Below, in pieces: positions 1 through 64,000 of a stretch of 64,000 bases of DNA. The first letter of the stretch is position 1. Each line of letters opens with the position of its first letter. Source of the DNA: Leuconostoc gasicomitatum LMG 18811 (GTDB lineage Bacteria; Bacillota; Bacilli; Lactobacillales; Lactobacillaceae). Both the position numbers and the translations under genes were made by a program. Location: assembly GCF_000196855.1 (NCBI RefSeq), contig NC_014319.1, positions 744,001 through 808,000 on the forward strand, in the 5' to 3' direction. The notes beneath the pieces were generated by a model. That model was not told the origin of the DNA, made no database searches, and worked only from the letters and a program-made list of their open reading frames with translations.

Positions 1-2
1 AT

Positions 3-317
3 AGTGGTTGGAAAAACTTTTTTAGTGAAATTCTGGCTGGCATCATTGTTGGTATGGCGACTGGATTCTCTGTTTTTGTTATTGTGGCAATATGGAAACA
101 CAATAGTATACTGGGATTTGCAGTTGGACTTGCAATGACCATGGCCATTATAGTAGCTAATTTAGCCGGTTATTTAATTCCGGTTTTAATTGATAAAATG
201 GGATTTGATCCAGCTGTTGCCAGTGGGCCATTTATTACAACATTATCTGATTTAACTTCTGTTTTGATTTATTTCAATGTCGCACAGTTGTTTATTTCTC
301 ATTTTGTTGGGCGTTGA
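3..317 (+). CDS. mgtE: Magnesium transporter MgtE, C-terminal part
   Basis: Partial gene cut by the left edge; the frame is open from base 3, so the ATG at 54 is internal. The visible 104 residues are the end of the membrane domain of an MgtE-type Mg2+ channel: hydrophobic helices and the family signature around DPAVASGPFITTLSD, followed by a last helix ending ISHFVGR. MgtE moves Mg2+ across the cytoplasmic membrane and is gated by its N-terminal cytosolic domains, which lie outside the window. No terminator is obvious before the next gene 70 bases downstream. Confidence 0.85.
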   Translation, partial: SGWKNFFSEILAGIIVGMATGFSVFVIVAIWKHNSILGFAVGLAMTMAIIVANLAGYLIPVLIDKMGFDPAVASGPFITTLSDLTSVLIYFNVAQLFISHFVGR

Positions 318-386
318 GTTTTTAATCAGAAGTTAATCTTTGTTATGTTAAAATAAATGATAAAACTATTATAGGAGTAGATAATT

Positions 387-1376
387 ATGCCAACACGTGA
401 GCAAATGCGATCGACTAATAAGGGTAAACAAAATAGGCCAAAAAAACGGCACAGAATCCTTCATACAATTTTGTTAATTGTTGGCTTATTAGTGTTAATT
501 GGATTAGGTACGGGTGGTTATGCTTACTACAACATGAACCGAACGATTACAAAAATACAAAATCCATCGCAAACGACCAAAAAAGCTGATAAAATAACGG
601 CTAATAAAAAACCAGTATCTTATTTACTATTAGGAACAGATACCGGTGAATTAGGTCGTGACTATAAAGGCCGTACAGATACGATGATTGTTATGACGGT
701 TAACCCAAAAACTAATGTGACTACAATGACGTCTATTGCACGTGACACGTTAGTTACTGTCAATGGGGAACAAATGAAAATTAATGCGGCTTATGCTTAT
801 GGGACAGCTGACTCTGCCATGGCAGCAGTTGAAAACCTATTAAACATTAAAATCAATGGCGGTTATATTTTAGTTAACATGGGCGGTTTGGTTAAAATGG
901 TTGATGCTGTTGGTGGTGTTGACGTGACGTCACCATTGACCTTCACAACTGAGGGGGATGATACGCAAGCAGACTCTAAAAGCCAGTATTCATTCACAGC
1001 CAACCAAACATATCATATGGATGGGAATGAAGCATTAGCTTTTTCACGTATGCGACATGAAGACCCCAATGGCGATTATGGTCGTCAACTGCGGCAACAA
1101 CTTATTCTCCGAGGCGTATTGAAAAATTCAGCAAGTGTTGGTAGTTTGTTTAATGATTCATTATTAAACACATTATCAAATAATGTTCAGACGGATGTAT
1201 CAACATCATCGATGAAGAATTTAGCATTAAGTTACCGTTCAGCTCTTGGGAATATTAAACAAGATCAGATGCGTGGTACCACACAAAGTATGGGTGCTTT
1301 GGGTTCAGTAGAAATGATGAGTCAAACAGAAATTGATCGTGTGCATGATGCTATTTCAGAACAAATGGCAGAATAG
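387..1376 (+). CDS. LytR-CpsA-Psr (LCP) family wall-polymer ligase
   Basis: 329 aa. A basic cytosolic tail (1-23) precedes one membrane helix (about 24-49) and an extracellular LCP domain. Family motifs are LLLGTD (80-85), GRTDTM (95-100), SIARDT (116-121), KINAAYAYG, and an Arg-rich block around RMRHEDPNGDYGRQ near 220-233 that binds the polyprenyl-pyrophosphate headgroup. LCP enzymes transfer teichoic acid or capsule from the lipid carrier to peptidoglycan outside the cell. AGGAG at 373-377 supports the ATG at 387. The gene stands alone with its own terminator; its substrate cannot be told from sequence. Confidence 0.88.
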   Translation: MPTREQMRSTNKGKQNRPKKRHRILHTILLIVGLLVLIGLGTGGYAYYNMNRTITKIQNPSQTTKKADKITANKKPVSYLLLGTDTGELGRDYKGRTDTMIVMTVNPKTNVTTMTSIARDTLVTVNGEQMKINAAYAYGTADSAMAAVENLLNIKINGGYILVNMGGLVKMVDAVGGVDVTSPLTFTTEGDDTQADSKSQYSFTANQTYHMDGNEALAFSRMRHEDPNGDYGRQLRQQLILRGVLKNSASVGSLFNDSLLNTLSNNVQTDVSTSSMKNLALSYRSALGNIKQDQMRGTTQSMGALGSVEMMSQTEIDRVHDAISEQMAE

Positions 1377-1384
1377 TAAACCAG

Positions 1385-1405
1385 CAAGTAGAGATACTTG
1401 TTTTT
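1385..1405 (+). terminator. Rho-independent terminator after LCP gene
   Basis: A 6-bp stem CAAGTA/TACTTG with a GAGA loop is followed by five T. It closes the LCP transcript and separates it from the argG promoter. Confidence 0.7.
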
Positions 1406-1470
1406 ATTTGCAGAAATATACATATAAACAATACATATACACTGTTTTGATGTATATAGTCAGTAAAGTA

Positions 1471-1499
1471 TTGAATAAATAAACATTAAGCGGTAATAT
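1471..1499 (+). promoter_or_regulatory. argG promoter with possible ARG box
   Basis: TTGAAT (1471-1476), a 17-bp spacer and TAATAT (1494-1499) make a good housekeeping promoter 32 bases before argG. The -35 lies in TTGAATAAATAAACATT, which resembles an arginine operator half (TGAATWWWWATTCA), so ArgR control is plausible. The second half-site match is weak (AAACA against ATTCA). Confidence 0.5.
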
Positions 1500-1531
1500 A
1501 AATACATAGCATAAATACGGAGGATAAAAAA

Positions 1532-2758
1532 ATGACAGAAAAATTAGTATTAGCATATTCAGGCGGTTTAGATACATCGGTGGCAATTCCTTGGTTAAAA
1601 GGTAAAGGTTATGAAATTATTGCTGTTGTGTTGAATGTTGGTCAACATGGCAAAGATATGGACATGATTCAAGCTAAAGCACTACAAGTTGGTGCTAGTC
1701 AGTCAATCGTGATTGATGCACAGGCAGAATTTGCTGATCAGTATGTGGCACCAGTAATTAAAGCTAACATGTTGTATGAAGGTGAATATCCAATGGTATC
1801 AGCATTATCACGACCATTGATTATTAAAAAACTTGTTGATATTGCGCATGAAAATGACGCTGTTGCCATTGCCCACGGTTCAACAGGTCATGGTAATGAC
1901 CAAGTGCGTTTTGAGGCAGCAATTCATGCCTTGGATCCAGATATGAAAATTGAAGCACCCATTCGTGAATTTCAGTGGTCTCGTGAAGAAGAAATTGCCT
2001 ATGCTGCTGAACATGATGTGCCCGTACCAGTTGGCTTGGAATCACCTTATTCTATCGATGAAAATCTTTGGGGTCGCGCTAATGAAGCTGGCATTTTGGA
2101 AAATCCTTGGAATCAGGCACCAGAAGGTGCCTATGCTTTAACAACGCCAATCGAAAAAACACCAGATGAAGCTGAATTTATTGATGTGACGTTTGCCGCT
2201 GGTGTACCAGTTGCACTTGATGGTGTTGATATGCCATTAGCTGATTTGATTATCAAACTAAATGAACTTGCTGGATCTCATGGTATTGGTCGAATTGATC
2301 ATATTGAAAACCGTTTAGTTGGTATTAAGTCACGTGAAATTTATGAAGCACCTGCTGCAGCCGTACTGATGACAGCCCATAAGGATCTAGAAGACTTGAC
2401 TTTAGAGCGTGATGTTGCTCATTTTAAGCCAATGATAGAACAGCAATTAGCTAATTTAGTGTATGAAGCTAAATGGGTATCACCCTTGTTTGATAGTTTA
2501 ATGGCATTTATAGATGAAACACAGAAGAATGTTAATGGTATTGTAAAAATGAAAATGTTCAAGGGCAATGCCGTTGCTGTTGCGCGTCAATCTGAACATA
2601 ATTCATTGTATGATGAAGACTTAGCAACGTATACGAGTGCCTCATCGTTTGATCAAGAAGCAGCGGTTGGCTTTATTAAATTATGGACTCTAAGCAATAC
2701 TGTTTATGAGCAAGTTAACCATGTTCATTCAGTTGATAAGAAGAATAAAATTAAGTAA
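1532..2758 (+). CDS. argG: Argininosuccinate synthase
   Basis: 408 aa, full family length. Joins citrulline and aspartate with ATP to form argininosuccinate in the cytosol. The N-terminal PP-loop AYSGGLDTS (8-16) is clear, as are [14 protein letters not shown] and the C-terminal tetramer region. CGGAGGA at 1519 sets the ATG. First gene of argG-argH-argF; the 39-base gap to argH holds only a tiny GGCG/CGCC hairpin, so the three genes should share a transcript. The C-terminal extension after [10 protein letters not shown] is ordinary for lactobacilli. Confidence 0.95.
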
Positions 2759-2797
2759 AGTAAAGGCGTTTTCGCCGTACATAAGGGAGAGTTAACT

Positions 2798-4183
2798 ATG
2801 GCAACAACGAAATTGTGGGGTGGTCGTTTTACTGCTAAAGCGGCTGAATGGGTAGATGAGTTTGGGGCATCAATTCATTTTGATCAACAAATGGCAGCAG
2901 AGGATCTTGAAGGATCAATTGCTCATGCTAAAATGTTGGGGCAACAAAATATTATTGCTTTTAACGAATCAGATCAAATTGTTGCTGGTTTAAAAGCATT
3001 GCAACAAGATTTAATCGCTGGGAAATTAACATTTGATGTCAAAAATGAAGATATCCATATGAATATGGAATCTTTGTTGACTGAAAAAATTGGTGCAGTT
3101 GCTGGAAAGCTACATACAGCGCGCTCACGAAATGACCAAGTTGCAACTGATTTTCATTTGTGGGTTAAACATCGTTTGCCACATGTACTTGACGCAATAA
3201 CTGAGCTACAAAAAGAATTACTAACACTAGCAACTACGCACGCTGGGACAATTATGTCTGGCTACACGCATTTGCAACACGCGCAGCCGATAACATATGG
3301 TCATTATTTATTAGCCTATTGTGACATGTTCCAAAGAGATTATGATCGTTTTGAATTTAATCAGTTACATACTGATATTTTACCTTTAGGGGCAGCAGCT
3401 CTGGCGGGAACCACTTTTCCTATTGATCGTGAATTTGTTGCAGATGAATTAGGATTTGGCGATATTTATCATAACTCACTAGATGCGGTGTCAGATCGTG
3501 ATTTTGCTTTAGAGTTTTTGTCAAACGCAGCAATTTTGATGATGCATTTATCACGAATGGCTGAAGAATTGATTCTCTGGTCGACATATGAATTCAACTA
3601 CATTGAATTATCAGACGACTTTTCGACGGGCTCATCGATTATGCCTCAAAAGAAAAACGCTGATTTTGCGGAACTTGTTCGTGGTAAAACGGGACGAACT
3701 TATGGCGCTTTAATGGCTTTATTGACGACAATGAAGTCATTGCCGCTTGCATATAATAAAGATATGCAAGAAGATAAGGAACAGGTATTCGACGTGATGG
3801 ATACAGTGATTGCTTCCATCAAAATATTTACTGGCATGTTAGGTGGTTTAAAAGTTCATAAAGAACGTATGTTAGCCAGTACACAAGATGATTTTTCCAA
3901 TGCCACAGAGTTAGCAGATTATTTAGCCACTAAGGGTGTGCCTTTTCGTGAAGCACATGCTATTGTCGGCCAACTTGTATTACAAGGTTTGCAAACACAC
4001 ACACCTTTACAAAAGACACCACTTGCCACTTTACAAGCAGCGGCACCGCAAATTGAAGCTGATATTTATGCTGTTTTACAATCAGAAACGGCAGTTAATC
4101 GGCGCACGTCTATTGGCGGTACTGCAGTTGAAAATGTCAAAAAAGAAATTGCACGACATGAAAAAAAATTGGAGGCACGTTAA
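2798..4183 (+). CDS. argH: Argininosuccinate lyase
   Basis: 461 aa. Splits argininosuccinate into arginine and fumarate. The fumarase/aspartase superfamily signature [10 protein letters not shown] is present with the catalytic Ser loop, and [10 protein letters not shown] and THLQHAQP supply the other active-site segments. The start follows AAGGGAGAG. Its stop overlaps the argF start by one base (TAATG), which points to translational coupling. No anomaly seen. Confidence 0.95.
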
Positions 4184-5196
4184 TGAGTTCACATTTTCAA
4201 GGAAAATCATTTTTGAAGGAAAGTGATTTTACAAAAAAAGAATTAGAAACACTAATTGATTTAGCGGCGCATTTTAAATATTTAAAGCAACATAATATAC
4301 AACATCATTATCTTCAAGGTAAAAATATTGCGTTACTTTTTGAAAAATCATCAACACGAACCCGTTCAAGTTTTACCGTAGCTGCTCATGATTTGGGTGC
4401 TCATGCTGAATTTTTAGGTAAAAATGATATTCAATTTGGTAAAAAAGAGTCATTAGAAGACACAGCAAAAGTATTTGGACGTATGTATGATGGCATTGAA
4501 TATCGTGGCTTTTCACAAAATGTGGTTGAAGGATTGGCAAAATATTCTGGTGTGCCGGTTTGGAATGGCCTAACAGATGAATGGCATCCAACACAAATGT
4601 TGGCCGATTTTCTAACCATTAAAGAACAGTTTAAACGATTAGAAGGCGTGACATTAGCCTATATGGGAGATGGTCGAAATAACGTGGCTAACTCTTTACT
4701 GGTTACTGGTGCCATTTTGGGTGTTAATATACATATTGTTGCGCCTAAAAGTTTACAGCCAACAGCAGAGATTCAGTCATTGGCGGCGCAAAAAGCAGCC
4801 GTGTCTGGCGCAAATCTTTTGGTGACTGATGATGTTGCCAAAGGTGTTGCTGGGGTTGATGTACTTTATACAGATGTCTGGGCTTCTATGGGTGAAGAGG
4901 AAACATTTGAAGCGCGTATTAAACTATTGACACCTTATCAAATTAACACGCAGTTAGTAGCAATGACTCATAATGATGACGTTATTGTGCTACATGATTT
5001 ACCAGCGTTTCATGATTTAAATACCACAATGTCACAGGAAATCTATGATAAATTTGGCATTTCAGAGATGGAAATTACAGACGAAGTATTTCATGCAGCC
5101 TATGCACATCAATTTGAACAAGCAGAAAATAGATTGCATACGATTAAAGCGGTAATGGCAGCAACATTAGGCAATTTGTTTATACCAGAAATATGA
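4183..5196 (+). CDS. argF: Ornithine carbamoyltransferase with HDLP instead of HCLP
   Basis: 337 aa. Family role: ornithine plus carbamoyl phosphate gives citrulline. Carbamoyl-phosphate motif STRTR (57-61), HPTQ (135-138), DGRNN, DVWASMG and [11 protein letters not shown] are all intact. The ornithine-side catalytic motif HCLP reads H271-D272-L273-P274 (codon GAT at 4996-4998), so the conserved cysteine is Asp. Going from TGT to GAT needs two base changes, and the rest is well conserved, which argues against a reading error. Activity or substrate may be altered; citrulline-using argG and argH sit just upstream. Confidence 0.9.
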
Positions 5197-5197
5197 T

Positions 5198-5228
5198 AAA
5201 AAAGATGACCTTTTGGTCATCTTTTTTA
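5198..5228. terminator. Bidirectional terminator, argF / MFS pump
   Basis: AAAAAAGATGACC, a TTTT loop and GGTCATCTTTTTT form a stem with A and T runs on both sides. It sits between convergent argF and the efflux gene and can serve both. Confidence 0.85.
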
Positions 5229-5283
5229 TCGATCATTGATTTTTGATGATGCATTGTTTGAGCATAGGAATGATGATAGCGAT

Positions 5284-6621
5284 TTATTTGCGACGTTTAT
5301 TAACAGTAATGAACAAGATAAGTGATATCATAATTAAAATAGTTAAACCACCAATACCTTGTTTGGAACCGATTATCATACCATTTACTGGATTTTTATG
5401 CATGGCAGTTGTAATGACTTGGGCCACTATAGCTGTTGCCGTTGCGCCAACAAATTGTTGTGTCGTGTTTAAAATACTATTACCATCAGCTGTTTCATTT
5501 GCAGGTAATGTTGCCAACGTTACAGTCATCAAGTTAGCATATGATAAACCAATACCAACCATCAATAGCATATGGCTCAACATTAACGTCCAAAAATTAA
5601 GGGTGGGGAAATAAAAGAACATGAGGCATAGCGCAACTGTCGATACAATGAGACCCAATAGAATGGGACGATACTGACCAATTCTATCCAACATTGAACC
5701 AGATATAGGGGCTAAAACTGCACTAATAAGCGCTCCTGGAAACATAAATGCGCCCGCAGCAGCTGCACTCACGTGTAAATTCAATTGTAAATAATTTGGT
5801 AAAATGAACGATAAGCCTAACAAAATAGCCTGATAAGCTAAAAAGCCATACATATAAAAATTGAAGCGACTGTTTTGAAATAGTGTGAGCTGTAATAACT
5901 TTTGCTTTTGATTAATGATATAAAAAATAACGAGTGAAAAAATACCAACGATTGCCATTAAAAGTGACATTTTTTCAATTGATAATAGCACAAAACTTAA
6001 ACCAAGTCCCAAAAAGATAAATGTTTTGAAAGGGAATTTTTCTGTCCGTTGTTCTTTTTCGGATGGTATACTGTTTAGTCCAATGACTAAAGAAATGAGA
6101 ATTAAAATAATTAAAAACCAGAATATTGATCGCCAACCCAATGTATTCAGTAAAACACCGCCATATGTTGGGCCAATTGCTGGTGCAAGGGATGTGATCA
6201 TACTGCCAATTCCCATCATCATGCCGCGACTTTTAATTGGCGATTTGGTTAAAATAATATGAAACATTAAAGGTAAAGCAATACCTGTTCCAATTCCTTG
6301 CAATATACGGCCAACTAACAGTAGTGCGAGTGAAGGAGAAAAGCTGTCCAGAACTGTACCAAAGAGAAACAAAAAATTTGATAAAACAAATAATTTTTTA
6401 GTTGAAAAATTGCGAATTAAAAATGCTGAAATTGGTACAATGATGGCAATTGCCAGCAAATAACCGGTGGTTACCCATTGTACGCCGTTGGCATTCGTAC
6501 TGAACTCAGACATCAGCTTAGGAAAGGTAACGTTCATTGAGGTTTCAATTAAAACACCGCTAAAACTTAGAATACCTGCAGCGATAACCGCTGGAATAAC
6601 ACGCCAATTTTTTGTGTTCAT
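5284..6621 (-). CDS. DHA2-type MFS multidrug efflux transporter
   Basis: 445 aa, almost wholly hydrophobic, 12-14 predicted membrane helices. LmrB/EmrB-like features: an N-terminal helix with SFSGVLIETSMNV, QWVTTGYLLA, the RILQGIGTGI loop, and a motif-C-like GPTYGGVL in helix 5. Such pumps use the proton gradient to expel drugs; the substrate is unknown. AAGGAGA stands 8 nt before the ATG. A strong terminator-like stem-loop in its own 5' leader suggests control by attenuation rather than by a linked repressor, as no TetR or MarR gene is adjacent. Confidence 0.85.
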   Translation of the reverse strand: MNTKNWRVIPAVIAAGILSFSGVLIETSMNVTFPKLMSEFSTNANGVQWVTTGYLLAIAIIVPISAFLIRNFSTKKLFVLSNFLFLFGTVLDSFSPSLALLLVGRILQGIGTGIALPLMFHIILTKSPIKSRGMMMGIGSMITSLAPAIGPTYGGVLLNTLGWRSIFWFLIILILISLVIGLNSIPSEKEQRTEKFPFKTFIFLGLGLSFVLLSIEKMSLLMAIVGIFSLVIFYIINQKQKLLQLTLFQNSRFNFYMYGFLAYQAILLGLSFILPNYLQLNLHVSAAAAGAFMFPGALISAVLAPISGSMLDRIGQYRPILLGLIVSTVALCLMFFYFPTLNFWTLMLSHMLLMVGIGLSYANLMTVTLATLPANETADGNSILNTTQQFVGATATAIVAQVITTAMHKNPVNGMIIGSKQGIGGLTILIMISLILFITVNKRRK

Positions 6622-6645
6622 TGTGATTTTCTCCTTAAATAAATA

Positions 6646-6692
6646 AAAAGAGGTGTGACATTATCAAAAAATGATAATGTCACGCCTCTTTT
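6646..6692 (-). promoter_or_regulatory. Terminator-like attenuator in efflux-pump leader
   Basis: Read on the minus strand, a long stem of about 17 bp (GAGGCGTGACATTATCA against TGATAATGTCACACCTC, one G-T pair) is followed by TTTTTATTTATTT and only then by the Shine-Dalgarno and ATG of the pump. It lies downstream of the predicted promoter, so most transcripts should stop there unless antitermination occurs. Confidence 0.65.
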
Positions 6693-6740
6693 GTCGGCAC
6701 GAATTTAATCTGTGCTATCTGTACGAAACAACTTAAATAA

Positions 6741-6769
6741 ATGTAACAGAAACGAAGCTAGTTTGTCAA
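6741..6769 (-). promoter_or_regulatory. Promoter of efflux pump
   Basis: On the minus strand TTGACA (6769-6764), 17 bp, then TTACAT (6746-6741). Transcription would begin near 6735 and run through the attenuator hairpin before reaching the gene. Confidence 0.6.
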
Positions 6770-6900
6770 TAAGAAACTGAAATAAATGGCAATTTTAATC
6801 AAACAAGACATGATTACCATACACATTTTTCAATAATACACCAGTAATGACTTATGAGTTATGTTATTATTGTACTAGAATAAATTGGAGGTATCATGTT

Positions 6901-8145
6901 ATGGATAATGATGAATTAGTTTTGCAGGATCTCGTTCGAATTAATACTGCTGGAAAAAATGAAGTGGCGATTGCTAGATATTTAAAAAAGTTATTTGATG
7001 AGCATGATATTACCAATGAAATAATTGGATTTGACGATGGACGAGCAGGTCTTATTGCTGAAATTGGGAATGGACATGGTCCAATTTTGGCTTTTGATGG
7101 GCATGAAGATACAGTTGCTTTGGGGGATAAGACGCGTTGGCAAACAGACCCATTAAGTGGCATTAAAATTGACGATAAAATATTTGGCAGAGGAATCACT
7201 GACATGAAATCAGGCTTAGCAGCTGGTGTGTTAGCGATGATTCGGTTAAAGAGAAACGAGCATTTATTAAATGGTACGTTTAAATTATATGCAACTGTTG
7301 GTGAAGAAACTGGTGAACTAGGTGCCAAGCAAATGGTTGAAGCTGGATTGGCCAATCAGATTGATGCATTATTAATTGGTGAACCCAGTGGCATACAGCT
7401 GGACTATATTAAATCACTACCGGCAGCACAATCGTTGCCTGGCATTGTCATGGCAGAAAACATACATGATATCAGTGAGAAGAACAAAACAGCTGAGCAA
7501 CATTTTTTAGAAATTGCACACAAAGGTGCAATTTCTTATCGTATTACGAGTCAAGGTATTACGGCACATAGTTCAATGCCTGAACTTGGCGTCAATGCCA
7601 TTGACGCTTTGTTAACATTTTATAATAAGCAACAAGAACTATTTAACGATATCTCTAAAATTCAAAACAAATTACTGGGCAAAACGACACCGGTTGTGAC
7701 ACAAATAGCTGGTGGAGAACAACCCAATACCGTACCTGGTAGTGCAACAATGGGTGTCTTTGTGAGGACAATTCCAGAGGTACCCCATGAAAAAATAGTA
7801 TCAGAAGTTGAAAAAATCATTAACGAGATAAATGCTAGTGGAAAAGCTGAGCTGAGTTTGACGATTAATTTTGAAAATCAGCCTGTTTACTCTAATCCGA
7901 ATGGTAGATTAAGTCAAATCACAAAGGAAATTGGCGAAAAGCTAATACACCAATCATTACCCTTTATTGGTGTTTCTGGTGGTACTGATGCTTCACAGTT
8001 TATTAAGGCTAATCCAAATATGGAAGTTGTTATTTTTGGACCAGGAAACATTACAGCACACCAAGTTGATGAATTCGTTGATGCCGGTATGTATCACTCA
8101 TTTATAGATATTTATGAATCAGTTGTACGTCAATATTTGAAATAA
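6901..8145 (+). CDS. M20 family metallopeptidase (ArgE/DapE type)
   Basis: 414 aa from the ATG at 6901, chosen because GGAGG lies 9 nt upstream; an in-frame ATG at 6847 has no ribosome site. Di-zinc M20 motifs: FDGHEDTV, GRGITDMKSGLAA, GEETGELGAK, LIGEPSG and SGGTDASQF. A central dimerisation domain runs from about 200 to 300. Members hydrolyse N-acyl amino acids or dipeptides. It is often labelled succinyl-DAP desuccinylase, but this organism carries the acetyl-DAP route at 17.4-19.3 kb, so that name is doubtful here. Confidence 0.8.
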   Translation: MDNDELVLQDLVRINTAGKNEVAIARYLKKLFDEHDITNEIIGFDDGRAGLIAEIGNGHGPILAFDGHEDTVALGDKTRWQTDPLSGIKIDDKIFGRGITDMKSGLAAGVLAMIRLKRNEHLLNGTFKLYATVGEETGELGAKQMVEAGLANQIDALLIGEPSGIQLDYIKSLPAAQSLPGIVMAENIHDISEKNKTAEQHFLEIAHKGAISYRITSQGITAHSSMPELGVNAIDALLTFYNKQQELFNDISKIQNKLLGKTTPVVTQIAGGEQPNTVPGSATMGVFVRTIPEVPHEKIVSEVEKIINEINASGKAELSLTINFENQPVYSNPNGRLSQITKEIGEKLIHQSLPFIGVSGGTDASQFIKANPNMEVVIFGPGNITAHQVDEFVDAGMYHSFIDIYESVVRQYLK

Positions 8146-8153
8146 GTGACAAA

Positions 8154-8199
8154 GGGCCTCACACAGTTAGCATATAATTGTGTGAGGCCCTTATTTTTT
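8154..8199. terminator. Terminator between M20 peptidase and rqcH
   Basis: A perfect 12-bp stem GGGCCTCACACA/TGTGTGAGGCCC with a 13-nt loop, then TTATTTTTT. It lies between two convergent genes. Confidence 0.85.
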
Positions 8200-8241
8200 C
8201 TAAATAAGAATAAAATAAGCGTCGAAAAAATCAGGGTGACA

Positions 8242-9939
8242 TTATTTAATCTTTAAACGAGAGACTAAACTTGCGTCTGGTGTCACATACATGGTTTGTT
8301 GTCCTTCAAAAATGACAAAACCAGGTTTTGAACCATTAGGCTTACGCAATTTACCGGCTGGTAAATAATCAACTGGAATATTGGCAGAGTCACGTGCTTT
8401 ACTAAAGTAACCAGCTAGCTTTGCGGCTTCAACTAGTGTCTCATCTGAAGGATTTGCTGAGTGAATAATAACATGAGAACCAGGTATTTTCTGAACATGG
8501 AGCCAAATATCACGACGATCAGCTTGTTTTAGTGATAGACGTTCGTTTTGTAAATTATTTTTACCGACTTCAATTAATGTACCGTCTGAACTTTCAAATT
8601 TATCTGGTTTTGAAACTTTTGGTTTTTGTTTGTTCTTTTTATTAGCACGAATATAACCACCGTTGGTTAATTCCAAACGAATATCTTCAACGTCTTTTGG
8701 CGAAGCAACATCAAGTTGTGCAACAATGTTATTAAAATAATCAATTTCGGCATCTGTCAAGGTCACTTGTTCGTTCACATAGGCCACAGCTGTTCGTAAT
8801 TTACGATATTTGGTGAAATATTTTTCAGCATTCTTCAAGCCATTTAATTTAGGATCTAATGTGATTTTAAGTAAACGATTGTTATCATAGTAATTTTCAA
8901 TCTCAATTGACGTCATGCCTTTTTGGACGAGATGAGGGTATGTAATCAACAAATCTCCCATGACTTTAAGGTCATCAGCGTTTGTTGCATCATCAAGTGT
9001 TCCTAGCAACTTTTTTCGTTTTGAATTATTTTTTTTGAGTTCATTTTTAACAACGCGGACTAGTGAACCGGCTTGTTGATTTACACGTTCACGTTCTGCT
9101 TTACCAATATAGTAAGCATCTAGCATATCGCCAAGTGTAGGGAAATGTTCACTAGTAGCATAATCTTGCAACCAGTCAAAAGCAGCATAACTTAATGTAC
9201 CATTCTCAGCAGTGAAAAGTGTCGGCTTTAAATCATTAAAACGTGCCAACCAATTTTTAGCGTGTGCTAAATGATCGCCATCTTGATTAATGGTTTGGGC
9301 CAAAACCTGAGCGGAATCGCGCCCAAATCCTTGGTATGTAGATTGAATAAACTTGGCCCAGTCATCAAAAGGTGTATCCAAAATCATCGGTGCCAATGTT
9401 TCTAAGGCCCCGGTGATAAACGGATTCTTGAGATTTTGAGCTGGCGGTAACACGTACGTAGCACCAGGCATTAATGAGCGCACACGGTTTTGATCTGCTG
9501 GTACGTGTTTGATAAGTTCTAAAATACGAGAATCAGTCTCACGAATTAAAAACAAATTCGAATGACGTCCCATCATTTCAAGAGTTAAACGAATTTGTTG
9601 GATATCTCCTAATTCATTACGTGCATTGACGTAGAAGTTGATGATGCGATCGTTTTCTACTTGTTCAATTTTTTGTAGTTTTGCACCCTCTAAATAACGT
9701 CGTAAGAACATGACAAAATTAGGTGCAGTTTGTGGATTTTCATATGGAATGTGTGTAATTTGTGTTCGTGCATAAGTCGGATGTGCACTTAAAAGAACAG
9801 GGTAGTTAACACTGTTATTGCGTACAACCAGGACAATTTCGTTTGGATAAGGCTGATGCACTTTTGTGATACGACCACCAACGATTAGTTCATTAAGTTC
9901 ATGCACCAGTGCATGTGTGAAAAGGCCATCTAATGGCAT
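8242..9939 (-). CDS. rqcH: RqcH / FbpA-like NFACT protein (ribosome quality control)
   Basis: 565 aa, the usual length. NFACT-N domain starts DGLFTHALVHELN and carries the ENDRIINFYV segment with the DR pair; a helical coiled-coil middle (about 270-420) follows, then the NFACT-R domain with DIWLHVQKIPGSHVII. In Bacillus, RqcH binds split 50S subunits blocked by peptidyl-tRNA and recruits tRNA-Ala to add C-terminal alanine tails. Older labels call it fibronectin-binding protein. GAGGT upstream supports the start; a TACAAT -10 is visible further up. Confidence 0.88.
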   Translation of the reverse strand: MPLDGLFTHALVHELNELIVGGRITKVHQPYPNEIVLVVRNNSVNYPVLLSAHPTYARTQITHIPYENPQTAPNFVMFLRRYLEGAKLQKIEQVENDRIINFYVNARNELGDIQQIRLTLEMMGRHSNLFLIRETDSRILELIKHVPADQNRVRSLMPGATYVLPPAQNLKNPFITGALETLAPMILDTPFDDWAKFIQSTYQGFGRDSAQVLAQTINQDGDHLAHAKNWLARFNDLKPTLFTAENGTLSYAAFDWLQDYATSEHFPTLGDMLDAYYIGKAERERVNQQAGSLVRVVKNELKKNNSKRKKLLGTLDDATNADDLKVMGDLLITYPHLVQKGMTSIEIENYYDNNRLLKITLDPKLNGLKNAEKYFTKYRKLRTAVAYVNEQVTLTDAEIDYFNNIVAQLDVASPKDVEDIRLELTNGGYIRANKKNKQKPKVSKPDKFESSDGTLIEVGKNNLQNERLSLKQADRRDIWLHVQKIPGSHVIIHSANPSDETLVEAAKLAGYFSKARDSANIPVDYLPAGKLRKPNGSKPGFVIFEGQQTMYVTPDASLVSRLKIK

Positions 9940-10011
9940 ATATAGTACCTCGCTTATTATTCTATTGTATCGTAACGCGGAATCAATAACCTATAATTCA
10001 ATCTGCTTATT

Positions 10012-10041
10012 AAAAAAGCCTTTAACTATATTGTTAAAGAG
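10012..10041 (-). terminator. Terminator of cutC
   Basis: On the minus strand, stem CTTTAAC/GTTAAAG with an AATATA loop, then GCTTTTTT. Confidence 0.65.
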
Positions 10042-10053
10042 ACCGTTTCAAAA

Positions 10054-10689
10054 TTAAACAATGTTAGATCCGTGCACTTCGGTTACACCGAGTGTATCAG
10101 CAATAGCTTGTGAATTAGCAACTGTAATACCACCACCAGGCAATATTGTTAAGTTTGCTGGGGCTGCGTTTACAAGCACTTGTAAATGTGGCAATAAAGC
10201 CATAATTGGTGTGGTAAGGTCACCACCATGTGTTAAAATGCGATGTACGCTGTGGTCTGATAACCAATACATAGCCTGTTGCTGTTGATCATGATTAATA
10301 GCATCAAATGCCATGTGCATAATAACTTGTAAATTTAATTCAGTGGCATGTATAATTAATTCGGACATGGCTTCTTTGTCTAAAAGACCGTCACGAACAA
10401 CACCAAATGTTACAAATTGACCACCAAGATCAGCAATTTGTTGTAAGCTATCTCGCATTTGTTGCAATTCAATGTCAGAATAGGCGAAATCACCATCACG
10501 AGGACGCACCATGATAACGACTGGCACATCATCAATGGCAATCAGGGTATCAATGATTGTGCGCGTGTCTGGTGTGAGTCCGCCTAAGTCTAACCGACTA
10601 TTTAGTTCAATACGATTAGCGCCTTTTTGACGCATTTGTTTGGCAGTTTCGACAGAATCGACCGCTGCTTCTCTAATTGTAATTGTCAT
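10054..10689 (-). CDS. cutC: CutC family protein
   Basis: 211 aa TIM-barrel protein of the CutC family: REAAVDSVETAKQMRQKGANRIELN at the N-terminus is split over the first strand and helix, followed by VPVVIMVRPRDGDF and, near the end, ILPGGGITVAN. The name comes from a copper-tolerance phenotype in E. coli; the biochemical role is unsettled. No Shine-Dalgarno precedes the ATG; instead an extended -10 (TGGTAAAAT) ends 6 nt before it, so the message is probably leaderless. Confidence 0.85.
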   Translation of the reverse strand: MTITIREAAVDSVETAKQMRQKGANRIELNSRLDLGGLTPDTRTIIDTLIAIDDVPVVIMVRPRDGDFAYSDIELQQMRDSLQQIADLGGQFVTFGVVRDGLLDKEAMSELIIHATELNLQVIMHMAFDAINHDQQQQAMYWLSDHSVHRILTHGGDLTTPIMALLPHLQVLVNAAPANLTILPGGGITVANSQAIADTLGVTEVHGSNIV

Positions 10690-10695
10690 GTAACC

Positions 10696-10704
10696 ATTTT
10701 ACCA
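10696..10704 (-). promoter_or_regulatory. Extended -10 for leaderless cutC
   Basis: On the minus strand TGGTAAAAT ends at 10696, then GGTTAC, then the ATG (10689). A start 7 nt after the hexamer would place +1 on the A of ATG. No convincing -35 was found, which an extended -10 can tolerate. Confidence 0.5.
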
Positions 10705-10716
10705 CAAAATTGCAAA

Positions 10717-10748
10717 CAAAAAACCTGTGCCACAATGGTACAGGTTTT
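10717..10748 (-). terminator. Terminator of rpmF
   Basis: On the minus strand AAAACCTGTACC, ATTGT, GGCACAGGTTTTTT: about 10 paired bases with one mismatch and a T run. Confidence 0.75.
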
Positions 10749-10757
10749 CATGTGTGA

Positions 10758-10931
10758 TTACTTCTTTTCTATAACTTGCTTGCCGTTATAAACACCAGAA
10801 GGTGAGACACGGTGAGCTACACGGTACTCACCAGTTGTTTGATCCAACATAATGTTAGGAACATTCAAACCAATGTGTCCGCGGCGGTTACGCTTGTGAG
10901 ACTTTGAGTTCTTGTTTGATGGGGTAGCCAT
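10758..10931 (-). CDS. rpmF: Ribosomal protein L32, zinc-independent form
   Basis: 57 aa from ATG 10931, fixed by AAAGGAGGTG upstream; the longer frame to 10955 has no ribosome site. N-terminal basic region [13 protein letters not shown] and the C-terminal AHRVSPSG segment identify L32 of the 50S subunit. The usual CxxC pairs are absent: one position reads LDQT and the other SPSG, and there is no cysteine at all. This is the C-minus paralogue type that does not bind zinc. Single gene with its own promoter and terminator. Confidence 0.93.
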
Positions 10932-10970
10932 AAATGGCACCTCCTTTCGTTTCAATTTATCAACTAGTCA

Positions 10971-10999
10971 AGTTTACCGAAATTTAACACTTTTGTCAA
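10971..10999 (-). promoter_or_regulatory. rpmF promoter
   Basis: On the minus strand TTGACA (10999-10994), 17-bp spacer, TAAACT (10976-10971). Confidence 0.6.
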
Positions 11000-11029
11000 T
11001 AGGTTTGTTAAAAACAATGTCAAGGTATT

Positions 11030-11845
11030 TTACTTGACATGTCGTTGTGCTAGTTGTACCGTGATTTCTTTATGATGAAACCATGATGATTGGACAATAG
11101 CTAGGACATCATTTGCAAAGTACATGAGGTAGGTAACTAAAATAACCAAGGCAGAGGCGCCGAGTGCGCCTCCGGCTGCAACAGTAAATCCCCACAAGGC
11201 GATTTGCATAATACCTTGCAGTAGCCAAGCAAACCAGCTTTCAGAAAAACGAAAAGTTGTTAAGACAGCACCGACTAAACCAGTACCTAATACTAATGAA
11301 TCTGATATTGGGCGTGGTGTATGGAGTACTTGCGTTTCAAATAAGTAAGCGGCCACGAAAGCGACCACAGCCACGATACCAATAACAGTGTACCAAAATG
11401 ATTTACCATGTTTTTCGCCACGAATATCTGTTTCGTGAATAAAGCGGACATGTTTGTCAGTATCTTTAACCCAAGACGGCATGACCAAGACAGGTATGTC
11501 TAATAAAATAACATAGGTTAATTGTAATACCGCGTCAGCAGGATTACTGTGTAACCAAGCAACATAAATATAAATAGCGGCCGATAAAAGACCAAAAAGG
11601 CCATTCATAGGCTTTGCCTCTTTTAGACCGAGGACAGTTGTCCAACCAAATGCTGCTGCAAAAAATGTGGCAAAAGTCATACCACTAATTGGGGCACCCA
11701 TACCAAAACTGGTATAGGCAATGATTAGTAGTCCAATACTTAGTAGTGTGTAAGATAATCGTGTCCAACCCTTGAATTGTTCAGCGTACCAAAGTGGGTT
11801 GATCAGTTGCCAGTGAGAAATTTGTTTAGATGAAGTGTTTTGCAT
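11030..11845 (-). CDS. pnuC: Nicotinamide riboside transporter PnuC
   Basis: 271 aa from ATG 11845. PnuC family: seven or so membrane helices, FGWTTVLGLKEAKPMNG, WLHSNP and a C-terminal WFHHKE tail. It imports nicotinamide riboside for NAD synthesis, which fits nadV about 3 kb away. The frame extends to a GTG at 11923, but that codon overlaps the only purine-rich ribosome site (AGAAAGG). The ATG has none nearby; a folded 64-nt leader separates the two. About 0.1 kb after ndt, so possibly cotranscribed with it. Confidence 0.85.
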   Translation of the reverse strand: MQNTSSKQISHWQLINPLWYAEQFKGWTRLSYTLLSIGLLIIAYTSFGMGAPISGMTFATFFAAAFGWTTVLGLKEAKPMNGLFGLLSAAIYIYVAWLHSNPADAVLQLTYVILLDIPVLVMPSWVKDTDKHVRFIHETDIRGEKHGKSFWYTVIGIVAVVAFVAAYLFETQVLHTPRPISDSLVLGTGLVGAVLTTFRFSESWFAWLLQGIMQIALWGFTVAAGGALGASALVILVTYLMYFANDVLAIVQSSWFHHKEITVQLAQRHVK

Positions 11846-11931
11846 GAGTTTACGTTTGCCAAAATTAAGGCACTCTGGATGGTTTCTGCAACTTGACAGT
11901 ACTTTGAGAGAGCGGCTTGGCACCTTTCTTT
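11846..11931 (-). promoter_or_regulatory. Structured leader between SD and pnuC start
   Basis: Minus strand: AGAAAGG (about 11929-11923), then a closing stem GCCAA (from 11921) with TTGGC (ending 11858), an inner stem GCTCTCT with AGAGTGC (one mismatch) and an apical CTG/CAG. Twelve bases follow before ATG 11845. If folded, the effective SD-to-start distance is about 13 nt. I see no match to the known NAD-II (pnuC) riboswitch consensus, so this is a candidate element only. Confidence 0.4.
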
Positions 11932-11949
11932 TTATCAGGAATTGTTAAA

Positions 11950-12486
11950 TTAAATGAGCTTTCCCATATATTTATTGGGTGTAATATCAAAGAAGTCATA
12001 ATTTGCTAATTCAGCAGTCGATGTGACGTGAGCATCTGTACCAAAGGATAGCATGAGGTTAATTGGATGTTGATCTATATTTCCAGAAAATACTGACACA
12101 ACCGGCGTGTTTGAAGCTACCGAGTAACCTAATTCCATTGCTGTACCTGTGTCGGCATCTTCTGCCTCAAAAATCGCAACAGTGAGATCGGAATTGTCAA
12201 TTGCTTTGATGTCTGCTTTATAGGTCATAGCCCCCCATTCAAAATCTGGTTCGCTATTAGCATCACCTAATGCCATACCGCCATATTGATGCAACAGGGG
12301 CACGTGAATGTGTGCAATTGTTGGATTAGCACTGAGCTGAATAAAAGCATCTTTCAGTAATACTTCTTGTGTATCTGAGAACCAGCCCGCTGCCAAATAA
12401 ATGTTTTTAGCTCCAGGTAGCTTTTTGTCATTGTCAACATGACGATTGATTTCTTCGAGGTCGGCAATCAACTTTGTTTCGTTCAT
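11950..12486 (-). CDS. ndt: Nucleoside 2-deoxyribosyltransferase
   Basis: 178 aa from ATG 12486, which follows AAAGGAGA; the frame runs on to 12528 without a ribosome site. Swaps bases between deoxynucleosides, a salvage reaction typical of lactobacilli. IYLAAGWFSD is the N-terminal strand-loop, and DADTGTAMELGYS holds the nucleophilic Glu (ELG). It sits upstream of pnuC in the same direction, forming a small salvage unit. No defect seen. Confidence 0.85.
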   Translation of the reverse strand: MNETKLIADLEEINRHVDNDKKLPGAKNIYLAAGWFSDTQEVLLKDAFIQLSANPTIAHIHVPLLHQYGGMALGDANSEPDFEWGAMTYKADIKAIDNSDLTVAIFEAEDADTGTAMELGYSVASNTPVVSVFSGNIDQHPINLMLSFGTDAHVTSTAELANYDFFDITPNKYMGKLI

Positions 12487-12631
12487 AATGTGTTCTCCTT
12501 TAATTTTCAACATAATATAACTGTACAACAGATTATTTTGTAAGTGTTGTAATATCGCTAAACAGACAAATTTTGTCTAGAACTTATTTTATCATGTATT
12601 TAAAAGTCATTGTGTCGTTTGTATATTATGT

Positions 12632-12660
12632 TTGACATAAAAATTGTGGTACACTAATCT
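12632..12660 (+). promoter_or_regulatory. dedA promoter
   Basis: TTGACA (12632-12637), 17 bp, TAATCT (12655-12660). Predicted +1 near 12667, giving a leader of about 65 nt that contains the SD and the hairpin. Confidence 0.65.
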
Positions 12661-12679
12661 TATTCAAAAAAATTAAGTT

Positions 12680-12731
12680 AGGGGAACGTGTCTCGCAAAC
12701 CTTGTTTGGTTTGACGAAATACATCAATCAT
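12680..12731 (+). promoter_or_regulatory. SD, stem-loop, start arrangement of dedA
   Basis: AGGGGA at 12680-12685 is 46 nt from the ATG at 12732. Between them a stem-loop 12688-12722 can form: GTGTcTCG and CAAACC pair with GGTTTGaCGA and aATAC around a TTGTTT loop, about 13 pairs with one mismatch and one bulge. Subtracting it leaves an effective spacing of 11 nt. No other SD precedes the ATG. Confidence 0.45.
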
Positions 12732-13409
12732 ATGTTTTTAATAGATTTCATCCTCCATATTGATGCGCACATCGCTAGTCTGGTGACGCAATTTGGACCA
12801 TGGACTTACCTCATTTTATTTGCCATTATTTTTATAGAGACAGGGATTGTCATCATGCCATTTTTACCTGGTGACTCATTACTTTTTGCTGCTGGCGCAG
12901 TTGCGGCAACACCAGCTGGTCTACATGCTGGGTTAAATCATTGGGTATTTATGCTCCTGTTCTTCATTGCTGCAGTAACAGGTGATTCCTTGAATTTTTG
13001 GATTGGCCGTACAGGTGGCTACAAGCTTATTAGACATCCAATAGTTGGTCGTTTTATCAAGGAAAATCATATTCATGAAGCAGAGGCTTTCTTTGAAAAA
13101 CGTGGGGCAGCAGCGATTATCATTGGGCGGTATATGCCCATCGTACGGACATTTATTCCTTTTGTGGCTGGTATTAGTCAGTTTCCATATAGTCATTTTT
13201 TAAGAAATAATGTTATCGCCGCTTTTTCATGGAGCCTGATTGCAACAGGGGCAGGTTATTTATTTGGTAATATCCCTTTTGTCAGCGCACATTTTTCAGT
13301 GATTATTTTAGGAATTGCATTAATCACACTGTTGCCAACAATTATTGGAATCATTCGTTCGGTAGTTATTAGCCAACGTGCTAAAAAAATAACAAAATCA
13401 AAAAAATAA
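12732..13409 (+). CDS. DedA family membrane protein
   Basis: 225 aa from ATG 12732 (MFLIDFILHIDAHIA, the usual family start); a TTG at 12702 in the same frame is possible but less likely. DedA/SNARE-associated features: an acidic re-entrant loop with FIETGIVIMPFLPGDS, then FEKRGAAAIIIGRYMPIVR and TFIPFVAGIS with the conserved Arg residues. Family members flip phospholipids or undecaprenyl phosphate and depend on the proton gradient. Strong promoter; the start lies behind a stem-loop. Confidence 0.85.
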   Translation: MFLIDFILHIDAHIASLVTQFGPWTYLILFAIIFIETGIVIMPFLPGDSLLFAAGAVAATPAGLHAGLNHWVFMLLFFIAAVTGDSLNFWIGRTGGYKLIRHPIVGRFIKENHIHEAEAFFEKRGAAAIIIGRYMPIVRTFIPFVAGISQFPYSHFLRNNVIAAFSWSLIATGAGYLFGNIPFVSAHFSVIILGIALITLLPTIIGIIRSVVISQRAKKITKSKK

Positions 13410-13432
13410 GGCTGCCTTTGAGGTGGCTTTTT
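13410..13432 (+). terminator. Weak terminator after dedA
   Basis: GGCTGCC, TTTGA, GGTGGCTTTTTT: a short stem with G-T pairs and a T run, directly abutting the -10 of the next gene. Confidence 0.45.
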
Positions 13433-13435
13433 TAG

Positions 13436-13441
13436 TATAAT
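13436..13441 (+). promoter_or_regulatory. -10 for leaderless orf181
   Basis: A consensus TATAAT, then GAAATT, then ATG 13448. No SD is present. The -35 region is occupied by the dedA terminator stem and does not match consensus. Confidence 0.5.
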
Positions 13442-13447
13442 GAAATT

Positions 13448-13993
13448 ATGAATAATTTAAAAAAACTACAACAATTAACTGGCATATCTGCCGAAGAAAT
13501 TAGCGATGCTTTGGACATTGATTTGGCCTTAATTAAATCGTTTGAGAATGAAGAAAATATGCCAACAGTTGGTGAATTAGAAGCGCTAGTTGGTATCTTC
13601 TCTAGCCAACTTGATGCACAAGGCATTGAAACACAATCAGAAAAGCATCCAATACACATTCGTTTGTCAGTGGATTATTTAATGAATCTTGGTATCACAA
13701 CTTCTGACTGGATCACGCTCAAGTGGGCATTTGAAGGAAAATGGCAAGGTGATAAGCTGGCTGTTGGTTTCTTTAATCAAGGTCAATTAACACGAGTGGT
13801 CACGTCTAGTATGGATTTTGTCACTGCGTTTGCCGGTTATTTAATCTTACAAACAGAAGGTGAGTTTGAGCCCTATATTGATGAATTTGATGATGATAAG
13901 GAATATGATTGGCGGTTGTTACGTATAAATGAAGATCACTTCACAGATGTAACGCAAACAATAATTACAACGGACTTACCGGAGATAAGTTAA
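13448..13993 (+). CDS. HTH-containing protein of unknown function upstream of nadV
   Basis: 181 aa, not recognised. Residues 1-45 look like a small Xre-type helix-turn-helix (LTGISAEEISDALDI, then IKSFENEENMPTVGELEALV). The rest is acidic with hydrophobic stretches and a C-terminal IITTDLPEIS tail. Its stop overlaps the nadV start by one base, so the two are translationally coupled. That pairing suggests a role tied to nicotinamide salvage, perhaps regulatory, but nothing in the sequence proves it. Its mRNA appears leaderless. Confidence 0.6.
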   Translation: MNNLKKLQQLTGISAEEISDALDIDLALIKSFENEENMPTVGELEALVGIFSSQLDAQGIETQSEKHPIHIRLSVDYLMNLGITTSDWITLKWAFEGKWQGDKLAVGFFNQGQLTRVVTSSMDFVTAFAGYLILQTEGEFEPYIDEFDDDKEYDWRLLRINEDHFTDVTQTIITTDLPEIS

Positions 13994-15369
13994 TGACGGA
14001 AAATTTGATTCTGGCAACAGATGCCTACAAGTTAACACACCATTTACAGTATCCAACAAATATTACAAAACTCTACTCTTACGGTGAAGCACGTACTGGT
14101 GGGCGTTTTGATACAGTCAGTTGGTTTGGTATGTCTATGATTTTACATGATTATTTTCATCAGCCAATCACAGACGCTATGATTGATGAAGCCGAGCAAG
14201 TATCTAAGCTGACGTTTAATACATCAGCTTATTTTAATCGTGTAGTCTGGGAAAAAGTGCGCGATTTAGGTTATTTTCCGGTTAAAATTAAAGCATTGCC
14301 TGAAGGGCTTGAGGTGCCAACCGGTAATGCGCTATTCACAATTGAATCAACAGCTGACTGGTTTGCAACGAGTTTAAATGCGTTAGAAGTCGTGCTCATG
14401 CATGTTTGGTATCCAACGACAATTGCCACTAACTCTTTGTATATAAAAAAACGCTTGCGACCTTTGTTTGAAAAGTCAGGCACAGTAGCTGGCATAACAC
14501 TAGCTGTTAATGATTTTGGCTTACGTGGGGCGACCTCGCTTGAATCAGGTAAACGTGGTGGTTCTGCGCACTTATTACATTTCCAAGGATCCGATAACAT
14601 GGCTGCTTCACAATATTTTAAAGATGTTTATGGTGTTTCTGGACGTGCTTTGTCAGTGTGGGCGACTGAACATTCAGTCGCAACTGCTTATGGTGCAGGT
14701 CAAGGAGAGTTTGACTACGTTAATGCGCAATTGGATCGTGCACCTGATAGTGCTATTTTGTCGATTGTGATTGATTCATATGATGCATTGAATTTTATTA
14801 AAAAAGTTATTGGCTCCTCAGAAATTAAAGACCGCATCATTAAACGCGCCGGACGAATTGTTTTACGCCCTGACTCTGGTGAGCCAGAAACGATTGATTT
14901 ACAGGTATTATCGTTATTAGGGGATATTTTTGGCACCACAATTAATGATAAAGGCTATAAGGTATTGCAGCATAATGTTGGCGTGATTCAGGGAGATGGC
15001 ATGAAAGCAGACACAATTGTGTCACTTTATGAAGCAATTATGCAAGCCGGCTGGTCAGTAGATAATTTAGTTGTTGGTTCAGGTGGTGGTTTGCTACAAG
15101 AAGGGTTTACCCGAGACACTGAAAGATTTGCGATTAAAGCAGCTTATGCTGAGAATGCCGCCGGTGAGAAAATTAACATCCAAAAAAAGCCTAAAACTGA
15201 TGCTGCAAAAACATCAAAAGCTGGACTGCTTAAGGTTGTTTTACGTGATAAGGACATTGTGACCGTTTCTCAAAATGATCCTGGTCAAGACTTATTACAG
15301 ACAGTATATGAAAACGGTAAGATACTATCTGTTAATGGCAATGATGTCATTAATCGAACACTTTTTTGA
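13993..15369 (+). CDS. nadV: Nicotinamide phosphoribosyltransferase (NadV/NAMPT)
   Basis: 458 aa. Converts nicotinamide plus PRPP to NMN. NAMPT-like signatures: TDAYKLTHHLQYP at the N-terminus, VNDFGLRGATS with SAHLLHFQGSD, IVLRPDSGEP, GVIQGDGM and VGSGGGLLQ. These fit NadV better than the nicotinate-specific PncB. With PnuC it would let the cell bypass de novo NAD synthesis. It is the middle gene of orf181-nadV-orf111; orf111 starts 10 bases after the stop, behind GAGGT. Confidence 0.88.
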   Translation: MTENLILATDAYKLTHHLQYPTNITKLYSYGEARTGGRFDTVSWFGMSMILHDYFHQPITDAMIDEAEQVSKLTFNTSAYFNRVVWEKVRDLGYFPVKIKALPEGLEVPTGNALFTIESTADWFATSLNALEVVLMHVWYPTTIATNSLYIKKRLRPLFEKSGTVAGITLAVNDFGLRGATSLESGKRGGSAHLLHFQGSDNMAASQYFKDVYGVSGRALSVWATEHSVATAYGAGQGEFDYVNAQLDRAPDSAILSIVIDSYDALNFIKKVIGSSEIKDRIIKRAGRIVLRPDSGEPETIDLQVLSLLGDIFGTTINDKGYKVLQHNVGVIQGDGMKADTIVSLYEAIMQAGWSVDNLVVGSGGGLLQEGFTRDTERFAIKAAYAENAAGEKINIQKKPKTDAAKTSKAGLLKVVLRDKDIVTVSQNDPGQDLLQTVYENGKILSVNGNDVINRTLF

Positions 15370-15378
15370 GGTATTGAC

Positions 15379-15714
15379 ATGAACTATCAATTTAAAAAAC
15401 AAGCTGAGTTAAATGATGAGGTTGAAGTGACGATGCTTGACGTTAAATCTGCTGCACAGGCCTACCGTGATCGTGAAAAACGAGATAAAAAGCCAGACAG
15501 TGCGCCTGAAAATGAGGTTGTGGGACATGGCCTTCGGGCGCTTGCAACCGAGTCTGCTATTGGTAAAGATGAACGTAAAATTCAAGTAGCTGCATTGTTT
15601 AATGCTGGCATGACGAGTTACATTGATTTGTCCTTTGAAATGAATTTGGCAGAATCAACCATTCGACAGTACGGTAAAGAACTTGGTCTAACTTTTATTG
15701 ATACAGAATACTAG
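15379..15714 (+). CDS. Small unknown protein with C-terminal HTH-like segment
   Basis: 111 aa, not recognised. A charged middle (RDREKRDKKPDSAPENE) links an N-terminal strand region to a C-terminal segment (VAALFNAGMTSYIDLS then MNLAESTIRQYGKELG) that has the spacing of a sigma-like helix-turn-helix. It follows nadV directly, so it may be a DNA-binding partner of the operon. Function unknown. Confidence 0.6.
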   Translation: MNYQFKKQAELNDEVEVTMLDVKSAAQAYRDREKRDKKPDSAPENEVVGHGLRALATESAIGKDERKIQVAALFNAGMTSYIDLSFEMNLAESTIRQYGKELGLTFIDTEY

Positions 15715-15723
15715 ATTAAAGGT

Positions 15724-15752
15724 TTGACATTTTTTACGCAATAAGTTATGAT
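15724..15752 (+). promoter_or_regulatory. Promoter of the lysA-dap operon
   Basis: TTGACA (15724-15729), 17 bp, TATGAT (15747-15752), about 25 bases ahead of the lysine riboswitch. Confidence 0.7.
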
Positions 15753-15774
15753 TACTACAATATAAAAAATTAAT

Positions 15775-15945
15775 TTCACATAGAGGTCGCGATTGACATG
15801 AGTCGCTTGGTTAACCTGTTATCACAGGTTAATCAAGTAAAAGGGGATATCGCCGAAATGAATCGTCTTCAAAAGAGATATTTGTTGGGCTAATAGCTAA
15901 TAACTATTAGACTGTCGTTAGAAATAACGGTGAGCTATGGAAACA
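15775..15945 (+). ncRNA. Lysine riboswitch (L box)
   Basis: The core matches the L-box aptamer: AGAGGTCGCG at the 5' side, a P2 region, AAGGGGATATCGCCGAAATGA, TTGTTGGGCT, TTAGACTGTCGTTAGAA and GGTGAGCTATGG at the 3' side. P1 pairs CATAG (15779-15783) with CTATG (15935-15939). It precedes a terminator and lysA, so lysine binding should stop transcription of the lysA-dap genes. Together with the terminator this explains most of the 360-base gap between orf111 and lysA. Confidence 0.9.
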
Positions 15946-15963
15946 GTCAAAATTGCTAAACAC

Positions 15964-16008
15964 AAAAGCCTTTTGTCCGTGACCTAGTCTCGAACAAAGG
16001 GCTTTTTA
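15964..16008 (+). terminator. Regulated terminator of the lysine riboswitch
   Basis: AAAAGCCtTTTGTcCG pairs with CGaACAAAgGGCTTTT around an 11-nt loop and ends in a T run. It is the expression platform of the L box and lies before lysA rather than after a gene. Confidence 0.85.
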
Positions 16009-16074
16009 TGTGAAATAAAGGGGAATTGTTAGTTTGTGTACAATTGTTTGCACAAATAGAACTTAGGAGAGTAT

Positions 16075-17370
16075 ATGAGCTACCCAATAAACACGGCACA
16101 ACATTTGACAATTGGTGAGGTTGACGCAATTGATTTAGCAAAAACTTATGGGACACCATTATATGTATACGATGTTACTAAAATTCGTCAAACTATGCGT
16201 GATTTTAAAGCTATTTTTGAAAAAGAAGATGTTCCTTATGTCGTGAGTTACGCGTCTAAGGCATTTGCTTCCAAAGCCATTTATCAAGTGGCCCAGCAAG
16301 AAGGAATCCATGCTGATATTGTTTCTGGTGGTGAACTTTACACGGCATTAGCAGCTGGATTTGATCCTAAACATCTAAGTTTTAATGGCAACAATAAAAG
16401 TTGGGATGAACTCACCATGGCAGTTACCGAGGGTGTCGGAACAATTATTGTCGATAATTTCTTGGAATTACAACTATTGTCAGAAATTACTACTCAAAAT
16501 GGTGTGAAACAAGATATATTATTGCGAATTTCACCAGGCATATCGGCGCATACACATGAATTCATTAGTACGGGTCAACAAGATTCTAAATTTGGATTTG
16601 ATTTGTTAACAGGACAAGCTAAGACAGCTTATGACATTGCTAGACAGAATGAAAATTTTAATTTACGTGGCCTTCATGCACATATTGGATCACAAATTTT
16701 TGATGTGACTGGTTTTGAAAAAAATGCTGCACTATTAGCAGAGACGGCAAAAAGTTGGGGATTTCAACCAGAAGTTATCAATGTTGGTGGTGGTTTTGGT
16801 ATTCGTTACACGTCAGAAGATGAACCGTTACCTGAAAGCGAGTATGCAGACGCTATTATCCGTACATTGAAGAGTAAAGCAGCCGAGTATGATTGGAAAA
16901 TGCCAGAAATTTGGATTGAACCAGGTCGCTCAATTGTCGGGCCAGCAGGCCAAACGCTTTATACGATTGGTTCACGGAAGGATATTCCTGACTTACGTCA
17001 CTACTTAGCAGTTGACGGGGGTATGGGGGATAATATTCGGCCAGCGCTTTATCAGGCAAATTACGACGCAATCTTAGCCAATAACCCTAACGCATCAACC
17101 CAAGAGGTTGTGCGTGTGGCAGGTAAGTATTGTGAATCAGGGGATGTGCTAGTATGGCAACAAGCGTTACCGAAAACCAAACCTGGCGATATTTTATCTG
17201 TTTTGGCAACTGGTGCTTATGGATATGCTATGGCGTCAAACTATAACCGTAATCCAAGACCAGCTGTTGTATTTGTTGAAAATGGCAAACATCAAGTAGT
17301 TATTGCACGTGAATCATATGCACATTTAATAGCTTTGGATCATGATTATATGTTAAAAAACGGTAAGTAA
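16075..17370 (+). CDS. lysA: Diaminopimelate decarboxylase
   Basis: 431 aa. Last step of lysine synthesis: meso-DAP to L-lysine, PLP-dependent. YASKAFASK carries the Schiff-base Lys, NVGGGFGI binds the phosphate, EPGRSIVGPAG and CESGDVL complete the site. TTAGGAGAG precedes the ATG. First gene of a five-gene DAP/lysine operon behind the lysine riboswitch, an unusual position since lysA is often last. No defects seen. Confidence 0.95.
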   Translation: MSYPINTAQHLTIGEVDAIDLAKTYGTPLYVYDVTKIRQTMRDFKAIFEKEDVPYVVSYASKAFASKAIYQVAQQEGIHADIVSGGELYTALAAGFDPKHLSFNGNNKSWDELTMAVTEGVGTIIVDNFLELQLLSEITTQNGVKQDILLRISPGISAHTHEFISTGQQDSKFGFDLLTGQAKTAYDIARQNENFNLRGLHAHIGSQIFDVTGFEKNAALLAETAKSWGFQPEVINVGGGFGIRYTSEDEPLPESEYADAIIRTLKSKAAEYDWKMPEIWIEPGRSIVGPAGQTLYTIGSRKDIPDLRHYLAVDGGMGDNIRPALYQANYDAILANNPNASTQEVVRVAGKYCESGDVLVWQQALPKTKPGDILSVLATGAYGYAMASNYNRNPRPAVVFVENGKHQVVIARESYAHLIALDHDYMLKNGK

Positions 17371-17424
17371 TACGCTGTTTATAGGGCAGTAAAACTAAAA
17401 CAAACAAAGGGAAACTAAGGACTC

Positions 17425-18132
17425 ATGACAGAAATTCAAAATGACGCGCAACGATTAATTGATTTTATTGCCAATGCTAAAAAGGTGACACCGGTAAAAG
17501 TTACTTATAAGGGTGTTTTAGATGGTGAAATCCCAGCCAATGTGCAACAATTTGGTGGCGTTTCATTTGGTCAATTGATTGGTGATTGGTCTGACGTACA
17601 ACCCCTAATTGCTAGTCTACCTAGTGAGAGTGTTTATATTGAAAATGAGTCACGCAACTCGGCTGTACCTCTGCTAGATAAGTTGCACATTAATGCGCGT
17701 ATTGAACCCGGTGCTATTATTCGTGAACAAGTTGAAATTGGAGATAATGCTGTTATTATGCTTGGAGCAGTCATTAATATTGGTGCTGAAATTGGCGCTA
17801 GCACGATGATTGATATGGGTGCAATACTTGGTGGTCGTGCAATTGTTGGCACGAATTCACATATTGGTGCGGGCGCTGTTTTGGCAGGGGTTATCGAACC
17901 AGCCTCTGCGCAACCCGTTCGTATCGGTAATAATGTCTTGGTTGGCGCTAATGCTGTGGTCATAGAGGGCGTTCAAGTGGGGGATGGCGCGGTCGTTGCA
18001 GCAGGTGCCATTGTAACAAAAGATGTGCCGGCCAATACTGTTGTGGCTGGTGTGCCAGCCAAAGTGATTAAAAAAATTGATTCAAAAACACAGCAAAAGA
18101 CTGCCTTGATTGACGCTTTACGAGGATTATAA
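17425..18132 (+). CDS. dapH: Tetrahydrodipicolinate N-acetyltransferase
   Basis: 235 aa. Acetylates tetrahydrodipicolinate using acetyl-CoA, the first step of the acetylase DAP route. Residues about 90-200 are left-handed beta-helix hexapeptide repeats (I-G-x-x-A-x pattern, e.g. [24 protein letters not shown]), and [13 protein letters not shown] is the usual C-terminal cap. AAGGA precedes the start. The stop overlaps the next ATG by one base. Confidence 0.93.
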
Positions 18133-19283
18133 TGACTGAAATAACTTTTGAAAATTTACAACAATATCGTCGGGATTTGCATTTAATTCCTGAGCTGGCG
18201 TTGGTTGAATTCCAAACGCATGCTTATTTAATGGACAAAATAACAAATTGGCAAAATGATACGATGACTATTCGTACAGTAGCAGAATTACCAACCGCCA
18301 TTTTGGTACGTTTTGAAGGTAGTGACCCAAAACGAACAATTGGTTATCGTTCAGATATTGATGCCTTACCAATCGCAGAACAAACAGATCTGCCATTTCA
18401 GTCAATTCATGCCGGAGTCATGCATGCTTGTGGCCACGATGTGCATATGAGTTTGGCTTTGGGAATGGTGCAATACTTTAGTCAACACCAGCCCAAGGAT
18501 AATTTTATTGTTTTCTTTCAACCGGCTGAAGAGGCAAAGAGTGGTGGCAAACTGGCTTATGATTTAGGACTTTTTGAAGACGAATGGCGTCCAGATGAGT
18601 TTTATGGCATTCATGATCAACCAGATCTACCAGCAGGAACATTGAGCACACTAGTTGGCACTTTATTTGCTGGCACTGCTGAATTGGTAATTGACATTCA
18701 TGGTCAAGGTGGGCACGCGGCTTATCCACATTTGGTTAAGGATCCTATTGTTGCGGCTGCGGAATTAATTATGCAGCTACAGACTGTTGTTTCTCGTTCA
18801 GTTGATCCGATTAAAGGTGGTGTGGTTAGCATTGGGGTTATTAATGGTGGAAAAGCTAACAACGTGATTCCAGATAATATCCACTTAGAAGGCACCGTCC
18901 GTAGTATGACGCGCACTGACTTGGATATTATGCTAACCCGTATTCGTCAAATTGCAGCAGGTGTTGCGTTATCTAATGATATAACAATTGATGTTGTGCT
19001 AGAAAGCGGTAGTTACTTACCAGTTGAAAATAATCCAGAGTTAGCAAATCAATTAATTGATTTCATGCAACTACGTGACGATATTGCTTTTGAATTGGCA
19101 CAGCCAGCGATGACTGGGGAAGATTTTGGTTACTTGTTACAACAAATTCCAGGAGTCATGTTATGGTTAGGTGTCAATGATAATCATGCGTTACACAGTC
19201 CTAAGCTAAATATAGATGAAGCTGCCTTATTACCTGGTTTTACAGCGTTAAGAGATTTTATTGAATGGCGAATGAACCAGTAG
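18132..19283 (+). CDS. ykuR: N-acetyldiaminopimelate deacetylase (M20D)
   Basis: 383 aa. Removes the acetyl group from N-acetyl-LL-DAP. M20D amidohydrolase motifs: YRSDIDALPI, MHACGHDVHM with the metal ligands, QPAEEAKSGG with the catalytic Glu pair, and LHSPKLNIDE. Overlap with dapH (TAATG) and position before dapA support the assignment. The N-acetyl-DAP aminotransferase needed between dapH and this enzyme is not in the window. Confidence 0.9.
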   Translation: MTEITFENLQQYRRDLHLIPELALVEFQTHAYLMDKITNWQNDTMTIRTVAELPTAILVRFEGSDPKRTIGYRSDIDALPIAEQTDLPFQSIHAGVMHACGHDVHMSLALGMVQYFSQHQPKDNFIVFFQPAEEAKSGGKLAYDLGLFEDEWRPDEFYGIHDQPDLPAGTLSTLVGTLFAGTAELVIDIHGQGGHAAYPHLVKDPIVAAAELIMQLQTVVSRSVDPIKGGVVSIGVINGGKANNVIPDNIHLEGTVRSMTRTDLDIMLTRIRQIAAGVALSNDITIDVVLESGSYLPVENNPELANQLIDFMQLRDDIAFELAQPAMTGEDFGYLLQQIPGVMLWLGVNDNHALHSPKLNIDEAALLPGFTALRDFIEWRMNQ

Positions 19284-19334
19284 ACCAGCTATTAGTGCAA
19301 TTAAGCAAATAAATATAATTAAGAGGAAAAAGCG

Positions 19335-20213
19335 ATGTATGAGAACATTAATTTAATTACGGCTATTATTACGCCTTTTGATGAAGCAAATGAAATTGAC
19401 TATTCAGCTTTAAAAAAGGTGATTGATTATTTATTATCTCATGGCACGCAAGGTCTGGTTATTGCTGGAACAACTGGTGAATCACCGACATTGACACACA
19501 CAGAAAAGTTAGCATTGACGCAATACATTGCGGATTATGTTGGCGATAAGGTGCTATTGATAGCTAATGCTGGAACAAACAATACAGCAGAGTCTGTCAA
19601 AAATGCGCGTGAATTGAGTGCTATTACTCATATTGATGGTATTCTAGCTGTGACACCGTATTATAATAAACCAAGTCAGAGTGGTATGATAGCACATTTT
19701 ACAGCAATAGCAGATGCATCTAATAAACCAGTGATGCTATATAATATTCCGGGTCGTTCTGCAGTAGGACTTACTGTTGACAGTGTTGTAAAGTTAGCAC
19801 AACACAAGAATATTAATGCAATTAAAGAAACAACTTCAGCGGAATTTATAGGTGCTGAAATTGAACACACACAAGCAGAAAACTTTGCTGTTTATACAGG
19901 TGAGGATGCACAAACACTAGCTGCTTATGCCCAAGGTGGTGCCGGAACTATTTCAGTTGCATCACACCTATATGGTAAGGAAATGACTGATTTATTTGCT
20001 GCAATGAATACTAATAATTGGCGTGAAGCCGGCCGCATACAGCGTTACCTAACACCACGCATGAACGCTTTGTTTGCGTTCCCATCACCATCACCGGTCA
20101 AAGCAAAATTAAGTGAAAAAGGTTTGGTAAAAAATATTGCAAGATTACCAATTTTGCCATTGACAGAACAAGAAAAGAAAACGCTTGATGGACTTTTGGA
20201 GACTAATTCATGA
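19335..20213 (+). CDS. dapA: 4-hydroxy-tetrahydrodipicolinate synthase
   Basis: 292 aa TIM barrel. Condenses pyruvate with aspartate semialdehyde. GTTGESPTL, TPYYNKPSQ with the active-site Tyr, YNIPGRS, and the Schiff-base Lys in NAIKETTS are present. AAGAGGAAAAAG precedes the ATG. Overlaps dapB by four bases (ATGA). Confidence 0.94.
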   Translation: MYENINLITAIITPFDEANEIDYSALKKVIDYLLSHGTQGLVIAGTTGESPTLTHTEKLALTQYIADYVGDKVLLIANAGTNNTAESVKNARELSAITHIDGILAVTPYYNKPSQSGMIAHFTAIADASNKPVMLYNIPGRSAVGLTVDSVVKLAQHKNINAIKETTSAEFIGAEIEHTQAENFAVYTGEDAQTLAAYAQGGAGTISVASHLYGKEMTDLFAAMNTNNWREAGRIQRYLTPRMNALFAFPSPSPVKAKLSEKGLVKNIARLPILPLTEQEKKTLDGLLETNS

Positions 20214-20935
20214 CAAAAATAATTTTGGCTGGTGGCTTTGGTAAATTGGGTTTGGCCATTCAAGAAGGCTTGGCAGCAACTGATTATGAAATTGTCGGTA
20301 TTTTAAGCGGCCATCACCATGAAAGTCAGTATCCTGTTTGGACATCACGTGATCAAATAATTGAACCAGCAGATATTTTTTTAGATGTTAGTACACCAGC
20401 GACTGTATTTGAAAATGCGCAGTGGGCTATAAAGCATAATATGGCAATTGTTATTGGCGCCACTGGTTTGACTGAAGAGCAAGTGACACAATTACGTGAG
20501 CAATCAGAACATGGTATTTTAATTGTGCCCAACTTCAGCCTTTCCGCTGTATTGTTAATGCAATTTGCACAACAAGCTGCAAAATATTTTCCTGATGTAG
20601 AAATTGTTGAGACGCATAATCCTAAAAAAATTGATGCCCCATCAGGAACTGCTGTACAAACTGCTAAATTGATTGCAAACGAACGGATTAATGCAGCACA
20701 AAAAACAAGTGATGGTGAAGCACGTGGGCAGCGCGTGTCAGATATTCCTGTTCATGCGCTACGCTTACCAGGGTATATCGCACAACAAAGTGTTTATTTT
20801 GGTGGTATTGATGAACAATTAACATTAACACAAAGCACAACGAGCCGATTGGCTTTTGTACCAGGCGTTTTGCGTTCATTAGCTGGTGTTGAAAAAATAA
20901 ATGATTTAAAAATTGGATTAGAAAATGTTTTATAG
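20210..20935 (+). CDS. dapB: 4-hydroxy-tetrahydrodipicolinate reductase
   Basis: 241 aa, a little shorter than many DapB. Rossmann N-terminus ILAGGFGKLG, GATGLTEEQ, substrate motif with KKIDAPSGTAV, and VYFGGIDEQLTLTQS. The usual EHHH-type motif reads ETHNPKK, keeping one catalytic His. Reduces the DapA product with NAD(P)H. Last gene of the operon, followed by a terminator. Confidence 0.92.
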   Translation: MTKIILAGGFGKLGLAIQEGLAATDYEIVGILSGHHHESQYPVWTSRDQIIEPADIFLDVSTPATVFENAQWAIKHNMAIVIGATGLTEEQVTQLREQSEHGILIVPNFSLSAVLLMQFAQQAAKYFPDVEIVETHNPKKIDAPSGTAVQTAKLIANERINAAQKTSDGEARGQRVSDIPVHALRLPGYIAQQSVYFGGIDEQLTLTQSTTSRLAFVPGVLRSLAGVEKINDLKIGLENVL

Positions 20936-21003
20936 TAGTCAAAAAATCTATCTATACTGCTTTGTCAACAAACACTTGACTATTTGCAGAGCATTAATTT
21001 AAC

Positions 21004-21025
21004 AGTGGCGAAATCCACTTTTTTT
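21004..21025 (+). terminator. Terminator of the lysA-dap operon
   Basis: AGTGG, CGAAAT, CCACT, then seven T. Confidence 0.75.
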
Positions 21026-21293
21026 GTGCTTTTATTTTGATGGATTGACAAGATTAAAGATGATAGCAACTGTTTTAAAAATATGAATCTAATAAGATCA
21101 CCATGACGCTGGAAGTGTTACTGCACTAGAACTAACTATGATTAGTAAAAAACTTATAGCATATTTTTCTCAACTTTGAATAATCAAATTAGTAAATGTC
21201 AAATTAGCGTTTTTAATCCAAAATTTTTACGATGTGTGCGTCAATTTAGTACGTGTGTTACTAACAAAATAAGCACTTTGGTCTTTTTTTGCG
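21026..21293. other. Intergenic stretch with no recognised element
   Basis: About 270 bases between the dap operon terminator and recX. I see no gene, repeat or riboswitch; only the recX -10 at its right end. Confidence 0.5.
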
Positions 21294-21299
21294 TACAAT
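21294..21299 (+). promoter_or_regulatory. -10 for leaderless recX
   Basis: TACAAT, then AGACAT, then ATG 21306. No SD; T-rich upstream with no consensus -35. Confidence 0.5.
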
Positions 21300-21305
21300 A
21301 GACAT

Positions 21306-22103
21306 ATGAAAACAATTACGAAAATTGCGACACAAAAAAAGCTCGGACGTTACAGCATTGATTTAGACAAACAATTTGCATTTGGTGTGTCTGAAAGTGT
21401 ATTAATTAAATATGGCTTAGCAAAGGGTCGTGAGCTTGATGATACGTTGATTGAACAAATCAAGCATGACGATGAAGTTGCTAAAGCGTTTAATACAGCA
21501 ATAAACTACTTGGGTCATGCTTTACGGACAATTAAACAAGTGAAACAAAAATTAACTGAAAAAGCAGTTTCTGAAGATATACAGGTACAGGTGGTTGCGC
21601 AATTAAAAGAATTAGGCTATCTTGATGATGCTAATTATGCTATGCACTATGTGTCAACAAAGAAATTAATTAGTCCCAAAGGACCCAATACTATAAAAAT
21701 GGATTTGCAGCAGGCTGGGATATTAGAAGACGATATTGAGAAGGCACTTGCATCTTACACTTATGAAGAGCAAATTGAAATTGCTCAAAAAATGGCGATT
21801 AAATTTGCTAATACTTACAAACGTGAATCCACACGTGCCAAGCAACAAAAAATTATCCAAGCTTTAGCCAATAAAGGATTTTCGTTTGATATTGGTCAAA
21901 CTGTGGTATCAGAACTCGATGTTGGAAATGATGATACAACTGAGTTAGATAATGTTAAAAGACAAGCCGAAAAGCTCTGGCATCGTTATCGAAATGAGCC
22001 ATTGAGTCAACGACAGTATAAGACAAAAAGCCATCTTTATACCAAAGGTTATAGTCGTGAGGTTATTGATACCATCATGTTAGCACTTGAAAGTGAGTCT
22101 TAA
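21306..22103 (+). CDS. recX: RecX regulatory protein
   Basis: 265 aa, typical of Firmicute RecX. Helical repeats: HALRTIKQVKQKL, ELGYLDDANYAMHYV, KGPNTIKMDLQQAGI, and a last repeat ending KGYSREVIDTIML. RecX binds RecA filaments and limits their growth. The start lacks an SD and lies 6 nt after a -10, so the mRNA is probably leaderless. A small coding frame follows three bases after the stop. Confidence 0.88.
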   Translation: MKTITKIATQKKLGRYSIDLDKQFAFGVSESVLIKYGLAKGRELDDTLIEQIKHDDEVAKAFNTAINYLGHALRTIKQVKQKLTEKAVSEDIQVQVVAQLKELGYLDDANYAMHYVSTKKLISPKGPNTIKMDLQQAGILEDDIEKALASYTYEEQIEIAQKMAIKFANTYKRESTRAKQQKIIQALANKGFSFDIGQTVVSELDVGNDDTTELDNVKRQAEKLWHRYRNEPLSQRQYKTKSHLYTKGYSREVIDTIMLALESES

Positions 22104-22105
22104 TC

Positions 22106-22378
22106 ATGCAGATTTATGATTCAAAAGTCATACAAACAAAACTTTCAGTGGCAGAGCAACAAGCGGATAAAATATCACAAGAGTTACAACGTTTGCAAAA
22201 AGCAGGCAGAACCGATAGTTATATGGAGCAACAAATCAAGACATTAAAAAATCAATTTCCGAATTTAAAATTAATTATTATGCAATTAAAAAAACAGCTT
22301 ATCTCTGCTAAAAAATCTAACCAAAAAACAAACACGCAACATTTTGTGCGTAGCAATAATCATCGCAATGACTTGTAG
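22106..22378 (+). CDS. Small coiled-coil protein of unknown function
   Basis: 90 aa, not recognised. Highly charged and helical: heptad-like pattern through KLSVAEQQADKISQEL and QQIKTLKNQFPNLK, with a basic C-terminal tail. It begins three bases after recX, so it is cotranscribed with it. No signal peptide or membrane segment. Confidence 0.55.
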   Translation: MQIYDSKVIQTKLSVAEQQADKISQELQRLQKAGRTDSYMEQQIKTLKNQFPNLKLIIMQLKKQLISAKKSNQKTNTQHFVRSNNHRNDL

Positions 22379-22446
22379 TCTATCATTTGATCGTGAAATT
22401 TGATACAATTAAATAGAAATTCGGTGTCAGAAGAGTAGGTACGATC

Positions 22447-23016
22447 ATGAGCTTTGATAAGTCGAATCGCGGGCCACGCGAGGGTGATTTCATCACGATC
22501 AAAAGTTACAAGCATGACGGCTCGTTGCATCGAACTTGGCGCGATACCATGGTTTTGAAAACCAGTGAAAATGCTATTATTGGATTAAATGATCATACTT
22601 TAGTAACGGAAGATGATGGCCGTCGCTGGGTGACTAGAGAACCGGCGATTGTTTATTTTCATAAGAAGTATTGGTTTAATATTATTGCAATGATACGTGA
22701 TAACGGTGTGTCGTACTACTGTAATTTAGCATCTCCTTATGTGCTAGACAAAGAGGCGCTAAAATATATTGATTACGATTTAGATGTTAAAGTTTTTCCA
22801 GATGGGGAAAAGCATTTACTTGATGCAGATGAATATGCTGCTCATAGTAAAAAATGGCATTACCCACCAGAAATCGATCAAATTTTGAAAGCACATGTCA
22901 AAATTTTAGTGGACTGGATTAATGACGGCACAGGACCTTTTTCACAAGGTTATATTGATGTGTGGTATGCAAGATATCAACATTTGATGCAGCAGCGGCT
23001 TAAAGATCGTCGTTGA
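22447..23016 (+). CDS. ntdP: Nucleoside tri-/diphosphatase, DUF402 (NtdP/YgaC)
   Basis: 189 aa. DUF402 fold: [34 protein letters not shown], then YYCNLASP and [12 protein letters not shown], where acidic residues bind metal. Staphylococcal and streptococcal members hydrolyse nucleoside di- and triphosphates. A TACAAT -10 is visible at 22404-22409 and the ATG follows a weak purine stretch. Terminator downstream. Confidence 0.85.
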
Positions 23017-23020
23017 AAGG

Positions 23021-23050
23021 AAAGACACGCAAATATTTGTGTGTCTTTTT
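23021..23050 (+). terminator. Terminator of ntdP
   Basis: AAAGACACgCAAAT pairs with ATTTGtGTGTCTTT and runs into T. Confidence 0.75.
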
Positions 23051-23128
23051 GTGTGATAAAATATAGAAAGAATAACTGATATGTGAGATAACATATTCGT
23101 TTTCGGGTACGTATGAAAAGAGGGTCAA

Positions 23129-26100
23129 ATGGCACTAACAATTTATATGAATCATGCACGCACTGATTTACGTCATGCCTTATTACAAGATGTACAGACG
23201 AAAATGCAACAAGATAAAACGCTAACGGTTTATTATATCGTACCAAATCATGTTAAGTTTGATAGTGAGGTTGATGTTCTAAAACAATTTGCAATAATAA
23301 ATGGTCAAAATCCTAAAAAAGAATTATACGCACAAAGTCGATTACAAGTATACTCATTATCACGATTGGCGTGGGCGTTGTTAAAAAATTCGCCTGATAT
23401 ACAGCCAAATATCATACAAAATACTGGTTTATTTATTATGGTATCAGATATATTGCGGGACTATGCAGGACAATTACCTATTTTTGCACGTATGCAATCT
23501 AAAAGTGGCTTCATATCAGCACTAGTCAAACAGTTAGTAGAGTTACGTGCCAGTCATATTACGCCACAAGATTTATTGCAAATTTTAAACGATACGAGTA
23601 ATGATGCCACTTTTTTACACCAAACACTTGGCAGCAAGTTACGTGATTTAGCAATTGTTGCCGATGCCTTAGATAGAAAAATAGGGCAGGAATACATAAC
23701 TGCTCAAGAAGTTTTGCCTTTTTTTGCTATGCAGTTAGCGGGATCATCACTAAAAAATGTGGCATTTTATTTTGATGGTTTTAATGGTTTTACGAGTGCT
23801 GAGATGCAGGTGATCACGCAATTGATTGCAAAATATCCAGTATCAATTGCACTTTTAGGGCAGGCTGATAGATTAGGAAAACAACAAGATGGCGATGTCT
23901 TTAATAAACCGATGTATACAGCGCAACAGCTCATACATACTGCTCAAATATTTGAGCAAAAAGTGCAGATCAACGCGCCAAAACAGTTACGTCATCTAAG
24001 CCAAACAACAAAACAAGTGTTATTGGCTTGGGAAAGTTTAGGTGAATACCGCGCTTTTAATGGTGACAAAGATCATGTTAACTTACAGACATTTGCTGCT
24101 GAAAATACAATTGTTGAAATACAAGAAGTTGCGCGACGCGTTCGACAGTTACTCGTTAGTGAACCTGAACTGCGTTTACGTGATATTTTAATTCTGGCGC
24201 GTGATTTAACACCGTATACTGCACATATACCAGAAGTGATGTCACAATTTGACTTGCCTTACTTTCTTGATAATGATCAACCAATGGCTAATCATCCATT
24301 GGTTGAGTTACTATTGAATTTGTTATTACCGCAAAAAGATAGGTTTCAATACCAAAATGTGATGGCTATTTTGAAAACAAGTTTATTACGTCCATACTTG
24401 GATGATGCATTAGTTTCTGAAACAGAATTTTTCGATGTGATGGGTTATTTTGACAATTATCTTTACGCAAATCGACCCTATGAAACAACTTGGCGTAATT
24501 TAGATAAACCATTTGAACTATTCACAGTTGTTGATTCAGTAGACGAGGATGATGCAACAATTACTTCAGATGACAGTATAGTCAATCGACGAATTGAAAC
24601 AATGCGTCGATTTATATTGTCAGCATTTGATGATTTACAGCGACAATTGGATCAAGCAAAAACAATGCGACAAGCAGCCACAAATTTGGTACTGTGGCTA
24701 GAAAAATACCATGTTGATAGTGCTATTTTAGAACAACGTGATGTCTTACTTGCGGCAGGTGAATTAACGCGTTCACGTCAAGGGGAACAGGTTTGGCAAC
24801 TATTTATTCAAACACTTGATGATATTGTAGCAATCAATGGCGATCAAACATTTGACCTGACAATATTTAAAGAAGTATTGAATGCTGGCTTTTCTGGGGC
24901 AAAATTTTCTGGAATTCCTAATAATTTGGACCAGTTGACAATATCTGAAGCAGGTATTGTTCAAAGCAATCATTATAAACAACTTTTTTTTATTGGTGGT
25001 ACACGTACAAATTTACCAGCACAAACAAAAACAACTGCGTTAATTAATGATGCTGAAAGATTAATTGTACAACCAGCTTTGCAAGAAGCTGGCACAACAA
25101 AGTATTTACAAAATACAGCACAACAACAAATGGCAGAAGAAAACCTACTATTTTATGGTGCTTTGGCGACGACAACAAGTGGGGTCACATTCTCATATCC
25201 CATATTAGATGCAACTGGTAAAATATCGGAAATATCGCCTTTTTTCAAAAGATTAATTGATACTTTTGATATTACGATTAAAAAAATTAGTAATGTACCA
25301 TCTAGCAGTGTTGATTTGTTGAAGCATTATATTGGTACACCTCGAGCAACGTTGTCTGAATTAGTTAAAATTATACCAACACAACAAGCAACGGCAGCTT
25401 TTAAAGCAGTTCAAAATGCTATTAGTCAGCAACAAAAAGAGCGTTTGATGCGTGTTTTACAAGCGCCAAACTATCGCAATACGATTCAGACTTTAAAGCC
25501 GGAATTTGTACAGGCGCTATTTGGTGAACAATTAAACGTTTCCATATCTCAGTTAGAAAGTTATTATAATAATCCCTTAGGCTATTTTCTGCAATATGGT
25601 TTGAAATTAAAAGAACGTGCGACTAATGAGTTGAACGTGGCCCAAACAGGGACACTTTATCATGCAGTGCTTGAAGCTGTATTACAGCGCTTAATTCAAG
25701 AAAATATTAGCTTACGAGATATTAAAACATCAGCCTTGATGATGTTATTACAGCAAGAATTGGCTTCCCAACTCATGTTACCAGAGTATAACTTGCTACA
25801 AGAGAATGGTAAAATGCGTGCCATAAGAGATTATTTGCAAAAAGTGAGTGAGACATTGTTAACTAATTTACAGCGTGCTGCTCGTGTTAATATTGCGCGA
25901 CCTAGTGCTGTCGAAAAATTGTTTGGCTTTCCGGATAAAAATGCGTTACCAGCTTTAAAATTTTCTCGGGGACAAATTAATATGCAAGTGCGTGGTAAAA
26001 TTGATCGTTTTGATATTCAAGATAACACACAAGTATTTGGTACAATTATTGATTATAAGTCTAGTGGAAAACAATTTGATTGGGGGCAAGCATTTGATGG

Positions 26101-26665
26101 GCTACAAATGCAATTATTAACTTATTGGCAGGCAGCGCAAATGAATGCTGAAGCACTTGGTGTTGAAGCCATTGGCGGGGCGTTTTTTGCACAAATAGCC
26201 CCACAAAAGCGACTGATATCAGATTTTAAAGGTGATGTTAGTGCCCTTTTAGATGGGCAAGTGAGACCAGATATTTTTAAATATCGCGGCCTATTTGTTT
26301 CAGAAGAAGATTATATTGATAGTTTAGATAATTTATCTGACAGTAATATCTCACAATTTTACCAACTCAAGAAGAAAAATGATGGGGAACTTTACGCCAA
26401 TAGTGATTTTGTAGCTGCGCAGGATTTTGCATTATTATTAAAACGTAATACTGATAATATTATGTTTGCCGGAGAGAGAATATTGGCAGGCCTTTTTCCT
26501 TTAAAACCTACGGCAGCAAGTTTACAGTACACACCATATGGTGATATTTTACGGTTTGATCGATCATTAGGTGATACTTATCGACCAGAAGCACCTAAAG
26601 GCAAGGCCAATATTTTAAAAATTTTACAGGAGGCAGATGATAATGGCGACAACATTTACAATTAA
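23129..26665 (+). CDS. rexB: ATP-dependent nuclease subunit B (RexB/AddB), cysteine-free
   Basis: 1178 aa, full RexB length. An inactive helicase-like N-terminal region is followed by a RecB-type nuclease domain with GKIDRFD and GTIIDYKSS near 950-975. With RexA it resects double-strand breaks up to Chi. In Bacillus AddB four cysteines hold a 4Fe-4S cluster that staples the nuclease domain; here the whole protein has no cysteine. The first site reads [18 protein letters not shown] and the last [14 protein letters not shown]. The nuclease residues are kept. AGAGGG precedes the ATG. Confidence 0.92.
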
Positions 26666-29600
26666 TCAGCAACGTGCAGTTGAAGAAACAGGGCATAATA
26701 TTTTAGTCGCAGCCTCAGCTGGTTCTGGTAAAACAACTGTTTTAATTGAGCGTCTCATTCAAAAAATTTTGTCTGGGACTAGTGTTGAAAATTTTTTAAT
26801 TGTGACATTTACTAATGCAGCTGCTAAAGAAATGCGAGAACGTTTGGAAGCAGCACTTGAAAAACGAATGAAAACGGCTGATAGCCAGATGAAACGTTTC
26901 TTACAAGAACAGTTGTTGTTACTACCAGCGGCTAATATTTCAACAATAGATGCCTATGCCTTGCGTTTAATTGAAAATTATTATCATGTGATTGGTTTAG
27001 ATCCACAGTTTCGATTACTTTCAGATACTGCGGAACGCGACTTATTACGCCAAGATGTGTTAGACGAAGTATTTGCGTCATTTTATGAAGAGTCTCACGA
27101 AAATCATGCAGATTTTTTAGCGCTGGTCACTAATTTCAGTAGCCCAAGTGATGATACGCAATTGAAACAAATTGTTTTAAAATTGGCAGATTTTGCAGAA
27201 GCACGACCAGACGGTGATGCGTGGTTGCAACATTTAAATGATAATGACATATCAAAAATTAGTGATATCACGCAGTCAACTATATATCAAAATGACATAT
27301 TGCCAATAATATCTGACATGATTAAACACCTTTTAAGTTCAGCAACGTCAGCGCAATCTTTAGTTGAAGGCATACCCGAGTTTAAAAAAACACAAGCAGG
27401 GTTCATGACTATTGTTGACTACTTGCAGCACATTCAGTCAGATTTGATGGGTACGACATGGGATAACTTACGTGAAAAAGTAATTCAAATGCCAAAGGTA
27501 AGTATTGAAACTCGGGCAAGTAAGGGGATAAAAGACGAACCAGACATGCTGTCTATTTTGGCTCAGGTGACTGCGATTAAAAATAAAATTGTCGGCTCTA
27601 AATCTGATTTAAACCAACTAATAGACTCATTTTTTAGATTTGATCAAGCAAATTGGCAAAAAATACAACGCGCAACGGACGAATTAGTGCGCACACTAAT
27701 TGTCGTCACACAAACTTTTCGTGTGACCTTTGCACAATCTAAGCGGGAAAATAAGCTGGTTGATTTTCCGGATTTAGGTGCATTAGCATTGCAAATATTA
27801 GCTGATGAACCAACGCGAAAAACAGTTAATGGACAATTTATTGAAATATTAGTTGATGAGTATCAAGATATTAACCAGTTACAAGAAACCCTATTGTCTC
27901 TTGTATCGAACGGGAAAAATATGTATATGGTTGGGGATGTCAAGCAGAGTGTTTACGGTTTTCGTCAAGCAGATCCCACATTATTTACAAGCAAGTATAA
28001 GCAATTTAACACGACAGAAAATGATGATAGTCGGATTGAGTTAGCTGATAATTTTCGATCACAAAATAACGTGACACGAATGACAAATTTGATATTTACG
28101 CAATTAATGGATGAAAAATTAGGGGATATTGCGTATGCTGGTGAGGCGAAGTTAGTTCCAAAAGCGACATATCCAACTGCAGTACCAGCGGTATTTGACA
28201 TTGATATCATAACAAAGCAGACTTCGGATCCTTTAGTGAACGATCAAGAAGAGACACAGGTATTTGAAAAACGCCAAGCACAGTATGCACAATTGGCTGA
28301 TAAAATTTTAAAATTACGGGAAACGACGTTATTTGATCGTAAAAGCAAGCCAACAGGTATGCGGCCTGTTAATTATGCTGATATCGCAATTCTAACGCGA
28401 TCAAAATCCGGTTATATAGACTTAGTGGCTACTTTGAGAGATGCTGGTATTCCTGTTCAAGTAGAATCTGTGGGTAATTATTTTCAAACCATGGAAGTTT
28501 ATTTAATTCTTGATGTTTTACGTGTGATTGATAATCCACATCAAGATATACCATTGGTTGCTGTGCTACGTTCACCGTTGTTTGATTTTACAGAAAATGA
28601 TCTTGCAGCTGTACGATTAGCAGATCAGAAGCATGATTATTGGTCAGCATTACAAAAATTTTCTGAAAATAGTCCACGTAGTAAAAAAGTTATCGCTTTG
28701 TTTGATAAGTGGCATTTATTGGCTACTCAAAATGATTTGGTCACATTAATTTGGACCATATTTGATGATACAGCTTGGCTAGATTATGTTGCAGGTATGC
28801 CTGGCGGGACACAAAGGCAGGCTAACTTGCATGCTTTGTATGAGTATGCACGCACTTATCAAAACAATACGAATGCTGGGTTGTTTAGATTTGTGCGTTA
28901 TATCGAACAGCTGCAAGAAAATGATGGTCAATTAGGGGAAGCACCACAAGAATCTGATGCACAAGCAGTTCGTCTGATGACGATTCACGCCTCAAAAGGA
29001 CTAGAATTTCCAATCGTAATTTTACCAGAATTTGATAAAGCATTTAATACAAAAGATTTGACAGGTAAGGTCTTAATTCAAAAAGACGCAGGCATTGGTA
29101 TTGATTATTTACAACCTGACGCGTTGGTATCTATGCCAACTTTGCAAAAATTAGCAGTGCAACAAGCCATTAAACGGCAAAGTTGGTCGGAAGAAATGCG
29201 GTTGCTTTATGTGGCATTGACACGTGCTGAACAGCAGATATATGTCATTGGAACGGTTGCAGTTGATGAGAATGGGCAAAACAAACAATTATCTGATCTG
29301 TGGCAACGTGCTAAAAATACTGCTGGTCAATTTTTAAATGAGGATTTACGTTTGACGGCAAAATCTTATTTGGCATGGTTAATCATTAGTTTAGCACGTA
29401 CTAAAAATGATGTCCTTGAAAATTGGCTAGGTGACGGGGATGTACCGCGTTTATTAGGTTCAGAAACGCTACTGGATGCCGAATTAACTGTGAATTTTAT
29501 TTCCGAAAATGACATTGTTTTACAACATTCATCAGATACATTCGGCGCTGATGAAAAAATACTAAACGCATCATATGATGCAAATGACTATGCGCAGGCT

Positions 29601-30371
29601 CAAAAAATTTTGGCCTATGATTATAAAAATAAAATTGCTAGTAGTACAGCAGCTTACCAATCTGTTACTGAAATGAAACGCTTATTTGAAGATCCAGATC
29701 TTCTTAACTTGAAGACCTTAGACATCGATGAAGACGGTGATTTCAAACCTGCTAATGAATTAGTTAATCAAAGTTTAATGCTACCGGGATTTATGACCGA
29801 TGGTTCGCATAAACCATCAAGTGCGGCAGTGGGTATAGCGACACATCTATTATTACAACTGATCGATTTTAAGCAAATACAAACAAGGCAAACACTAGAA
29901 GAATTACGTGATAATTTAGTCAATAGTAAACGCATTTTGCCACAGGTTGCAGCTTTAATTAATATTGAACAATTAATGGCTTTTTTGGACACACCATTCG
30001 CTAAGCGTTTGCAACAACATGCAGATACATTGCAACGAGAAGCGACATTTGCAATGATTATGCCAGCTAATCGTATTTACCAAACATTGACTGATGATGC
30101 GCCGGTATTAGTTCATGGTATTATTGACGGTTATTTTATTGATGAGTCAACGCAAGCAATTACTATTTTTGATTATAAGACAGATTTTATTAGGCATGAT
30201 CGTGTGATAGAGGAGTTACAAAAAGTAAAAACACGATACCAAGGTCAACTAAGACTATATCAGCAAGCCTTGCAACAAGAATTCCCAACATATACATTTC
30301 ATGACCCACAAATTATCGCTTTAAGCGTTGGTCAAGTAATCAGTGTGACACCACCTCATGTGAATGGATAG
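26643..30371 (+). CDS. rexA: ATP-dependent helicase/nuclease subunit A (RexA/AddA)
   Basis: 1242 aa from the second ATG (26643), 9 nt from AGGAGG; the first (26637) is only 3 nt away. UvrD-type helicase with Walker [42 protein letters not shown] and [10 protein letters not shown], plus a C-terminal RecB nuclease domain with IDGYF and IFDYKTDF. Overlaps the end of rexB by 23 bases. Repairs double-strand breaks with RexB. Confidence 0.95.
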
Positions 30372-30415
30372 ACGCAGACAAACTGTTTGATTGATCTTTC
30401 TCATCAAGAATAGTG

Positions 30416-30421
30416 TAAAAT
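30416..30421 (+). promoter_or_regulatory. -10 for leaderless glpG
   Basis: TAAAAT, then seven bases, then ATG 30429. No SD. A TTGATC 19 bp upstream could act as -35. Confidence 0.45.
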
Positions 30422-30428
30422 AAAGATT

Positions 30429-31118
30429 ATGTTATTAACTCTGAAACAACAATTTAAGAATACACCAGTGACAATCAGTATTTTTGTCCTAACTGTCCTT
30501 GTTTTTTTCGCCGAATTTCTGATTGGACGGGGACAAACCGATAATGGTAGCATACTAGTAGCTTTTGGTGCAAAATGGGGACCATATATTAAAGTGTATG
30601 ATCAATATTGGCGGTTAGTAACGCCATTATTTTTACATGCGGGGGTCATGCATATACTGACCAATATGCTAACGCTATGGTTCATTGGTCCCATTGCTGA
30701 AGAAACATTTGGTAGTCGTAAGTTTTTAGGATTGTATTTATTTGGCGGTATTGTCGGTAATATTATGTCTTATTTATTTGCACCTTTGACTGTTTCTGTT
30801 GGTGCCTCTTCGGCGCTTTTTGGTATGTTTGGTGGATTGATATTATATGCTGTACAATTTAAGCATGACTCTCGTATCCGTGCGCAAGGGACGATGATGG
30901 GACTTTTTGTCGTTCTAAATCTAATGTCTGGCTTTTTTTCGACAGGCATTGATATGTGGGGACACATTGGTGGTTTAATCGGTGGCATGATGTTTGCTGT
31001 TATGTTTGGTTTCTATGGTCGCTCTGGAAAATATCCAATGGCTTGGCGACTGACAATGGGTGTGGTAACGGTTTTGATACTTGCACTTGCTTTGATCGCA
31101 AAAGGAGGCGTTTCATGA
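30429..31118 (+). CDS. glpG: Rhomboid intramembrane serine protease
   Basis: 229 aa, six membrane helices. Catalytic GASSALFG with the Ser and GHIGGLIGG with the His; HAGVMHILTNM carries the conserved His and Asn of helix 2. Rhomboids cut membrane proteins within the bilayer. The order rhomboid-yqgQ-glk is the same as Bacillus yqgP-yqgQ-glcK. The start has no SD and sits 7 nt after a -10. Its stop overlaps yqgQ (ATGA). Confidence 0.9.
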   Translation: MLLTLKQQFKNTPVTISIFVLTVLVFFAEFLIGRGQTDNGSILVAFGAKWGPYIKVYDQYWRLVTPLFLHAGVMHILTNMLTLWFIGPIAEETFGSRKFLGLYLFGGIVGNIMSYLFAPLTVSVGASSALFGMFGGLILYAVQFKHDSRIRAQGTMMGLFVVLNLMSGFFSTGIDMWGHIGGLIGGMMFAVMFGFYGRSGKYPMAWRLTMGVVTVLILALALIAKGGVS

Positions 31119-31321
31119 AAAATTTTTATGACATACTAACTTATTTAAAAACGTTTGGGGTTTATATTCATGTTGGCAAACGGTTGTGGGATATTGAGAT
31201 AGCTGCATTGGAAGTTGATAATTTAAAAAAAGCAGACGTTATTGATAATAAAAAATATGCCACAATGAAGTTAATATTGGCGCATGAACATCGATTGGAA
31301 GAAGAAAATCCAAGTGATTAA
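31115..31321 (+). CDS. yqgQ: YqgQ family (DUF910) small protein
   Basis: 68 aa from ATG 31115 behind AAAGGAGG. Matches YqgQ: YDILTYLKTFGVYIH, GKRLWDIEIA, then EHRLEEE. Small helical cytosolic protein of unknown role always found by glucokinase in Firmicutes. A longer frame from 30956 overlaps glpG and is not needed. Confidence 0.85.
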   Translation: MKNFYDILTYLKTFGVYIHVGKRLWDIEIAALEVDNLKKADVIDNKKYATMKLILAHEHRLEEENPSD

Positions 31322-31360
31322 TTCTGATCAATAATTGTTTACTGAAAGTTATGAAAACGC

Positions 31361-31390
31361 TTGCAATTTGCAGGTGTTTTCTGTTAAAAT
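31361..31390 (+). promoter_or_regulatory. glk promoter
   Basis: TTGCAA (31361-31366), 18 bp, TAAAAT (31385-31390) with an extended TGT before it. A hairpin (GAAAACGCTTGCA with TGCAGGTGTTTTC) overlaps the -35 region. Confidence 0.5.
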
Positions 31391-31410
31391 GAGTGGGTAA
31401 TCAACTTACT

Positions 31411-31484
31411 AGGAGGAAACGTGTGCTGCACCGTATGTTAGAGAGCTACTCTCTTCGATGGCGGTATGTTGCACTTTTAAGATA
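31411..31484 (+). promoter_or_regulatory. SD, stem-loop, start arrangement of glk
   Basis: AGGAGG (31411-31416) is 68 nt from the glk ATG. A stem-loop can form from GTGC (31423-31426) with GCAC (31471-31474), ACCG (31430-31433) with CGGT (31462-31465) and AGAGAG (31440-31445) with CTCTCT (31449-31454). Removing it leaves 16 nt, or 6 if AAA/TTT at the base also pair. Confidence 0.4.
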
Positions 31485-31485
31485 A
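31423..31485 (+). CDS. Putative 20-codon leader ORF coupled to glk
   Basis: GTG start 6 nt after AGGAGG, 20 sense codons rich in Arg, Leu and Tyr, ending TAA that overlaps the glk ATG (TAATG). It uses the only SD in the glk leader. I infer translational coupling; the peptide itself may have no role. The same bases form the stem-loop noted for glk. Confidence 0.4.
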   Translation: MLHRMLESYSLRWRYVALLR

Positions 31486-32453
31486 TGGCTAAAGATAAAT
31501 TAATCGGTGTTGACCTTGGTGGCACAACAATTAAGTTTGCTATTTTAACTGAAACTGGTGAAATTCAACAAAAATGGTCAATTAAAACGAATGTTTTTGA
31601 TGATGGAGTACATATTGTACCAGATATTATTGAATCAATTAATCACCACCTTGACTTATATCAATTAGATCCAAAGCGTGTGATTGGGATTGGCATGGGT
31701 ACACCTGGAACGGTAAACCGGACGACTGGTACCGTGACTGGTGCTTATAACTTAAATTGGAAGACAGAACAAAATGTTAAAGCAGACATTGAATCTGGTA
31801 CTGGCTTTTTGTTGACGCTGGACAATGACGCTAACGCTGCAGCACTTGGTGAGGCTTGGAGAGGTGCTGGTAATAATGATGATGAGGTATCATTTATTAC
31901 ACTTGGTACCGGTGTTGGTGGTGGTTTAGTCTCCAATGGTCAACTGATTCATGGAACTGCCGGTGCAGGTGGTGAAATTGGGCATGTTGTTGTTGAACCC
32001 AACGGTTACTTATGTACTTGTGGGAACAAAGGTTGCTTGGAACAATATACTTCGGCGACCGGTGTTGTACACTTAGCACAAGATTTTTCTGAAGAGTATG
32101 TTGGTTCATCAAAGCTAAAACAATTAATTGCTAATGGGGATGAAGTCACTTCAAAAATTGTGTTTGATTTAGCAAAAGATGGTGATTTTTTGGCTAATAA
32201 AGTTATTGATAAAGTGGCATATTACTTAGGCTATGCTACAGCAGCTATGTCTAACATATTAAATCCATCAGCTGTTGTTATTGGTGGTGGTGTGGCCGCA
32301 GCGGGAGAGTTTTTACGTGCCCGTGTAGAAAAAAATTGGCAAACATTTGCTTTTCCAACAGTTAGAAGTACAACACGTGTTAAATTAGCCGAACTAGGTA
32401 ATGATGCTGGCGTCATTGGCGCAGCATCATTGGCACGTGTTGACACTAACTAA
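31485..32453 (+). CDS. glcK: Glucokinase (ROK family)
   Basis: 322 aa from ATG 31485; an upstream in-frame ATG at 31458 lacks an SD. Phosphorylates glucose with ATP. IGVDLGGTTIKFA is the phosphate loop, LDNDANAAALGE holds the catalytic Asp, EIGHVVVEPNG and CTCGNKGCLEQY give the ROK zinc motif. Position after yqgQ is conserved. Translation probably depends on the upstream leader ORF or its hairpin. Confidence 0.93.
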   Translation: MAKDKLIGVDLGGTTIKFAILTETGEIQQKWSIKTNVFDDGVHIVPDIIESINHHLDLYQLDPKRVIGIGMGTPGTVNRTTGTVTGAYNLNWKTEQNVKADIESGTGFLLTLDNDANAAALGEAWRGAGNNDDEVSFITLGTGVGGGLVSNGQLIHGTAGAGGEIGHVVVEPNGYLCTCGNKGCLEQYTSATGVVHLAQDFSEEYVGSSKLKQLIANGDEVTSKIVFDLAKDGDFLANKVIDKVAYYLGYATAAMSNILNPSAVVIGGGVAAAGEFLRARVEKNWQTFAFPTVRSTTRVKLAELGNDAGVIGAASLARVDTN

Positions 32454-32469
32454 ATAAGTAAAATTAACT

Positions 32470-32493
32470 AACAACCGTCTGGTTGTTTTTTTT
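32470..32493 (+). terminator. Terminator of glk
   Basis: AACAACC, GTCT, GGTTGTT, then a T run. Confidence 0.85.
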
Positions 32494-32604
32494 GACACGT
32501 TTTTTAATAAACAACACTTTATAGGTTAAAAAAGGTATAATGTAAGGTATTGTTAATTAAATAATAAGCTATAAGCGACTTGTTTTACAGAAAGAAGATA
32601 CAAA

Positions 32605-33393
32605 ATGATTACTTTAAAATCACCAAGAGAAATAGAAGCAATGCGCCAATCTGGTGCAATTATTGCTGGTATGCATCATATGTTACAAGACTTAATTAAA
32701 CCAGGGATTGATACATGGGAAATTGAAACAAAATCACGTGACTATATTGAAAGCCATGGTGCTGTACCTTCACAAATTGGATTTGAAGGCTTTAAGTATG
32801 CAACAACAATTAGTGTTAATAATGAAGTAGCTCATGGATTGCCTCGTAAAGGGTTACATTTAAAAAATGGTGATTTGGTCAAGGTAGATACAGTCGTTGC
32901 GCTTAAAGGCGCTGTATCGGATTCAGCGTGGTCTTATGCTGTGGGCGAAGTAACACCTGAAATACAAAAGTTAATGGCTGTGACAAAAAAGGCCATGTAT
33001 TTAGGAATTGATCAAGCAGTTATTGGTAATCGTATTGGCGATATTGGCAATGCAATTCAGCAATATACTGAAGTTGAAAATCATTACGGTGATGTACGCC
33101 AGTATATTGGTCACGGTGTTGGGCCAACAATGCACGAAGAACCACAAGTGCCACATTATGGTAAACCAGGTCATGGCATTCGTTTACGCGAAGGCATGGT
33201 TATCACGATTGAACCAATGATTAATATTGGTGGCTGGGAAGTTGATACTGATGATACGGCTGAAGATGGTTGGACTGTTACAACTAGTGATGGCTCATGG
33301 TCAGCGCAATATGAACATACACTAGCAATTACAAAAGAAGGGCCAAAAATACTAACAAGTCAAGATGCAAAATTCGATGCAAAATATTTGTAA
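32605..33393 (+). CDS. map: Methionine aminopeptidase, type I
   Basis: 262 aa. Removes the initiator Met from new proteins. Metal ligands lie in VKVDTVVALKGAVSDSAW (two Asp), YIGHGVGPTMHEEP (His), TIEPMI (Glu) and QYEHTLAI (Glu). GAAAGAAGAT precedes the ATG, and a TATAAT lies in the 5' region near 32536. It marks the left border of the glycan region; the next gene begins 15 bases later. Confidence 0.93.
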   Translation: MITLKSPREIEAMRQSGAIIAGMHHMLQDLIKPGIDTWEIETKSRDYIESHGAVPSQIGFEGFKYATTISVNNEVAHGLPRKGLHLKNGDLVKVDTVVALKGAVSDSAWSYAVGEVTPEIQKLMAVTKKAMYLGIDQAVIGNRIGDIGNAIQQYTEVENHYGDVRQYIGHGVGPTMHEEPQVPHYGKPGHGIRLREGMVITIEPMINIGGWEVDTDDTAEDGWTVTTSDGSWSAQYEHTLAITKEGPKILTSQDAKFDAKYL

Positions 33394-33408
33394 AAGTAGG
33401 TTAAAAAT

Positions 33409-34044
33409 TTGAAAATCAAGCCAAAACACAAATCATATTTAATTACTAAACGACTCATTGATGTGGTTTTTGCGTTACTTGGATTAATTGTGTTATCTCC
33501 CATATTTGTGATAGTATTTGTAATTTTAAAAATAGATAGTCCAAAATCATCGGCGTTATTTGAACAACAACGAATTGGTAAAGATGGTAAACCGTTTCAC
33601 ATTTATAAATTCCGTTCAATGGTTCCAAACGCTGAGGAAATTTTAAAAGCAGATAAGGTATTATACGAAAAATATGTTGCTAGTGGTTATAAACTACCAA
33701 CAAAAGAAGACCCACGAATTACAAAATTAGGTTCTTTTTTACGTCGTTCAACCATTGATGAATTACCACAATTTTGGAATATGTTGATTGGTGATATGAG
33801 TTTAGTCGGGCCGCGTCCGATTGTTGCTGAAGAACTAAAAGAATATGGTGATCAAAAGGATATATTCTTGTCAGTTAGACCTGGTGCATTGGGTCTATGG
33901 CAAGCTAGTGGTCGGTCACTCATTGAATATCCAGAACGAACACAAATAGAATTAGAGTATGTTGCAAATGCAGGCTTTTTTTATGATATTAGTATCGTAT
34001 TTAGAAACGTGATTGCAATTTTTAAATCTAAAGGGGCCTATTAA
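33409..34044 (+). CDS. Undecaprenyl-phosphate sugar phosphotransferase
   Basis: 211 aa from a TTG start after AAGTAGG. Bacterial sugar transferase (PF02397 type): one N-terminal membrane hairpin (about 18-42), then RIGKDGKPFHIYKFRSM, STIDELPQFWNML, and DMSLVGPRPI, the catalytic and phosphate-binding motifs. It loads the first sugar phosphate onto undecaprenyl phosphate to begin a surface glycan. First gene of the glycan island, just after map. No Wzx or Wzy is in the window. Confidence 0.88.
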   Translation: MKIKPKHKSYLITKRLIDVVFALLGLIVLSPIFVIVFVILKIDSPKSSALFEQQRIGKDGKPFHIYKFRSMVPNAEEILKADKVLYEKYVASGYKLPTKEDPRITKLGSFLRRSTIDELPQFWNMLIGDMSLVGPRPIVAEELKEYGDQKDIFLSVRPGALGLWQASGRSLIEYPERTQIELEYVANAGFFYDISIVFRNVIAIFKSKGAY

Positions 34045-34167
34045 ACTGATGAAAGATCTAAATAAGCCAATGCTAGCTTTATATAAAAAATAGGTAACGT
34101 TAAAATAAAATAATAGTCTCTACTAGCTAATTCGATATTGTAGAGCTAGGTGATTTGGTAAAAAAAT

Positions 34168-34947
34168 ATGGTTGATAAAATTCAAATCTTGGTAGCAGCA
34201 CACAAAAAAGCATCAATGCCTCAAAAAGAATGTATGTATACACCGATTCAAGTTGGGTCAGCACTTGCTTCTGAAAAATTTGCTGGATTTTTATACGATA
34301 ATAATGGGGTCAATATTTCTGCTAAAAATCCATATTTCAATGAATTAACAGCTTTATATTGGGCAAGACATAATTCTGATGCAGATGTTATTGGACTTGT
34401 ACATTATCGCCGTTTTTTTTCAATTTCGAAGAAAAAAAGTTTGAGTGCAATTTTATCTGAGCCGGATTTACGTGAGTTGTTACAAACAACCGCTGTTATC
34501 GTACCTAAAAAGCGACGATACTGGATTGAAAGTAGTCAGTCACATTACCGTCATGCACATCATGGTGAATCATTAGATGTCTTACGTTCTGTGATTGCAA
34601 CACGTCAACCAGACTATTTAGATTCCTACGATCGAAATATGGCACATAGCTGGGCACATATGTTCAATATGTTCATTATGAAGCGAAATAAATTTGACGC
34701 GTATATGGACTGGTTATTTGATATACTATTTGCAGTTGAAGTGCAAATACAAGATGATGTTGTGCAGTGGGATCACTATGAACAAAGAGTTTATGGATTT
34801 TTAAGTGAGCGTTTGTTGGATGTTTGGTTGGATAAAAATCATATCAATTATCAAGAAGTTCCCGTTATTTTCATGGAAAGACAAAATTGGTTGCTTAAGG
34901 GGGGGAGATTTTTGGCCCGAAAAATCGGCATAGGGCGAATTGTGTAA
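34168..34947 (+). CDS. DUF4422 glycosyltransferase
   Basis: 259 aa. DUF4422 family: IQILVAAHKK, YTPIQVGSA, NPYFNELTALYWAR and VIGLVHYRRFFS. Members are capsule or EPS glycosyltransferases. The nearest SD (AGGTGA, 34148) is 14 nt from the ATG, and a TTG-initiated six-codon frame ends inside the start. Lies in the glycan island after the initiating transferase. Confidence 0.8.
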   Translation: MVDKIQILVAAHKKASMPQKECMYTPIQVGSALASEKFAGFLYDNNGVNISAKNPYFNELTALYWARHNSDADVIGLVHYRRFFSISKKKSLSAILSEPDLRELLQTTAVIVPKKRRYWIESSQSHYRHAHHGESLDVLRSVIATRQPDYLDSYDRNMAHSWAHMFNMFIMKRNKFDAYMDWLFDILFAVEVQIQDDVVQWDHYEQRVYGFLSERLLDVWLDKNHINYQEVPVIFMERQNWLLKGGRFLARKIGIGRIV

Positions 34948-35182
34948 AGAGTTGGGAAATGTTTTCATAAAAACTGAATTTCATGTTACATCACATATAG
35001 TTTGAGGTTAAACCAATATTGTATTTTTGGTATTGTTCATTCAGAGTAGTGCATAATTTGGGATAGTAAATAATTTAATTATTTTTAATTTACTGAAGTT
35101 AACTGTTTTGAGCTTTAACGTTTTATACTTAGCAATAGCATAGTGTACACGTAGATGTTTTTCTAAGAAGAAAGAAGAAATA

Positions 35183-36388
35183 ATGAGTAGAAATACTTTT
35201 TTAAAAATTATAATGATACCATTTGTTTTAATTAATATTATGATTATTAAGGAAACAACAGTTTCTGCTAATATAAATAATCAAGAAATTGTTAATGAAC
35301 ATGGTGCACTGTTAAGTCAACTAGCTGACGATGATAGTAATGCATTTGTGAGTAATAATGTTCAAAATGGATTTATAAATAATAATAGTCAAGTATATTA
35401 TTATAATAACCAAGGTCAAATGATTTATGGTGAACAAAAAATTGATAATAATTGGTATTATTTTGATAAAATAACCGGAGCAATGGCAATAGGCTTCCAA
35501 AATTTAGGCAATAAAACAGTTTATTATAATAATCAAGGTCAAATGATTTATGGTGAACAAAAAATTGATAATAATTGGTATTATTTTGATAAAATAACCG
35601 GAGCAATGACAATAGGCTTTCAAAATTTAGGCAATAAAACAGTTTATTATAATAACCAAGGTCAAATGATTTATGGTGAACAAAAAATTGATAATAATTG
35701 GTATTACTTCGACAAAGTAACCGGAGCAATGGCAATAGGCTTCCAAAATTTAGGCAATAAAACAGTTTATTATAATAGCCAAGGTCAAATGATTTATGGT
35801 GAACAAAAAATTGATAATAATTGGTATTATTTTGATAAAATAACCGGAGCAATGACAATAGGCTTTCAAAATTTAGGCAATAAAACAGTTTATTATAATA
35901 GTCAAGGTCAAATGATTTATGGTGAACAAAAAATTGATAATAATTGGTATTACTTCGACAAAGTAACCGGAGCTATATCTGATGATAGTACTATTGTTCC
36001 TAAAAATGCTAAAGAGGCTGGTATTAATGGATACAATAACGGCGGCTGGGGCTACTATAGTCATAATTGTACAGCATTTGTCGCAGGCGTTTTAAGTGCT
36101 CAGGGAGTTCCAGACTCGGTAATTAGAGGACTAGGCAATGGATCTGAGTGGGCAAGCTGTGCAAGGAATAAAGGACTTCGGGTTGATTTAATTCCAGAAC
36201 CTGGCACTGCTATTTCATTTAAAGGGGGAACTTCATTGTATCCATATGCTGAAGGCCATGTCGCGTATGTTACTAGTATAAACAATGATGGAACATTTAA
36301 CATAATTGAAGGTAATTATAGTGGGTTGGCATATCATGAAAGAATAATTAGGGTAGACTCGACTGTAGCGGGAATTATACATTTTTAA
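35183..36388 (+). CDS. Secreted CHAP hydrolase with five wall-binding repeats
   Basis: 401 aa. Signal peptide (1-29, likely cut after VSA), a short linker, five tandem 41-aa units (about 71-265) of the choline/glucan-binding type with NNWYYFDKITGAM and VYYNNQGQMIYG, then a CHAP amidase/endopeptidase domain (about 285-401) with Cys in SHNCTAFVAG and His in EGHVAYVTS. Predicted peptidoglycan hydrolase bound to wall or extracellular glucan. Very AT-rich and lying in the glycan island, so acquired or variable DNA is likely. The SD is weak. Confidence 0.85.
   Translation: MSRNTFLKIIMIPFVLINIMIIKETTVSANINNQEIVNEHGALLSQLADDDSNAFVSNNVQNGFINNNSQVYYYNNQGQMIYGEQKIDNNWYYFDKITGAMAIGFQNLGNKTVYYNNQGQMIYGEQKIDNNWYYFDKITGAMTIGFQNLGNKTVYYNNQGQMIYGEQKIDNNWYYFDKVTGAMAIGFQNLGNKTVYYNSQGQMIYGEQKIDNNWYYFDKITGAMTIGFQNLGNKTVYYNSQGQMIYGEQKIDNNWYYFDKVTGAISDDSTIVPKNAKEAGINGYNNGGWGYYSHNCTAFVAGVLSAQGVPDSVIRGLGNGSEWASCARNKGLRVDLIPEPGTAISFKGGTSLYPYAEGHVAYVTSINNDGTFNIIEGNYSGLAYHERIIRVDSTVAGIIHF
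35393..35976 (+). repeat. Five 123-bp tandem repeats in the CHAP gene
   Basis: The word CAAGGTCAAATGATTTATGG starts at 35411, 35534, 35657, 35780 and 35903, exactly 123 bp apart. Units 2 and 4 share ATGACAATAGGCTTT; units 1 and 3 share ATGGCAATAGGCTTCC; units 3 and 5 share TACTTCGACAAAGTAACC. That two-unit pattern suggests duplication of 246-bp blocks. Units are nearly identical in DNA, so copy number can change by recombination. Confidence 0.9.
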
Positions 36389-36461
36389 TTCTATTTTTTC
36401 TGAATAAACTTGAATTTTTAAAGATGTAACAGGTATAAAATAGACATACTGTAATTAACGT

Positions 36462-36493
36462 AGTGCTTTGCATATATGTGGGGTGCTTTTTTG
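36462..36493 (+). terminator. Probable terminator of CHAP gene
   Basis: AGTGCTTTGC and GTGGGGTGCT can pair with several G-T pairs, followed by six T. Confidence 0.4.
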
Positions 36494-37028
36494 TTTTTAA
36501 AACTAATAATATGTATTCATGGTAGATAAAATATATACTTATTTATTGTTATAAAAGTTTTAAATAATGTATAATGATGTGAAATAATCAATAAAATATG
36601 GCATACAATATTGTAGAATCGAGAATAAATGATATTAAAGGATAGAAAAACTAATATTGTTAATGTCTGCATACAATGAAAGTCAAACAATTATTAAAAT
36701 GATTGGAAATGTAAGAAAGTTACAAAAATTATTTTAGGCATTAAAATATAAGGTTATGACAATAATTTAACTCATAATACTGAAACGTTGGTTGAACAGA
36801 ATAAGTTAATAAGATGAGCATGACTATATTTGATACAGATTTGTTTATATATTGAAGCAGTTATAGTAGATATACTATGTTCCTGTTTTCTATATTTCGT
36901 CTCATTTTTTTCAGTACGCTATTATCAAAAAAGACTTAAAAATTTCATGTCGTTAATTAAAAATTGATTCGCAAAAAAATGTTTTACAATATGCAAAGTT
37001 GATGCGTCTCAGGTATAATGGAGATATT
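36494..37028. other. AT-rich gap between CHAP gene and glf
   Basis: Holds the decayed GT2 fragment (36633-36817) and the glf -10 (37014-37019). The rest is AT-rich with no frame or structure I can support. Confidence 0.5.
36633..36817 (+). pseudogene. Decayed family 2 glycosyltransferase remnant
   Basis: One frame gives LILLMSAYNESQTIIKMIGN, the opening strand and NE motif of a GT2 enzyme, and stops at 36742. After a frame change the DNA reads YDNNLTHNTETLVEQ, close to the usual VYDNNSTDNTE motif. A one-base loss in the GTTATGAC stretch explains the shift. Spacing between the two motifs (about 30 residues) is right for GT2. The rest of the gene is gone. Confidence 0.55.
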
Positions 37029-38219
37029 ATGGTAAATAAATTTAATACAAAAAATTATGATTATTTAATTGTTGGTGCAGGGCCATTTGGCATGATTTTT
37101 GCATATGAAGCAGCCAAACGTGGAAAAAAGTCGTTGATCGTAGAAAAGCGGCCTTATATTGCTGGAAATACCCATACACATGTAGAACATGGTATTACAG
37201 TTCATGATTTTGGTGCACACATTTTTCATACGGATAATAAGGAAGTATGGGATTATATTCGCCAATTTGCTGAATTTAATGGCTATCAAAACCAAGTTGT
37301 CGCAAATTATCAGGGCACTTTATATAATTTGCCATTTAATATGAATACATTTTATCAAATGTGGGGAACGAAGACGCCCGATGAAGCGCAGGCAAAAATT
37401 GCTGAGCAACGCGAATTGGCGTTGAAAGATTTAGGAAACCGTCAACCACGTAATTTGGAAGAACAAGCTATTTCTTTGATTGGTACTGATATTTATGAAA
37501 AATTAATCAAAGGTTATACTGAAAAGCAATGGGGACGTCCAGCAACCGAACTACCGGCGTTTATTATAAAACGATTACCAGTACGTTTTATTTACGATAA
37601 TAACTATTTCAATCATCGTTATCAAGGGATACCGGTTGGTGGTTATACGCAAATATTTGAGCGGATGTTATCACAATCACAAGGTTTAATTGATGTGTTA
37701 ACCGATACAGACTTTTTTGATCACAAAGAAACACTATTGTCAGAGTTTCCGCGGGTTTTGTATACTGGGATGATTGATCAATTCTTTGATTATCAATTTG
37801 GTGAGTTAGAGTATCGCTCATTACGCTTTGAAAGTGAAGTGATTGATTCTGATAATTATCAAGGGAATGCAGTGATTAATTATACAGATGCTAAAACACC
37901 CTATACGCGCGTAATGGAATGGCGCCATCTTGATGGCTTGGCGGATGCAGGTAAGACAATCATTACCAAAGAATATCCACAAGAGTGGGATCGATCGAAA
38001 GAAGCGTATTACCCAGTTAATAATGATAAAAACACACAAATTTACAAGCAATATGCACAAGAGGCACGCCAAAAACATCCAGAAATTATTTTTGGTGGTC
38101 GACTAGGTAAATACCGTTATTTTGATATGGATCAAGTATTTAATGATGCATTCCATACTGTACGAGAAGAGTTTAACGTTGCTGCAGATTTTAATTTTGC
38201 ACATGATGACACGAAGTAA
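37029..38219 (+). CDS. glf: UDP-galactopyranose mutase
   Basis: 396 aa from ATG 37029, chosen for GGAG at 37020; an upstream in-frame ATG (36999) precedes the TATAAT at 37014-37019. Flavoenzyme that makes UDP-galactofuranose. FAD-binding IVGAGPFGM, FGAHIFHTDNK, YTEKQWG, and IPVGGYTQIFERML are all typical. The short gap between -10 and ATG means a very short leader. It supplies Galf to the transferase at 39.8 kb. Confidence 0.93.
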   Translation: MVNKFNTKNYDYLIVGAGPFGMIFAYEAAKRGKKSLIVEKRPYIAGNTHTHVEHGITVHDFGAHIFHTDNKEVWDYIRQFAEFNGYQNQVVANYQGTLYNLPFNMNTFYQMWGTKTPDEAQAKIAEQRELALKDLGNRQPRNLEEQAISLIGTDIYEKLIKGYTEKQWGRPATELPAFIIKRLPVRFIYDNNYFNHRYQGIPVGGYTQIFERMLSQSQGLIDVLTDTDFFDHKETLLSEFPRVLYTGMIDQFFDYQFGELEYRSLRFESEVIDSDNYQGNAVINYTDAKTPYTRVMEWRHLDGLADAGKTIITKEYPQEWDRSKEAYYPVNNDKNTQIYKQYAQEARQKHPEIIFGGRLGKYRYFDMDQVFNDAFHTVREEFNVAADFNFAHDDTK

Positions 38220-38258
38220 AATGCCCAATGGGGCGTACATAAAAATTTAGGACCTAAA

Positions 38259-39218
38259 ATGACAGAAAAAATTGACAAGTATTCAATTGAAAAACCAGAA
38301 GTATTATCACTTGTGGTGCCCGTTCATAATGAAGAAGAAACAATTCAAACTTTTTATGATACTTTATCTGCTCTGAAAGATAAATTAACAGCCACAATAC
38401 AGTATCATTTTGTTGACGATGGTTCGACAGATCACACACTTAGTATTCTTCGTGAATTAGCTAATCGTGATGAAAATGTCCACTACATTAGTTTTTCTCG
38501 TAATTTCGGAAAGGAAGCTGGACTTTATGCTGGTCTGCAACAAACAACTGGACAATATGTTGCTGTGATGGATGTCGATTTACAAGACCCACCAGAATTA
38601 TTGCCACAAATGTTGCAGGATGTCCAGAGTGGCGATTATGATGCTGTGGGCACACGACGAGCTGATCGGTCAGGCGAGGCCAAAATACGATCATGGTTTT
38701 CTGCACAATTTTATGTGTGGATGAATAAAATAAGTGAAACACAGCTTGTCGATGGCGCACGTGATTATCGTGTGATGACAAGGCAGATGGTTAATGCAAT
38801 CTTGTCAATGAGTGAGAATCAACGATTTAGTAAAGGCATATTTAGTTGGGTTGGCTTTAAAACAAAGTATATCCCATTTGAAAATAGGGAACGTGTTGCG
38901 GGCAGCACGTCATGGTCATTTTGGTCATTATCAAAATATGCTATCGCGGGCATTGTTTCATTTTCAACTTTCCCATTAACGATTATAACTGGTCTTGGAT
39001 TCCTCTCGTTTGGTATCTCACTATTGAGTGCGGCTTTTATTGTTATTCGTGCTTTAGCTTACAATAACAGCGCTGCGGGTTGGCCATCAATTGTAACAAT
39101 TATTTTATTTATTGGTGGTATACAGTTGCTAAGTTTGGGTGTTATTGGTCGTTATATCGCTGCTATCTTTTTAGAATCGAAACATCGACCAATTTATATT
39201 ACCCGAGAAGAAAAATAA
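38259..39218 (+). CDS. Membrane-bound GT2 glycosyltransferase (GtrB/CsbB type)
   Basis: 319 aa. GT2 domain (20-230) with PVHNEEETI, HFVDDGSTD, SRNFGKEAG, MDVDLQDPPE (DxD-like) and a closing region near RERVAGSTSW; two C-terminal membrane helices (about 235-300). Such enzymes attach a sugar from UDP-sugar to undecaprenyl phosphate for side-chain decoration outside the cell. Lies between glf and tagD, 17 bases before the latter. Confidence 0.88.
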   Translation: MTEKIDKYSIEKPEVLSLVVPVHNEEETIQTFYDTLSALKDKLTATIQYHFVDDGSTDHTLSILRELANRDENVHYISFSRNFGKEAGLYAGLQQTTGQYVAVMDVDLQDPPELLPQMLQDVQSGDYDAVGTRRADRSGEAKIRSWFSAQFYVWMNKISETQLVDGARDYRVMTRQMVNAILSMSENQRFSKGIFSWVGFKTKYIPFENRERVAGSTSWSFWSLSKYAIAGIVSFSTFPLTIITGLGFLSFGISLLSAAFIVIRALAYNNSAAGWPSIVTIILFIGGIQLLSLGVIGRYIAAIFLESKHRPIYITREEK

Positions 39219-39235
39219 TTAAAGGATTATCGACT

Positions 39236-39667
39236 ATGAAAAGAGTGATCACATACGGCACCTTTGACATGTTACATTATGGGCATATCAATTTATTAAA
39301 ACGTGCAAAAGAAATGGGTGATTATTTAATTGTTGCACTTTCAACTGATGAGTTTAATTGGCATTCAAAACAAAAGAAAACTTATTTTTCATATGAAAAG
39401 CGCAAACAATTGTTGGAAGCCATTCGCTATGTTGATTTAGTTATTCCAGAGGAAGCGTGGGATCAAAAAACCTCGGATGTTAAGTTATACAAAGTAGATA
39501 CGTTTGTTATGGGTGATGATTGGGCTGGTCAATTTGATTTTTTGCAAGATGAAACAGATGCAGAAGTTGTCTATTTAGCGCGCACGCCTGAAATATCAAC
39601 AACCCAGATTAAAAAGGATTTAAATACAAAAGATTTGACGACTAATCATAAATCTAAAACAGATTAA
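39236..39667 (+). CDS. tagD: Glycerol-3-phosphate cytidylyltransferase
   Basis: 143 aa from ATG 39236 behind AAAGGA; a longer frame from 39080 overlaps the previous gene and is spurious. Makes CDP-glycerol from CTP and glycerol 3-phosphate. ITYGTFDMLHYGHINLL has the HxGH nucleotide site and ISTTQIKKDL the C-terminal ISTT motif. No polymerase or CDP-glycerol transferase is adjacent, so its product may decorate the local glycan with glycerol phosphate. Confidence 0.92.
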   Translation: MKRVITYGTFDMLHYGHINLLKRAKEMGDYLIVALSTDEFNWHSKQKKTYFSYEKRKQLLEAIRYVDLVIPEEAWDQKTSDVKLYKVDTFVMGDDWAGQFDFLQDETDAEVVYLARTPEISTTQIKKDLNTKDLTTNHKSKTD

Positions 39668-39676
39668 CTTTTTGTT

Positions 39677-39701
39677 GAAAAGGGCGAGAAGCCTTTTTTA
39701 T
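39677..39701 (+). terminator. Terminator of tagD
   Basis: AAAAGGGC, GAGA, AGCCTTTTTT; about six pairs and a T run. Confidence 0.65.
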
Positions 39702-39761
39702 TCGCACAAATACCCAGCTAATGCCGTAATAAACTGTTAGGCAGACAAATAAGGAGTTATG

Positions 39762-40670
39762 ATGGGAACATTATCCGTATCAGCAGTTCTTGTAACGTAT
39801 AATCGGTTAGAATTACTAAGCAAATCAATTCAAAAGGTTTTAAGTCAAGATGTTGATAGATTGAAACATCTAATTATTATTGACGGTGCAAGTACTGATG
39901 GCACACGTGAATATTTGGACAACTTATCAGATTCTCGCTTAATCATAGTGCATTTATCTGAAAATATAGGTGGTGCTGGTGGATTTAATTTAGGTATTCG
40001 AACATTTTTTGAACAAACAAACGACGATTTTGTATGGTTGATGGATGATGATTCAATGCCAACGGCTAATGCGTTAACAAATTTATTAGATATGTTTGAT
40101 AATAATAAGTTGGCCGGTTGGGGTGCTAGTAAAGTGGTATGGACAGATGGAAACTGGGCTAAAATGAATATACCAGGTTTGCTAAATGGGAACAAGCGTA
40201 GAATATATCAGGGTGATGAAAAATGGCTACCCATTAAACATGCAACTTTTGTATCCACTATTTTTAAACGTGATCTAATTAAAAAAATTGGGTTACCTCA
40301 AAAAGAATACTTCATTTGGGGCGATGATATTGAGTATACCGAACGTGCAGCACGTGCGATGTCTGGATACCTTGTTCGTCAATCAATCGTGATACATGCC
40401 AGTCAATTTAATTCAGAACCCGGTGATATTGTTGGTGAAGTAGTCGTAAGTCGATTACCACGATACTTATTTGAATATCGTAATCGTCTATTAACATCTC
40501 GACGTCGACATTCTAATTTAAAACTTATTAAAACATTAGGACACAGTGTGCTCGATTTGTTAAAAACATTATTTTTACCTGGTGTGCAATATCGTGGTCA
40601 AAAAATAAAACTGATTGTAAAGGGAACAATTAATGGATTTAAATTTGACCCTGATATTGAAAAATTGTGA
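39762..40670 (+). CDS. Galactofuranosyltransferase-like GT2 enzyme
   Basis: 302 aa from the second ATG (39762), better spaced from AAGGAG than 39759. GT2 fold: SAVLVTYNRLELL, IIDGASTDGT, ENIGGAGGFNLGI, WLMDDDSMP (metal site) and YFIWGDDIEYT. The GG(A/S)GGF and WLMDDD pair is typical of Galf transferases such as GlfT2, and glf lies in the same island. The acceptor is unknown. Confidence 0.82.
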   Translation: MGTLSVSAVLVTYNRLELLSKSIQKVLSQDVDRLKHLIIIDGASTDGTREYLDNLSDSRLIIVHLSENIGGAGGFNLGIRTFFEQTNDDFVWLMDDDSMPTANALTNLLDMFDNNKLAGWGASKVVWTDGNWAKMNIPGLLNGNKRRIYQGDEKWLPIKHATFVSTIFKRDLIKKIGLPQKEYFIWGDDIEYTERAARAMSGYLVRQSIVIHASQFNSEPGDIVGEVVVSRLPRYLFEYRNRLLTSRRRHSNLKLIKTLGHSVLDLLKTLFLPGVQYRGQKIKLIVKGTINGFKFDPDIEKL

Positions 40671-40770
40671 TGAGTCCAAAAAGTAAAGTGCTTGTTGCTG
40701 TTCAAAAGATTTGCTATAAACCAGGAAGCTATTTAATTTTTATAGTACACGACATAGAAGCGTCTTTTTT

Positions 40771-40779
40771 TGATATAAT
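40771..40779 (+). promoter_or_regulatory. Extended -10 for leaderless csp-like gene
   Basis: TGATATAAT, then AAGAAT, then ATG 40786. This is the cleanest of the five leaderless layouts: full consensus hexamer plus the TGn extension and no SD. Confidence 0.6.
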
Positions 40780-40785
40780 AAGAAT

Positions 40786-41010
40786 ATGAAAACAGGAATA
40801 GTAAAAATTTGGCAAAAAGAACGTGGCTATGGCTACATTACACCCGATGATGGTGGTGAAGATGTATTCGTGCATTTTAATGGTATTGATATGATAGGAT
40901 TTAAATCACTTATTCAAGGCGAAAAAGTGAATTATGTGCTTGTTCAGGGGTTTAAAAATTATCAGGCGGCACAAGTGAGTCCGATTATGAAGAAAGCAGT
41001 TGATGCATAA
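40786..41010 (+). CDS. Cold-shock-domain protein, divergent
   Basis: 74 aa OB fold. TGIVKIWQKERGYGYIT carries RNP1 (usually KGFGFI) and DVFVHFNGI RNP2, so single-strand RNA or DNA binding is likely. The C-terminal half is more divergent than CspA-type proteins. It overlaps nudF by one base and heads nudF-orf98. Message predicted leaderless. Confidence 0.8.
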   Translation: MKTGIVKIWQKERGYGYITPDDGGEDVFVHFNGIDMIGFKSLIQGEKVNYVLVQGFKNYQAAQVSPIMKKAVDA

Positions 41011-41561
41011 TGGCAGAGCGCGAGCATGTCATTGATTCAAAAATAATTTATAAAGGGCCAATTTTTAGTATTGAAACGCAATCGGTCAACTTATATAATG
41101 GGCATCAAGCTAAGCGTGATATTGTAAGGCATGTCCCAGCAATAGCAATCTTAGCATTTATCGATGCAGATCATATGATATTAGAAAAACAATATCGTGC
41201 GTCGATTGGTGATTTTATTTTAGAAATACCTGCTGGTAAACTTGACGAGCGCGATTTTGATCAACCTGAACATGCGGTTGAACGTGAACTTAATGAAGAG
41301 TTACGAATGACTGCTGGCGTTATTAAACGTGTAGTAGGTTTTTTTGAAACAGTTGGATTTTCCGATGCTTATATGCATGTTTACACTGCTCAAGATCTCC
41401 AATTGGTTAGTGAAAAGGAGCAGTTACCAAGAGATTTAGGCGAATCTTTAGATCTGGTAACAGTATCATTTAATGATATGCAAGTGTTATTTGAAACTGG
41501 TAAACTGACTGATCAAAAAACGATATTAGCATTCTTGTACTGGTCATATTTAAGAGGTTAA
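41010..41561 (+). CDS. nudF: ADP-ribose pyrophosphatase (Nudix)
   Basis: 183 aa. Hydrolyses ADP-ribose to AMP and ribose 5-phosphate. The Nudix box runs from IPAGKLDERDF to RELNEELRMTAG; catalytic Glu residues are kept, but the Gly that normally follows the EE pair is Arg. YRASIGDFILEIPAG is typical of NudF. Overlaps the csp-like gene, and orf98 starts one base after its stop. The nudF-orf-mtnN order is common in lactobacilli. Confidence 0.9.
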   Translation: MAEREHVIDSKIIYKGPIFSIETQSVNLYNGHQAKRDIVRHVPAIAILAFIDADHMILEKQYRASIGDFILEIPAGKLDERDFDQPEHAVERELNEELRMTAGVIKRVVGFFETVGFSDAYMHVYTAQDLQLVSEKEQLPRDLGESLDLVTVSFNDMQVLFETGKLTDQKTILAFLYWSYLRG

Positions 41562-41562
41562 A

Positions 41563-41859
41563 ATGTCTGAAGAACTATCACGAAGGGCAGCCAAAAAAGC
41601 TCAAAAAAAACGTGAAAAAGAACGTAATCAAGTTGAAAAAAATTATGCTAGAGAGCACCCAACAAAAATAACAGTTGTGGCACCAGAAACACGCGAAGAA
41701 ATGCGTCTGACACGCAAGGGACGTTATGAACTCGGATCTGATGGCAAGCTCACAGCATTAGGTAAGTCTAAGCGACTGACACATCGTTACAACGTTACCA
41801 TTGTTGTACTGTTACTTTTGATTGTGGCGACATATGCATTCTTTTTTCTTGTGAATTAA
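41563..41859 (+). CDS. Small basic membrane-anchored protein
   Basis: 98 aa, unknown function. A strongly basic N-terminal half (RRAAKKAQKKREKERN) and one C-terminal membrane helix (about 76-97) ending LVN. Found between nudF and mtnN as in other lactic bacteria. Topology would leave the basic domain inside the cell. Confidence 0.65.
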   Translation: MSEELSRRAAKKAQKKREKERNQVEKNYAREHPTKITVVAPETREEMRLTRKGRYELGSDGKLTALGKSKRLTHRYNVTIVVLLLLIVATYAFFFLVN

Positions 41860-41986
41860 TTTGTTATCAATAAAAAAAGACATATGCAATGAGTTACGAA
41901 CATATAGAAATGAAAGGGAACTTACTGACAAGTTTATAATGTACGGCCTTAAGTGCTGATACTAATGAATTGTTGGTCTATTAATT

Positions 41987-42661
41987 ATGAAAATTGGAAT
42001 TATTACGCCAATGGCGGAAGAAAAAATCACCTTAATTGCTGCATTAGAAAATACAGCAACAAAACGTCATGGTGGTACGGAAATTACGACTGGACAATAT
42101 CATGGGCATGAGGTTGTGCTAACGGAATCAGGTATTGGTAAAGTTGCAGCAGCCTCAGCGACTACTGTGTTAATTGATAATTTCCAACCCGATTTAGTTG
42201 TTAATACGGGATCAGCCGGTGCGCTAGATCCTGATTTGAAAATAGGTGCTGAGGTTGTAGGGACGCATGTTGCGTATTCAGATGTTGATGTAACCGTATT
42301 TGGTTATGACTTTGGTCAAGTACCCAATCGGCCGCTGTATTATGAAGCAGATAAACAAGTTGTTAGAGAGTTTTCACAGTTGGCAGCAGTTAAAACAGGC
42401 CTTATTGTTTCAGGCGATCAATTTGTGCAAGATGAAGCTAAGCAACGTATTTTGACACATTTCCCTGAAGCTATGCTTGCTGAAATGGAGGCTGCAGCTG
42501 TGGCACAAGTGGCTTATCAATTTAAGACACCCTTTATTGTGTTACGAGGCGTTTCAGATTTGGCAAATGGTGATTCTGGAATTGTATTTGATGATTACGT
42601 TGTAGAAGCAGGAAAAGTTTCGGCTAAACTACTCTTATCATATTTGGACAGCAAAGCATAA
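41987..42661 (+). CDS. mtnN: MTA/SAH nucleosidase
   Basis: 224 aa. Cleaves methylthioadenosine and S-adenosylhomocysteine; in the LuxS route it feeds AI-2. MAEEKI with the active Glu, NTGSAGALDPDLKIG, LAEMEAAAVAQ and RGVSDLAN (catalytic Asp). No SD lies near the ATG; the closest, AAAGGG at 41913, is 67 nt upstream with short frames between. I could not find one clean bridging stem here. Confidence 0.93.
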   Translation: MKIGIITPMAEEKITLIAALENTATKRHGGTEITTGQYHGHEVVLTESGIGKVAAASATTVLIDNFQPDLVVNTGSAGALDPDLKIGAEVVGTHVAYSDVDVTVFGYDFGQVPNRPLYYEADKQVVREFSQLAAVKTGLIVSGDQFVQDEAKQRILTHFPEAMLAEMEAAAVAQVAYQFKTPFIVLRGVSDLANGDSGIVFDDYVVEAGKVSAKLLLSYLDSKA

Positions 42662-42665
42662 GTGG

Positions 42666-42684
42666 GCCGCGATAGCGGCTTTTT
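42666..42684 (+). terminator. Terminator of mtnN
   Basis: GCCGC, GATA, GCGGC, then five T. Confidence 0.85.
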
Positions 42685-42741
42685 GTATTTTTAAAATGAA
42701 TATGATACCATAAAATTACGAAATAAGTTAAGGACTGAGAA

Positions 42742-43398
42742 ATGATAACAACCTATAATTTAAAAGCATGTGGCGATATTTTGGTGATTGTTTTAGCACC
42801 TAATGCCGATAAGCAGCAGGTCACGACAAATGGTCAAGTAACACGTATTCAAGATAGAGACACAAAAAAAACAACAGGATTTAATATTGTTGGTCTGGGC
42901 AAACAATTAAATATAACATTACAAAATGGTCGAATTTTTCTCAATAAGGATCAAATTACAATTGTGAATAACGTGATTCGAGAAGCAGGATTTAATGATG
43001 TTTTGGTGGCAGAAGCATCAAAACTAGTCATTGGTCGTGTTAAAAGTATCACGGCACATCCTGATTCGGATCATCTATCAGTTACGTCAACAGCTGTGAG
43101 TGATGAGAAAGTATTACAAATTGTTTCTGGCTCGCCAAATATGCGTGAAGGAATCAAGGTTGTTGTTGCACAACCAGGGACTATGATGCCATCAGGTGCA
43201 TTAATTTGGGACGGTGCCCTGCGAGGTGTACCATCAAGTGGCATGATTGTTTCAGGTCGTGAACTACAATTGGACGGTGCGCCTGATAAACCTGGTGCAC
43301 TCATTTTACCAGAAAGCTTTGGTGAAATTGGCGAACCTTTTAACTTTGATAAAGCAAAATCATTATATAAAGATGGCTTAGTGGATACTGAATATTGA
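42742..43398 (+). CDS. ytpR: YtpR family tRNA-binding protein
   Basis: 218 aa. A DUF4479 N-terminal part (1-85) and a C-terminal tRNA-binding OB domain (about 90-200) like that of PheT: VIGRVKSITAHPDSDHLSV, QIVSGSPNMREG, GVPSSGMIVSGREL. Probably binds structured RNA; role unclear. AAGGACTGAG precedes the start. A short reading frame and murC follow directly. Confidence 0.88.
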   Translation: MITTYNLKACGDILVIVLAPNADKQQVTTNGQVTRIQDRDTKKTTGFNIVGLGKQLNITLQNGRIFLNKDQITIVNNVIREAGFNDVLVAEASKLVIGRVKSITAHPDSDHLSVTSTAVSDEKVLQIVSGSPNMREGIKVVVAQPGTMMPSGALIWDGALRGVPSSGMIVSGRELQLDGAPDKPGALILPESFGEIGEPFNFDKAKSLYKDGLVDTEY

Positions 43399-43399
43399 T

Positions 43400-43543
43400 A
43401 TGCTAATACAAGATAAATTACAAAACGCACCGCGTACTTATCGCACGTTAAATGATGAAAATGCGCAGTATAAAAAATTGATATTTGAGTTACGTAAAGG
43501 TGAATTGCAGTACTTTACATTTTTACCAAATAAGGGGAAATAA
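43400..43543 (+). CDS. 47-aa protein between ytpR and murC
   Basis: ATG two bases after the ytpR stop, 47 codons, and a TAA that overlaps the murC ATG (TAATG). The product is charged, with DKLQNAPRTYRTLNDE and ELRKGELQYFTFLPNKGK. Tight coupling on both sides and full coverage of the gap argue that it is real. It is not recognised. AAGGGGAAA at its 3' end doubles as the murC SD. Confidence 0.55.
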   Translation: MLIQDKLQNAPRTYRTLNDENAQYKKLIFELRKGELQYFTFLPNKGK

Positions 43544-44877
43544 TGCCTAAAACATATTATTTTATTGGTGTTAAAGGGACTGGAATGGGACCTTTGGCTC
43601 AAATTTTGCATGATCAAGGAAATATTGTGATCGGTTCTGATATTGATGCTTATACTTATACACAAGCTCCATTAGAAGCTGCTGGAATTAAAATTTTATC
43701 ATTTCAATCAGAAAATGTTGACAAATACCGTGAGGCTATTTTTGTGCGTGGTAATGCGTTTTCTGATGAACAAGTTGAAGTAGCCAGAGCCTTGGCATTG
43801 GGCGTTACTATGATGACTTACCCTGAAGCTGTCCAAGAACAAATCATGCAAACAACTTCGATCGCAGTTGCTGGTGCGCATGGTAAAACATCAACGACTG
43901 GATTACTAGCACATGTTTTAAAAAATATCGCGCCAACTTCTTACTTGATTGGGGATGGGACAGGTCGTGGGGTACCTAATTCGCAATTTTTTGTTGCGGA
44001 GGCTGATGAATATCGACGTCATTTTAAGGATTATGCACCGGATTATGCTATTTTAACAAATATTGACTTTGATCATCCCGATTATTTCAAAAATATTGAA
44101 GATGTGACAAATGCCTTTTCGGATTTTGCTAATCACGTTAAAAAAGCTATTTTTGCTTGGGGAGACGATGCACATTTACGTGCACTTCGTCCTAAAGCAA
44201 CGGTTTATTACTATGGAACGAGTCCTGAAAATGATGACTTTGTAGCTGAAAATATCCATAAGTCAACACAAGGATCACATTTTAATGTGACATTTCGTGG
44301 TGAAACATTAGGTGAGTTTTCAGTGCCATTGTTTGGACAGCATAGTATTTTAAATGCTTTGGCAGTGATTGCAGTTGCTTACATGGAAAAAGTTGATTTA
44401 GATCTGATTCGTGAGTATTTAATGACTTATCAAGGGGTTAAACGGCGCTTTAGTGAAAAGCAAATTGCTGATATTACAGTAATTGATGATTATGCGCATC
44501 ATCCAACAGAAATTGATGCGACACTCGATGCAGCACGTCAAAAGTATCCTAATAAGCAAATTATTGCAATTTTTCAACCGCATACATATTCGCGTGTTAT
44601 TGCATATAAAGATGAATTTGCTAAAAGCTTGGAAGCGGCAGATAAAGTGTATTTGGCAAATATATTTGGTTCAGCACGTGAATCAGTGGGTGCTGTTACT
44701 TCTGCTGAAATTGGCGCAGAGATAAGCAAATTCGGTGGTATTATTGAGGAAGAAAATATGAGTCTCTTAATGCCTTATGAAAATGCTGTCATGGTATTTA
44801 TGGGTGCAGGTGATATTGAAAAATATGAATTTGCCTATGAAAAATTGCTTGGACAACTACGAACTGATTTGCAATAA
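43543..44877 (+). CDS. murC: UDP-N-acetylmuramate-L-alanine ligase
   Basis: 444 aa. Adds L-Ala to UDP-MurNAc in peptidoglycan synthesis. Mur-ligase motifs: GVKGTGMGPLAQIL, AGAHGKTSTTGLLA (P-loop), EADEYRRHF, TNIDFDHPDY, and VIDDYAHHPTEI with IFQPHTYSR. AAGGGGAAA is the SD. It stands after ytpR and the 47-aa gene. Confidence 0.95.
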   Translation: MPKTYYFIGVKGTGMGPLAQILHDQGNIVIGSDIDAYTYTQAPLEAAGIKILSFQSENVDKYREAIFVRGNAFSDEQVEVARALALGVTMMTYPEAVQEQIMQTTSIAVAGAHGKTSTTGLLAHVLKNIAPTSYLIGDGTGRGVPNSQFFVAEADEYRRHFKDYAPDYAILTNIDFDHPDYFKNIEDVTNAFSDFANHVKKAIFAWGDDAHLRALRPKATVYYYGTSPENDDFVAENIHKSTQGSHFNVTFRGETLGEFSVPLFGQHSILNALAVIAVAYMEKVDLDLIREYLMTYQGVKRRFSEKQIADITVIDDYAHHPTEIDATLDAARQKYPNKQIIAIFQPHTYSRVIAYKDEFAKSLEAADKVYLANIFGSARESVGAVTSAEIGAEISKFGGIIEEENMSLLMPYENAVMVFMGAGDIEKYEFAYEKLLGQLRTDLQ

Positions 44878-45020
44878 AAGCTTATGTTAAGTGATAAATA
44901 GGGACTTTAAATAAAGCGATTTAATATAAATTTAATCAATTCTCTGTTATAATATGTGTTAGCTAGAAATAGTTATTGGTACAGTGTTTTACTTGAAGAA
45001 CTTAATGTGAGGAGACTCAA

Positions 45021-45740
45021 ATGGATAATTTTAATATTAATACACGTCGTGATGTAACAGGCATGGATGCGGGTATGCGGGCGTTTTTCAAGCAAACGTA
45101 TAGCTTTATGGCAATTGCTGTTATGGTTACGGCAATTACGGGATTTGTTGTACAAAAATTTTTCTTAGCTCAAGTGGTTGCTTTGATTGCAGGAAATATC
45201 GTTGGCACATTGGCACTTTTTGGTATTCAAATCTTAATTATGACAATGATTGGGCGTGCAACCTTTAAAAACCCCGCACGAGCATTTGGCTTATTAATGG
45301 CATTTGCTGTTGTTGAAGGGTTGACGTTAGGTTTGCTGTTAGCAATTTATACAGGTGCTTCAGTGACCATGGCGTTTGTATCAGCCGCTGCAGTATTTGG
45401 TGGTATGGCCGCCTATGGTATCTTCACAAAACGTGATTTAACTGGTATGGGTTCAATTCTTTTTGGCTTATTGATTGGCTTAGTTGTCGCATCAGTTGTG
45501 AACATTCTATTTTATAATGGAATTGTGTCATTATTGATATCAGGTGTCAGTGTTATTGTGTTCTCGTTGTATACTGCTTATGATAACCAAAATTTAAAAC
45601 TCATGTATAGCCAGTTTGCTGGGCAAGCTGATACAACTGGGTTAGCAGTTAACGGTGCTTTACGTTTGTATCTTGACTTTGTCAACCTATTCTTTGCTCT
45701 AATTCGAATTTTTGGTGTCGTTGGTGGATCAAGAGATTAG
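45021..45740 (+). CDS. Bax inhibitor-1 (YccA/YetJ) family membrane protein
   Basis: 239 aa, seven membrane helices. TMBIM features: an N-terminal DAGMRAFFKQTYSFMA, VEGLTLG in the middle, and a C-terminal YDNQNLK and GALRLYLDFVNLF block with the acidic Ca2+/pH site. YetJ is a pH-sensitive calcium leak; other members interact with FtsH. GAGGAGA precedes the ATG and a TATAAT lies near 44947. Confidence 0.9.
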   Translation: MDNFNINTRRDVTGMDAGMRAFFKQTYSFMAIAVMVTAITGFVVQKFFLAQVVALIAGNIVGTLALFGIQILIMTMIGRATFKNPARAFGLLMAFAVVEGLTLGLLLAIYTGASVTMAFVSAAAVFGGMAAYGIFTKRDLTGMGSILFGLLIGLVVASVVNILFYNGIVSLLISGVSVIVFSLYTAYDNQNLKLMYSQFAGQADTTGLAVNGALRLYLDFVNLFFALIRIFGVVGGSRD

Positions 45741-45781
45741 TAAGTTTCCAAACCAATATGATAAACATGAGTATTAAATTT

Positions 45782-45805
45782 AACAGCCTTGAGGGCTGTT
45801 TTTTT
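45782..45805 (+). terminator. Terminator of BI-1 gene
   Basis: AACAGCC, TTGAG, GGCTGTT, then a T run. Confidence 0.85.
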
Positions 45806-45837
45806 GTTACACTAGAAGATAGATAAAGGAATATAAA

Positions 45838-48519
45838 ATGACAAAAAAACTACTTTTAATTGATGGAAATTCACTTGCTTTTCGGGCTTTTTATGCTATG
45901 TACAATCAACTTGACAGAATGATTTCACATAAAGGACTGCATACCAACGCACTAGTAGCATTCAATAATTTTTTGGATCAAATTGTGGATCCCATGCAAC
46001 CAGATTTAGCTGTTGTAGCATGGGACGCAGCTTCTGGGAAGGAAACTTTTCGTGGTGAGTTATTTCCCGAATACAAAGATGGTCGATCAAAAGCGCCGTC
46101 AGAGTTTAAAGAACAATTTCCGTATTTACGTGAAATGGTTGCATTACATGGCTTGCGAAATTATGAGCAACCAGGCTTAGAGGCAGATGATATTATTGGT
46201 ACTTATTCACGTTTGGGGGAACAAGCTGGTTACACGGTGATTATTGTGACTGGCGATCAAGATTTGACGCAATTAGCCACCGATAATATTACAGTTAATG
46301 TGACTAAAAAAGGTGTGACGGAAATTGAACGTTACACGCCAGACTATATCATGGAAAAGTTTAACTTGAAGCCGTTACAAATTATTGAAAAAAAAGCTCT
46401 TACAGGCGATACATCCGATAATTATCCAGGTGTAACAAAGGTTGGTGAGAAAACAGCTTTAAAATTGTTAGCTGAGTATCACGATATTGACAATCTATAC
46501 GCACATGTTGATGATATGAAACAATCTAAATTAAAAGATAATTTAATTAATGATCGTCAATCAGCCTTTTGTGCTAGAAAATTAGCAACAATACTGACAG
46601 ATGCTCACTTAGCATTGCCACTCGAAGAAATTGAATATCGTGGGATTGATTACGATAATTTGGTGACATTCTATGAAAATTTAGATTTTAAAAAACAGCT
46701 TGCTAAAATTAAAGCATTACAAAAATCAGGGCAAATTTCAGGCAGCCAAACAACTGTTGAGAAGAGCATTAATGTGATAAAGCTCCAAGATGACAATTTA
46801 CAAGCTGTTGCCATGTTAGGTACCAAAATCGCGTTTCATATTGAAATGATAGGGCAAAATTATCATATTGACGACATGGTAGGCTTTGTGATTGGCAGCC
46901 CAGCTACAGGTTATTATGGTAGTCGTGATGTGACACTTTTACAAAGACCAGAATTAAAGTCTGTGATTGAAAATGCAGGTATAATCAAAAACGTATTTAA
47001 CATTAAGGCACAGTTGATATTGCTTAAAAGATTAGGTATCAAACTTAAGGGAACTAAATTTGATTTCTTATTGGTATCATACTTACTTGATACAACTGAT
47101 AATGATAATGAATTAGCAACCCTTGCCCAACGCTTTGATCTTTATATGACATCAGATGAGGATATTTATGGGAAGGGAGCTAAATTTGCAATACCCGAAG
47201 ATGACGCTCGCGTTTTAGCACATTTAGCAAATAAAGCTGATATTTTAATGCAGGTGGAACAATCAGCATTTGACGCATTGCAAGAACATGAGCAAACACA
47301 TTTATATACAGAAATAGAATTGCCATTAGCTCAAGTATTAGCAGATATGGAGTACCAAGGGATTAAAATTGATCAGAAAAGATTGCGTGATATTGGTAGT
47401 GACCTTGAGGGTCGAATTCATGCAATTGAAGATGCAATTTATATAGAAGCAGGTGAAAAATTCAATATTAATTCTCCAAAGCAACTTGGTGTACTTCTTT
47501 TTGAAAAAATGGGTTTGCCAGTAGTTAAACGAACAAAAACTGGTTATTCAACAGCTGTTGACGTATTAGAAAAATTAGCGGCACAAGCACCAATTGTCGA
47601 TCATATTTTGCAATATCGTCAACTGGCAAAATTAAAATCTACTTACGTTGAAGGATTATTAACTGTTGTGCATGATCAAGACAGTAAAATTCATACCAGA
47701 TTTTTACAAACGTTAACGCAAACAGGACGTTTGTCATCGGTAGATCCAAACCTACAAAACATTCCTATGCGAACAGAAGAGGGTAGACAAATTAGAACAG
47801 CATTTGTACCAAGTGAGCCAAATTGGCAAATTGTTGGTGCTGATTATTCACAAATTGAGTTACGTGTGCTTGCCCATATGACAGGAGACAAAAACATGCA
47901 GCGGGCATTTTTGAATGGTGAAGATATTCATGCTGAAACTGCACGCGCTGTTTTTGGCTTAAAAGATGATGCGCCGGTTGATGCACTGATGCGTCGTACA
48001 GCAAAAGCTGTTAATTTTGGCATTGTTTACGGGATTTCTGATTTTGGATTAGCCAATAACTTAGGTATTTCACGTGGGGAAGCTAAAAGTTTTATTGATA
48101 CCTATTTTAAGGAGTTCCCTCAAATTCATGCTTGGATGGCAAAAATTAAAGAGATAGCCCACGAACAAGGTTTTGTCGAAACAATTGCCAAACGTCGTCG
48201 TTATTTGCCAGAAATCGGTTCAAAGAACTTTAATTTACGTAGCTTTGCTGAACGAACAGCGATGAATTCACCAATTCAAGGTTCAGCAGCTGATATCATT
48301 AAAATAGCAATGATTAAAGTAGCTGATGCGTTACAAGAGCATCACATGCAGGCACGTATGTTGTTACAAGTTCATGATGAACTGATTTTTGAAGCACCAA
48401 TAGATGAAATTCAAGAGCTGACAGAGTTGGTTACAAACGTTATGGATTCCGCTGTGGTGTTAGATGTACCTATGCGTGTCGAAAGCCATTATGGTAATAC
48501 TTGGTATGATGCAAAATAA
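45838..48519 (+). CDS. polA: DNA polymerase I
   Basis: 893 aa. N-terminal 5' nuclease (1-290) with VTGDQDLTQL and GDTSDNYPGV; a middle 3' exonuclease-like domain without the DxE and other metal residues, so proofreading is probably lost as in most Firmicutes; polymerase domain with motif A DYSQIELRVLAH, motif B RRTAKAVNFGIVYG and motif C QVHDELIFE. Fills gaps after repair and removes RNA primers. AAAGGA precedes the start. Confidence 0.95.
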   Translation: MTKKLLLIDGNSLAFRAFYAMYNQLDRMISHKGLHTNALVAFNNFLDQIVDPMQPDLAVVAWDAASGKETFRGELFPEYKDGRSKAPSEFKEQFPYLREMVALHGLRNYEQPGLEADDIIGTYSRLGEQAGYTVIIVTGDQDLTQLATDNITVNVTKKGVTEIERYTPDYIMEKFNLKPLQIIEKKALTGDTSDNYPGVTKVGEKTALKLLAEYHDIDNLYAHVDDMKQSKLKDNLINDRQSAFCARKLATILTDAHLALPLEEIEYRGIDYDNLVTFYENLDFKKQLAKIKALQKSGQISGSQTTVEKSINVIKLQDDNLQAVAMLGTKIAFHIEMIGQNYHIDDMVGFVIGSPATGYYGSRDVTLLQRPELKSVIENAGIIKNVFNIKAQLILLKRLGIKLKGTKFDFLLVSYLLDTTDNDNELATLAQRFDLYMTSDEDIYGKGAKFAIPEDDARVLAHLANKADILMQVEQSAFDALQEHEQTHLYTEIELPLAQVLADMEYQGIKIDQKRLRDIGSDLEGRIHAIEDAIYIEAGEKFNINSPKQLGVLLFEKMGLPVVKRTKTGYSTAVDVLEKLAAQAPIVDHILQYRQLAKLKSTYVEGLLTVVHDQDSKIHTRFLQTLTQTGRLSSVDPNLQNIPMRTEEGRQIRTAFVPSEPNWQIVGADYSQIELRVLAHMTGDKNMQRAFLNGEDIHAETARAVFGLKDDAPVDALMRRTAKAVNFGIVYGISDFGLANNLGISRGEAKSFIDTYFKEFPQIHAWMAKIKEIAHEQGFVETIAKRRRYLPEIGSKNFNLRSFAERTAMNSPIQGSAADIIKIAMIKVADALQEHHMQARMLLQVHDELIFEAPIDEIQELTELVTNVMDSAVVLDVPMRVESHYGNTWYDAK

Positions 48520-48537
48520 AACCAATAAAACGTCTCA

Positions 48538-48555
48538 TGTTATATAACCTAACAT
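48538..48555 (+). promoter_or_regulatory. GlnR operator upstream of glnR
   Basis: TGTTA, 7 bp, TAACAT fits the GlnR/TnrA box TGTNA-N7-TNACAT. It sits 60 bases before glnR, so glnR-glnA should be autoregulated by nitrogen status. Confidence 0.8.
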
Positions 48556-48614
48556 ATATTCGCATAACTGATAAATATCAATTAGAATAAAAGTATGTTA
48601 ACGGAGGTTGTCAA

Positions 48615-48950
48615 ATGAGCGAACGTGAACTGAGAAGAAATTTAGCGATTTTACCCATGGGCACAATCCGTGAACTCACACTATTAACTGATCGTCAGAT
48701 TCGATATTATGAGCAAAACGAATTAATTAGTCCAACGCGTGGCAAAGGAGGTCAAAGACGATTTTCATTAAATGATGTTGATCGTTTACTTGAAATTAAG
48801 GACTTTTTAGACGCAGGGGATTCAATAAAAGACATTCAGGAAATATTTGCAAAACAACGCCGAAAAGCAGTTGGGAAACAGGATTCAGAGTCAGCGCTAC
48901 GACGATCTTTGCAAAAAGAATTTGCTCAAATTGGGCGATTTGATCGTTAA
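48615..48950 (+). CDS. glnR: MerR family nitrogen regulator GlnR
   Basis: 111 aa. MerR helix-turn-helix: PMGTIRELTLLTDRQIRYYEQNEL is covered by residues 16-39, then RRFSLNDVDRLLEIK. Represses glnRA when glutamine is plentiful, with GlnA as sensor through its C-terminal tail (ending RRSLQKEFAQIGRFDR region). CGGAGG precedes the ATG; glnA follows 46 bases later. Confidence 0.92.
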   Translation: MSERELRRNLAILPMGTIRELTLLTDRQIRYYEQNELISPTRGKGGQRRFSLNDVDRLLEIKDFLDAGDSIKDIQEIFAKQRRKAVGKQDSESALRRSLQKEFAQIGRFDR

Positions 48951-48995
48951 TTATGCACAACTGTCTCACAAGTTTTATTAGTAGAAAGGGAACTC

Positions 48996-50342
48996 ATGGC
49001 ACGAAAGTCATTTACAAAAGAAGAAATCAACCAAATTGTTATAGATGAAAACGTCGAATTTATTCGCGTGACATTTACAGACGTTCTTGGCGCAATTAAA
49101 AATGTGGAAGTACCAACTTCACAATTGGACAAGTTGTTAAACAACAACTTAATGTTTGATGGTTCATCAATTGAAGGTTTTGTGCGGATTAACGAATCAG
49201 ATATGTATTTGTACCCTGATCTATCAACCTTTATGATTTTCCCTTGGGCAACTGATAGTCGTGGTGGTAAAGTGGCACGTTTAATTGCTGATGTCTACAC
49301 ATCAGACCGTGAGCCATTTGAGGGTGATCCACGTCAGGCATTACGTAAAGTGTTAAATGAGGCAAAGGCGGCCGGTTTCTCAGCTTTTAATGTTGGTACT
49401 GAACCTGAGTTCTTCTTATTCAAATTAGATGCAAATGGTAAACCAACCACTGAATTAAACGATAAAGGTGGCTATTTTGATCTTGCACCACATGATATGG
49501 GTGAGAATGTGCGTCGTGAAATTGTTTTGACTTTGGAAAAAATGGGCTTTGAAATTGAGGCAGCACATCATGAGGTTGCTGAAGGGCAACATGAAGTTGA
49601 TTTTAAATATGCTTCTGCCTTGGAGGCAGCTGATAATATTCAGACGTTTAAATTAGTTGTTAAAACAATTGCTCGTAAAAATGGGTATTATGCAACCTTT
49701 ATGCCTAAACCTGTAGCCGGTATTAATGGGTCAGGTATGCATACTAATATGTCATTGTTCCGTGGTGCTGAAAACGCTTTTGAAGATACTTCTGATGAAA
49801 TGGGCCTATCAAAAACAGCCTACAATTTCTTAGGTGGTTTATTAGCACATGCGACAGCATTTACAGCTTTAGCAAATCCAACTGTTAACTCGTACAAACG
49901 ATTGACTCCTGGATTTGAAGCACCTGTATATGTTGCTTGGTCAGCCTCTAATCGTTCACCAATGGTTCGTGTACCAGCTTCTCGAGGTAAGTCAACTCGT
50001 TTAGAATTACGATCAGTGGATCCAACTGCTAACCCATATACGACATTGGCGGCTATTTTAGCGGCAGGATTAGATGGTATCAAAAACGAATTAGAACCCT
50101 TAGCTTCAGTTGATAAGAATATTTATTTGATGGATGAAACCGAACGTACAAAGGCTGGCATTACTGACTTACCAGATACTTTGCTGGCAGCAATTCGTGA
50201 ATTAACGAATGATAGCACAATCACAGCTGCGATTGGCAGTCACATTGCAGATAAATTTATTGAAGCAAAAAAGATTGAGTATACATCATACCGGCAATTT
50301 GTATCGCAATGGGAAACTGATGCGTACTTTGAAAACTATTAA
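48996..50342 (+). CDS. glnA: Glutamine synthetase type I-alpha
   Basis: 448 aa. Glutamate plus ammonia plus ATP gives glutamine. [34 protein letters not shown], and the C-terminal [13 protein letters not shown] match GSI-alpha, which lacks the adenylylation loop and is feedback-inhibited. AAAGGGA precedes the start. Same operon as glnR. Confidence 0.96.
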
Positions 50343-50385
50343 TTGAACAAACTAATACACATTAATAAAATAAGATACATCATTT

Positions 50386-50413
50386 AAAAGCCACGACATT
50401 TTGTAGCTTTTTT
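50386..50413 (+). terminator. Terminator of glnRA
   Basis: AAAAGCcAC and GTaGCTTTTTT pair around an 8-nt loop, then T run. Confidence 0.7.
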
Positions 50414-50461
50414 GTTATGATGAAAGAAGTATTTTATTAGTTTTAGGAGCGTGTCGTCGAC

Positions 50462-51445
50462 ATGAAAAAATTCACAATTAATTGGCGTAAAGTATTGCTG
50501 ATAGCAGTTGTTTTTCTTGCTAGTACTGCTGTTCAGGTGTTAGCTTTAAATGCATTTTTAATTCCAAATAAAGTTTTTTCGAGTGGCTTTAATGGTATCG
50601 CACAATTGCTATCTATATTTTTTGTACAATTATTTCACATTAATATGCAAACTGGAACTTTCATCATGATTTTCAACATTCCAATTGGTATTATCGGTTG
50701 GAAATTAATTGGTGGTAAATTTACTATTTTGAGTTTTCTAAACTCTATTGTTGTATCTGTTGTGCAAATTGTGGCACCAACGCAAGCCCTAACAACAGAC
50801 CCATTGTTAGCATCGCTATTTGGTGGTTTACTATTGGGAGTTTCAATCGGACTGGCCATGCGATATGGATTTTCGACAGGTGGTATGGACATTATAGCGT
50901 TGGTCGTTCAAAAACGTACGGGAAAATCAATCGGCGTACTAATGAATGGTATTAATTTTGTGGTTGTTATTGTTGCGGGCGCTTTTATTGGTTGGCAAAA
51001 TGCCTTATTTACGCTGATTGGTATTTATGCGACTGGCCGTGCAGTTGATGCGTTATACACTGGGTATCAAAAACTAACCGCATTGATTGTTACTTCAAAT
51101 GGGGATGAAGTTGTTGAGGCACTGCATCGAGATTTGATACGTGGTATTACTATACTGCCATCTAGAGGTGCTTATACAAAACGCGATTCAATGACACTGA
51201 TGATGGTTTTGTCACGCTATGAATTGGTTGAAATGCAAGAAATTGTTCATCGTACTGATCCGAAAGCATTTATTAATCTGTTGAGTACGGTAAGTGTTTC
51301 AGGAGAATTTTTTGATGCTGATCGTCAGTTACAAATGAGGCGTGCAGTTACGGTACCAAAACTTGAAACAGTAACTGCACAAATTGAGGCTGAGCAACAA
51401 TTAGAATCACAACTTGATAAATTAGAAACAGATGATAATAAGTAG
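50462..51445 (+). CDS. YitT family membrane protein (DUF161/DUF2179)
   Basis: 327 aa. Five or six membrane helices (about 10-210) with LNAFLIPNKVFSSGFNGIAQ and FSTGGMDIIALVVQ, then a soluble DUF2179 domain with RGITILPSRGAYTKRD and VHRTDPKAFINLLS. Function unknown. The SD AGGAG is 12 nt from the ATG, on the long side; a four-codon GTG frame overlaps the start but is one base from the SD, so I do not call it. Confidence 0.85.
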   Translation: MKKFTINWRKVLLIAVVFLASTAVQVLALNAFLIPNKVFSSGFNGIAQLLSIFFVQLFHINMQTGTFIMIFNIPIGIIGWKLIGGKFTILSFLNSIVVSVVQIVAPTQALTTDPLLASLFGGLLLGVSIGLAMRYGFSTGGMDIIALVVQKRTGKSIGVLMNGINFVVVIVAGAFIGWQNALFTLIGIYATGRAVDALYTGYQKLTALIVTSNGDEVVEALHRDLIRGITILPSRGAYTKRDSMTLMMVLSRYELVEMQEIVHRTDPKAFINLLSTVSVSGEFFDADRQLQMRRAVTVPKLETVTAQIEAEQQLESQLDKLETDDNK

Positions 51446-51468
51446 TCATTAGAAAAGAGAAAAGAAAA

Positions 51469-51654
51469 ATGCCAATTGTACAAGTAGAATTATTAGAAGG
51501 TCGTACACATGAACAACTTTCAAAAATGGTAAAAGATATTACAGATGTCATTGTAGCAGATGTTGGTGCATCTCGTGAGGCAGTACATGTTATTTTACGA
51601 GAAATGCCAAAGGATCATTACGCAGTGGGTGGCATTTTAAAGAGTGACCAATAA
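51469..51654 (+). CDS. 4-oxalocrotonate tautomerase-like protein
   Basis: 61 aa. After Met removal Pro1 is the catalytic base (MPIVQVELLEGR). The pattern HEQLSKMVKDITDVI and a C-terminal VILREMPKDHYAVGG match small tautomerases of the xylH/DmpI type. The natural substrate is unknown in lactic bacteria. It follows the YitT gene by 23 bases and is probably cotranscribed. Confidence 0.88.
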   Translation: MPIVQVELLEGRTHEQLSKMVKDITDVIVADVGASREAVHVILREMPKDHYAVGGILKSDQ

Positions 51655-51700
51655 AAAATAACGAATTGTAATTTAAATGTGGCAATTTGAAGTATTTTAC

Positions 51701-51738
51701 AAAAAAGACGACGTGCTGTTTAACACGTCGTCTTTTTT
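51701..51738. terminator. Bidirectional terminator, tautomerase / scrR
   Basis: AAAAAAGACGACGTG pairs with CACGTCGTCTTTTTT around CTGTTTAA, a 9-bp GC-rich stem extended by A-T pairs. Confidence 0.88.
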
Positions 51739-51789
51739 ATTATTCATTATAGTGTAGTGAGGGCTGTGAATTATTTTAGAAATTTATAA

Positions 51790-52752
51790 TTAATTTGTGG
51801 AATCGCGAATGATGAGTTTACCGTCAATAACAATACGTTGTATTTGTATCGTATTATTATCGCGTACTTTTCGAAAGAGTCGATACAATTCTTTACCAGC
51901 CTCAAAAAAACTGAACTCAAAACTAGTAAGATTTGGAGAGACTGTTTCACTAAAATACGATTGACCAAATCCAATATAACGTGGTTTTTGATGTAAGGCA
52001 AAGGCTGATTGCATGGCACCAACAACAATACGATCAGTGGCGCCTATAATGAGATCAAAATCTTCATGTATCATGGCTTGGTACGCTGACTGCTTAGCAA
52101 TATTAAGCTTGAAGTCAGTGATAATTTCTTTATGTGGCATGCCATTAAGTGCAGACTTGATACCAACAAAACGGTCGTGTCCGACCGCGTAATCTAGTGA
52201 CATATCAACATTCAAAAGTAAAACATTTTTAGGCGCCAATTTTTGGAGATAGTTACCAACGGTTTTTCCTGCTTGAATGTCATTCATAATGACTCGGTTA
52301 AATTCGGCCTCATCTTGACCCTGAATAACAGTTGGTAATTTTGATGCTTTTATTACTGAACGTATTTCTTCAGTTAAGTTAGCTGTTAGTATAATAAGGC
52401 CACTGACGTTTTGGGATTGTAATTTTTCAATGGCAGCCAATTCGCGCGCGGAATCTTGATAGACATTGATAATTAAAAAGGTATCATCAATATTTAATTC
52501 GTCTAGTCCTCTAAGCATATCAGATTGTGCAATTGAATCTAATCGAGGGACAATTACGCCAATCGTGTGGTTGGTCTGCTGTTTTAAACTTTGTGCAAAT
52601 GTATTTGGTGTGTAGTTATACTTTTGTACAATGCCATCAAGCTTCTCACGGGTATGTACACTAACAGAGCCACCGTTTAGATAGCGTGAAACTGTACTTT
52701 TTGCGACGTTTGCAATCATCGCAATATCGTTTATTGTAACTTTTTTATTCAT
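51790..52752 (-). CDS. scrR: LacI family repressor of the sucrose operon
   Basis: 320 aa. HTH (residues 4-50) with VTINDIAMIANVAKSTVSRYLNG, here cited by its position at the N-terminus, and hinge FAQSLKQQ; periplasmic-binding-like effector domain. Divergent from scrA-scrB, so it should repress them until a phosphorylated sugar or fructose ligand binds. Genomic position, not the ligand pocket, drives the name. Confidence 0.85.
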   Translation of the reverse strand: MNKKVTINDIAMIANVAKSTVSRYLNGGSVSVHTREKLDGIVQKYNYTPNTFAQSLKQQTNHTIGVIVPRLDSIAQSDMLRGLDELNIDDTFLIINVYQDSARELAAIEKLQSQNVSGLIILTANLTEEIRSVIKASKLPTVIQGQDEAEFNRVIMNDIQAGKTVGNYLQKLAPKNVLLLNVDMSLDYAVGHDRFVGIKSALNGMPHKEIITDFKLNIAKQSAYQAMIHEDFDLIIGATDRIVVGAMQSAFALHQKPRYIGFGQSYFSETVSPNLTSFEFSFFEAGKELYRLFRKVRDNNTIQIQRIVIDGKLIIRDSTN

Positions 52753-52812
52753 ACTTATAATAATAGCAGAAAAAAATAGAAAAGGTTGAAATCAAGTTAA
52801 TAAATAAAGTAC

Positions 52813-52841
52813 TTGCAAATATAATTGTAAGCGGTTACAAT
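52813..52841 (+). promoter_or_regulatory. scrA promoter with overlapping cre site
   Basis: TTGCAA (52813-52818), 17 bp, TACAAT (52836-52841). TGTAAGCGGTTACA (52826-52839) fits the CcpA cre consensus perfectly and covers the spacer and -10, so CcpA would block polymerase directly. Confidence 0.8.
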
Positions 52842-52855
52842 AAAAGTGTAATAAA

Positions 52856-52865
52856 GAACCGGTTC
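52856..52865 (+). promoter_or_regulatory. Probable ScrR operator
   Basis: Palindrome GAACCGGTTC, 14 bases past the -10, of the size and CG-centred form of LacI-family operators. A related half, ACGGAAC, recurs at 52886. Confidence 0.55.
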
Positions 52866-52925
52866 CGTAAAATAACTGTTTTAAAACGGAACATACTCAT
52901 TTTTTATAGAGAGCAGGGAAGAACT

Positions 52926-54866
52926 ATGAAGTATAATGAAGTTGCAAATCGTGTTATGAACGCGGTTGGGAAAGATAATATTGTTGCTGCAGCTCACTGT
53001 GCCACGCGATTACGTTTGGTCGTTAAAGATGTCAAAAAAATTGACCAAGCAGCATTAGACGATGATCCAGATCTTAAGGGAACATTTAATGCCAATGGGC
53101 AATATCAAATTATTGTTGGGCCTGGGGATGTTAATGGTGTTTATGATGAATTTGTAAAAATGACTGGTGTTAAGCAGGCATCAACAGATGATTTAAAAGA
53201 AATTGCTGCAAAATCAGGTAAAAGAAATCCATTAATGGATTTAATTAAAGTTTTGTCAGACATTTTTGTCCCATTGATTCCGGCGTTGGTTGCCGGTGGT
53301 TTACTGATGGCGTTAAATAACATTTTAACGCAGCCCTTTGGAACTAAATCGTTAGTAGAGATGTATCCCAATATTCAAGGATTAGCGGAGATGGTCAATC
53401 TCATGGCGTCGGCACCATTTGCATTCTTACCAATTTTGATTGGTATCACAGCAACACGTCGATTTGGTGGGAATGAAATTCTTGGCGCCGCAGCAGGAAT
53501 GATGCTTGTTATGCCAAACTTGATTAACGGGTACGGCGTTGCTGAAGCAGTTGCTACTGGTAAGATGCCGTCTTGGGATTTGTTTGGTCTGTCAGTTGCA
53601 CAGGCGGGCTATCAAGGGCAAGTATTGCCAATCATTGGAGTTGCGTTTATCTTGGCAACACTGGAAAAGTTTTTCCATAAGCATTTAAAAGGCGCCATTG
53701 ATTTCACGTTTACACCTATGTTGGCGCTTTTGATTACAGGGTTTGTCACATTTATTGTTGTTGGTCCGGTATTACGTGTCGTTTCAAATGGCATTACAGA
53801 TAGCTTAGTTTGGTTGGTGACAACATTTGGCTTCGTTGGATATGGCGTATTTGGTTCATTTTACTCAGCGATTGTTATTACTGGTTTACATCAAAGTTTC
53901 CCAGCTATTGAAACACAATTATTGGCAAATATTGCTAAAACAGGTGGTGATTTTATTTTCCCAATCGCCACAGCAGCAAACGTTGCGCAAGGTGCCGCAA
54001 CCTTTGCAATATACTTCTTAGCTAAAGGCAATACAAAGTTACGCGCCTTATCATCGTCTGCAGGTGCCTCTGCCATGTTAGGTATTACAGAACCTGCTTT
54101 ATTCGGTGTTAATCTAAAATACCGTTTTCCATTCTTTATTGCATTAGGTTCATCAGGTGTAGCAAGTTTGGTTATGGGACTATTTCACGTGATGTCTTCA
54201 TCATTAGGACCTGCAGGTGTTATCGGATTCATTGCAATTCCAACAAACAAATGGTTTGGCTTCTTCTTAGCAATTATTGTTAGTTTTGGCCTATCGTTTG
54301 TAGTGACATTAATTTATGGGCGTTCACATATGCCTGAAGTCAATACAGCATCAGTAACAAATGTCCATCCAAATCAAGTGACGGGCTTTGAAATTAATGC
54401 ACCAGTTGCCGGTGAACTTGTTGATATAACAACTGTTAACGATGCAGTATTCTCAAGTGGTATGATGGGTACAGGCATTGCAATTGAACCAGAAGATAAT
54501 AAAATATTTGCGCCAATTGATGGCGAAGTGACGGTTGCGTATGCAACAAAACATGCGTATGGTTTGAAGTCAAATGATGGTGTTGAGGTGCTCATTCATA
54601 TTGGTATTGATACAGTAAATTTGGATGGTAAAGGATTTACCAGTCAAGTCACACAAGGACAACAAGTTCATAGAGGTGACTTACTTGGTACATTTGATAA
54701 GCAGGTGATATTAGATGCTGGCTATCCTGTGACTACAATGGTTATTGTTACAAACACGAATAGTTTTTCAGATGTTGCTCTAGATACAACTTATGGTAAA
54801 ACAGTACAGTCGAGTGATGTTATTATGACTGCTGTACCACAAAATAATACAATTACTGAAGCGTAA
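52926..54866 (+). CDS. scrA: PTS sucrose transporter, EIIBCA
   Basis: 646 aa. EIIB (1-90) with the phosphorylated Cys25 in [14 protein letters not shown] (about 105-460), ten or so helices; EIIA (about 490-640) with catalytic His558 in [13 protein letters not shown]. Imports sucrose as sucrose 6-phosphate. The A domain is fused, so no separate EIIA is needed. AGCAGGGAAG precedes the ATG; scrB starts 10 bases after it. Confidence 0.92.
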
Positions 54867-54876
54867 GGGGAGATTA

Positions 54877-56142
54877 ATGTTAGTTACAAATGATGCAGTG
54901 AGTTTTGAAAAATTTCATTTATATCCCACCAAAGGGTTATTAAATGATCCCAACGGTTTAATATTTTTTAAGGGTCAATACCATGTGTTTTACCAATGGA
55001 ATCCATATGCCTGTGATCATACGTATAAAGAGTGGGGGCACTTCGTTTCTGATGATTTAAAAGAATGGCAACGTGTTAAAACTGCATTAAAACCATCACT
55101 CGAAAATTTGGATAGTGCAGGTATATACTCGGGCACAGCTTTTGTACACGACGATCGATTATACATCTTTTATACAGGGAATGTTCGTGATACTTCAGGG
55201 CATAGCGTTAAATCATCCCAGATGTGGGCAGTTAGTGATGATGGTATTCAATTTAAAAAACTTGGTGAATTATTTCCCCATCCAAACGGATTTACGAAGG
55301 ATGTTCGTGACCCTATGGTCTGGCAAGGGAAAAATGGTCATTACTTTCTAATACTGGGGGCGCAACATAGCAATAAGGTGGGTGACATCATTATCTATGA
55401 ATCAATTGATTTCAAGAACTGGTCTTATCGTGGCTCATTAATTGAAAATCAATTATTAGATGTGCGAGGGTACATGCTAGAATGTCCAAATTTCATTGAA
55501 GTTGATGGGAAACAAATTTTAATGTTTTCACCGCAAGGACTTGCTGCAGATCCAAAAAATAATCGTTATGAAAATATTCATAACACGGGTTATGTGATTG
55601 GTCAGTTTGATGAGAAAAGCGCGCGATTCAACGTCATAACAGATTTTAAAGAGGTTGACCATGGATTTGAATTCTACGCACCCCAAACTATGATTGCACC
55701 AGATGGGCGCCGTATTATGTGGGGATGGGCAGGTATGATGACACCTGAACGTGAAGCGGCTGTCCCCACTATTCAAAACCGGAAATGGGTACATGTACTA
55801 AGTTTACCGCGTGAATTACATGTGAATGATAAACTACAATTGGTACAGCAACCAATTACTGAAATTATTGATACAACTGTCTTAACCTCGTTTGATAATG
55901 TGAGTATTGGTCAATACCGTATACCAACCACAGCTGATTGGACGATAAGACTTAGTGATCGTGCAATGTTGTCACGACATCATAATAAATTAGTATTTGA
56001 AAGGCAGCAATGGGAATCAGGTCAAGTTGAGACGAGACAATTAACAGGTGATTTAAATAATCTACTTTTAATTGTAGATGTTGATGTGATTGAAGTTTAT
56101 ACTGAGGATGGCCTAAATGCCATGACGGCGAGATGGTTTTGA
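54877..56142 (+). CDS. scrB: Sucrose-6-phosphate hydrolase (GH32)
   Basis: 421 aa. Splits sucrose 6-phosphate to glucose 6-phosphate and fructose. Nucleophile Asp24 in LLNDPNG, VRDPMVW with the transition-state Asp, and MLECPN with the acid/base Glu. The C-terminal beta-sandwich is shortened: the enzyme is roughly 60 residues shorter than many ScrB, though it ends in a normal VEVYTEDG-type motif. Operon with scrA. Confidence 0.92.
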   Translation: MLVTNDAVSFEKFHLYPTKGLLNDPNGLIFFKGQYHVFYQWNPYACDHTYKEWGHFVSDDLKEWQRVKTALKPSLENLDSAGIYSGTAFVHDDRLYIFYTGNVRDTSGHSVKSSQMWAVSDDGIQFKKLGELFPHPNGFTKDVRDPMVWQGKNGHYFLILGAQHSNKVGDIIIYESIDFKNWSYRGSLIENQLLDVRGYMLECPNFIEVDGKQILMFSPQGLAADPKNNRYENIHNTGYVIGQFDEKSARFNVITDFKEVDHGFEFYAPQTMIAPDGRRIMWGWAGMMTPEREAAVPTIQNRKWVHVLSLPRELHVNDKLQLVQQPITEIIDTTVLTSFDNVSIGQYRIPTTADWTIRLSDRAMLSRHHNKLVFERQQWESGQVETRQLTGDLNNLLLIVDVDVIEVYTEDGLNAMTARWF

Positions 56143-56153
56143 ATAGTACGAAT

Positions 56154-56190
56154 AAAAAACTATATGAGATTTTTATCTCATCTAGTTTTT
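56154..56190. terminator. Bidirectional terminator, scrB / RNase H gene
   Basis: AAAAAACTAtATGAGAT pairs with ATCTCATcTAGTTTTTT. It ends at the stop codon of the convergent RNase H gene. Confidence 0.8.
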
Positions 56191-56564
56191 TACTTTAATG
56201 CTTGTAAGGCAAGATTATGGGCGCCTAAATTTTCTTTTTCAGGTAACCATTGGCTTAAAAATAATTTGTGTAAAGACACTAAAGTGCTAATCTCATCAAC
56301 ATAGATTTGGTAATGCTTAGCATAATTTTTATGTATGGCATCAATCAGTATTTGAGAATCACTGTACAATTGTATGATATCAGTTGTACTATCAAGTGTT
56401 TTTAACGCCCAAATTAAGGCAAGAAACTCGGCTTCTTGGTTGTTTTGAGTATCAGGTAAGCTACTTTTAAGCTGACGTTGTTTATTATTAGTAATAATAA
56501 CTGCACCAGCAGCACTTTGTCCAGTTTGTATATTACGTGCTGCATCAACAAAAATTTTGATCAT
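56190..56564 (-). CDS. RNase HI-like protein
   Basis: 124 aa. Ribonuclease H fold: IFVDAARN (first Asp), NNQEAEFLALIWAL (Glu), IQLYSDSQILIDAI (second Asp). The last metal Asp lies where ENLGAHNLALQAL has His, a change seen in the YpdQ-type group. Probably removes RNA from hybrids or is a degenerate relative. Minus strand, opposite scrB. Confidence 0.78.
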   Translation of the reverse strand: MIKIFVDAARNIQTGQSAAGAVIITNNKQRQLKSSLPDTQNNQEAEFLALIWALKTLDSTTDIIQLYSDSQILIDAIHKNYAKHYQIYVDEISTLVSLHKLFLSQWLPEKENLGAHNLALQALK

Positions 56565-56748
56565 AGTATCTACCTTAGTGTCATAATTTTTGAATTGCTT
56601 TATTGATTAAATTATACCTTGTTTTCTAAAAAAAGTTATCAAATTACAATCAAAATCCATGGTAAAATAGATTAAGGCATGATTTCATAGATATATTGTT
56701 ATTCTGTGAATAAGCCATATTTTATCGTAATGAAACTGGAGCAAAAAA

Positions 56749-57150
56749 ATGATTCCTAAACGTGGATACTTTCAACCATTAGATATAACAGGACAAATAG
56801 GCTGGCTTTGGTGGTTTATATTGTTCATGGCCGGTATCATATTATGGAGTGAAACAACATTTAAATTAGAAATGATGCCAATCGTCTATCTCTTATTCAT
56901 GTTGATACTAGGAATTATAACTATTTTGCGTCGTCGTGTTTATGTTGCGGGCGCACAATTGTTTTTGGGACGCGTATTTGTCTCAGATTACGAAAAAATT
57001 TCTCTTACAACGATGGTTAACTGGCAACTAAATGGCCATGTACTATCTTTTACACGTGCTGGACGATCACGTAAATACTGGCTAAGTCAAAACATTGCAA
57101 ATCAAATTAAGGAATACATGGCTACTTATGACAAAAAAGATAACAATTAA
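56749..57150 (+). CDS. EbsA-like small membrane protein
   Basis: 133 aa. Two membrane helices (about 18-38 and 45-62) and a cytosolic C-terminal domain with RRRVYVAGAQLFLGRVF and GRSRKYWLS. Resembles the EbsA family found in lactic bacteria beside RNase H and rluD genes. The role is not known. ACTGGAGC precedes the ATG. The rluD start lies inside its 3' end. Confidence 0.55.
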   Translation: MIPKRGYFQPLDITGQIGWLWWFILFMAGIILWSETTFKLEMMPIVYLLFMLILGIITILRRRVYVAGAQLFLGRVFVSDYEKISLTTMVNWQLNGHVLSFTRAGRSRKYWLSQNIANQIKEYMATYDKKDNN

Positions 57151-58054
57151 TATTATTGATCAAATAGGTCGCATTGATGCAATTTTGGCAAAAGAAAATT
57201 TACCATATTCACGTACAACATTAGCAGAGTGGTTACAAACCGGACACATTTTAGTGAATGGGGTTCAAGTCAAAAGAGCCTATAAAGTAACAACGGGTGA
57301 TACAATCACCATTTTACAGCCAGAAGTGATAACAACTGAAATTATTGCAGAAGATATACCACTCGATATTATTTATGAAGATGATGATATTTTGGTTGTT
57401 AATAAACCGCAGGGAATGGTTGTTCATCCGGCTGCAGGACATAGCTCTGGGACACTTGTTAATGCATTACTTTTTCATGCGCCATTGTCGACAATTAATG
57501 GTGAATTCAGACCAGGAATTGTTCATCGTATTGATCGTGATACCAGTGGTTTATTAATGGTCGCAAAAAATGATCAGGCACATCAGGGACTTTCAGCACA
57601 ACTTAAAGCACATAAAAATGATCGTATTTATTATGCATTAGTGCGTGGTGAATTTGTTGAAAATTCCGGCACAATTAATGCGCCGATTAATCGTCATAAA
57701 GTAGATCGAAAAAAGCAGGCCGTGCAAGAAGGTGGCCGTGAGGCAATAACACATTTTGAAGTGATTGAACGATATGTTGGTTATACGCTATTGAAAGTAC
57801 GCTTAGAAACAGGTCGGACACATCAAATTCGTGTGCACATGACGTATATTGGTCATCCAGTTGTTGGTGATCCAGTTTATGGTTCTGCCCAAAATTTAGC
57901 TGGGGTCAAATTAAATGGGCAAATGTTGCATGCTAAAACCTTATCATTAACACAACCAAAAACTGGGGAAGAATTAAGATTTGATAGCGCATTACCTGCT
58001 TATTTTAAAGATGCTTTAGCAACCTTAACACCAATTATTCAAAACAATAATTAA
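57128..58054 (+). CDS. rluD: RluD family pseudouridine synthase
   Basis: 308 aa from ATG 57128, with AAGGA 18 nt away; the longer frame from 57095 lies inside the previous gene. S4 RNA-binding domain (15-70), then the synthase core with IVHRIDRDTSGLL (catalytic Asp), GRTHQIRVHM and PVVGDPVYG. Modifies large-subunit rRNA. The rluD-pyrR order is widespread in Firmicutes. Confidence 0.92.
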   Translation: MTKKITINIIDQIGRIDAILAKENLPYSRTTLAEWLQTGHILVNGVQVKRAYKVTTGDTITILQPEVITTEIIAEDIPLDIIYEDDDILVVNKPQGMVVHPAAGHSSGTLVNALLFHAPLSTINGEFRPGIVHRIDRDTSGLLMVAKNDQAHQGLSAQLKAHKNDRIYYALVRGEFVENSGTINAPINRHKVDRKKQAVQEGGREAITHFEVIERYVGYTLLKVRLETGRTHQIRVHMTYIGHPVVGDPVYGSAQNLAGVKLNGQMLHAKTLSLTQPKTGEELRFDSALPAYFKDALATLTPIIQNNN

Positions 58055-58064
58055 GCTATTTGAA

Positions 58065-58102
58065 AGGAGAAGTATGTTGTTAAAATAACATACGCAACTA
58101 TT
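58065..58102 (+). promoter_or_regulatory. SD, stem-loop, start arrangement of pyrR
   Basis: AGGAG (58065-58069) is 33 nt from the pyrR ATG. A 7-bp stem GTATGTT (58072-58078) with AACATAC (58087-58093) and an 8-nt loop lies between; subtracting it gives 11 nt. The stem also includes a four-codon frame (ATG 58074, TAA 58086-58088). Confidence 0.5.
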
Positions 58103-58630
58103 ATGACAAATAAAGAAGTGCTTGATAGTGCCTCGTTGCAACGTGCATTGACGCGTATTACATATGAAATTATTGAACGAAACAAGGGTGGCCAAGATTT
58201 AATTCTTGTTGGTATTAAAACGCGTGGCGAATTTTTAGCGCAACGTATTGCTAGTCGTTTAGAGCAACTGGAAGGTGTGAAAATTCCCGTTATGGCAATT
58301 GACATCACTAATTTCCGTGATGATGTTTTGAATCAAGAGGATAGCCTAGGCTTAAATGAGGCAGAAAAAAATAATATTGCTGATAAAAATATTGTTTTGA
58401 TTGATGATGTTTTATTTACTGGCCGAACAATACGTGCCGCATTAGATGCGCTGATACATATAGGGCGACCAAATAGTATTTCTTTAGCTGTTTTGGTAGA
58501 TCGTGGTCACCGTGAATTACCAATACGTGCCGATTTTGTTGGCAAAAACATTCCAACAGCTCAAAATGAAAAAATCAAAGTACTGGTTCAAGAAATTGAT
58601 GGCCATGATGCCGTCGAAATCGTACATTAA
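58103..58630 (+). CDS. pyrR: PyrR, pyrimidine attenuation regulator / UPRTase
   Basis: 175 aa. Phosphoribosyltransferase fold: [33 protein letters not shown] (PRPP motif, quoted by its 20 core residues) and [11 protein letters not shown]. PyrR binds UMP and pyr mRNA to promote termination. I find no PyrR-binding loop or terminator between pyrR and the carA-like gene. The ATG has no SD of its own. Heads pyrR-carA*-carB*-orf97. Confidence 0.93.
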
Positions 58631-58642
58631 GAGGAGAAGTAG

Positions 58643-58696
58643 GTGCACGGAGTTCAGAGTAATAATTTTACTGATGATGTGAATTTACAAGTGTAA
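58643..58696 (+). CDS. Putative 17-codon leader ORF before carA-like gene
   Basis: GTG at 58643, 6 nt after GAGGAG, 17 codons, stop four bases before the carA-like ATG. The carA-like start has no SD, so it may depend on reinitiation after this frame. It could be chance; two small hairpins lie in the same stretch. Confidence 0.35.
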   Translation: MHGVQSNNFTDDVNLQV

Positions 58697-58700
58697 AAAT

Positions 58701-59786
58701 ATGATACAACGTCACTTAATTCTTGAAGATGGGACGATATTTCCGGGACTTGGCTTTGGGGCACCGGCAACCACTTTTGGAGAAATTATTTTTCATACTG
58801 CCATGACTGGCTATCAAGAAATCATTACTGACCCGATATATGATGGTCAAATGATCGTTTTTGCGACGCCTGTTGTTGGTGCATCAGGCATTCATGCAGA
58901 AGCATATGAGTCAGTTAAACCCACTATTAGTGGCATGATTGTTCATGATTTGGCTGAAGTATCTGTTAACCGTCAGCGCCGTATGAATTTAGATCGGTTT
59001 TTAAAGCAACATAATATTCCTGGACTATATCAAGTTGACACGCGTCAACTCATTAGACATTTACGTGAAACTGGCCCACAAAAAGCGAGCATCGTTGATT
59101 TTGCGGATGAACATGCTATTGATCAATTGGTTGCAACTGTTTTGACAAACAAACAGGTGCAAAGTACTGCAACGCCAAAACCATATGCTAATCCTGGTCG
59201 TGGTCGGCATATTGTTGTCATTGATTTTGGTCTAAAACATGGTATTTTACGTATGTTGGGTGATTATGATGCTAATGTGTCAGTCCTACCCTATACGACC
59301 AGTGTGGCAGAAGTTCTGACATTGGATCCTGATGGTATTATTTTGTCTACCGGTCCAGGAGATCCTAGAACATTGCCAGATAGTGTTTTAACGTTAATTC
59401 GTGTTTTACAATCGAAAGTGCCTATGTTAGGAATTGGTCTAGGACATGAATTGTTTGCACTAGCAAACGATGCAGAATTAATGCCCCTACCATCAGAACA
59501 TCATGGTATGAACCATCCCATCCAAGAAATTATTACTCGCCAAATTTTTTATGCGATGCAGGGTCAAGGCTACGCGGTGGATGCGTCATCAATTAACCGT
59601 AAAAAACTATTTGTGACTTATCGTGATCTTGTAGATGGCGCAGTTCAAGGATTACGACATCGTGAATTCCCGGCTTTTAGTGTACAATTCTTTCCTGATG
59701 CTGCGCCAGGTCCGCTTGAAGCAACAACTGTATTTGCAGATTTCTTTGAAACGGTAGAAGATTATGTCGAACATTACAATCAATAA
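58701..59786 (+). CDS. carA: CarA-like protein lacking the glutaminase triad
   Basis: 361 aa, normal CarA length and fold: LILEDGTIFPG, AMTGYQEIITDP, VDTRQLIRHLR, LSTGPGDPRT. The class I amidotransferase site is destroyed: the elbow reads GIGLGHE (Gly246 for the nucleophilic Cys, GGT at 59436-59438, one base from TGT) and VQFFPDA replaces VQYHPEA (Phe331 for His, Asp333 for Glu). It cannot release ammonia from glutamine. Overlaps the next gene by 23 bases. Intact frame suggests a kept, non-glutaminase role. Confidence 0.88.
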   Translation: MIQRHLILEDGTIFPGLGFGAPATTFGEIIFHTAMTGYQEIITDPIYDGQMIVFATPVVGASGIHAEAYESVKPTISGMIVHDLAEVSVNRQRRMNLDRFLKQHNIPGLYQVDTRQLIRHLRETGPQKASIVDFADEHAIDQLVATVLTNKQVQSTATPKPYANPGRGRHIVVIDFGLKHGILRMLGDYDANVSVLPYTTSVAEVLTLDPDGIILSTGPGDPRTLPDSVLTLIRVLQSKVPMLGIGLGHELFALANDAELMPLPSEHHGMNHPIQEIITRQIFYAMQGQGYAVDASSINRKKLFVTYRDLVDGAVQGLRHREFPAFSVQFFPDAAPGPLEATTVFADFFETVEDYVEHYNQ

Positions 59787-62277
59787 TAAAATCAAAAAAA
59801 TATTATTTATCGGTGCTGGCGCAAATGATTTTGGCCGTGAAGCAGAGCATGATGCGGCAATATATCAAGTGATGCCGGAATTACGAGGGCATGGCATTGA
59901 AGTTTTTGTCGTTGATGAAAATCCTTACGCATTGTCGCTGGAAAGTTTGGCAGCGACAACTTTTTGGCAGCCCTTAACGATTGAAAACTTAAAAAAAATA
60001 GTCAAAGAAAATAACATCGATACGGTTGCACCTTTGTTTGGAGGTGAAGCATCGTTACGTTTGTGGGCAGAAGTCGTACAAAGCTGGTCGCATGGTGATG
60101 GGCCTGTACCAAATACACTTGGACTGAGTATTGAGATGTTACTCAAAGTGAATAATATTCCAGCCCTAACTGCGTATATGGCCAAAAATGGGTTACCGGT
60201 CATCAATAATTATGTGCTGAAAGCACAAGATGAAGCTAACGAGCTGTTACGTGAATTACAATTACCATTGATGATACGGGCTTTACATCCAAACCAAACA
60301 AATACACGCCATATTGTGGAACGTTTAGATGACTTTGAGGATGCTATTAATCTTGCAAAATTACAATCTGTTACGCAAGAAGTCATCATCTCTAAAGCAA
60401 TTAATGGATTAAAGGAAGTCAGTATAGAGGTATTGCGCGATTTTCGTGGCAATAAAATGCAGATTGGTGCAAGCGAGGATATGGATCCTATTGGCATTCA
60501 TACAGCAGATTCACTTAGCGTATCGCCCATTTTAACAATTCAAGATCAGTTGATTAGCAAAATGCGTGATTATGCATTTAGGGTAGCTGATATATTGCAA
60601 TTACAAGGTGTGATGCATGTACAATTTGCTGTTGATGATGATACAAACAAGATTTATATTATCAAAGTATCACCTTATATAGACCAAATGGCAACGCGTA
60701 TGTCATTAGCCACAGGGTATCCAACGATGCTTGTAACGATCAACTTAGCACTAGGTGTCGCATTAGAAGATATCGTTTTGCCACATAATTTTGGTAAAAA
60801 TACTGCCATAATGGAACCAATGATGGATCATGTGGTTGTAAAGTTGCCTGTGTTTCCGTTTGGAGAATTAGTTCAAGCAGGTGTGCATGTTAACCGACAG
60901 CTCAATAGTGTGCAAAAGTCCATCGGGACAACCCTTGGATTTGGCCGAACATTTATTGAGGCCTTAGAAAAAGCAATTCGCTCAGCCCATTTTAATAATG
61001 CTAGTTTTTCGCCAACAAATATGGCATATATTAATGATGATGAATTGATTCAGCAACTGATTCACCCACAGGATAACCGTGTGTTATTGTTAATTGAAGC
61101 TATCAAACGTGGTTATGAAATTGATGAGTTAGCAGAATTAACAGCTATTGATGAATTCTATTTTTATCAACTGAAACATTTGCATACATTGGAGGAAGAG
61201 GTTGAGGCGGATATCGATAGCATTAAATCCTTACGACGTGGTAAAAAATATGGTTTATCCGACGGATTACTCGCACGCTTTTGGCATACCGATTTTAACA
61301 TTATCAGAACTTTAGCAAAAGAGAATCATATTGACGTCACTTACAAGGCAGTTGAGCCTTCTGCTGGTGAATTTCCTGAAAACGCACGCCAATATTATGC
61401 GACCTATGAAGCGGAAAATGAATCGGTACAAATTAACGCAGACTCAGTGCTTGTTATTGGTTCTGGTGCTTTTAGAATGGGAGATGCAGCGTCAGGGGGA
61501 TATGCTACGACAATTACGATGTCTGAGTTACGCCGATTACAATACCCGACAATCATTATGAACAATAATCCAAGTGATGCAACGTTATTACCACATTTGG
61601 CTGATAAGCAGTACCTTGAGCCGCTTGAAATATCGGATGTTATGCGAGTAGTAGAGTTAGAAAAACCTCAAGCTATTGTGATCCCTGGTAATCGCCGTAA
61701 ACTCATTAAGGCTTTACGAGATCTAGGTCAGCAGGTTATTATTTTACCAAAGGAAAAGCATACACCAAGCGGTCCAAATGAAAATCAATCAGAATTTGCA
61801 TTGAATTTATTTTATGATGGGCAAAATATGTATCCGATAAATTTCACGCAACATATGGCAGGTGAAGTGCGTATTATTCCCCAACTGGCGAATTTACCAG
61901 AAGAAATAGCTCAAAAAGAAATAGAGAGTCCTGGTGTTTATCAAATTATTTGGTATCAAAATACGGTCACATGGATTGACACTGTCGATGCAGCAGATAT
62001 TGTTCATGATTCTTGGTTACGACCCATGCCATTTGGTCAAATTGCTTATATGACAAAAGTTATGGATGTACAATGGATAAGATTAACCATACGAGCGGCA
62101 TTGCATGAACTAACTGATCAAGATGTTACAACATTGGCAATGATTAACCAGCAACCTATTGTTCAACCATTAAGCATGATAGCTGCCGATGTGAATTATC
62201 GCCTGCATCTCCAACCTAACGAAGTGATTGATGGTACAAGATTTGAAATAGGTGTCGGTGTGAATTATTATGAGTGA
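59764..62277 (+). CDS. carB: CarB-like protein, eroded and shortened
   Basis: 837 aa against about 1060. The first half aligns with CarB (IGAGANDFGREAEHDAA, MDPIGIHTADSLSVSP, TTLGFGRTFIEAL), but the Gly-rich ATP loop (TLGGTGGG type) reads LHPNQTN near 174-180 and EVNPR reads K301-V-S303-P-Y305, so phosphate and metal ligands are gone. After the helical middle (to about 545) the second half starts with VLVIGSGAFRMG yet has only about 277 residues; ATP-grasp 2 and the MGS domain are missing or unrecognisable. Not catalytic as CPSase in my reading. Confidence 0.88.
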   Translation: MSNITINNKIKKILFIGAGANDFGREAEHDAAIYQVMPELRGHGIEVFVVDENPYALSLESLAATTFWQPLTIENLKKIVKENNIDTVAPLFGGEASLRLWAEVVQSWSHGDGPVPNTLGLSIEMLLKVNNIPALTAYMAKNGLPVINNYVLKAQDEANELLRELQLPLMIRALHPNQTNTRHIVERLDDFEDAINLAKLQSVTQEVIISKAINGLKEVSIEVLRDFRGNKMQIGASEDMDPIGIHTADSLSVSPILTIQDQLISKMRDYAFRVADILQLQGVMHVQFAVDDDTNKIYIIKVSPYIDQMATRMSLATGYPTMLVTINLALGVALEDIVLPHNFGKNTAIMEPMMDHVVVKLPVFPFGELVQAGVHVNRQLNSVQKSIGTTLGFGRTFIEALEKAIRSAHFNNASFSPTNMAYINDDELIQQLIHPQDNRVLLLIEAIKRGYEIDELAELTAIDEFYFYQLKHLHTLEEEVEADIDSIKSLRRGKKYGLSDGLLARFWHTDFNIIRTLAKENHIDVTYKAVEPSAGEFPENARQYYATYEAENESVQINADSVLVIGSGAFRMGDAASGGYATTITMSELRRLQYPTIIMNNNPSDATLLPHLADKQYLEPLEISDVMRVVELEKPQAIVIPGNRRKLIKALRDLGQQVIILPKEKHTPSGPNENQSEFALNLFYDGQNMYPINFTQHMAGEVRIIPQLANLPEEIAQKEIESPGVYQIIWYQNTVTWIDTVDAADIVHDSWLRPMPFGQIAYMTKVMDVQWIRLTIRAALHELTDQDVTTLAMINQQPIVQPLSMIAADVNYRLHLQPNEVIDGTRFEIGVGVNYYE

Positions 62278-62563
62278 TAGTAAAAAATACGACACACAAT
62301 TGTTTACTGGTGTCGTGGTAGAGCAGGACGCCTCGGGCCGGTATCGACCTAAAACTGGTGTTACACCTAATGTTTGGCGAACCGGAAAACATACTAAAGG
62401 AAAATTTAAACAAATTGGGCAGGTTTTTTTAACGGAAAAAGGCCAGGCGATAGCTGTGCTAAATACTGAAAAATTGGCTTTTAACAAACGACATAATTAT
62501 TCCTCGTTACAACGTTGGACCAGCCAACAAGTTAGTCTCGAATTGTTAAAAGATTGGTTATGA
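62270..62563 (+). CDS. Unknown 97-aa protein in the pyrR-carA*-carB* operon
   Basis: 97 aa, not recognised. Starts 8 bases before the carB-like stop, so coupled. Basic N-terminal half with GVVVEQDASGRYRPKTG and RTGKHTKGKFKQIGQ, beta-rich, no membrane helix or signal. Ends with SLQRWTSQQVSLELLKDWL. Its coupling to the pseudoenzyme pair is the only clue to function. Confidence 0.6.
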   Translation: MSDSKKYDTQLFTGVVVEQDASGRYRPKTGVTPNVWRTGKHTKGKFKQIGQVFLTEKGQAIAVLNTEKLAFNKRHNYSSLQRWTSQQVSLELLKDWL

Positions 62564-62574
62564 CAGTTAAATAG

Positions 62575-62627
62575 AAAAAACGTGCATATAGAAAATATTT
62601 TTGTTATTTTCTATATGCACGTTTTTT
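62575..62627. terminator. Long bidirectional terminator after orf97
   Basis: AAAAAACGTGCATATAGAAAAT is complementary to ATTTTCTATATGCACGTTTTTT across a 9-nt loop: more than 15 bp. It ends both the pyrR operon and the convergent MFS gene. Confidence 0.92.
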
Positions 62628-62647
62628 ATGTTGTCTCTGAATTCAAT

Positions 62648-63883
62648 TTAGATTGATTCATGTTCTAAATGACGTGTTGATACATTAAATAATACTGCGT
62701 TGATAATGATAATGATGGTACAGAAAACAAATATACCACGATAATCAAATAGACTCGCAATTAATGCACCAAACATAGGACCCATGACTGATCCTAGTGA
62801 TTGAAAACTTTGGTTATAACTAAATATGCGACTGGTCATTTCAGTAGGTGAGTTTTTGGATAACAAAGTTTGGATTGCGGGTAACATTGTGGCATCACTA
62901 ATACCAACTAAAAAACGAAAAAACATCAACATACTAACACTTGTGACAAATGCTGTTGGGAGGAAGGCAATAACAGCTATCATAAAACCAATTTTAATCA
63001 TACGATCGGTGCCTAAATGGTCTCCGATACGGCCAAAAGGTGGGGCCGCTATGACAGTTGCAATACCGGGCATGGCAGCAACCATACCAGCAATAAAAGT
63101 CGTATTTGAGGCATTATGCATTAATTCACGAACAAATAAACTAATAATCGGATTGATGGCTGTATTCACAGTTTGAACTAACATGGTTGTCACAAATAGA
63201 CCAATAATCAACTGCTTATTTGGAATATGTGTCCAGAGATACTTAGTCGAAGCATTAGCAATACGGGGTGTTGATATATGAGGCGTTTCTTTGACTAAAA
63301 ATAATGTCAGTACAAATACTAGAAACAAAATGATACCGGTGATATGAAATGACGTACGGTAACTAAAAAAAGTTGCTAAAGTACCGCCAAATAAAGGGCC
63401 AATTAAATTGCCTGCAGTCATGCCAGTGACCAAAATACCCAGCGCTTTACCAGCATGTTTTTTAGGTGTTTGGGTAGCAACAAGTGCATTCGCATTTGAT
63501 ATAAAGCCACCCATGCCACCTTGTAGTGCTCGTAAAAAAAGTAATTGCCACACATTTGTCACATTGCCCATTAAAAATAGCACAATTGACATGCCAAGAG
63601 CAGCCCGTAATAGCATTAATTTTCGGCCTTTTCTGTCAGCGAGTTTGCCCCAAAAAGGTGACACAATTGCTGTCACAAGAAATGAAATGGCAAATACAGC
63701 ACCAGAATAAAAACTTAATTGATTTTTACTGAAAGTACCTAACGTATCAATGTAAAGTGATAAAAATGGCATCACTTCACTTAGAGCAACACCAGTCATA
63801 AACACACCAAACCAAAGAACAAAAACATTCTGTTGCCAAATTGGTTCAGAATCATCTAATTTGGTGTTATAATTTTCAGACAT
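62648..63883 (-). CDS. MFS multidrug transporter (MdtG/PmrA type)
   Basis: 411 aa from ATG 63883, 8 nt from AAGGA; the ATG at 63889 is 2 nt away. Twelve helices with motif A GKLADRKGRKLML after helix 2 and a second copy GRIGDHLGTDRMI, RALQGGMGGFISNANALVAT, and motif C-like GMTAGNLIGPLFGG in helix 5. Proton-coupled drug export is likely; substrates unknown. The last 110 bases of the window upstream hold only AT-rich DNA. Confidence 0.87.
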   Translation of the reverse strand: MSENYNTKLDDSEPIWQQNVFVLWFGVFMTGVALSEVMPFLSLYIDTLGTFSKNQLSFYSGAVFAISFLVTAIVSPFWGKLADRKGRKLMLLRAALGMSIVLFLMGNVTNVWQLLFLRALQGGMGGFISNANALVATQTPKKHAGKALGILVTGMTAGNLIGPLFGGTLATFFSYRTSFHITGIILFLVFVLTLFLVKETPHISTPRIANASTKYLWTHIPNKQLIIGLFVTTMLVQTVNTAINPIISLFVRELMHNASNTTFIAGMVAAMPGIATVIAAPPFGRIGDHLGTDRMIKIGFMIAVIAFLPTAFVTSVSMLMFFRFLVGISDATMLPAIQTLLSKNSPTEMTSRIFSYNQSFQSLGSVMGPMFGALIASLFDYRGIFVFCTIIIIINAVLFNVSTRHLEHESI

Positions 63884-64000
63884 TTGCATATTCCTTCTTT
63901 AAAAGTAATATTACTAGTTTATGCTTATTTGTAAAAATATGCACACTCTAAGACTGGCCTTGTGAAAATATTAAAATTTTATTATAATTAAATTACGCAT

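Follow-up and report, generated by a model that had tools for sequence, protein, structure and literature searches.

A conserved CarA-CarB pair without CPSase catalytic residues in Leuconostoc and other Lactobacillaceae

In the genome of Leuconostoc gasicomitatum LMG 18811, a pyrR gene is followed by homologues of both CPSase subunits, each of which has lost residues of the working enzyme, and by a small gene, orf97. The question that this locus raises is why such a pair is kept. The two genes could be a redundant enzyme in slow decay, or they could have been retained for a different job. A previous sequence-only reading had favored the second possibility and described carA* and carB* as maintained pseudoenzymes. 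We analyzed the locus within a window, by which we mean the whole stretch of 64,000 nucleotides in which it lies (contig positions 744,001 to 808,000). The source genome has 1.95 Mb, and Leuconostoc gelidum and L. inhae are the closest named relatives at the pyrR-carA*-carB* locus.

The locus and its two altered subunits

The gene upstream of pyrR is rluD (57095 to 58054, forward strand), assigned to the RluA-family 23S rRNA pseudouridine synthases by NCBIfam TIGR00005 (318 bits) and by synteny; in many relatives it is preceded by lspA. The pyrR gene itself (58103 to 58630, forward strand; 175 aa) was identified with NF003548 (259 bits, cut-off 218) and by a genome search. It is followed on the same strand by carA* (58701 to 59786; 361 aa), carB* (59764 to 62277; 837 aa) and orf97 (62270 to 62563; 97 aa). 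HMM profiles matched PyrR, CarA (CPSase_sm_chain plus GATase) and, for carB*, the N-terminal half of CarB. The coordinates confirm the previous description of four open frames from pyrR to orf97, with overlaps of 23 bases between carA* and carB* and of 8 bases between carB* and orf97. One strong terminator had also been proposed. A terminator-like stem of 20 pairs with T runs on either side is present at 62578 to 62624, but it is terminator-like on either strand, and the carA* operon shares it with a convergent MFS gene on the reverse strand (62648 to 63889).

The earlier observation that CarA* is without its catalytic triad proved correct. Relative to E. coli CarA, the residues C269, H353 and E355 are replaced by Gly, Phe and Asp, and there are two further substitutions, Q273E and H312Q; the Cys-His-Glu triad of the glutamine-hydrolyzing CPSase is thus missing. 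Each of the 34 truncated-family CarA* sequences, which come from 21 genera, has Gly instead of Cys269, and none of them retains His353. Divergent CarA relatives from 12 further genera likewise have Gly in place of Cys269 and have lost His353. These counts are free of bias from a search pattern requiring the Gly, while a count of 81 of 81 was set aside as evidence because one of its two search patterns demanded that residue. Four positions have become new near-invariants of CarA*, namely G246, E250, D309 and Q316, where the active enzyme has Cys, Gln, Glu and Glu. The human CPS1-type CPSase also lacks the glutaminase cysteine, but it keeps both ATP-grasp domains and its activity, whereas CarB* is without the second domain. 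This ammonia-dependent type gave the fold matches 5dou and 5dot.

CarB* is 222 residues shorter than the active CarB of its own genome (837 versus 1059 aa), in agreement with the previous estimate of about 220, and the shortfall corresponds in essence to the second ATP-grasp core plus the allosteric domain. The second core, belonging to the carbamate-phosphorylating domain, is absent from CarB* of all 21 truncated-type genera. Among five ligands of the first ATP-grasp domain, Q285 alone is kept in the window CarB*, with R129 lost and the others substituted (E299K, N301S, R303Y). In an alignment of 54 rows, position 299 is Lys or Arg and position 303 is Tyr or Phe without exception, and N301 is lost in most rows; R129 is gone in every genus read. 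The same 54 rows all have Arg or Lys at position 169 and an unchanged E215 and H243. The description of this domain as eroded therefore stands as far as the loss of catalytic residues is concerned, but random erosion does not, since identical changes recur across genera. Such uniform replacement of pocket positions in CarA* and CarB* points to selected remodeling rather than erosion.

The best conserved part of CarB* is the oligomerization domain. An AlphaFold model of the protein (pLDDT 88, pTM 0.89) gave a TM value of 0.83-0.86 to E. coli CarB, and truncated CarB* sequences score below the NCBIfam cut-offs of the active CPSase. Compared with the glutamine-hydrolyzing CPSase CarA-CarB (E. coli 1a9x; TIGR01368, TIGR01369), the pair has the same two-gene order, overall fold and oligomerization domain, but differs in its lost triad, its changed ATP-grasp 1 ligands, and the absence of the ATP-grasp 2 core and allosteric domain. 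CarA*-CarB* has lost the residues that hydrolyze glutamine and make carboxyphosphate, along with most of the carbamate-phosphorylating domain. A new enzymatic chemistry, carried out in a reshaped ATP-grasp or amidotransferase site, could also explain why the pocket positions were replaced uniformly and then conserved, not randomly altered. We consider this very improbable, given that the ATP-grasp metal ligand E299 has been replaced throughout, that N301 is mostly lost, that the nucleophile is now Gly, and that no catalytic replacement is evident.

Retention in Leuconostoc and across the family

A second, intact carAB was sought and found in the same genome, where it is part of a pyrB-pyrC-carA-carB-pyrD-pyrF-pyrE operon and is of the active type. 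An active copy elsewhere in most genomes, together with the missing catalytic residues and the shortened CarB, would suit a redundant CPSase in slow decay, but the rates of substitution argue strongly against it. By the Nei-Gojobori method across 18 Leuconostoc species, the median dN/dS was 0.008 for CarA*, 0.030 for CarB*, 0.030 for PyrR and 0.123 for the orf97 product, as compared with 0.041 for active CarA, 0.023 for active CarB, 0.066 for pyrB and 0.093 for pyrC. The catalytically dead CarA* is thus more tightly constrained than the working CarA. CarB* occurs in all 19 genomes of the genus, with 72-98% identity, and is uninterrupted in 18 of them; the single broken copy is from a draft of 890 contigs (G004). 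Frequent frameshifts in sister strains would have been a sign of decay, and among the 18 good Leuconostoc genomes the pair had neither frameshifts nor stops.

True decay has a different appearance. In another Lactobacillales family, a CPSase (in genome G406 and its sisters) shares C269G and the loss of H353 with CarA*, but it is located in a full pyr operon and has stop codons in sister species. The low dN/dS values, the 18 of 18 intact genomes, the identical substitutions across genera and the presence of the pair in genomes from which the active copy is absent (see below) lead us to regard slow decay as refuted. The interpretation of the two genes as maintained pseudoenzymes is strongly supported by the intact carAB elsewhere, by dN/dS values far below 1, and by the uninterrupted frames.

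CarB* of about 820-900 aa was found in 213 of 398 Lactobacillaceae genomes and in 20 of 40 genera at a threshold of E <= 1e-120; a looser cut-off adds genus g5, for a total of 21 truncated-type genera. The named carriers are Leuconostoc, Fructobacillus, Convivina, Weissella, Periweissella, Furfurilactobacillus, Secundilactobacillus, Lactiplantibacillus (including L. plantarum), Limosilactobacillus, Paucilactobacillus, Lentilactobacillus and Pediococcus. All 80 named loci have rluD and CarA*, 79 have CarB*, 59 have pyrR, and 18 have an adjacent gene of the orf97 family. CarB* follows CarA* in each of the 79, and the remaining locus stops at a contig edge. In Limosilactobacillus and Paucilactobacillus, the locus is without pyrR.

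A CarA with the Cys-to-Gly change was present in 33 of the 40 genera, mostly at an lspA-rluD(-pyrR) locus. Genera seemingly without the pair usually have a divergent CarA at this locus, with the same change and without the His; the CarB next to it is of full length in g15 and g37. Solely Cys-retaining CarA was seen in g12, g13, g25, g29, g30, g31 and g33, each represented by one genome, and the g33 protein keeps the Cys with the catalytic His changed.

An active CarB accompanies CarB* in 163 of the 213 genomes and is absent from the other 50, which include most of genus g16. These numbers bear on a further explanation, in which CarA* and CarB* would join the active CarA-CarB as regulatory subunits and tune or stabilize it. 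The retention of the CPSase fold and oligomerization domain is compatible with such a role, as are the 163 genomes with both forms, but the 50 genomes without active CarB rule out help to an active CPSase as the general role, and we judge this explanation improbable. By the same evidence, CPSase activity and simple assistance to it can both be discarded as the conserved role. Throughout the family CarA* and CarB* remain intact and together under strong purifying selection, and genomes without a working CarB have retained them too. Because catalysis has been lost and yet the pair has been kept across most of the family, it should have another job, and we are highly confident that CarA*-CarB* is a conserved non-enzyme complex.

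Ancestry of the pair

In other Lactobacillales families, the genes at rluD are pyrR, then pyrB, pyrC, carA, carB and more pyr genes, and the carAB is active. CarA* shares 50-53% identity with the best-matching CarA of those families, versus about 40% with the active CarA of its own genome. In a phylogenetic tree of CarA, the 21 truncated-type genera formed a single clade (100/100); its union with the divergent forms was less well supported (91/78). Both forms fell into the group that contains the intact pyr-operon CarA of other Lactobacillales families, together with g12, and the pyr CarA that Leuconostoc has today lay outside it. The truncated forms were also one clade in the CarB tree (99/92), the deeper placement of which is unreliable because of long branches.

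The linker motif HAxDQLxAxVL of CarA* is also present in active CarA from several other families and from g12. This rules it out as a new binding motif specific to CarA*; it is better read as an ancestral mark, and as such supports the same ancestry. In g15, a permease-like gene still lies between pyrR and carA. From the CarA tree, the identities, the linker motif and the rluD synteny, we infer that the pair is a remnant of the ancestral Lactobacillales pyr-operon CPSase, and that this operon shed its other pyr genes while carA and carB stayed and lost catalysis.

Candidate partners and possible role

The window pyrR encodes the sole PyrR of its genome, and each of the 19 genus genomes likewise has one. 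The intact pyr operon has no pyrR of its own but does have an Rfam PyrR-binding leader (RF00515); the same search gave no match upstream at the carA* operon. With a single PyrR in the genome and a leader on an operon that lacks pyrR, the PyrR of the window should act in trans on the distant pyr operon. Once RluD is taken into account, the divergence of PyrR still correlates with that of CarA* (partial r 0.46) and of CarB* (partial r 0.69) among the truncated-type genera, with a permutation p of at most 0.001. This comparison covered 18 genera, omitting g10, which had inflated the first value, and used RluD as the lone, imperfect control for species divergence. The correlated divergence is suggestive of a tie between PyrR and the pair.

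Lactiplantibacillus plantarum offers a parallel with a published regulator. An L. plantarum-like genome has two PyrR in all: the first belongs to the pyr operon, and the second, which shares 64% identity with it, precedes carA*. For this reason we take the second to be, very likely, PyrR2. The gene order rluD-pyrR-carA*-carB* is found in both L204, a named L. plantarum record, and L139, and is the same as in Leuconostoc; L. plantarum differs in having the additional PyrR1 in its pyr operon and in lacking the orf97 family, while Leuconostoc has one PyrR. According to PMC3582564, which cites the original work, PyrR2 of L. plantarum is an inorganic-carbon regulator of the pyr operon. The locus tag lp_1782 appears in PMC7911632, and we counted it toward the link with PyrR. 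A literature search for lp_1780-1784 and inactive CPSase returned nothing relevant on the carA*-carB* pair among open papers.

The protein encoded by orf97 had been described as unknown. It is not an orphan but a member of Pfam DUF7671 (PF24710; 132 bits, gathering cut-off 27), for which a small beta-rich fold is predicted (pLDDT 88); a fold search gave no clear PDB match (E > 0.7). DUF7671 occurs in 209 of the 398 genomes, 190 of which also have CarB*, with an odds ratio of 72 that treats non-independent genomes as independent. As functional proof this co-occurrence is weakened, since it comes mostly from one clade and Lactiplantibacillus has no DUF7671. The gene adjoins the pair only in Leuconostoc, Fructobacillus, Convivina and their close kin, and DUF7671 neighborhoods outside the Leuconostoc group had no constant partner. 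A third subunit in Leuconostoc and its close kin is at most a reasonable guess for DUF7671.

The conserved function of the pair could also be unrelated to pyrimidines and PyrR, with the neighboring pyrR merely a relic of the former pyr operon. The pair outlives active CarB, adjacent pyrR is missing from about a quarter of the named loci, and the lspA-rluD synteny, being inherited, is uninformative on function. In addition, Lactobacillaceae genome G250 has the arrangement lspA-rluD-carA*-carB without a second CarA, and no PyrR was matched in it at E <= 1e-20, so PyrR is no universal partner. The correlated divergence and the retention of pyrR in 59 of 80 loci argue the other way. In genomes free of CPSase, moreover, the genes for uracil permease and nucleoside deoxyribosyltransferase still have PyrR leaders, and a pyrimidine link is therefore possible even there. 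We think an unrelated function unlikely, though it deserves to be kept in mind.

The sequence-only reading had proposed a regulatory or scaffolding complex, perhaps a ligand sensor. The strict CarA*-CarB* pairing, the frequency of pyrR at the locus, the correlated divergence and the PyrR2 literature are all consistent with this; the loci without PyrR, and G250, in which none was found, speak against PyrR as its partner everywhere. A regulatory or scaffold role for the pair is probable. We envisage that CarA*-CarB* still assembles like CPSase and that a small molecule may bind its rebuilt glutamine and ATP-grasp pockets with no catalysis. The bound state would then be passed on to partners, most likely the PyrR encoded just upstream, and DUF7671 may serve as the third subunit where it adjoins the pair. 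The complex could in this way match PyrR control of the genes for pyrimidine synthesis and uptake to the supply of nitrogen or inorganic carbon.

Taken as a whole, a dead complex derived from the ancestral CPSase that senses a ligand non-catalytically, with PyrR as its most likely partner, is the account that we slightly favor. That PyrR is the main partner is, as a claim of its own, tentative. Inorganic carbon is a possible signal; the bicarbonate and metal residues of the working CPSase are changed, which makes it less than obvious that the old site could sense bicarbonate. A more ambitious proposal, and a rather speculative one, is that PyrR is controlled by a CPSase-derived sensor, found across the family, whose ligand could be glutamine, bicarbonate, carbamoyl phosphate, a nucleotide or another CPSase-related molecule. 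CarA*-CarB* would then be the sensor that the inorganic-carbon response attributed to L. plantarum PyrR2 has so far lacked.

CarA* passes the NCBIfam equivalog cut-offs that are set for the active small subunit, so metabolic models and auxotrophy predictions based on annotation would credit CPSase to genomes without any. For the family, the finding means that a dead two-subunit CPSase has been kept in at least 33 of the 40 sampled Lactobacillaceae genera, and that selection on its small subunit is tighter than on that of the active enzyme. It also makes testable an old puzzle, the inorganic-carbon response of L. plantarum PyrR2, which is very likely encoded beside the pair.

Gene surroundings

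In many genera, the downstream neighbour of carB*, the large-subunit gene of the catalytically dead CPSase pair carA*/carB*, is a convergent, NFACT/RqcH-like gene (loci L117-L120, L123, L125, L128 and others). In one genome of genus g37 (G203), the pyr operon is flanked by two copies of pyrR, at L249:2973-3539 and L249:10216-10752. Elsewhere in the window, a lysine riboswitch (RF00168, 93.9 bits) lies on the plus strand at 15773-15945.

Diverged and apparently interrupted copies in the Lactobacillaceae

At locus L007 of G004, a genome conspecific with the window, a TGA and a change of frame break the carB* coding sequence, and carA* is shortened. The G004 sequence is a draft assembly of 890 contigs, and these breaks are probably assembly errors.

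The PyrR, CarA and CarB of the locus in genus g10 (L280, L281) are all strongly diverged, with identities to the window proteins of 38-39% for PyrR and 32-33% for CarA; a second CarA was not found in the genomes carrying these two loci. In G028, a genome of genus g11, the CarA at L265 lacks the catalytic Cys and His and retains the remaining glutamine-site motifs; the adjoining CarB is no more than moderately diverged, as judged on the part read. The pair looks like an early intermediate.

Decay in another family of Lactobacillales

The sole CPSase found in G406 (L240:1835-6096), G440 and G468, members of a Lactobacillales family other than the Lactobacillaceae, lies in a full pyr operon and lacks catalytic residues. 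Stop codons occur in carA of sister species. This is a true case of decay, and the source of carbamoyl phosphate in these organisms thus becomes a question.

Follow-up and report, generated by a model that had tools for sequence, protein, structure and literature searches.

Active sites of the CarA-CarB pair

The window, a stretch of 64,000 nucleotides from Leuconostoc gasicomitatum LMG 18811, contains two overlapping genes related to carA and carB, which encode the small and large subunits of carbamoyl phosphate synthase (CPS). All window features described here lie on the forward strand. The first open reading frame (58701–59786) encodes a CarA of 361 residues in which two domains score above the Pfam cut-off, the CPSase small chain (PF00988, 149.8 bits) and the class I GATase (PF00117, 112.4 bits). 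In an alignment with E. coli CarA, the catalytic cysteine and histidine of the glutaminase are both replaced. The nucleophile elbow reads GIGLGHE (residues 244–250; 59430–59450), with Gly246 at the position of Cys269, and FFPDA (residues 330–334; 59688–59702) places Phe331 at the position of His353. The residues at the Cys-His-Glu/Asp triad are Gly, Phe and Asp. The glutamine site is changed at four other positions (S47 to Ile, Q273 to Glu, N311 to Gly and H312 to Gln); no change is seen at Lys202 or in the SxGPG motif. NCBIfam NF009475 matches the protein with 411.9 bits and labels this dead small subunit a carbamoyl phosphate synthase, and its AF2 model has a pTM of 0.62.

The first-pass annotation had located the same two motifs at the same residues, noted an intact STGPGDP and N-terminal CarA domain, and proposed a CarA without glutaminase activity. 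The open reading frame, the PF00988 match and the substitutions at Cys, His and the glutamine site bear this out. The annotation also counted Glu as a third catalytic loss, which does not hold, because the intact CarA of the same genome also has Asp (FHPDA), as do most of the intact relatives read. The Gly246 codon, GGT, is indeed one base from the TGT of cysteine, but the other changes are not all more distant, since Glu and Asp also differ by a single base. Its interval, 59436–59699, covers the glutaminase half only; the feature is the whole pair, 58701–62277. Our analysis adds that the partner CarB is dead as well, that an intact CPS is encoded elsewhere in the genome, and that the dead state occurs in most genera of the family and is recurrent. 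A private mutation or a sequencing error as the cause of the glycine is ruled out: the same state is common to genomes G016 and G112 and to all in-genus relatives at this locus, and every one of 166 distinct dead CarA proteins has Gly at the Cys269 position. The backbone of a nucleophile elbow is strained, and glycine is the residue best tolerated there once cysteine is dispensable; the strain may have favoured Gly in the dead CarA after the need for Cys ended.

The second open reading frame (59764–62277) starts 23 bases before the end of the dead carA and encodes a CarB of 837 residues, compared with 1073 in E. coli. Pfam recognises the CarB domains D1, D2 and D3. In the first ATP-grasp site, the catalytic residues are lost: E299 is replaced by Lys, N301 by Ser and R303 by Tyr. 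Lys301 (60664–60666) occupies the position of the E. coli metal ligand Glu299, and this position is Lys in 63 and Arg in 10 of the 73 dead CarB sequences sampled (the 73-row counts for CarA and CarB residues include duplicates and the window itself). R303 is Tyr in 65 of the 73. Other positions of the site are largely kept (E215 in 70/73, H243 in 73/73, Q285 in 61/73). The second ATP-grasp domain and the C-terminal allosteric domain are absent, and none of the 73 sequences has a residue at the six positions (E. coli numbering, between 715 and 756) that were scored. The protein falls below the curated NCBIfam cut-off for CarB (420.8 versus 1027). Its AF2 model, built from a 38-row alignment, has a pLDDT of 87.8, and the best Foldseek match is E. 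coli CarB (1c30, TM-score 0.85 by query length), with human CPS1 also among the best; the fold of the N-terminal half and the oligomerisation domain is thus that of CarB. In comparison with the CPS subunits (CarA/PyrAa and CarB/PyrAb), the pair belongs to the same sequence family and has the same fold and gene order, but lacks the Cys and His, has an altered glutamine site and a replaced ATP-grasp 1 metal ligand, and has lost ATP-grasp 2 and the C-terminal domain. The pair at 58701–62277 has the catalytic residues of neither the glutaminase nor the ATP-grasp sites.

A small DUF7671 protein (PF24710, 132 bits; 62270–62563) overlaps the end of the dead carB by 8 bases. It is present at L104–L107, L109 and L110 and at none of the other dead loci in that set. 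Among the dead loci read, it occurs in the window's genus and the nearest genera only; DUF7671 is a clade-specific addition to the dead carAB operon.

Gene neighbourhood, ancestry and selection

Upstream of the pair are an rluD-type pseudouridine synthase gene (57095–58054) and pyrR (58103–58630), the latter in the PyrR2 position. The rluD gene is a constant feature upstream of the dead pair, whether or not pyrR intervenes. PyrR matches NCBIfam NF003548 with 259.4 bits (cut-off 218) and is the only PyrR found in this genome. The second CarA of the genome (L108, 362 residues) retains Cys and His and belongs to an operon that also contains pyrB, pyrC, a carB encoding 1069 residues, pyrD, pyrF and pyrE and has no pyrR. 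A PyrR leader RNA (RF00515, 61.3 bits) precedes this intact operon, and with the family match it identifies the product of 58103–58630 as a PyrR attenuator protein. An Rfam search across 16 loci returned one tRNA and the leader of the relocated pyr operon and nothing else. At the window's own pyrR, no such leader was detected. A short open frame between pyrR and the dead carA (58643–58696) was considered as a leader peptide and dropped by eye; the pyrR-carA gap is variable among relatives. In genome G044 (L282, 1501–1588, minus strand), the interval between rluD and pyrR contains a sub-threshold PyrR leader (40.9 bits against a cut-off of 54); the operon of pyrR and dead carAB may thus be autoregulated in some genomes. 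Leader-like RNAs also occur in pyrB-less and other genomes (L264, L266–L273, L277 and L281) before genes that by eye resemble permeases or deoxyribosyltransferases. With gene names assigned in this way, they make up a PyrR regulon for salvage where de novo synthesis is missing. At L344 (G027), a uracil-permease-like gene, again by eye, lies between rluD and the dead carA and pyrR is elsewhere, an arrangement like a remnant of the ancestral pyr operon.

We surveyed 301 genomes, the window's own and 300 relatives. A CarA-family match is present in 298, and 89 match the short dead CarB strongly, under a strict cut (E ≤ 1e-150). Among 242 distinct CarA proteins of 320–440 residues, 166 are dead, defined as having neither Cys269 nor His353, 74 are intact, and two half cases were counted apart (L299, Cys with Leu; L345, Gly with His). 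The order rluD-(pyrR)-dead carA-dead carB is found in most genera sampled, including Lactiplantibacillus (with L. plantarum EGD-AQ4), Secundilactobacillus, Levilactobacillus, Paucilactobacillus, Limosilactobacillus and Pediococcus; the Paucilactobacillus and Limosilactobacillus loci have no pyrR between rluD and the dead carA. Gly occupies position 269 at all 80 loci from named organisms. Representatives of the genera g12, g13, g25, g30 and g31 have an intact CarA and no dead second copy. In other families of the order, an intact CarA is encoded in rluD-pyrR-pyrB-pyrC-carA-carB (L243, L245 and L254), and at L248 an LspA-like frame, identified by eye, precedes rluD. The window locus is therefore read as the ancestral pyr locus minus pyrB and pyrC, and the dead pair descended from the CarAB of an ancestral lspA-rluD-pyrR pyr locus.

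The dead state arose at least four separate times. A tree of 82 CarA sequences with the catalytic columns removed, which omits ten rows of the first tree set as well as L314 and L315, requires five changes to dead in its best topology, and the well-supported branches force at least four. A single origin is rejected both by these counts and by constraining all dead CarA to one clade (p-AU 0.00137). When the columns of the linker motif described below are left out, the changes number four on the best tree and four on well-supported branches. Dead pairs are also found beyond the window's family. In g49 of family f2 (L239, L246, L248 and L249), a whole pyr operon contains a dead CarA and a full-length dead CarB with all active sites dead, and these genomes have no other CarA match. 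In family f4 (L252, L255, L345 and L346), a dead CarA is found with a CarB remnant of 577–579 residues near pyrR; L345 has Gly for Cys with the His kept. Those f2 and f4 genomes that have pyrB and only a dead CPS presumably obtain carbamoyl phosphate from another source. Within the window's own family, several genera have a full-length dead CarB in which both ATP-grasp sites are changed. The sole CarA match of genome G033 (L299, g33) keeps the Cys and has Leu for the catalytic His; it may represent an intermediate on the path to a dead copy.

Across most genera of the family, purifying selection maintains the dead pair. Within the genus, pairwise dN/dS of the dead CarA is 0.005–0.05 (Nei-Gojobori; dS is near saturation in most pairs and undefined in some). 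In five of five genome pairs, again with dS near saturation in most, dN is lower for the dead than for the intact CarA:.001 versus.009 (G016),.025 versus.054 (G266),.046 versus.112 (G136),.047 versus.118 (G160) and.064 versus.098 (G054). For CarB the relation is reversed, with dN of the dead copy higher in five of five pairs. The active-site loops of the dead CarA are relaxed in a column comparison with intact CarA, and CarB has shrunk in several lineages. Evolution of the dead pair is fast in family f4, where identity between G318 and G331 is 67% and 53%, compared with 95% for PyrB. A part of the dead CPS is guarded more strictly than the working copy, and the dead CPS therefore probably has a second job.

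The interdomain linker of CarA

A column-wise comparison of 25 dead CarA of the main clade and 38 intact CarA shows that constraint was gained at one stretch, residues about 129–150, which in the window reads EHAIDQLVATVLTN. The gain, +0.39 over 15 residues, is the strongest along the protein, and none of 5000 column permutations gave a value as high. The stretch contains an interdomain linker motif, H138-x-x-D-Q-L-x-A-x-V-L-T149 (59112–59147), which we scored at eight positions. All 166 distinct dead CarA keep seven or eight of these (8/8 in 162 and 7/8 in four). Even L343, the most eroded dead copy, with a 659-residue CarB and a diverged PyrR, scores 7/8.

Among the 74 intact CarA, the scores are bimodal (0–4 in 39 and 6–8 in 35). 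In genomes of the family with a dead copy, the intact CarA scores at most 4/8 in 21 of 21. Ten genomes of the family without a dead copy were read: five score 6–8 (G011, G012, G025, G030 and G031), and the remaining five, all g29, score 0–3. Outside the family, intact CarA of f2, f3, f4 and f9 score 7–8, and those of f5, f7, f8 and E. coli 1–4. In G022, the dead L317, which has the motif, and the intact L305, which does not, are sisters (100/96) in a tree built without the motif columns; L317 is on a long branch. The motif was chosen post hoc from the alignment, and a relatedness-controlled test of it, with three to four independent pairs and none against the prediction, gives p 0.25.

Possible functions of the dead pair

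Pseudoenzymes kept as regulators or scaffolds lose catalysis and retain their fold under strong constraint. The pair differs from such cases in that the enzyme has two subunits and three sites, and that both subunits have died on repeated, independent occasions. Its distribution limits what it can do. PyrB is missing in 47 of the 301 genomes, and dead CarA is present in at least 17 of 20 listed pyrB-less genomes: in 14 the loci read contain a dead CarA or CarB (G009, G013, G017, G024, G027, G034, G041, G044, G051, G052, G057, G060, G076 and G084), in three the dead CarA was recognised by score (G015, G020 and G053), and G048, G079 and G083 are outside the count. The job of the pair is therefore not carbamoyl phosphate synthesis. 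In some genomes no CarA other than the dead one was found, so that the pair does not obligatorily serve an intact CPS. PyrR is missing in ten of the 301 genomes; three of these have the dead pair (G242 and G299, each 99% complete, and G017, 87% complete), five, all g29, have an intact CarA only, and two have no CarA match. Service to PyrR is therefore not obligatory either, and an obligate PyrR partner is rejected as a general rule.

Based on these observations, we favour the reading that the ancestral CarA had two jobs, of which the dead copy keeps the non-catalytic one, a case of subfunctionalisation. The ancestral protein would have combined catalysis with a second function mediated by the interdomain linker helix, HAFDQLxATVL. 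After another CPS was gained, or the need for one ended, the ancestral copy would lose catalysis and keep the second job, and the copy that stayed catalytic would lose the linker motif. The second job would most likely be binding, with the CarA linker docking a partner. The CarB body, which mostly keeps E215, H243 and Q285 and has Lys or Arg at the metal ligand, may hold a nucleotide without catalysis and so act as a scaffold or sensor. Several observations weigh against this reading: the post hoc choice of the motif and its p value under control for relatedness, the fast evolution of the dead pair in f4, the higher dN of the dead CarB, and the absence of the motif in f5, f7 and f8. In g29, neither a dead copy nor the motif is present in the five genomes read, and the second job would therefore be dispensable there. 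A bolder version, which we find plausible without quite expecting it, is that the dead CPS serves lactic acid bacteria as a core regulator or scaffold independent of PyrR, and that its linker carries an old second function, kept through at least four losses of catalysis.

A specific form of subfunctionalisation, compatible with it, is that the pair acts as a co-factor of PyrR (PyrR2), sensing a nucleotide or inorganic carbon and adjusting the attenuation that depends on PyrR. By position the link is strong. The pyrR gene directly precedes the dead carA in the window and in most genera, and the window's genome has its sole PyrR at this locus and a PyrR leader at a pyr operon without pyrR. Leaders also precede the permease-like genes, so named by eye, of pyrB-less genomes, and g29 lacks both PyrR and the motif. 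The link is attractive because L. plantarum PyrR2 is reported (PMC3582564) to respond to inorganic carbon, and L. plantarum EGD-AQ4 (L143) has the window's order, rluD-pyrR-dead carA-dead carB. L. plantarum differs in having a second PyrR in its pyr operon (L331; two PyrR in the near-identical genome G258), compared with one in the window's genome; PMC7911632 gives pyrR2 as lp_1782 and pyrR1 as lp_2704. However, the three PyrR-less genomes keep the dead pair, and between G299 and G242 dN/dS of the dead CarA is about 0.05, lower than for RluD (0.067) and LspA (0.147). Bicarbonate sensing at ATP-grasp 1 was also considered. By analogy with biotin carboxylase, we take CarB R303 to be the bicarbonate-binding arginine, and its replacement by Tyr in most dead CarB argues against sensing at that site. 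The PyrR co-factor is a candidate, less likely than not, and not the whole answer.

The coexistence of dead and intact CPS in many genomes, the window's included, would fit dead subunits that join the intact enzyme as regulatory or inhibitory subunits, but the pair is also kept where the dead CarA is the only CarA found, as in G013, G024 and G044 (one match each), and we consider this improbable. No more credible is a pair that is still an enzyme, either an ammonia-dependent CPS or a ligase with new chemistry. Animal CPS I is ammonia-dependent; it has lost the glutaminase Cys and kept the domain, and in animals loss of the Cys alone is enough to yield an ammonia-dependent CPS. The dead pair shares this loss, and its CarB fold is kept, but CPS I retains both ATP-grasp sites and the dead pair neither. 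E299 is Lys or Arg throughout, R303 is changed, the second ATP-grasp is missing, and in the full-length dead CarB of other lineages both sites are changed. An ammonia-dependent CPS is rejected on these dead ATP sites. Least probable of all is that the pair is a decaying relic. The relaxed active-site loops and the shrinking CarB point that way; the frames are open family-wide, and the low dN/dS in the genus, a rate slower than that of the intact CarA and a near-invariant motif all argue against decay.

Our literature search, which did not extend to the primary PyrR2 papers, found no description of a dead CarAB pair; inactive PyrAa2/PyrAb2 may have been noticed earlier. Because of the NCBIfam label on the dead CarA, models of metabolism may assign to these bacteria a CPS, and with it a step of CO2 fixation, that is missing from them. 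The need for CO2 seen in many lactic acid bacteria has been discussed in terms of the CPS step (PMC3582564), and the dead pair is a direct candidate for the sensor still missing from the PyrR2 response to inorganic carbon. Subfunctionalisation would here be a replicated case, in which a dozen residues of a textbook enzyme can be pinpointed as the seat of its second function. If the bolder version is true, the partner of the motif would establish a new regulatory connection, tying another process to carbamoyl phosphate, CO2 or nucleotide status.
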